Source: a virus. From it: a stretch of 23,276 nucleotides of DNA. The notes under the pieces were generated by a model that saw only the letters and a program-made list of their open reading frames with translations, searched no databases and was not told the DNA's origin. Where the stretch lies: positions 1 to 23,276 of the IMG/VR virus record IMGVR_UViG_3300030106_003084; one strand, given 5' to 3'. Below, in pieces: positions 1 to 23,276 of the stretch. The stretch's first letter is position 1. The number at the start of each line of letters is the position of its first letter. Made by a program: the position numbers and the translations under genes.

Positions 1-56
1 TCATTTGCGAAACGAGGAGCGAGACGGACGGCATCGGATATAAGATTTGCTAACAT
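1..56 (-). CDS. 5' end of a leftward gene, cut by the window edge
   Basis: Only the first 18 codons are in the window. The minus strand reads MLANLISDAVRLAPRFAN and stays open to the edge. I accept it as a gene start because a complete sigma70-type promoter (TTGACT, 17 nt, TATACT) lies just upstream at 92-120 on the same strand. An A-rich leader without a Shine-Dalgarno sequence joins the two, as for most genes here. It would be transcribed away from the structural genes, so it is probably part of an early or middle module. Nothing can be said of its function from so short a piece. Confidence 0.45.
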   Translation of the reverse strand, partial: MLANLISDAVRLAPRFAN

Positions 57-91
57 AGATTTTTTATTTATTGTTTATTTATTACTCGGTA

Positions 92-120
92 AGTATACCA
101 CAGATTGAGGAAAAAGTCAA
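92..120 (-). promoter_or_regulatory. sigma70-type promoter, leftward
   Basis: On the minus strand TTGACT (120-115) is followed by a 17-nt spacer and TATACT (97-92). The -10 is extended (TGGTATACT). This matches the bacterial housekeeping consensus closely. It drives the gene starting at 56 with a leader of roughly 30 nt. The sequence TGTGGTATACT over this -10 recurs nearby at 298-308 (one mismatch, same strand) and at 261-271 (opposite strand). Confidence 0.75.
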
Positions 121-133
121 GGGGAAAAGTGTT

Positions 134-151
134 TTTATTTTGTTTTTTTAT
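134..151. repeat. 18-bp AT-rich direct repeat, copy 1
   Basis: TTTATTTTGTTTTTTTAT occurs here and again, identical, at 329-346. This copy straddles the stop codon of the small leftward gene (148-291). A related A-rich string follows the stop of the scaffold gene near 9582, so it may be an inter-gene spacer element or a weak terminator on the minus strand. No hairpin is visible. Confidence 0.6.
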
Positions 152-291
152 TGGCTGTCCTTCTCGATGAAGAACCAACCAAGACCTTTGCGGTCAACTT
201 GCGCGATCCACTCCTCGCACTCTTCGCGTGTGCCAGAAAACTCGGCATCCAGAGAGTAGTTGTGGTATACTGTATATGTATTTGTTTTCAT
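148..291 (-). CDS. Small leftward protein, 47 residues, function unknown
   Basis: Complete gene on the minus strand: ATG at 291-289, TAA at 150-148. It encodes 47 residues, beginning MKTNTYTVYHNYSLDAEF and ending KGLGWFFIEKDSQ. The composition is that of a real small soluble protein: acidic and aromatic, with a central EECEEWIAQVD helix between two probable beta strands. It has no membrane segment. Its own promoter (TTGCTT, 17 nt, TATAGT) ends 6 nt before the ATG, so its mRNA would be nearly leaderless. The type resembles small early proteins found next to the structural blocks of marine phages, but I do not recognise a named family. The three overlapping rightward frames here are longer but look like low-complexity noise. 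Confidence 0.7.
   Translation of the reverse strand: MKTNTYTVYHNYSLDAEFSGTREECEEWIAQVDRKGLGWFFIEKDSQ
261..271 (+). promoter_or_regulatory. Third copy of TGTGGTATACT, opposite orientation
   Basis: TGTGGTATACT on the plus strand is an exact inverted copy of the element over the leftward -10 at 92-102. It lies inside the first codons of the 47-residue gene. It could be an extended -10 promoter (TGGTATACT) firing rightward toward 475, although no -35 is found at the usual spacing. It could instead be an operator half of a local repressor circuit, or chance forced by the codons for TVYHN. Confidence 0.35.
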
Positions 292-297
292 GTAGTA

Positions 298-326
298 ACT
301 ATACCACACTTTCACAGAAAAAGCAA
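298..326 (-). promoter_or_regulatory. sigma70-type promoter of the 47-residue gene
   Basis: On the minus strand TTGCTT (326-321) is followed by a 17-nt spacer and TATAGT (303-298), preceded by TG to form an extended -10 (TGGTATAGT). Only 6 nt separate the -10 from the ATG at 291. Transcription would therefore begin at or next to the start codon. Confidence 0.65.
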
Positions 327-328
327 GC

Positions 329-346
329 TTTATTTTGTTTTTTTAT
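329..346. repeat. 18-bp AT-rich direct repeat, copy 2
   Basis: Identical to 134-151 (TTTATTTTGTTTTTTTAT). It lies just upstream of the -35 of the 47-residue gene, on the side where an UP element or the end of a lost leftward gene would sit. Confidence 0.55.
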
Positions 347-456
347 CACTTTTTTTAGGGGGAGGGTTTTTTCAGAATTCTTGACTTTTTACTTGACAGC
401 CGTAGCGCGGGGGGGTGGTGAATTCTATAAACATCAAGCCATCCATTCAGTTCTTC

Positions 457-462
457 GTGTAA
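457..462 (+). promoter_or_regulatory. GTGTAA motif before the PhoH-like gene (candidate late promoter)
   Basis: GTGTAA lies 12 nt before the ATG at 475 and continues as TGTAAAAAA. It is the first of a set found before six rightward genes. It is proposed as a -10-like late promoter read by the phage sigma-like factor (1519-2202). No -35 is apparent. Confidence 0.5.
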
Positions 463-474
463 AAAAGAACATAA

Positions 475-1152
475 ATGTCATTTAAATATAAAAATTCTTT
501 TTTGTTGGGACATATAGAACTTACAGAGAAACAAAGTCAATTCCATAAGATAATGAGAAACCCCGAAACGCGGGTAGTATTTATTAGTGGACCAGCAGGG
601 ACGGCAAAGACATTTTTGTCAGTGTATACAGCATTATATAAACACAATAAGGACAATCTGCTTAAAATACTCTATTTAAGGAGTTTGGCTGAGAGTGCGG
701 ATAAGGGGATGGGTTTTCTGAAAGGAAGTATGGATGATAAATTTAATCCTTATATTGGTCCTTTAGAAGATAAGCTGGATGAGCTTTTAAACACACATGA
801 AAAACACCAATTACAACAACGGAATGCGGTAGATGCGGCCCCGATTAACTTTATCCGTGGAGCTACATGGAGAAATAAAGTTGTCATCGTGGATGAGGCA
901 CAGAATATGACAGTAAAAGAACTTACAACAGTCATAACCCGAATTAGCGCCAATTCTACTTTATATATATGTGGAGATACTATGCAGAGCGATATCAATG
1001 CCACAGGTTTTCAAAAGTTCTGTAAAGTCTTTGATGACGATGAAAGTAAGAGTTATGGCATACACCACTTACATTTTACCAAAGATGATGTAATGAGGGA
1101 CAAGATAATAAGCTATCTAGTAGATAAAATTGAAAAAAGTGAATTAAATTAA
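475..1152 (+). CDS. phoH: PhoH-like P-loop ATPase
   Basis: 225 residues. The Walker A motif GPAGTAKT is at residues 39-46 and the Walker B motif VVIVDEAQN at 136-144. A GDTMQSDI segment (about 167-174) fits the sensor region of the PhoH family, which is related to superfamily 1 helicase cores. Family members are ATPases that are common in marine phages. Their role in infection is unresolved; RNA metabolism or a phosphate-starvation link has been suggested. The protein is soluble and its length is normal for a stand-alone phage PhoH. It is the first gene of the rightward array, 12 nt after a GTGTAA motif and with no Shine-Dalgarno sequence. The ATP-binding assignment is firm; the biological role is not. 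Confidence 0.9.
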   Translation: MSFKYKNSFLLGHIELTEKQSQFHKIMRNPETRVVFISGPAGTAKTFLSVYTALYKHNKDNLLKILYLRSLAESADKGMGFLKGSMDDKFNPYIGPLEDKLDELLNTHEKHQLQQRNAVDAAPINFIRGATWRNKVVIVDEAQNMTVKELTTVITRISANSTLYICGDTMQSDINATGFQKFCKVFDDDESKSYGIHHLHFTKDDVMRDKIISYLVDKIEKSELN

Positions 1153-1163
1153 TAAAATTAGCC

Positions 1164-1532
1164 ATGAATAAAGTTTTTTGTGTATCGTGCGGATTTAAAA
1201 TCTTATATGAATTAAAAAAGCCTAAATTTTGTTCTAATTGTGGAGAAGCTATTGGAGGTGTCTCATCTAGCTCTACAAAAGAAAAAGAACAAGTAGAAGA
1301 GGTTTCCGATTTGGATGTTGATTTAAATAAATTAAAAAGGGGTATAGTTGTAGAAGGGAAGACAAAGACCTCTAACTTGCAAGAGTTGTGGTCTTCTGTT
1401 AGTCCTGAAGAGGCTAGTTCGGGTCTGGAGAAGTTCCAGCGCCCGCCATCAAAAGATCCAAGCGGTCAAGAGATTCTAGATCAAACAATGCGAGATTGCG
1501 CCTCCTCTCGGATGAGAGATGTTGATGAGTAA
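1164..1532 (+). CDS. Zinc-ribbon protein with disordered tail
   Basis: 122 residues. Two CxxC knuckles (C6-C9 and C23-C26) form a typical N-terminal zinc ribbon, with FCVSCGF and FCSNCGE around them. The rest is hydrophilic and Ser/Glu/Lys-rich (about 33-60), probably disordered. A short conserved-looking C-terminal segment, FQRPPSKDPSGQEILDQ (90-106), follows. Its 3' end overlaps the start of the sigma-like gene by 14 nt, so the two are probably translationally coupled. Small zinc ribbons of this kind often bind nucleic acid or RNA polymerase. A role as partner of the adjacent sigma-like factor is my inference from position only. Confidence 0.75.
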   Translation: MNKVFCVSCGFKILYELKKPKFCSNCGEAIGGVSSSSTKEKEQVEEVSDLDVDLNKLKRGIVVEGKTKTSNLQELWSSVSPEEASSGLEKFQRPPSKDPSGQEILDQTMRDCASSRMRDVDE

Positions 1533-2202
1533 TGACTTCAATAGCCAACGAGATGATTTAGAGGAGCTTCTTAAGAAATACAGACCTAAATGGCAATTAA
1601 GCGCCATAGCGTGGATGGATTATGATGATGTCTGTCAAATAATACGCTTACACATCTACAAAAAGTGGCACCTCTGGGATCAGTCTCGTCCTTTCAAGCC
1701 TTGGGCTTCGATGATTATATCTAATCAGATAAAAAATCTGATTCGTAATAATTATTCAAGTTTTGCCAAGCCGTGTTTGCGTTGTCCTCATAATATGGGG
1801 GCTACTTCTTGCGAATATACAAAAAGCAAGGAGCAAGACGATACTTGCGCTGATTTCGCCAAGTGGAAGAAAAAGAAAGAAAGAGCTTACAATATAAAGT
1901 TACCCTTAGCTCTAGAAGAGGGAACGGCCACAGGAGTGGGCAGTATTAAAGATTTTGTGGATTATGAGGACTCGTCTGGAAAGTTGCATGGGTTAGTCAT
2001 GGAGCAACTAAACGAAAAGCATAAAAAAATTTATTATATGCTTTATATAGAAAACATCAATGAAAACGATGTTGCAAAAAAATTTGGCTTCAAAGCTGAC
2101 ATTTCCAAGAGGAAAAAGCCACGATACAAGCAAATGGCTAATTTAAAAAAGAAATTTTACCAGATAGCTGTTAAAATTATGAAAGAGCACGATATTTTAT
2201 GA
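1519..2202 (+). CDS. Sigma-like transcription factor, late (gp55) type
   Basis: 227 residues from the first ATG; the ATG at 1525 (MSNDF) is equally plausible. Residues 34-80 (DYDDVCQIIRLHIYKKW then DQSRPFKPWASMIISN) look like sigma region 2, which binds RNA polymerase and the -10 element. Residues 155-215, with EKHKKIYYMLYIENINENDVAKKFGF, look like a region 4 helix-turn-helix. Between them is a cysteine cluster (C86, C89, C98, C110) that could bind zinc. Similar sigma-like proteins with this insert occur in other phages and are compared with T4 gp55, which directs late transcription. It sits directly before packaging and head genes, as expected for a late regulator. Its likely target is the GTGTAA motif set. 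The sigma call is good; the late role is inferred. Confidence 0.75.
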   Translation: MLMSNDFNSQRDDLEELLKKYRPKWQLSAIAWMDYDDVCQIIRLHIYKKWHLWDQSRPFKPWASMIISNQIKNLIRNNYSSFAKPCLRCPHNMGATSCEYTKSKEQDDTCADFAKWKKKKERAYNIKLPLALEEGTATGVGSIKDFVDYEDSSGKLHGLVMEQLNEKHKKIYYMLYIENINENDVAKKFGFKADISKRKKPRYKQMANLKKKFYQIAVKIMKEHDIL

Positions 2203-3260
2203 GCAATATAGAATTAACACAAGAACAAAAGAATCAAATACAAGAAGAGTTTGCTCGTAACCCTGATTTGAAACATATCACTCAAACAGTCTTTGAGAAT
2301 GACTCTCTTGATGGTCGCTCAAAAGAAGGCAGGGCTGTTAGATCATTTTTAATTAATAATAATTTAGAATTTACTACTACTTTAGTTCCAAGGGTGGAGG
2401 AGGTTGATCTAACATCAGAACAGAAAGAGTTTCTGATGAGTAATAATGTTGAACGTGGCATGAACGCTCTTGAAGTGACTCGCTTGACCTTTAAGGACAG
2501 AGAGATACAGCCACTAAGTCAACAACATAGGACGGTGATGGAATTCTTGCGTCAGTATAGACCAGAGATAGTTGATGATAATGAAATGTTGACTAACGAC
2601 AAGTGGTCTCCACCGAAATCTTTATCAAGAGCTATCAAAAAGGTGAATGATTGGGCTGGGCAGAATTTTGACGAAATATCCATCCAAACAAAACAAAAGA
2701 AAATGTGCGAGAAGCTTTTACTCTACTTGAAGAGTCCAAGGTTCGTGCATTTTATTAATCAATACTCAACAATAGCAGATAGAGATTTATTTGAGAGCGA
2801 ATTTGTGAGGACAGTGTGGGACAAGCCTGACCTAACAAACGATGAGCTAAATTTGTATATTACAGTTTGCACAAACTATGTCAGACAGAAGCATATCCAG
2901 CAAAGAATCGACAGATTGAATAATATGCTCAATGACACTGATAATGAACGAGATATAACATTACGTCTTACTGAGCTTATAAAGGCCACCAGCGAGGAGT
3001 TGAACCAATGTGAGAAAAGAATCGAATCTTTGACGAAAGACCTTAATGGAAGCCGTCAGGCGCGTTTAAAGGCAAGAGGAGAGCAGAATGGGAGTATTGC
3101 TGCACTCGTTGAGGCTTTTCAGGAGAAAGAAGAGCGTGACCGTATGATAATGATGGCAGAAATGCAAAACAAGTTAATAGAGGAAGAAGCTGATCGACTT
3201 GAAACGATGGACGAGTATAAGGCTCGTATTTTAGGTATCTCTAAAAAAGAAATATTGTAA
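2199..3260 (+). CDS. Helical protein with duplicated N-terminal module; possible small terminase
   Basis: 353 residues; starts with an ATGA overlap on the sigma-like gene. The N-terminus contains a module of about 50 residues twice (6-56 and 71-121). Both begin LTxEQK and end with F-x(10)-S-x(7)-FL (FENDSLDGRSKEGRAVRSFL against FKDREIQPLSQQHRTVMEFL). The C-terminal part (about 230-345) is a long charged helix, probably a coiled coil, ending KARILGISKKEIL. There is no signal peptide, membrane segment or catalytic motif. I do not recognise the family. Its place two genes before the large terminase, plus helical repeats and a coiled coil, would suit a DNA-recognising small terminase or other DNA-binding protein. 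No small terminase is otherwise visible. This is inference. Confidence 0.7.
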   Translation: MSNIELTQEQKNQIQEEFARNPDLKHITQTVFENDSLDGRSKEGRAVRSFLINNNLEFTTTLVPRVEEVDLTSEQKEFLMSNNVERGMNALEVTRLTFKDREIQPLSQQHRTVMEFLRQYRPEIVDDNEMLTNDKWSPPKSLSRAIKKVNDWAGQNFDEISIQTKQKKMCEKLLLYLKSPRFVHFINQYSTIADRDLFESEFVRTVWDKPDLTNDELNLYITVCTNYVRQKHIQQRIDRLNNMLNDTDNERDITLRLTELIKATSEELNQCEKRIESLTKDLNGSRQARLKARGEQNGSIAALVEAFQEKEERDRMIMMAEMQNKLIEEEADRLETMDEYKARILGISKKEIL

Positions 3261-4210
3261 TGGAATTTACTTGTCTAGAGTGTGGTAAGGAGTTTGACAA
3301 CAAGAGGAGTTTTCACGCACACCTGAAAGCTCACGCACTTACTATTGGCGATTACTATGTCAAGCACTATGGAAGAAGGGATTTATATTCGTGTGAAAAG
3401 ATCCCTTTCAAATCTTACGATCAATACTTTAGGGATAATTTTATCAGTTATGATAATTTTAAGTTATGGATGGACTCGGCTCCAGAGGAAGATGTCAAAA
3501 ATTACCTCAAAGAGAAAGCGAAACAAAAATTTGACTTAAAGGGGATAAAAAGCTCTCCACCTAACCTTTTTTATGATTTGTCAGAGATGGCTGGCATTTA
3601 TTATTATAAAAAACTATGGGGGTCTTATAAAAGTTTCTTGGATGAGCTAGGAGTTTATAATCATTTTTGTGCGGGGCTACCTAAAGACTTTTGGGAGGTT
3701 GATAGGAGTAGCATTCCTTTATTTACTGATACAAGAGAAAAAGCTCCGTTAAAATTTAAGGACTCTATAATTAACAAATTAGATTTTGGGGATTATACAG
3801 CTAGAGGTGATTACTATACATCTACATTTGTAGATAGAAAAGCTCAGGATGATTTCAGGCAGACCTTTGGCAAAGATATAGATAGATTCAGGAGAGAGAT
3901 GGATAGGTGTGTTCAGTTTAATTCATATATGTTTGTAGTAGCAGAGACAACTATTAGCAAACTAGAAGAACACAATAAAAAATCTAAATTCAAATCTAAC
4001 TTAGGGTATCTGTGGCACAATGTTCGCAATCTGCTTATAGATTACCCGAAAAACCTACAAATCATTTTTGCACACAATAGAGCAGGAGCTAAAAAAATTA
4101 TTCCACTGATTCTGCACTATGGAGACGGATTGTGGAATACAGACTTACAATATTTTATAGATGAACGAGTAAATGTCTTGGACAAAGGGAAAACAAGGAT
4201 ATCGGCTTGA
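3260..4210 (+). CDS. C2H2 zinc finger-ERCC4-type nuclease
   Basis: 316 residues. The N-terminus is a classical C2H2 finger (C5, C8, H21, H25; spacing C-x2-C-x12-H-x3-H) followed by a linked helical region. From about 153 there is an ERCC4/XPF-like nuclease core: TDTREK (D157), FGDYTA (D178), then FVDRKAQDDF (D192-R193-K194). This corresponds to the GDx(n)ERKx3D signature with Asp in place of Glu. The family cuts branched or structured DNA using divalent metal. The gene overlaps its predecessor by one base (TAATG) and the terminase gene by 38 nt. That coupling suggests a job in preparing concatemeric or recombining DNA for packaging. The nuclease fold is well supported; the substrate is inferred. 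Confidence 0.8.
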   Translation: MEFTCLECGKEFDNKRSFHAHLKAHALTIGDYYVKHYGRRDLYSCEKIPFKSYDQYFRDNFISYDNFKLWMDSAPEEDVKNYLKEKAKQKFDLKGIKSSPPNLFYDLSEMAGIYYYKKLWGSYKSFLDELGVYNHFCAGLPKDFWEVDRSSIPLFTDTREKAPLKFKDSIINKLDFGDYTARGDYYTSTFVDRKAQDDFRQTFGKDIDRFRREMDRCVQFNSYMFVVAETTISKLEEHNKKSKFKSNLGYLWHNVRNLLIDYPKNLQIIFAHNRAGAKKIIPLILHYGDGLWNTDLQYFIDERVNVLDKGKTRISA

Positions 4211-6068
4211 GCATTCCTCTCAGGAACTGAATAAGTTCCTAAAGGAAATGGATGGCAGTATCAAAGAAGAAGAAGCGAAGTATTTGCTGTATAAGTTCCT
4301 ACGGAATAATATAGCATTTACATCTGAACTCTTTTTAGGTGTCAGGTTATTTCCCTTTCAGGCAATGGCTATTAAGGGAATGATGGTTTCTGACTACTCT
4401 ATGTTCGTTTTCTCGCGGGGTATGTCAAAGACGTTCTCTACTGCCATTTATGTATTACTTGAGTGCCTACTCAATCCTAACGCGAATATAGGGGTAATAG
4501 CAGGAAGCTTCAGACAATCTAAACAGATATTCCAAAAGATGGAGGATATTGTTAGTAAACCTGAAGCTAGTCTAATTAAAGAATGTGGATTTAAAATAAC
4601 AAAAGGAACTGACCAATGGACATTAACTTTAGGTAAGGCTAGGGCGATAGCCCTTCCGTTGGCTAATGGTGAAAGGCTCCGTGGATTTCGATTTAACAGG
4701 ATTGTATTGGATGAGTTTTTAACTATACCCGAAAAGATATTTAATGAAGTTATTATACCATTTCTGGGTGTGGTAGAGAATCCTATCGAGAGGGAGGAAT
4801 TATACAATTTAGAATCCAAATTAATCGACAAGGGCGAGATGAAAGAAGAGGATAGATACATTTGGCCTAACAACAAGCTTATCATCCTGTCATCTCCATC
4901 CTTCAAATTCGAATACATGTATAAACTTTATAAGAAGTATGAAGATCTAATTCATGGGCAAGAGCTAAAAAGCGACGATGATGAAGAGGAGAGTTTTAAA
5001 GATGATGCTTATAGACTGATTATGCAGTTAAGTTATGACTGTGCTCCATCAAGGTTATACGATCAGAACCTGCTTAAACAAGCAAAGGCGACTATGAGTG
5101 AGATGCAGTTCAAGAGAGAGTTTGGTGCTCAGTTCATAGATGAAAGTGATGGGTATTTCAGATTATCAAAAATGGCGGCTTGCACGGTGCCTGATGGCGA
5201 GTTCCCTTCTGTAGAGGTTGTAGGTAATCCTAGTGATGAGTATTTATTGGCCTTTGACCCCAACTGGGCAGGTAACACAAGTGCTGACCACTTTGCAATG
5301 CATGTGTTTAAAATAGACAGAGACGCAAAAAAGATTTGTTTAGTTCACAGCTACGCGATAGCAGGAGTTTCTCTGAAAGAGCATATGCAATATTTCTTAT
5401 ACCTAATACAACATTTTAATATTGTCGGTATCTGCGGGGACTACAATGGAGGAGTTCAGTTTATAAATTCTTGTAACGAGAGTGCTTTGTTTAAAGAAAA
5501 CAATGTAAAGATAGGGGTAATTGATGTTGATCTGGAAAAACCAGAGAATTGGAATTCAGATATTTTATCTTTTAAAAATCAATATAATGCTAGGGAGCGT
5601 AATTACTGCATCTTAAGAAAACCCACATCAAACTGGATAAGAAACGCCAATGAGATGTTACAGGCAGCGATAGACCACAAAAGAATTTTATTCGCTTCTA
5701 GGGCTGTTGATAGTCATTTTGACGAACAAAGAAAAAAGAATATACCAATAGAGAAACTAAAATGGGATATAAAGACACCCGTAGCCTCCAAAGGGGCGAT
5801 GATGATCGACTTAATTGACCATCAAAAGTATGTGGTAGAACTTACAAAGTCTGAATGTGCTAACATTGAGGTGATTGGCAACCCACAAGGATCACAGTCG
5901 TTTAATTTGCCCCAGAACTTAAGAAGACAAAAAGGACCAAACAGAGCAAGAAAAGACTCTTATTCTGCTTTAGTTTTAGGGAATTGGTTCGCCAAAGTTT
6001 TCTTCGACTCAGAAAGTGCGTCTGTAGAGAAGAAACCACAAGGAACATTTATTCCGTTTGCAATTTGA
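4173..6068 (+). CDS. terL: Terminase large subunit
   Basis: 631 residues. The ATPase domain has a deviant Walker A, SRGMSKT (81-87), of the R-x4-KT form seen in T4 gp17-like terminases, and the Walker B motif IVLDEF (177-182) after RLRGFRFNR. The coupling motif is LIILSSPS (236-243). The RNase H-like nuclease domain starts at LLAFDPNWAG (D362), with a second acidic position at CGDYNGG (D423) and a third probably in MIDLIDHQKY near 550. The protein pumps DNA into the prohead through the portal and cuts it. The start at 4173 overlaps the nuclease gene by 38 nt; the later ATG at 4251 would remove 26 residues without touching a motif. The acidic loop at 267-276 is unremarkable. Confidence 0.95.
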   Translation: MSWTKGKQGYRLEHSSQELNKFLKEMDGSIKEEEAKYLLYKFLRNNIAFTSELFLGVRLFPFQAMAIKGMMVSDYSMFVFSRGMSKTFSTAIYVLLECLLNPNANIGVIAGSFRQSKQIFQKMEDIVSKPEASLIKECGFKITKGTDQWTLTLGKARAIALPLANGERLRGFRFNRIVLDEFLTIPEKIFNEVIIPFLGVVENPIEREELYNLESKLIDKGEMKEEDRYIWPNNKLIILSSPSFKFEYMYKLYKKYEDLIHGQELKSDDDEEESFKDDAYRLIMQLSYDCAPSRLYDQNLLKQAKATMSEMQFKREFGAQFIDESDGYFRLSKMAACTVPDGEFPSVEVVGNPSDEYLLAFDPNWAGNTSADHFAMHVFKIDRDAKKICLVHSYAIAGVSLKEHMQYFLYLIQHFNIVGICGDYNGGVQFINSCNESALFKENNVKIGVIDVDLEKPENWNSDILSFKNQYNARERNYCILRKPTSNWIRNANEMLQAAIDHKRILFASRAVDSHFDEQRKKNIPIEKLKWDIKTPVASKGAMMIDLIDHQKYVVELTKSECANIEVIGNPQGSQSFNLPQNLRRQKGPNRARKDSYSALVLGNWFAKVFFDSESASVEKKPQGTFIPFAI

Positions 6069-6097
6069 AAAGTTTCAAAGTAACTTTTATAACTTTA

Positions 6098-6103
6098 GTG
6101 TAA
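6098..6103 (+). promoter_or_regulatory. GTGTAA motif before the portal gene
   Basis: GTGTAAACTTTGATATG: the motif ends 8 nt before the ATG at 6112. It lies in the 43-nt gap after the terminase stop, one of the few real intergenic gaps in this block. It supports 6112 rather than the upstream TTG (6058) as the portal start. Confidence 0.5.
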
Positions 6104-6111
6104 ACTTTGAT

Positions 6112-8076
6112 ATGCCTCGTAAATATACCAAGAGATCCGAATATTGGGCTAAGTTCAAAAAAAATGAACAGCCTATTGAAAATTTAGTAAATGCTGACGA
6201 GGAGGACTTTTCTCCAGAGTTAATTGGAGAACCTATTTTCAGTTCAAAAGCTTCTAGGCTAGATGGTCCGACCACTAGGACAAAAACTAGAATCAATTCA
6301 GTGGCTCTCTCTGGTCTTACTAATAGGTTTGATAATATTAAAAATGGTATTTTACCGTTTAATTACGAGAAAGATGCGGCAGACGCAAAAGAGGCTGTAG
6401 AGCTTTGCCAGAAGGCTTATTTTAATATTTCTTCATTTAGAGGGACTATTGACCTTCTTTCAGAATTTGCTGATTCCGATATCTACCTAGAAGGAGGCAC
6501 AGAAAAATCAAAAAAGTTTATTGATGCTTGGTTCAAGAGAATCAGAATGCATGATTTAAAAGAGCAATACTTCAGAGAGTATTACCGCTCTGGTAATGTA
6601 TTTTTCTATAGGGTCGATGGAAAGATCCCCTTAAAGAATTCTCAAAAAATGCTAGAGGCATACGGAGCTAGCTCAAGAAAAGAAATACCGATTAGATATT
6701 TGTTAATTAACCCTACGGATATAGCGACTAAGGGGTCTGTGTCTTTTAGTGGTTATGAATATTTTAAAGTTTTATCTCCTTTTGAAATTTCTAGGCTACA
6801 GAAGCCAGAAACAGAACATGAGATAGAGGTTTTCAACTCCTTGCCCGAAGATGTGCGCGAGGCTCTCAAAGCGGGTAAAAGCGCATACGCTATGACAAGG
6901 ATTCAAATTAAACTTGACCCTCAGTTGTTGCATGTGGTTTTTGCGAAGAAGCAGGACTATGAGCCTTTGGCTATTCCTGTCGGTTATTCTGTTCTTGATG
7001 ATCTTAATAGAAAAATAGAATTAAAAAACATTGATCAGGCAATTAGCCGTTCTATTGAAAATGTTGTGCTTCTAGTGACTATGGGTAATGAGCCAGATAA
7101 AGGCGGCGTTAATCACAGAAACTTGGCAGCTATGCAACAGATATTCAAAAACCAGAGCGTTGGTCGTGTTCTTGTTTCTGACTATACCACAAAAGCTGAT
7201 TTCATAATTCCTGATATCCGAAAAGTTGTCGGTCCAGAAAAATACGAGGTTATAAACAAGGATATTGAGCAGGGTTTGCAAAATGTTCTTATCGGAGACT
7301 CAAAATATTCTGACACTCAGATTAAAATGAAAGTTTTCTTCCAAAGATTAGAGGAATCAAGGAGAGCTTTTTTAAATGATTTTATTAACCCAGAGATCAG
7401 AAGAATTTGTAAAGCCGCTGGGTTGCGTTCATGGCCAGAGGCGAAGTTCGCCAAAACTGACACTATGGATGATAACAACCTTTCTAAGTTGGCTACAAGG
7501 CTAATGGAGCTTGGTGTATTGACTCCAGAGCAAGGAATGCAGGTTGTTCACACTGGGGTCTTTCCTGATGCTAAAGACATGGAAAGCGCACAAGATAAGT
7601 TTAAAGAGCATAGAGAAAAAGGCCACTATATGCCACTTGTTAACACAATTAATTTATATGATGAGTCAACTCCGCAAGGAGGAGACCCAGAACCAAAGGA
7701 CGCTCAAAAACCTGTTTCTCCGTCAGGGGGTAGACCTATTGGAGTTTCCAACTCTTCTTATTCAAAGAAAAACATAGTAGAGGCTACTAAAAGAATAAAT
7801 GAATTTGAGCTTTTAGCTTTCAGAGAATTTGCTTCTAAATTTGGCTTAAAGAGAATGTCTAAGCAGAAAAAAGAAATGGTTGCTCAAGTTTGCGAGTCTA
7901 TTGTTATAGCAAAAGACGCTGTAGATTGGGAACCAACTTTATCTGAAATAGTAGAAGATTTAGACAAGCTTACATCTCTTGCGGTTAACAAAAAAGTTCT
8001 TGAATTAGGGTGTCAGCATCAACTAGATGACTTAGCTTCTGCAATTTTATATCATTCAACTCAAATTTCTGTGTAA
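6112..8076 (+). CDS. Portal protein
   Basis: 654 residues from ATG 6112 (MPRKYTKRSEYW). The portal is the dodecameric head vertex through which DNA enters and to which terminase and neck dock. Support comes from position directly after the large terminase, the length, and family-like segments. These include FREYYRSGNVFFYRVDGK (about 155-172), a clip and stem region with ISRSIENVVLLVTMG, and the wing region YLLINPTDIATKG. The last 85 or so residues (after about 565) form a separate helical domain following a Pro/Gly/Ser-rich linker (GGRPIGVSNSSYSKKN). The upstream TTG at 6058 would add 18 residues reading through the GTGTAA motif, so I reject it. The last codons and stop overlap the next GTGTAA motif. 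Confidence 0.88.
   Translation: MPRKYTKRSEYWAKFKKNEQPIENLVNADEEDFSPELIGEPIFSSKASRLDGPTTRTKTRINSVALSGLTNRFDNIKNGILPFNYEKDAADAKEAVELCQKAYFNISSFRGTIDLLSEFADSDIYLEGGTEKSKKFIDAWFKRIRMHDLKEQYFREYYRSGNVFFYRVDGKIPLKNSQKMLEAYGASSRKEIPIRYLLINPTDIATKGSVSFSGYEYFKVLSPFEISRLQKPETEHEIEVFNSLPEDVREALKAGKSAYAMTRIQIKLDPQLLHVVFAKKQDYEPLAIPVGYSVLDDLNRKIELKNIDQAISRSIENVVLLVTMGNEPDKGGVNHRNLAAMQQIFKNQSVGRVLVSDYTTKADFIIPDIRKVVGPEKYEVINKDIEQGLQNVLIGDSKYSDTQIKMKVFFQRLEESRRAFLNDFINPEIRRICKAAGLRSWPEAKFAKTDTMDDNNLSKLATRLMELGVLTPEQGMQVVHTGVFPDAKDMESAQDKFKEHREKGHYMPLVNTINLYDESTPQGGDPEPKDAQKPVSPSGGRPIGVSNSSYSKKNIVEATKRINEFELLAFREFASKFGLKRMSKQKKEMVAQVCESIVIAKDAVDWEPTLSEIVEDLDKLTSLAVNKKVLELGCQHQLDDLASAILYHSTQISV
8071..8076 (+). 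promoter_or_regulatory. GTGTAA motif before the protease-scaffold gene
   Basis: GTGTAAGAAAAGATATG: the motif contains the portal stop codon and ends 8 nt before the ATG at 8085, the same spacing as at 6098. Confidence 0.45.
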
Positions 8077-8084
8077 GAAAAGAT

Positions 8085-9584
8085 ATGTCATTGGATGATT
8101 TTAACATTTGTTTGTTTGAAGGTAAAGTAAGAGAGATAAAAGACGAGGAGTTTGAGTTATTTGGCCTTTCACAAGGAGCTATCCAAGAAGCAGCAGAATC
8201 TCTGCTGCCCGAAGGTTTTGACCCAGATCAGAATATCGACGTTTTACCTGTTGTCTTTAATTTAGCAAAAGTTAATGAATTCAACAAAAATGGCGATGGC
8301 ATTGATGCAAAAACTGCAATAGCTGCTATAAAACGATTTATCAATAAGCCGATTAACATCGAGCACAAAAAAGATAAAATCGTCGGTCACATGATTAATG
8401 CGTCCTTCTCTGAACGAGAGTTTGACTTTAAAAATAACGATATTGAATCTTACGCCGATAAAAAAGAGCCGTTTTATATGAATGCTGCTGGCTTGATTTA
8501 CAAGTCTGTTTATCCACAGCTAGCAGAAGCTATTGAAAATGCTTCAGAAGAAGATGATGAAACCTATCAAAGTATTTCTACTAGTTGGGAATTAGCATTT
8601 AAACAATTTGAAGTTGCTGTAGGGTCTAAATTTTTAGAAGATTCTACTATTGCGACAGGTGCCGAAAAAGAAGACCTAAAACAATATGTCAAGGGTTTAG
8701 GTGGGAAGGGAGAAGATCCTGATGGTAAACCTGTTAACAGATTAATTGTCGGTCAAACTTATCCATTAGGAGCGGCGTTAACAAGAAACCCTGCCGCTGC
8801 TGTAAGGGGTGTTTATACAAGTAAAGAGGAGGATGAGGATAAAAAAATAGAAAAAATTTCCCGAAACGCTAATATTAATGTAAAGTCTGACAAATTAAAA
8901 AACATTTTTAATATGGATAAAGAACAATTCGACCAACTTATTACTCAGTTGTCCAAGAGCGTTGCTTCCGCAGTGAAGGAAGGCTCTGAGGCTAAAACTG
9001 TTAGCGAGACTATTCGTGATACTCTCGTAGAACACAACGAGTCTTGGACAGCCAAGATGGACGTTGAGAAGGAAGCTAAAGCAAAAGCTGAAGCAGAGCT
9101 TGAAGAGTTAAAAGACTCTTTTAAGCAGACGAAAGAAGAACTTGATGCACTTAAGGGAGAAGTAGAAGCAAAAGCTGCTGTTGATCTTTTTAATGATCGC
9201 ATGAACTTCATTGATAGTGACTACGAGCTTAATGAAAAAGAGCTTGCTTTAGTTACCGCAGAAGTGAAGGAACTCGGTTCTTCTGAAGAAGATTTCAATA
9301 ATTACAAGGAAAAGCTTGAGGTTATTTTTGCCCACAAGCTTAAGTCAAATATCGAAGCTAAAGAAGCAGAGATTAAGGCTCGTATTGACGAAGCAGTAGC
9401 TAGCCGCGAAGAAGGGGATGACCCTGAAGAGGAAGAAGCTGCCGAAGAGGAGCCAGAGGAAGAGCTTGAGGTTGAAGGAGATGAAGCAGAGGCTTCTATC
9501 CCCAATAATAACGCTGAAGCTAGCGAACAGATTTCTTTTGTCGAAAGACTCAAGAAGAACTTCTCAGTAGAAGTTTCTAATTAA
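8085..9584 (+). CDS. Prohead protease-scaffold fusion protein
   Basis: 499 residues. Residues 1-245 look like a phage head-maturation serine protease. They include NEFNKNGDGI (64-73, the N-x-N-x-D-type loop), the likely catalytic histidine in INIEH (H94) before IVGHM, and a Ser-containing YQSISTSWEL (161-170) as the probable nucleophile region. Residues 277-440 are a charged coiled coil, followed by a very acidic stretch (about 415-475). The C-terminus SFVERLKKNFSVEV is a likely capsid-binding helix. This is scaffold architecture, so protease and scaffold share one reading frame, as in lambda C/Nu3 and herpesvirus UL26/UL26.5. The scaffold guides capsid assembly and is then digested. A second start at 8913 probably makes scaffold alone. 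Confidence 0.82.
   Translation: MSLDDFNICLFEGKVREIKDEEFELFGLSQGAIQEAAESLLPEGFDPDQNIDVLPVVFNLAKVNEFNKNGDGIDAKTAIAAIKRFINKPINIEHKKDKIVGHMINASFSEREFDFKNNDIESYADKKEPFYMNAAGLIYKSVYPQLAEAIENASEEDDETYQSISTSWELAFKQFEVAVGSKFLEDSTIATGAEKEDLKQYVKGLGGKGEDPDGKPVNRLIVGQTYPLGAALTRNPAAAVRGVYTSKEEDEDKKIEKISRNANINVKSDKLKNIFNMDKEQFDQLITQLSKSVASAVKEGSEAKTVSETIRDTLVEHNESWTAKMDVEKEAKAKAEAELEELKDSFKQTKEELDALKGEVEAKAAVDLFNDRMNFIDSDYELNEKELALVTAEVKELGSSEEDFNNYKEKLEVIFAHKLKSNIEAKEAEIKARIDEAVASREEGDDPEEEEAAEEEPEEELEVEGDEAEASIPNNNAEASEQISFVERLKKNFSVEVSN
8913..9584 (+). CDS. Probable scaffold protein from an internal in-frame start
   Basis: ATG at codon 277 of the protease-scaffold gene would give 223 residues beginning MDKEQFDQLITQLSKS. 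The sequence before it (AATTAAAAAACATTTTTAAT) closely resembles the A/T-rich leader of the next gene at 9606. From about here codon use shifts toward the C-ending, strongly expressed style of the capsid genes (for example AAC, CTC, CGC, TTC). The product would be pure coiled-coil scaffold plus the capsid-binding tail. Overlapping scaffold starts are known in lambda and herpesviruses. Here it is inferred from context. Confidence 0.5.
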   Translation: MDKEQFDQLITQLSKSVASAVKEGSEAKTVSETIRDTLVEHNESWTAKMDVEKEAKAKAEAELEELKDSFKQTKEELDALKGEVEAKAAVDLFNDRMNFIDSDYELNEKELALVTAEVKELGSSEEDFNNYKEKLEVIFAHKLKSNIEAKEAEIKARIDEAVASREEGDDPEEEEAAEEEPEEELEVEGDEAEASIPNNNAEASEQISFVERLKKNFSVEVSN

Positions 9585-9605
9585 AAAAACAAAATCAATT
9601 AAATT

Positions 9606-10256
9606 ATGGCTAACGAAATTACACGTTTACTGCCGTTCCGTCAATATGATGAGAATGATGTTATCAACTTCTACTCATTTGATAAGGAAACGGGCGAGGC
9701 TGGTTCTGTTGTCAAGATTAAATCCGCTAATCTGACTGAAGAGCCTGTCGAATATACGACAAGAGGTGATTCAAATGCATATTTGAATACTCTTGGTAAC
9801 GGCTTGTCCTTATACCCAACTGTTCCCTACAAAGTAGAGAAAATGAACAATACAGGTATTGGGGAACAAGCATTAGGGATTCTTTTGCGCGATGTTCGTG
9901 CAAATGATGAGAATGGGGAAAACCTTTTATATTACCCAGAAAAGAAAGAGGAACTCCAGTGCGTTGTTTCTGGTGAAGCTGTTCCAATCGCTACGAAAGG
10001 AATCTTTACTATTAACTCCAAAGGTCTTGCTGGTCCTGCACAGGGACACGCTTTAGGCTTACCTGCTGTTGGTTCAATTGCGGCTCCTAGCCTCAATGGA
10101 ACTATTACTGGTTTCCACGATTCTACTCACGCTAAACATCACTACCATGTAACTCATAGTATTGGTCAGTTTATCGCGACTGGTTTAAGGGAATCTCAAG
10201 GTGGCACTACCGATGCTTTCGCAGGTGCTTATGCAATTTTAAAACTTGACTGCTAA
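9606..10256 (+). CDS. Putative capsid decoration or stabilisation protein
   Basis: 216 residues beginning MANEITRLLPFRQYDEND. It is rich in beta strands and glycine, with the segment GEAVPIATKGIFTI (about 127-140) typical of small head-decoration proteins, and with no membrane segment or enzyme motif. A His-rich stretch, HAKHHYHVTH (about 175-184), lies near the C-terminus. It sits between scaffold and major capsid protein, the standard position for decoration proteins, and shares their codon style, which suggests a high copy number. The start follows an A-rich leader with no Shine-Dalgarno sequence. Another minor capsid role is possible. Confidence 0.6.
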   Translation: MANEITRLLPFRQYDENDVINFYSFDKETGEAGSVVKIKSANLTEEPVEYTTRGDSNAYLNTLGNGLSLYPTVPYKVEKMNNTGIGEQALGILLRDVRANDENGENLLYYPEKKEELQCVVSGEAVPIATKGIFTINSKGLAGPAQGHALGLPAVGSIAAPSLNGTITGFHDSTHAKHHYHVTHSIGQFIATGLRESQGGTTDAFAGAYAILKLDC

Positions 10257-10268
10257 TATTTTACGATC

Positions 10269-11417
10269 ATGAAAATCACAATCAAAAGAACTGAAGATCA
10301 GTTGGCTCTTATCAGAGCAATGGGATCTAATAATCGTGAAGAAGCTTATGAGGCACAGGCGGCGGTTGCAGAACTGCTCGGACCTGTAGTATCGGAAGTT
10401 ATCAATAACGCTCCTACAATTGGAAATTTGTATAGCACAATTTCTTATGGAGAAGATGACAACCCATCTCTGCCTTTGGATCTTTTCCACGATATCACTG
10501 ATGAGGACTACATTCAGGTGTATTCTCAACAGGTTGCTGGGGGGCTTCCTTATAGTCAAGTCTTTCCTGCTCACAACGAACTCAAGTTCCAGACTTACAC
10601 CTTGGACAGCGCTCTTGCGTTTGATCGCAAGTATGTCCGTAAGGCTCGTCTTGATGTTGTTAGCAAGACTTTCACTAGGATGGCTCAAGAAGTTTTACTT
10701 AAGCAAACCAAAACTGCTTTCAATGTCCTTGCCACTGCTCTCTGTAAAGCTACAGGAAGCGCTGGGACTCAAGGTAGTCAGGTTATTCAGGGAACACAGT
10801 CGGATCGCATGATCCTTCACGATCTCAATAACTTGATCACTGCAAGCAAGCGTGTTAATAGCTCATTCAACGGGGGAACACCTGTTGGTGGAGTTAAATC
10901 TGGAATTACTGACCTTCTGGTTTCACCAGAAATCGTTGAAGACCTTCGTGCAATGGCTTACAACCCAATCAACACTGTTGATTCGGATGGAACTGCTGCC
11001 GCTGGAACTGACGGTCAGGTAGCTCCTGAGAACCTCCGCGCAGAGCTTTACGCTGGTGCTGGTCTTCCATCTTTCTATGGTATTAATATCATGGAAGTTA
11101 ATGAGATGGGTAAAAATCAGCGCTTTAATAAGCTGTTTGCTACTATCGCTGCGGCAGAAGGTAATATCACTGGTGGACAGGGTGGTTCATTCACTCAGGC
11201 CAATGATCAAATTCTTATCGGTGTTGACCGTTCCAAGGACTCTCTTATTCGTCCTACGGTTATCGGTGAGGGTTCTCCTTCTGAGTTCCAAGTTCTTGTT
11301 GACGATCAGTTCTCTGTTCGTCAGAACAAGATCGGTTACTACGGCAAAGTTGAAGAGGGCCGCATCTGTATTGATGACAAAGCTCTTATTGGACTTGCAA
11401 TTGGAACTAGCTCGTAA
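10269..11417 (+). CDS. Major capsid protein
   Basis: 382 residues. It is placed right after protease-scaffold and decoration genes and before a strong terminator, and it has the most biased codon use in the window. The N-terminal helical segment (REEAYEAQAAVAELLGPVV, about 23-41), then IGNLYSTISY, the E-loop-like VFPAHNELKFQTYTLDSALAFDRKYVRKARLDV and the long helix SKTFTRMAQEVLLKQTKTAFNVLA, match HK97-fold capsid proteins of T4-related and similar phages. It forms the icosahedral shell. The C-terminal domain contains FYGINIMEVNEMGKNQ. There is no N-terminal delta domain, because the scaffold is a separate protein. A 149-codon minus-strand frame over the start is a shadow. Confidence 0.85.
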   Translation: MKITIKRTEDQLALIRAMGSNNREEAYEAQAAVAELLGPVVSEVINNAPTIGNLYSTISYGEDDNPSLPLDLFHDITDEDYIQVYSQQVAGGLPYSQVFPAHNELKFQTYTLDSALAFDRKYVRKARLDVVSKTFTRMAQEVLLKQTKTAFNVLATALCKATGSAGTQGSQVIQGTQSDRMILHDLNNLITASKRVNSSFNGGTPVGGVKSGITDLLVSPEIVEDLRAMAYNPINTVDSDGTAAAGTDGQVAPENLRAELYAGAGLPSFYGINIMEVNEMGKNQRFNKLFATIAAAEGNITGGQGGSFTQANDQILIGVDRSKDSLIRPTVIGEGSPSEFQVLVDDQFSVRQNKIGYYGKVEEGRICIDDKALIGLAIGTSS

Positions 11418-11440
11418 AGAGATAGACAACCATTATAAAG

Positions 11441-11472
11441 AGAGTCGCTCCGAAAGGGGCGGCTCTTTTTTA
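11441..11472 (+). terminator. Intrinsic terminator after the major capsid gene
   Basis: Stem AGAGTCGCTCC / GGGGCGGCTCT (11 bp with two G-U pairs), GAAA tetraloop, then a run of six T. It begins 24 nt after the capsid stop codon. It should give the capsid mRNA a stable end and lower expression of the neck genes. Confidence 0.92.
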
Positions 11473-11501
11473 TTGATTTTTATATAAAATTTCACTATCA
11501 T
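11473..11501 (+). promoter_or_regulatory. Candidate sigma70-like promoter before the 11507 gene
   Basis: TTGATT (11473-11478), 17-nt AT-rich spacer, TATCAT (11496-11501), starting directly after the terminator T-run. Only 5 nt separate the -10 from the ATG at 11507, so the transcript would be leaderless. A similar TTGATTTT...TATAAT arrangement lies before 17062. Chance is possible in such AT-rich DNA. Confidence 0.4.
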
Positions 11502-11506
11502 GTATT

Positions 11507-11941
11507 ATGAGTAAGAAAAAAGCTGCCAAAAAGAAAAATGCCCAAGAAATGCAAATTTCAAAAGGAGTTGAAAAAAAACATCTAGAAGAATTTGATGTTA
11601 CAGACGGCAAAGATAGAAGTGAAAAAGAAAAGGAGATTGAAAGGGTAAAAGAGCTTGAGGAGCTTTTAGGAATGCCTCAAATGAACCCTTATGGGACAAT
11701 GCATAGAGATGTTTTCAAGCAGAGAGTAGATGCAAGTTCTGCTGCTGATTTGACTGATTTAGCTGCTAGAGTAGGACTCCCAAGAGAAAGAAATACCAAT
11801 CTTTTGAGGAAATCTTTAATGAAGTCTTTTGACTTTTATGTTCAAAAACACAACGTCACAGTTCAGGGCGAAGCAAAACCAATTATAGATCCTAGTTCCC
11901 CAGATTACGAATCTGCTGTAAAGTTATTTAAGGATTTGTAA
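11507..11941 (+). CDS. Structural-region protein of unknown function, basic N-terminus
   Basis: 144 residues. The N-terminus is Lys-rich and probably disordered (MSKKKAAKKKNAQE, then many Glu/Lys to about 50). A conserved-looking core follows: LLGMPQMNPYGTMHRDVFKQRV (53-74), then ADLTDLAARVGLPRERNTNLLRKSLMKSF (about 79-107). The second part resembles small SAP/Rho-N/HeH helical domains that bind nucleic acid. It is the first gene after the capsid terminator, in the head-tail connector region. It may be a minor head or DNA-contact protein. I do not recognise a named family; the SAP-like reading is by eye. Confidence 0.7.
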   Translation: MSKKKAAKKKNAQEMQISKGVEKKHLEEFDVTDGKDRSEKEKEIERVKELEELLGMPQMNPYGTMHRDVFKQRVDASSAADLTDLAARVGLPRERNTNLLRKSLMKSFDFYVQKHNVTVQGEAKPIIDPSSPDYESAVKLFKDL

Positions 11942-11944
11942 TTT

Positions 11945-12439
11945 ATGAATGATCTTGGAGTTTTAGCTAGTGGAATCGTAACATACGATTTTCCTAATGA
12001 TACTGGCTCATATAATATGGGCTTTGTTTCTGGTTGGCTAGAAACCAACATTGGAGAGCTAAATGGAATAACTCATGAAGAGTTTGAGGTAAACTCCACT
12101 GGTGGTGTGGTAATGGCTGGAACTACATCTGGTTTAGCTCCTGTAGAAAAGAACATTTTCTCTTCATTGTATGAACTTTGGTATTATGAAAAATCAGCAA
12201 GAGAATCTTTAAGATCTTTCACTTACTCTGATTCTGTAGATTGGGTTACCATAAAAGAAGGGGATACAACTATCCAAAGACAGAATAAAAACTCTGTTGC
12301 TAAAACATATAGAGACCTTTCTGAACAAACTTCAAAAAGATTAAAAGACCTTGTGTTCCAATATAATTACCAAAAGTCATCTCCAATTCAAGTAGCTGGA
12401 ACTGATGGAACTTTTGACTTATCTGGAAAACTGACATGA
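11945..12439 (+). CDS. Probable head-tail connector (adaptor) protein
   Basis: 164 residues. It has a mixed beta N-terminus (VTYDFPNDTGSYNMGFVSGWLETNIGELN) and a helical C-terminal half (SSLYELWYYEKSARESLRSF, YRDLSEQTSKRLKDLVFQYNYQ). The gene lies 3 nt after its predecessor and is one of the few with a possible Shine-Dalgarno (AAGGA about 10 nt before the ATG). First neck gene after the capsid block is the usual position of the adaptor that binds the portal. The assignment rests on position and size, since no diagnostic motif is visible. Confidence 0.65.
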   Translation: MNDLGVLASGIVTYDFPNDTGSYNMGFVSGWLETNIGELNGITHEEFEVNSTGGVVMAGTTSGLAPVEKNIFSSLYELWYYEKSARESLRSFTYSDSVDWVTIKEGDTTIQRQNKNSVAKTYRDLSEQTSKRLKDLVFQYNYQKSSPIQVAGTDGTFDLSGKLT

Positions 12440-12443
12440 TAAC

Positions 12444-12890
12444 ATGGCTTCCCTACTCACAGATGCAGAAAAAACTGCTATTAATTCAGCGTTAAGTGAC
12501 GTTCATGATACTTTCGCTAGAACTATTTATGTGTATGTAAAAGAAGCCAGCACTGTCCCAGCAGAGCTTAATTACAACCCCTTATATGGGCGCACTAAAA
12601 ATACAGCAGAAATTTCATCTGACACAGAGTTAACAAGACACTCATTTAGCGCCCGTATTTACTACAAGAACGAGCAGAAAGAAGATCTCGTTGATGGGAA
12701 CGCTCAAATGAACCTAATGGCATCAGAGGGTCAAATAAGGATTAAAGTTAAATCTGATGCCTACGAAAAAATTAAGATTTGTTCTAAAATAGAAGTTGAC
12801 GATGAGTTGTATATCGTTGACGGAGATGCAAAAGTAATTGGTCCATTTGACGCTCAGTTTTATTCTATATTTTTAAAACGTGAGAATTAA
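12444..12890 (+). CDS. Probable head-closure (stopper) protein
   Basis: 148 residues. After an N-terminal helix (LLTDAEKTAINSALSDVHDTF) come strands VYVKEAST, SFSARIYYKN and GQIRIKVKSDAYEKIKICSK. The protein ends VDGDAKVIGPFDAQFYSIFLKREN. Small beta-barrel proteins with an exposed loop and this position between adaptor and completion protein are typical stoppers of the SPP1 gp16 or lambda FII type, which keep DNA in the head. The A of its stop codon is the first base of the next ATG (TAATG), so the two are coupled. The family call is inferred from order and strand pattern. Confidence 0.65.
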   Translation: MASLLTDAEKTAINSALSDVHDTFARTIYVYVKEASTVPAELNYNPLYGRTKNTAEISSDTELTRHSFSARIYYKNEQKEDLVDGNAQMNLMASEGQIRIKVKSDAYEKIKICSKIEVDDELYIVDGDAKVIGPFDAQFYSIFLKREN

Positions 12891-13531
12891 TGGCTAGAAA
12901 AGGATTTATATCAACATCAGCGCCAGTAGTTACTATAAATGCAGCGGAGTTGTTAAGAGAGCTAACTGTAGATAGACCAAACTCTAGAAGTATGGCGATG
13001 GCGTTAAGGGGAGTTATTGAGCCTAAACTAGAGGAAAGAAGAAAGGAATTAGAGAGAGAATTCTCTATTCATCCTATTACATTAGAGCTAAATGCTGGGC
13101 CGAATGCATCAAATACAAGCGGCACACTTGGGGGATATGGAAACCTTTTTTCATTTATAGGTTTTACTTCGTCTGATGATCCTACTTCCGTGATATCTCA
13201 GATATTTAAAGAGAAAATTAAATTTACTGTTAGAAGGACGAACACTAAAGGTAAATATATGGTTACATTTTTCATACCAAGTGTTGAGGAGATATATGGA
13301 TTGACACCAATACCTTGGATGACTGGAAAAAGCTGGGTTAAAAGCGTGGAAGAAGGAGGTTTAACTAACTTGGGGCAATACCTTTTCAGTTCCACTGGAT
13401 TTCCTTCATCTAGTTCTGGAACAGCTATACAGGTCAAAAGTAGATCTTCTAGTGTAACTTTTAGAAGAGTTCCTTATGTTAAAAAACTAATAGAAAACTT
13501 TAAGAAGAAAATGTTGAGACTAGACAAATGA
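12890..13531 (+). CDS. Neck / tail-completion protein
   Basis: 213 residues. It has an N-terminal helical region (LLRELTVDRPNSRSMAMALRGVIEPKLEERRKELEREF, written here only as landmarks at about 20-57). The distinctive GGYGNLFSFIGF (about 81-92) follows, a motif I associate with neck proteins in other marine phages. After that come strands around KFTVRRTNTKGKYMVTFFIP and a basic C-terminus (KKLIENFKKKMLRLDK). The gene fits the tail-completion or HK97 gp10-like slot. It ends in an ATGA overlap with the next gene. A GTGTAA at 13452 lies inside it and is probably a codon coincidence. Confidence 0.65.
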   Translation: MARKGFISTSAPVVTINAAELLRELTVDRPNSRSMAMALRGVIEPKLEERRKELEREFSIHPITLELNAGPNASNTSGTLGGYGNLFSFIGFTSSDDPTSVISQIFKEKIKFTVRRTNTKGKYMVTFFIPSVEEIYGLTPIPWMTGKSWVKSVEEGGLTNLGQYLFSSTGFPSSSSGTAIQVKSRSSSVTFRRVPYVKKLIENFKKKMLRLDK

Positions 13532-14412
13532 AAGCACAATTTGACCAGAATGTTTTATCCAGTTTTTATCTGTGGTTTGAAAATAAACTATTATCAGATA
13601 AGGCTAAAGCCTATGCTATTAATTTAGACAATGCTTTTACATCTGGCAATTTTCCAGACATACCCTCTTCACATATTGCTTTTCAAGGGAAATACAGATC
13701 TCTTGTAGGGGAGTATGATATTGACCAGCCCAACTCTGGTTTCTTTTTAGGCAATCATTTTATTACAGGTAATTACGACCAAAATGGTGAGGTTTTTACC
13801 GACTATGAAAATGGCAGATTGATTTTCCCAAAAGCCTCTGGCGCTGCTATTGGAAACACAACATTAACAGCAAATTCTACAGTAAAAGAGGTAAACACTT
13901 ATATTACTAACGATACAGACGCACAGGTAATAATTCATTCAGATTTTAAAGACAGTGCAACAGAACTGCCTTATCAATATGGTAAAACTGGAGAATATGA
14001 CGAAACAACATATTTTTTACCTGCTTGCTTTATTTCTCAGGCATCCTCTGACAATACTGAATTTTCATTTGGTGGAGAAGAGGACACTAGATCAAATATG
14101 AGGGTCATGGTTCTTTCTTTTGATAATTATACCCTAGATTCTGTAATGTCTCTGTTTAGAGATTCAGTGAGAGAGGATATTACGCATATTCCGTATGAAA
14201 GCTTTCCTTATGGATTTTCATTCTCAATTAAGGATTTTCCCTATAATTATGACACTTTAGTCGCTGCTCAATCAAGTCCAGATAAATCTCATATAATGGA
14301 CGTTTCTGCCTCAAAAGTTGTGTCTGAGAAAATAAGAGAAAACTTAAATAAAAACATTTCAATTGGCTTTTTAGACTTTGAATTATGCACTTATCGTTTC
14401 CCAAGGTTATAA
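13528..14412 (+). CDS. Virion-region protein of unknown function
   Basis: 294 residues, acidic and rich in aromatic and beta-type segments, with no signal peptide or membrane helix. Features include an N-terminal helix (VLSSFYLWFENKLLSDKAKAYAINL) and a central Asp/Asn/Tyr-rich portion. The C-terminus has FSFSIKDFPYNYDTLVAAQSSP and NISIGFLDFELCTYRFPRL. It lies between the neck genes and the tail-tube genes, so a tail-terminator or neck-ring role is plausible. I do not recognise a family. The ATGA overlap with the previous gene indicates coupled translation, and the gene is followed by a tandem GTGTAA. Confidence 0.7.
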   Translation: MKAQFDQNVLSSFYLWFENKLLSDKAKAYAINLDNAFTSGNFPDIPSSHIAFQGKYRSLVGEYDIDQPNSGFFLGNHFITGNYDQNGEVFTDYENGRLIFPKASGAAIGNTTLTANSTVKEVNTYITNDTDAQVIIHSDFKDSATELPYQYGKTGEYDETTYFLPACFISQASSDNTEFSFGGEEDTRSNMRVMVLSFDNYTLDSVMSLFRDSVREDITHIPYESFPYGFSFSIKDFPYNYDTLVAAQSSPDKSHIMDVSASKVVSEKIRENLNKNISIGFLDFELCTYRFPRL

Positions 14413-14416
14413 ATCC

Positions 14417-14432
14417 GTGTAAGAAAGTGTAA
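14417..14432 (+). promoter_or_regulatory. Tandem GTGTAA motifs before the first tail-tube gene
   Basis: Two motifs, 14417-14422 and 14427-14432, start exactly 10 bp apart (GTGTAAGAAAGTGTAAACAT). The second ends 27 nt before the ATG at 14460. This is the only site here with two copies and a longer leader. It precedes one of the most strongly biased genes of the window. Confidence 0.5.
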
Positions 14433-14459
14433 ACATTTCAACTTTTAATTTAAATTAAT

Positions 14460-15716
14460 ATGGCTTCTAGAACAAGAGTAATTTCACAGAGTAAAGCAGT
14501 GTATGCATCGCCCACAGGTATTTTGGCGAGTAATACCGCTTTTGGTGGTTCGGCGCTCGCGGCAACGGAATCGGGTTTCATCCCCCACCAACTTCATCGT
14601 GTGGACAATTTTTCTTTTGATGTCGATCTTGCAGGTGCAAGACAAGATGTGAGAGAATTTGGTCAGTTAGCACGAATCGGGACAGTAACAATGTCAGAAC
14701 TTAATCCAACCTTTTCACTTGGATACTTTTTAGGTAATGGAGAAAACGAGGCTACTTTAGGTTTCAATACAGTGGGATTCGACCCGAATGCAGAACCAAA
14801 AGTAAAATCTCAGTTCATCTCAGGTGTGATGACAGAAGACGAACAAAAGAGAGAAAAAAATCTTTATGTTCTTACTGTTAAAGAAGGAGAAGATGCTTTT
14901 AAAGCGTCTGCTTTCACCGATGCTGAAAGAACAAACCATGATGTTGTATCTCTTGGTAACTGTATTGTTAACAGCTATTCCGTTAATTTTGCCGTTGGAG
15001 AAATCCCAAGAGTAGACATTGAAGGAGAGGCTCAAAACATTCAAATTCAGGCCAATAGTTCTGGATTATACAATCCAGCATTAAATGCTGATGGAGGAAG
15101 AGCAGATACAGGTCAATACAGACTGGATGCTCCATCCACTGGAGATATGGGTGTTTTGGTTCTTCGTCCAGAAGATGTTACTTTAAGTTTTGATAGGAAA
15201 AAGTGGTCTTGGGGTGGAACTGATATGTCTGACATGCATGTTCAAAGTGCTTCAATCGAGGTTCCAATGTCTAGAACTAATATTTCTGCACTTGGTGCAG
15301 AGAGAGCAGTCGCAAGACCTTTAGATTTTCCGATTAATGTTACAATGAGTGTAAGCGCTCTTCTTAAGAATTTCTCTACAGGTGCGCTTGATATGGTTCT
15401 TACAGGAACTGCTGGAGACGATACAACTGATGTTACTATTACCGTTAAGGACGATCTTGGTGCGACACAACATGCATATAGATTAGAAAATGCATCACTT
15501 GATTCTCAGGCATTCTCCGTTGGACTTGATGACAATGAAACTGTTGACTTGACGTTTTCTGCTCAAATCGGTGGTCCTACTGTTACAGGTCAAGGATTGT
15601 TTTATACAGGTGATTGCAGCACTGGCCCTGCTGGTGGCGCTCCATCAGATAATTTTGTCGGGACTCCAAACGGGAACTTATATTACAAGGGTGATAATAG
15701 TAAAGCACCATATTAA
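14460..15716 (+). CDS. Major tail tube-like protein, two-domain
   Basis: 418 residues. The segment NFSFDVDLAGARQDVREFGQ (50-69), followed by TVTMSELNPTFSLGYFLGNG and a NE-x2-LGF turn, fits phage tail-tube proteins, which polymerise as stacked rings around the tape measure. A second related unit begins at QSASIEV (262-268) with MSRTNISALGAER, so the protein seems to hold two tube-like domains. KDDLG (330-334) and LDDNET (356-361) match the neighbouring 15784 protein with identical spacing, showing paralogy. It has its own tandem GTGTAA upstream and a strong terminator downstream, which points to high expression. A sheath identity is less likely, because the sequence is tube-like and no separate tube gene is needed. 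Confidence 0.7.
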   Translation: MASRTRVISQSKAVYASPTGILASNTAFGGSALAATESGFIPHQLHRVDNFSFDVDLAGARQDVREFGQLARIGTVTMSELNPTFSLGYFLGNGENEATLGFNTVGFDPNAEPKVKSQFISGVMTEDEQKREKNLYVLTVKEGEDAFKASAFTDAERTNHDVVSLGNCIVNSYSVNFAVGEIPRVDIEGEAQNIQIQANSSGLYNPALNADGGRADTGQYRLDAPSTGDMGVLVLRPEDVTLSFDRKKWSWGGTDMSDMHVQSASIEVPMSRTNISALGAERAVARPLDFPINVTMSVSALLKNFSTGALDMVLTGTAGDDTTDVTITVKDDLGATQHAYRLENASLDSQAFSVGLDDNETVDLTFSAQIGGPTVTGQGLFYTGDCSTGPAGGAPSDNFVGTPNGNLYYKGDNSKAPY

Positions 15717-15739
15717 TATCCTTTAAATTCAACTCAGAA

Positions 15740-15767
15740 AAGCCTCGCAGAAATGCGGGGCTTTTTT
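15740..15767 (+). terminator. Intrinsic terminator after the first tail-tube gene
   Basis: Stem AAGCCTCGCA / TGCGGGGCTT (10 bp with one G-U pair), GAAA tetraloop, then a T-run at 15762-15767. It starts 23 nt after the stop codon, and a GTGTAA motif begins on the very next base. It has the same design as the terminator after the capsid gene. Confidence 0.93.
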
Positions 15768-15773
15768 GTGTAA
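15768..15773 (+). promoter_or_regulatory. GTGTAA motif directly after a terminator
   Basis: The motif touches the T-run of the terminator and ends 10 nt before the ATG at 15784. A gene so placed needs either read-through or a new promoter in these 16 nt. This makes it the most telling copy for a promoter role. Confidence 0.6.
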
Positions 15774-15783
15774 ACTACTATGT

Positions 15784-16641
15784 ATGGCTGTAGATAGAAT
15801 ACATTCTAGTGATATTCAATTATTTATTGATGGGTCTCGTATACCCGCAGTAAATTCATTATCTCTCTCTACTCCAAAAGAGGTTATAGACATTCAAAGA
15901 CTAGGAACTGCTCACATAACAGAGAGGGTTTTGTCTTCTAATCAAACGACGACATTACAAATGGAGATGTTGTTAACTACAGGAGCAACTGGAGTTGATC
16001 CTTTTTATCAGTTTCAACAAAGACACGGCGGTTTTCTCACTACTGGAAAGTTTGATTTTCAAGTAAAAGATACTGCTGGCTCTACTGTTATGAACGATGC
16101 CTCATTAACAAATTATTCAATAAATGCTAGTGTTGGTGAGCTTATAAGAGGAAACGCCACATATTTAGGAGTGGGAGCTACCTTTAGTGATGGGGGTGCT
16201 ATTTCTATAGATGACCAAAGTAATGATGATTTTATTAAGGGTTTTATGAGACCTCAAAAAATACAAATTACCACTACAACTAATGGTCAAGAGGGGATAA
16301 ACACTGAAAGTTTACACATACAAGATTTCTCTATTTCTGTAGATTTACCCAGAAAAAATGTAACTAGGATTGGACAAAGAAACCCTAGTTTTAGATACCC
16401 AGAGTTGCCAGCAGGGGGATCTATAGAGGTAAGCATGATCAAAAACTCTGTAACAGGATTAGATCTTTCTAGTCTTGTTTGTGATAGTGGAGTAATTAAA
16501 ATTGATTTAAAAGATGATCTTGGAAACTCTTTAATGGACTTTGTAACTAGCGGCTGTTGTCTTGAAAATGTTGATGAATCAACAAGTTTAGATGATAATA
16601 CTACAATTAATTTCTCTTACTACTTTCCTATAATACAATGA
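15784..16641 (+). CDS. Second tail tube-like protein, paralog of the 14460 product
   Basis: 285 residues from ATG 15784 (MAVDRIHSSD). A TTG at 15766 is in frame but lies inside the terminator tail. The C-terminal half repeats the pattern of its neighbour. DFSISVDLPRKNVTRIGQR corresponds to SASIEVPMSRTNISALGAER. KDDLG (243-247) and LDDNTT (269-274) are 26 residues apart, exactly as in the 14460 protein. The N-terminal half (IQLFIDGSRIPAVNSLSLST to about 40) is a second, more diverged tube-like unit. It may cap the tube, form its distal part or form a minor ring. It is less biased in codon use than its paralog, which suggests lower copy number. No contractile function is indicated. Confidence 0.65.
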   Translation: MAVDRIHSSDIQLFIDGSRIPAVNSLSLSTPKEVIDIQRLGTAHITERVLSSNQTTTLQMEMLLTTGATGVDPFYQFQQRHGGFLTTGKFDFQVKDTAGSTVMNDASLTNYSINASVGELIRGNATYLGVGATFSDGGAISIDDQSNDDFIKGFMRPQKIQITTTTNGQEGINTESLHIQDFSISVDLPRKNVTRIGQRNPSFRYPELPAGGSIEVSMIKNSVTGLDLSSLVCDSGVIKIDLKDDLGNSLMDFVTSGCCLENVDESTSLDDNTTINFSYYFPIIQ

Positions 16642-17030
16642 GAACTAGCGGAAACTTGCCTAATTATAAAAACTCTTTTTATGATTTAAATTTTGTCATA
16701 AATGATCCAGCAAGTGGATTTCAGTTTCACCTTATGGAAACAGGGGCTAGCCTAAATGGTTATTTAGTTTCTATTACAGGGAAAGAAGGCTATTTGTTTG
16801 ACCAGAGCGGCAAATTTTTTGGAGGCTATCAAAGCGGCACTCCCTTTGGGATTCAAATATATTACGATCACAATAACGAGACATTTACATACTATAAAGA
16901 TAATGTATTGATGGCTAACTTTTATGATGTGACTGGATTTGGATTGGGAGACGGTGTTGTAAATTGTGTATCCTTTGACAAAGGAGATAACTCATCTGTT
17001 TCGGTTGACGTTAGCGGCGTAAATAGTTGA
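16638..17030 (+). CDS. Small beta-rich protein, possibly lectin-like
   Basis: 130 residues; ATGA overlap with the preceding gene. The strand pattern (LNFVINDP, GFQFHLMETG, GYLVSITGKEGYLFDQSGKF, FGIQIYYDHNNETFTYYKDN, VNCVSFDKGDNS) resembles a concanavalin/LamG-like jelly roll. The phrase IQIYYDHNNETFTYYKDNVLMANF is like the ligand-side strands of that fold (given here as landmark at about 73-96). It could decorate the tail tube and bind host glycans. I assign no family by name. Low complexity is absent and length is complete. Confidence 0.6.
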   Translation: MRTSGNLPNYKNSFYDLNFVINDPASGFQFHLMETGASLNGYLVSITGKEGYLFDQSGKFFGGYQSGTPFGIQIYYDHNNETFTYYKDNVLMANFYDVTGFGLGDGVVNCVSFDKGDNSSVSVDVSGVNS

Positions 17031-17054
17031 TTTTATTTATTTTTTACTTATAAT
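17027..17054 (+). promoter_or_regulatory. Candidate sigma70-like promoter before the 17062 gene
   Basis: TTGATT (17027-17032) overlaps the preceding stop codon. A 16-nt T-rich spacer follows, then a consensus TATAAT (17049-17054) ending 7 nt before the ATG at 17062. It resembles the TTGATT-17-TATCAT site before 11507. The gene again has no Shine-Dalgarno sequence. The local DNA is extremely AT-rich, so chance must be considered. Confidence 0.45.
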
Positions 17055-17061
17055 AATATAA

Positions 17062-17892
17062 ATGAAAGAGCTATATTCATTTGATGTTAGTAGAGTTGTT
17101 AGGTCTGAGGTTCCTCATATTAAAAAAACAAAAGACGGACCCGTAGAGACCACTAAAAAAGTTAAAAAAACTATTAAAAATAGGATTGTTTTTACAAAGC
17201 CATCTATTTCCCAAAGAGAAGATGCAGATTTTTTCTATGGGCAAAAATTTAATGAATACATTAATGCTGGGTTTTTAACCAAAGCTATGCTCGCTAAAAA
17301 GATGGGCGATTTAGGAGGAATGACCTCAAAGTCGGCTTCTGATACGGTCAGCGATGTTATTCTAGAAAATATCGAAGCCGCTAGAACAATTGAGTTTTTT
17401 GGAGGTTCTAAAGAATTAAATGAAGAACAAAAAGCAAAATTAAAAAACGCCGAAAGGACTTTTGCTGATACTAAAAAGACAATTTATGAATATGAAATTT
17501 CTTTGAGAGATCAATTCGGGCAAACGGCAGACGCTAAAGCGGAACAGAAATTGATTGAATGGTTAGTTTTAAATTTTTCACACTATGAAGATACGGTTGA
17601 AGGTAAGGACAAAACTCAACTGTTTCCAATTTTCCAAGGCGATTCTTATGAGCATAAAAGAAACTTGCTCTTGCTTTTACAAGAAGATGAAGAAGATGAG
17701 GTTTCAATTGAAGATACAGGATTAAGTGAAATAGACTTTTTAAAGCTTAAAAAATTATATGAATCTGCTTTTGATACTCTAATTAAAGTTTCTAGTATTT
17801 GGTATAATCAGTTAGGGAAAGATCAAGAAAGTATTCAAGAGTCTTTAGATAATCTTTTTGAGGAAGATGAGCCTGAAGTAAATGAAGAATAA
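17062..17892 (+). CDS. Tail-assembly-chaperone-position protein 1
   Basis: 276 residues, charged and helical. The N-terminus (MKELYSFDVSRVVRSEVPH) is followed by a Lys-rich segment, KKVKKTIKNRIVF. A helical core follows (FNEYINAGFLTKAMLAKKMGD, later KLKNAERTFADTKKTIYEYE). The tail is very acidic (QEDEEDEVSIED, then FEEDEPEVNEE). It lies two genes before the tape measure, where phages encode the chaperones that coat the tape measure during tail assembly. In this pair the second gene starts by an 11-nt overlap in the +1 frame, and I see no slippery heptamer. So this is not the classic G/GT frameshift product. Function is inferred from place and composition. Confidence 0.65.
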   Translation: MKELYSFDVSRVVRSEVPHIKKTKDGPVETTKKVKKTIKNRIVFTKPSISQREDADFFYGQKFNEYINAGFLTKAMLAKKMGDLGGMTSKSASDTVSDVILENIEAARTIEFFGGSKELNEEQKAKLKNAERTFADTKKTIYEYEISLRDQFGQTADAKAEQKLIEWLVLNFSHYEDTVEGKDKTQLFPIFQGDSYEHKRNLLLLLQEDEEDEVSIEDTGLSEIDFLKLKKLYESAFDTLIKVSSIWYNQLGKDQESIQESLDNLFEEDEPEVNEE

Positions 17893-18754
17893 TGAAAAAA
17901 ATTATTCTGGCGATCTTTTAGACATTTCAAGAGGCTTTAGTAAACTAAAGGTCTCTGATGAAAATTATTATTTCAGGCATTTTCTTTATACAGAAATACT
18001 TGAGCTTGATGAGGAGCAAAATGAAGATATAGAGCGCTCCGTAAAATCTGGGATTCAGACAGAAAAGCAATTAATTAAAGACGCTAAAAAAGCAGGATCT
18101 TGGTCAGATGCTGAAGAAGAAAAAATAAAATCGTTACAGTGGACAGTTAAAAAGTCAACAACGGCTTTAGAAAAAATTCAAGACCCTAACCAAAGAAAAG
18201 TTTTTAACGACCAAATAGAGAAACAAAGAGTAGATCTAGATACGTTAAGAAGAAAAAAAGCTAGTTTGGTTACTTATAGTGCTGAAAGCCTATCTGAAGT
18301 AAAAAAAGTAAAAAAAATGGTGCAGAAATGCGTCTATTTGGATAGGGATCTAACAGAAAGCATAGGAGAAGATCCTGAAAAAGAATTAACTGCCGCTCTT
18401 TTTAAAAGGTATGCAGAGTTAAATAGTAAACAATGTATTCTAGGCGCTTCTTTTTTTGGTGGTTTTTTTGATATTTATGTAGCTCAACACAGAAACCCCT
18501 TAAAGCTTTTTGATGTAAATTTTAGGACAATTACCATATTTCAGAAAAATCTGATAATCTTATCTAACGCATTATTCAATAAGATGAAGAATGTTAAAAT
18601 TCCAGATGAGATATCTAATGATCCTCTTAAAATACTAGAATATGAGGAGAAAGAGGAGACTGACAATAAAGTTAGTTATGGCATAGATGATTTAAAAGCA
18701 AGAATGAAAGCAAGGGGTGGAGAGCTTAAAGCAGAGGACTTTTTAACAGGATAG
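17882..18754 (+). CDS. Tail-assembly-chaperone-position protein 2
   Basis: 290 residues, beginning MKNNEKNYSGDLLDISRG. It has a long charged, probably coiled-coil segment (about 60-150, Lys/Glu-rich with KSLQWTVKKSTTALEKIQD). A more hydrophobic portion follows (QCILGASFFGGFFDIYVAQH, about 196-215, then IFQKNLIILSNALFNKM, about 230-246). The last residues, LKARMKARGGELKAEDFLTG, look like an exposed peptide. It overlaps the previous gene by 11 nt and ends exactly at the GTGTAATTTACAC palindrome before the tape measure gene. The probable role is binding the tape measure before tube polymerisation. The family is unknown to me. Confidence 0.65.
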   Translation: MKNNEKNYSGDLLDISRGFSKLKVSDENYYFRHFLYTEILELDEEQNEDIERSVKSGIQTEKQLIKDAKKAGSWSDAEEEKIKSLQWTVKKSTTALEKIQDPNQRKVFNDQIEKQRVDLDTLRRKKASLVTYSAESLSEVKKVKKMVQKCVYLDRDLTESIGEDPEKELTAALFKRYAELNSKQCILGASFFGGFFDIYVAQHRNPLKLFDVNFRTITIFQKNLIILSNALFNKMKNVKIPDEISNDPLKILEYEEKEETDNKVSYGIDDLKARMKARGGELKAEDFLTG

Positions 18755-18767
18755 GTGTAATTTACAC
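18755..18767 (+). promoter_or_regulatory. Perfect palindrome GTGTAATTTACAC before the tape measure gene
   Basis: GTGTAA-T-TTACAC is a perfect 13-bp inverted repeat. It starts on the base after the preceding stop codon and ends 3 nt before the ATG at 18771. It contains the GTGTAA motif in both orientations. It may be a late promoter with an overlapping operator for a dimeric protein. The alternative is a normal GTGTAA site whose right half matches by chance. Confidence 0.5.
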
Positions 18768-18770
18768 TAT

Positions 18771-21700
18771 ATGGCGACAAGTCTAAATGCATCCCTAAAT
18801 GTAAGCCTTAATCCGCAAAGCTTAAATGCTTCTACAAAGCAGATATCACAAGCTTTAGGCAGGATTACAGGGCAAGCTTCTGAATTCCAGAAATCTCTGG
18901 ATGCTTCTACTGCGCGTGTGTTTGCATTCGGGGCTACAACTGTAGTCATTAATGGTGTAACGCAGTCATTTAAAAAACTTGTCTCTACAACAATTGATGT
19001 TCAAAAGAGGCTATTAGAAATTAATTCTATTTTCCAAGCTTCAGAACAAACTTTCAATAGGTTTAGAAATTCTATTTTTAAAGTAGCCCAAGAAACAGGA
19101 CAATCCTTCTCGACCGTAGCAGACGGTGCTGCTGAGTTGGCTAGGCAGGGTTTAAGTGCTGAAGAAACTGCTTCCAGACTTAAGTCTGCACTTATACTTA
19201 CAAGAATTTCTGGTATGGATGCTGAAAAGTCAGTAAAGGCTCTTACGGCAGCTATTAATGGATTTACTTCTGCTGGGCTTACTCATACACAAATAGTTAA
19301 TAAAATGGTTGCTGTTGATACAGCGTTTGCTGTATCTACTGATGACCTAGCAGAAGCTTTTAAAAGAGCGGGTTCTACAGCGGAAGATGCTGGAGTGAGC
19401 TTTAATGAATTGTTGGGTCTTATTACGGCGGTTGAGCAGAAAACTGCAAGGGGTGGTGCCGTTATCGGTAACGCATTTAAATCAATTTTTACTCGTTTAC
19501 AAAGAGGAACAACTATTTCAGAACTTAAGGAACTAGGGGTTGCTATTGATGCCAACCAAACTGGAGTGCAAAAACTACAGGCTCTTTCTACTGCTATAGA
19601 AGGGATTGCAGATCCAACTGTGGTTTCCAAAATCAAAGAATTAGCTGGTGGAGTTTTCCAGATTAACGTGGTTAGTGCCGCTTTAAAAGATTTGGGTTCT
19701 AATACTTCTATATTTCAAAAAGCAGCAATAACTGCTGCCAGTGCTACAAATGAAGCTTTTGAAAAAAATAGATTATTAAACGAATCTATATCTGCCCAGA
19801 TCAACTCATTGGTTCAGGGTCTTACCTCTCTAGCAGAGAGAGTGGGAGCTATCACATTTGGTCCTCTATTAGAAGGATTAGTTGGAATAGCTAGTAAAGT
19901 TACAGATTTTTTAAATAACGCTTTAGATCCAGAAAAAGGAAATGTTTTTGTAAAAGGATTATTCAAAACAATTGGCTCTTTTTTAAGTGGGCCAGCAGTG
20001 GTTATTTTCACAGCAGCTTTTGTTAAGATTTTTAAGCTAGTTGCCAAATTTGCTGGAGAGGGTTTAAGAACCCTTTTCACAATGGGAACCCAAACCGAGA
20101 GGCTTAAGCAGATTGAGGGAGGAATAGTTGGACTGCTTCAAAGAGATCAACAATTAAGAAATGCAATAACTAGTCAGACAGCAACTCAAGTTCAGAAAGA
20201 GCAAGCTGTTATAATGGCAATTCAAAGAGAAAATGCACTATTAGCTCAACAGGCTCAGTTAATGAGACAGCTAGCTAGTGCGGCTGCTGCCAGAGGAGTA
20301 TCGGGAATTAACGCAGCAGGAACTTTTACTGGAAGAAGGGGCAGGGCTTTTGCTGTAGGTGGTAGAGTAACTGGAGGGTCAGGAACAAAAGATGACGTTC
20401 CAGCAATGCTTACTGCTGGTGAATTCGTAATGCGTAAAAGCGCTGTAGACAAATTTGGCGAGCCATTTATGTCTAACTTAAATCAAGGTAGACTTGGATT
20501 TAATAGAGGCGGCTTTGTCCCGAACTATGCTCGCAGGGGAAGTATTGCTATAGGAGGCTTTGCTGGCCCTTTGCTAACTCCTCCTCAAGCATCTCAAAGA
20601 ATTACATCGGGAGTAATAACTCCAGAGCAAGCTGCTATGTCTGGTCATGTAATGGGAAATAAAAAGAGGGCCGATGGCTCAAACTTTCCAAGATATATTG
20701 CAGATAGCCCAGATAGTAAAAAAGCGCTTATGCTTGTTCCTCAAGCCCAAGCTTTTACGCAAGGTGCGCTTAATACAAATTTTCAATCAAAGAAAAGGCT
20801 ACAAACAAGGTTTTCTGGTTTTGACGGAAGTGTAGCTGGAATAGACCCCAATCTAAAACGGGATTCTGGATTCAGAAGAATGTTAAGGATGGATACAATT
20901 TTAGATGCTTCTTTAACAAGGGGTGTTAATAATGCTATGGATAGTGTTGTTTCTAAAAGTGGGGGCAAACTAAAAATGCAGCCTAGAAGGTTTACCACCA
21001 AACAGGTAAAGGCTAGGGTTTTAAAAGAAGGTGGAGCGGGTGCTTTTGGTGCATTAAGAGGAGCTATTTTTGAGTCTATTATAGACGCTGTAACTGGTGG
21101 TGTTAAGGCGGGAGCAGGTAACAATACTCTAGATGTTAGGATTGCTGGAGCATCAGGCAAAGTTGTAGAAGAGATATTTGGAATCGAAGGTTTGGGATAC
21201 AAATATGGTGATTTTAAAAACAGCCAAGGGCAAAAGGCAAAGTTCATTAGTCAAACCATGAGGAGCTTGCCAAGAAAAGGCGCACCAGTTGGCATGTCTT
21301 CAGGAGGGCTTGTTCCAAACTATGCTGGGGGCGCAGGTGTCCCTACCTCAATGATGAGGGTTCATAAGGACTCTAAAGGAAGCCCAATAGCTGTAACAAA
21401 TTTAAGAGACGAGCCTAATGGATTACAAGATGCAATAAAGAGAGAGCGTCAAGGGATTGGTATGTTTGCAGGAGGGTTTGTTCCTAACTATGCTAAAGGA
21501 GGCGGTGGAGGTCTTGGTGGAGCAACTGGGTTTATTTTAGCTTTAGGGTCAGTGCAAATGGCGTTGCAAACTATGGTCGCTGCAACAGATCAGTCAGCAG
21601 ACTCTAGCATCGCGCTTGCAGAAGCTCAAACAGACGCTGCTTTATCTAGTAAAGAAGGATTTAAAGAAAGAATGGCAGAAGTTGCTGCAATTGATAAAGC

Positions 21701-23276
21701 CTCAAGATCAGCGGCAACAGCTAGCTCTGGGTTAGAGGGCGTGGCTAGTGCAGCAAACACTGCTATTACAGGTTTGATGGCACTGTCTACTTTGAATATG
21801 GTTACTGGAGGATTTGGGGGAAGAGCTTTAGGGAAAGTTGGGACAGGAATAAAAGGAGGATTAGGTCGCGCAGGTGGAGCTATTGCTGGAACTAAAGCAA
21901 TGACTTCTTTAAGAAGTGGAATGCAAAGACGATTGCCAATGGGTAGAGATCCTATGGGTGGTCAAAGTCGATTCCAGATAAGGGATTCATTAAGGAAAGA
22001 TGGTTACAGTAAGTCTTTTGCAATAAGAGCATCTAATAATGCTCAACGTAGTGCAAACGCCAGAACTAGAGCGATGGGGAGAGTGGGTGGAATTGGAAAA
22101 TTTGCTGGAGCGCCATTGGCTGTTGGAATGGCTGGGTTTAGCGCCTTTAATTCTTTTCAAGATGAAAAAGCAGGGCTTATAACCAAACAAGAAAGAGATA
22201 GAGAGCTTGGTGGTGCTGGAGGAGCTTTGGCGGGAGGTTTAGGAGGAGCCAAAGTCGGAGCAATGCTAGGTGCTTTTGGGGGTCCAATTGGCATGGCTAT
22301 TGGAGGATTACTTGGAGGAGGAGTTGGAGCATTGGCTGGTAGCGGAATAGGAAAAGGGCTTGTATCTGCGTTTCAGGGGCCAGAGCCTCTTTCCCCAGAA
22401 ATCATGGAAAGATATGCACAAGTTTCTGCATCAAACTCAAGAAATCGTGAACTTGGCTTTGGTAGCAGTGATGCCTTTATGGATAGGGCAGAGCAGAACA
22501 TAAACAAAATGAGGGCCGCTGGTCAAGATACTAGTATTATTGAAAAAGAGTATGTTGAGGCCATGAAGTCATTAAAAAATGAGTATTCAAAAGAAGAACA
22601 AAATTTAGATGAAATAGAAGCAGCACAAATTAGATTAGCTCAAGCCTCAAGAGATCTTGCAGGAATAAGATTTGATACAGTTCAACAACAAGATGAACAT
22701 GATCGTAAAGTTAGAATTGCTACTGATAAGTTAGCTAGAGCTAATGAAAAACTAGCTGCCGCCAGAGCCGCAGCTACAAATCTTGAAGCAGAAGTAAGTA
22801 AAAGACTAGGGGGAGGGAAAAGCATAAAAGGGATGGCTGAAAGTGCCTCAATGCAAGCTGGTCTAAAAATAGCTCCAACCAGAGCAAATAAATTTGCAGG
22901 AGCAGCAATGTTAGCATCAGAGCAAAATGCTATGATGACAAACATCAATCAATTAAGACAAGAGCAACTGACTGCTGACCTTGCCCTACAAGCAGAGCAG
23001 CAAAAACCAGAATCAATGCAAGACACTAAACAGCTTGCAAAAGACGCTGCCGAAGCTGGTAAAAGATTTAAAGCTGCTGCTATACAAGCAGGAACTTCTT
23101 TTCTCAATAAGATGCAAGATATCGAGCATATGAGAGAGCAAAATGAAATTAAGATCTCAGCCGCCAGAGATAAAGCCGCTCAAGCTATGGCTAAATTAAG
23201 TGATCACCTTGTAAAAGAAGGTGGTGTTAATACAAGGGTAGTGCGGGAAGATGCATTAAACATGTTTGAGCTTGCG
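18771..23276 (+). CDS. Tape measure protein with embedded cargo-like domain, 3' end missing
   Basis: At least 1502 residues; the frame is open to the window edge. Residues about 80-260 match the TP901-type tape measure core (ADGAAELARQGLSAEET, then STDDLAEAFKRAGSTAEDAG and GGAVIGNAFKSIFTRLQ). A hydrophobic segment near 395-425 (GSFLSGPAVVIFTAAFVKIF) could enter a membrane. The usual tape measure phrase GEFVMRKSA is at 550-558. GG[F/L]VPNYA repeats follow at 580, 845 and 901, enclosing a non-tape segment with nuclease-like motifs. Residues 1147-1200 form a glycine-zipper hydrophobic stretch. After that come long Ala/Glu/Lys-rich helices. The protein sets tail length and is ejected ahead of the DNA. 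Length from such an insert may overstate tail length. Confidence 0.9.
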   Translation, partial: MATSLNASLNVSLNPQSLNASTKQISQALGRITGQASEFQKSLDASTARVFAFGATTVVINGVTQSFKKLVSTTIDVQKRLLEINSIFQASEQTFNRFRNSIFKVAQETGQSFSTVADGAAELARQGLSAEETASRLKSALILTRISGMDAEKSVKALTAAINGFTSAGLTHTQIVNKMVAVDTAFAVSTDDLAEAFKRAGSTAEDAGVSFNELLGLITAVEQKTARGGAVIGNAFKSIFTRLQRGTTISELKELGVAIDANQTGVQKLQALSTAIEGIADPTVVSKIKELAGGVFQINVVSAALKDLGSNTSIFQKAAITAASATNEAFEKNRLLNESISAQINSLVQGLTSLAERVGAITFGPLLEGLVGIASKVTDFLNNALDPEKGNVFVKGLFKTIGSFLSGPAVVIFTAAFVKIFKLVAKFAGEGLRTLFTMGTQTERLKQIEGGIVGLLQRDQQLRNAITSQTATQVQKEQAVIMAIQRENALLAQQAQLMRQLASAAAARGVSGINAAGTFTGRRGRAFAVGGRVTGGSGTKDDVPAMLTAGEFVMRKSAVDKFGEPFMSNLNQGRLGFNRGGFVPNYARRGSIAIGGFAGPLLTPPQASQRITSGVITPEQAAMSGHVMGNKKRADGSNFPRYIADSPDSKKALMLVPQAQAFTQGALNTNFQSKKRLQTRFSGFDGSVAGIDPNLKRDSGFRRMLRMDTILDASLTRGVNNAMDSVVSKSGGKLKMQPRRFTTKQVKARVLKEGGAGAFGALRGAIFESIIDAVTGGVKAGAGNNTLDVRIAGASGKVVEEIFGIEGLGYKYGDFKNSQGQKAKFISQTMRSLPRKGAPVGMSSGGLVPNYAGGAGVPTSMMRVHKDSKGSPIAVTNLRDEPNGLQDAIKRERQGIGMFAGGFVPNYAKGGGGGLGGATGFILALGSVQMALQTMVAATDQSADSSIALAEAQTDAALSSKEGFKERMAEVAAIDKASRSAATASSGLEGVASAANTAITGLMALSTLNMVTGGFGGRALGKVGTGIKGGLGRAGGAIAGTKAMTSLRSGMQRRLPMGRDPMGGQSRFQIRDSLRKDGYSKSFAIRASNNAQRSANARTRAMGRVGGIGKFAGAPLAVGMAGFSAFNSFQDEKAGLITKQERDRELGGAGGALAGGLGGAKVGAMLGAFGGPIGMAIGGLLGGGVGALAGSGIGKGLVSAFQGPEPLSPEIMERYAQVSASNSRNRELGFGSSDAFMDRAEQNINKMRAAGQDTSIIEKEYVEAMKSLKNEYSKEEQNLDEIEAAQIRLAQASRDLAGIRFDTVQQQDEHDRKVRIATDKLARANEKLAAARAAATNLEAEVSKRLGGGKSIKGMAESASMQAGLKIAPTRANKFAGAAMLASEQNAMMTNINQLRQEQLTADLALQAEQQKPESMQDTKQLAKDAAEAGKRFKAAAIQAGTSFLNKMQDIEHMREQNEIKISAARDKAAQAMAKLSDHLVKEGGVNTRVVREDALNMFELA
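20508..20531 (+). repeat. GGFVPNYA repeat 1 in the tape measure protein
   Basis: Residues 580-587, GGFVPNYA, directly after the GEFV-type tape measure phrase and GRLGFNR. It opens the atypical segment. Codons differ from those of the other copies, so the amino acid sequence rather than the DNA is conserved. Confidence 0.85.
20532..21302 (+). other. Cargo-like domain inside the tape measure protein, PD-(D/E)xK-like
   Basis: Residues 588-844. This part lacks the Ala-rich helical repeats of tape measures and reads like a globular domain. After a Gly/Pro-rich start come RYIADSPDSKKALMLVPQA (about 640) and FSGFDGSVAGIDPNLKRDSG. The C-terminal third has the order expected of a PD-(D/E)xK nuclease. 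This is a helix with E768 (ALRGAIFESIIDAV), a strand with D788 (NTLDVR), then GDFK (D814, K816) and a following helix KAKFISQTMRSL. I associate this arrangement with domains set between GFVPNFA-type repeats in other marine phage tail proteins. The nuclease reading is motif-based and unproven. Confidence 0.55.
21303..21326 (+). repeat. GGLVPNYA repeat 2 in the tape measure protein
   Basis: Residues 845-852, GGLVPNYA. It closes the nuclease-like segment. A 48-residue linker follows, with VTNLRDEPNGLQDAIKRERQ, before the third copy. Confidence 0.85.
21471..21494 (+). repeat. GGFVPNYA repeat 3 in the tape measure protein
   Basis: Residues 901-908, GGFVPNYA, preceded by GIGMFA and followed by KGGGGGLGG. 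The sequence then returns to hydrophobic and helical tape measure character (FILALGSVQMALQTMVAATD). Confidence 0.85.

Follow-up and report, generated by a model that had tools for sequence, protein, structure and literature searches.

A putative nuclease cassette bordered by short peptide repeats within a phage tape measure protein

The window, that is, the whole stretch of 23,276 nucleotides that was analyzed, ends inside a long open reading frame (ORF) that had been taken for a tape measure protein (TMP). This assignment is upheld by Pfam and PHROG: the profile PF10145 reaches 89.5 bits, with its cut-off at 33.2, and the tape measure families of PHROG match down to 6e-41 (phrog_4211). The frame is open at its 3' end; a 98% identical copy (L002) has an open frame of 1720 residues. 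The N-terminus is ~25% similar to TMPs of the SPbeta YomI type. Upstream of the TMP lie genes for PhoH (475-1152), a phage-encoded sigma-70 region 2 protein (1519-2202, above its Pfam cut-off) and a terminase, and a weak DUF2001 match at 15766-16641 (E 0.022, below cut-off) may mark the tail tube. An ORF at 3260-4210 resembles a C2H2 zinc finger at its N-terminus and, weakly, an ERCC4-type nuclease, with neither match reaching its Pfam cut-off. The features of the TMP gene are as follows.

18771..23276, + strand: TMP ORF, 1502 residues in the window, open at the 3' end
19080..19649, + strand: PhageMin_Tail domain (PF10145), conserved N-terminal region of the TMP, residues 104-293
20358..20507, + strand: pre-repeat module GGSGTKDDVPAMLTAGEFVMRKSAV..., residues 530-579, replaced independently of the cargo in L126
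20508..20531, + strand: repeat 1, GGFVPNYA, residues 580-587
20532..21302, + strand: cargo domain, residues 588-844, AlphaFold2 pLDDT 84.6, pTM 0.73
21000..21296, + strand: conserved nuclease-like core, residues 744-842
21072-21074, + strand: E768, in the nuclease-like core
21132-21134, + strand: D788, in the nuclease-like core
21210-21212, + strand: D814, in the nuclease-like core
21216-21218, + strand: K816, in the nuclease-like core
21303..21326, + strand: repeat 2, GGLVPNYA, residues 845-852
21327..21470, + strand: short shared linker module between repeats 2 and 3, residues 853-900
21471..21494, + strand: repeat 3, GGFVPNYA, residues 901-908
22212..22355, + strand: glycine-zipper segment AGGALAGGLGGAKVGAMLGAFGGPIGMAIGGLLGGGVGALAG, candidate membrane-active element downstream of the cargo, residues 1148-1195

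Inspection of the ORF confirms the three near-identical octapeptides with differing codons at residues 580, 845 and 901, whose 24-base copies differ at synonymous positions. The pattern G[FL]VPN[YF] is expected 0.00005 times per shuffled window TMP, at most 1 in 20,000 shuffles; with so low an expectation per protein, the three copies are not a product of chance. Both stretches enclosed by the repeats had been described as inserts unlike the surrounding tape. This description holds for the 257-residue insert, which is predicted to form a compact non-tape domain. In contrast, the 48 residues that separate repeat 2 from repeat 3 represent a short and common linker module with the motif VxNxxDEPxG rather than a second nuclease. 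We dropped the idea of intein-like splicing, as both borders carry the same peptide and intein end residues are lacking. We define repeat-bordered TMP cargo here as a non-tape module within a TMP that is flanked by at least two G[FLY][IV]PN[FY] peptides, a class that includes the window TMP.

The initial annotation had proposed that E768, D788, D814 and K816 are arranged as in a PD-(D/E)xK active site. All four residues can be read directly from the window ORF, and their conservation was first addressed by aligning the inter-repeat stretch with 15 IMG/VR homologues, most of them only 18-23% identical to the window. Outside the repeats, the invariant positions of this 16-sequence alignment are G764, F767, E768, D788, D814 and K816, and no others. 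Searching with a profile of the core then recovered 131 copies from ORFs that bear repeats, 114 of them distinct. Conservation was counted across 84 diverse homologues below 60% identity, a set whose gathering by profile favors conserved positions. F767 joins the positions below as near-invariant in this set. Here D788 and G764 are each kept in 84 of 84, E768 is kept in 82 with D in the other two, position 814 is D in 62 and E in 21, and K816 is kept in all 83 sequences that have a letter at that position. No further charged position equals the conservation of the active site, with the exception of K/Q828. The proposed residues are thus conserved across highly diverged relatives. Alternation of D and E ahead of xK is the textbook PD-(D/E)xK pattern, and the order E, D, [D/E]xK with a preceding GxxFE is typical of these enzymes. 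Loci L387 and L401 carry a divergent version of the TMP nuclease that default HMMER filters miss and in which NIQE...FDL...EVK can be discerned by eye.

Structure prediction for residues 588-844 yielded a poor model from the 16-sequence input (pLDDT 56). With 85 sequences, AlphaFold2 returned a confident, compact alpha/beta domain (mean pLDDT 84.6, pTM 0.73), and not an ordinary helical tape measure. In the numbering of the domain, the model places the conserved E on a helix spanning 168-188 and the DxK motif on a strand spanning 225-228, with the D at the start of a short strand and a helix following the DxK strand, to give the order helix(E)-strand(D)-helix-strand(DxK)-helix. A predicted helix therefore separates the strand of the D from that of the DxK motif, and no counterpart of the classical core's beta-1 strand is visible downstream of the E helix.

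Searches for relatives of this fold and family were negative within their respective scopes. Foldseek found no match to the model among solved structures in the PDB or viral predicted structures in BFVD; hhalign found no profile match to PDDEXK_1, Cas4 or Mrr, where the three alignments were small or thin; and the cargo family is absent from Pfam, NCBIfam, PHROG and PADLOC. The insert has no lysozyme, peptidase or transglycosylase family matches, and isolate phages yielded no cargo homologue. A PDB sequence profile search hit plant hemopexin-fold lectins at E ~4e-5, a match we rejected as chance because no single stretch does better than E ~0.35 and the alignment is confined to the GxxFE helix region. 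The PD-(D/E)xK reading therefore stands for the residues, their order and their conservation, but not for the fold, to which neither Foldseek nor hhalign gave a match. Since Foldseek, the libraries and the profiles all came back empty, we call the domain nuclease-like by its active site and not a proven member of the superfamily.

It is conceivable, if unlikely, that the domain is an active hydrolase of another fold or with another substrate, such as nucleotides or RNA, which arrived at an E/D/DxK site by convergence. The failure of Foldseek and hhalign to return a PD-(D/E)xK relative would fit such an enzyme, as would the helix inserted between the D and DxK strands. Against it stand the residue order, the D/E alternation and the GxxFE motif, which typify PD-(D/E)xK enzymes, and a separate cargo family (cluster 18) in which GRvFE occurs together with PDI and EaK.

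The initial annotation also asked which domains lie between copies of the repeat. IMG/VR TMPs with 2-11 repeats hold 578 distinct inter-repeat stretches: 117 with the window-type nuclease, 221 short stretches of fewer than 100 residues and 240 that fall into 81 clusters. Inspection of these stretches reveals SNase, GNAT, HAD-like, kinase-like and ART-like modules bordered by the repeats. Matches above Pfam cut-offs are GNAT (L237:9920-10321), SNase (L037:1726-2352) and HIGH_NTase1_ass, a region associated with HIGH-type nucleotidyltransferases (L017:4142-6166). The HAD-like, kinase-like and ART-like modules, and further E/D/ExK nuclease-like families, are readings of consensus motifs, and the ART-PolyVal match lies below its Pfam cut-off. 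Such HAD-, kinase- and ART-like modules lie between copies of this repeat in L020, L039, L324 and others, with up to 11 repeats in a single ORF. An inter-repeat module at L153:810-1880 contains a NEATH stretch and may be a zincin-like peptidase, possibly a self-processing enzyme.

To survey the lineage independently of the repeats, TMP residues 1-500 were used as the query, which gave 67 loci, 48 of them with a TMP complete at its 3' end. The nuclease-like domain is present in all 48 complete TMPs fetched in this way by the N-terminus alone, 41 being found at default filters and the other seven at E 3e-9 or better with filters off. Its sequence varies greatly. Among TMP pairs with 80-90% identical N-termini, the nuclease cores are 28% identical at the median and 18% at the fifth percentile. 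Individual comparisons with the window locate the exchange more closely. L090 is 86% identical in the pre-repeat module, 14-16% in the N-terminal half of the cargo and 56% in the linker module; L004 is 85% identical in the linker module and only 16-33% in the cargo; and L126 is 24% identical in the pre-repeat module and 71-90% across most of the cargo. Because these identities differ from module to module, at least three modules are replaced independently. No empty site, which would be a complete TMP that has just one repeat where repeats normally lie, turned up in motif scans that would favor repeats. Judged by these sequence comparisons, the nuclease-like domain is a cassette that is exchanged and diversifies: its presence is constant, but its sequence varies. 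The modular cargo first proposed is thus an exchanged module, but not an occasional one: it is hypervariable and nonetheless found in every complete relative of this TMP lineage.

Presence in 48 of 48 complete TMPs is also what would be expected of a core life-cycle function, such that the nuclease could serve the phage's own DNA, by trimming or nicking it at packaging, tail joining or entry, and not act on host or rival DNA at all. We consider this improbable. Within a single lineage, a housekeeping function should not diversify or be replaced to the point where cores share 28% identity between TMPs that are 80-90% identical, and kinase-, GNAT- and ART-like modules fill similar slots in TMPs elsewhere.

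The repeats were next considered as borders. Across 753 copies, all of which matched the search pattern, the consensus is A[AS]xG[FY][IV]PN[FY]A. The repeats are specific to TMPs: among the 131 multi-repeat ORFs that have 450 or more residues ahead of their first repeat, 128 give a match to the N-terminus of the window TMP. A repeat falls inside the nuclease domain in only 8 of 114 cases, compared with 51.8 expected from random placement, which in 1000 trials gave no value below 32. Of the 48 complete TMPs, 21 carry exact repeats and 27 lack them; in most of the latter, looser variants (GGYMPKFA, GHIPRFA and GGFIPKFA among them) take up the equivalent positions. The loose motif Gx[IVLM]P[NKR][FYL] lies within 90 residues downstream of 36 of 38 nuclease domains and within 200 residues upstream of 25 of 38, and 82 of 85 loose motifs in these proteins fall in the cargo region, the 30% of TMP length around the domain. 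That is to say, the repeats do sit at domain borders in relatives, as anticipated, but the exact repeat is not obligatory and about half of the relatives lack it. When cellular genomes were scanned for GGFVPNFA, 13 stretches came up, close to the chance number by our own estimate; only two of them lie in TMP-like ORFs that bear repeats, and both of these ORFs are located on small contigs from uncultured bins.

Precise replacement of modules between repeats would also be seen if the repeats were DNA recombination sites for cassette swapping that play no role in the protein, an explanation we regard as very unlikely. Codon identity of repeats within a gene is 0.552, hardly above the 0.506 expected from codon usage, and the constant part of the repeat is the amino acid pair PN. 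Because codon sharing barely exceeds this expectation, the peptide and not the DNA is conserved. The repeats may act as a processing site, a docking peptide or a linker. Least probable of all is a structural or spacer insert that helps build the tail, with the repeats as flexible linkers and no enzyme delivered. In its favor, the role of TMPs is structural and no partner of the repeats is known; against it, the catalytic-type residues are the most conserved as all else diverges, and other inserts in the same TMP class match enzyme families.

Together, these observations lead us to favor, at a probability of roughly 60%, a TMP that carries a metal-dependent nuclease with a PD-(D/E)xK-type site, ejected with the TMP ahead of the genome and acting in the new host cell, with the repeats as borders at the level of the protein. 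A discrete, folded nuclease module would occupy a fixed slot after the conserved N-terminal region of the TMP. TMPs fill the tail lumen and exit before the DNA (PMC7296036), such that on opening of the tail the TMP would leave ahead of the genome and take the module with it. A point against this reading is that, the tail lumen being narrow, the folded 257-residue domain may have to travel unfolded. Insertion of the TMP into the membrane would then expose the cassette in the cytoplasm. A glycine zipper is required for the DNase effector Tde1 to cross its target membrane, and such zippers have been noted in some TMPs (PMC10240207). The window TMP has a strong one ~240 residues after the cargo, and strong zippers are present in 48 of 143 multi-repeat TMPs. 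Once exposed, the cassette would cleave nucleic acid in the newly infected cell, most likely DNA. The Gx[IV]PN[FY]A peptides would serve as linkers, perhaps also recognized by a partner, between which cassettes swap as the tape scaffold remains constant. Three purposes would fit: breaking down host DNA as a source of nucleotides, eliminating rival DNA, or countering immunity.

Diversification of the cassette suggests conflict with a changing partner, and its near-constant presence together with its extreme divergence points to conflict in the first moments of infection. A broader proposal, to which we give slightly less than an even chance, is that the exchangeable nuclease is a lineage-wide first-strike weapon sent ahead of the genome and that Gx[IV]PN[FY]A is a general border or loading signal for interchangeable injected enzymes across a broader class of TMPs from uncultured phages. 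If true, the TMP would be a regular carrier of cytoplasmic effectors, beyond its roles as ruler and channel, and a short peptide would predict where cargo starts and ends, making injected effectors readable from sequence across many uncultured phages. It would also offer an uncharacterized nuclease-like family to test and suggest a natural cassette slot in phage tails.

Our search of the open-licence PMC literature yielded no paper that describes nuclease cassettes between repeats in phage TMPs, and several known systems share parts of the arrangement. As in the PD-(D/E)xK superfamily, the window domain has a Glu on a predicted helix after GxxF, an Asp, a (D/E)xK motif and then a predicted helix with a conserved K/Q; unlike the superfamily, it is built into a TMP and has a predicted helix between its D and DxK strands. 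Polyvalent proteins of phages and conjugative elements combine ART, GNAT, kinase and nuclease domains in one long polypeptide that is presumably co-injected with DNA (Iyer et al. 2017, PMC5512222). They are said to be head-packaged or transferred via a T4SS, and the word 'tape' is absent from that paper, whereas the carrier in the window is a TMP with peptide-bordered modules. Several enzyme-like domains in one protein are found in relatives such as L020, L023 and L033 but not in the window TMP, which has only one. TMPs with muralytic domains are known, for example in mycobacteriophage TM4 (PMC1796659), and these, like the Bacillus SPbeta-type proteins, also hold an enzyme domain within the TMP. 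Their enzymes act on peptidoglycan, in contrast to the nuclease-type site of the window, whose action would be cytoplasmic. Effectors of the Sle1 type, from contractile injection systems of actinobacteria, likewise join a TMP-related delivery part to exchangeable functional domains (PMC13277306), yet are effectors of cellular injection systems, whereas the window encodes a phage TMP with an internal, repeat-bordered cassette. Finally, the T6SS effector Tde1 resembles the proposed arrangement in pairing a DNase with a glycine zipper for membrane crossing (PMC10240207), but does so with an unrelated nuclease family (Ntox15) and an unrelated apparatus.
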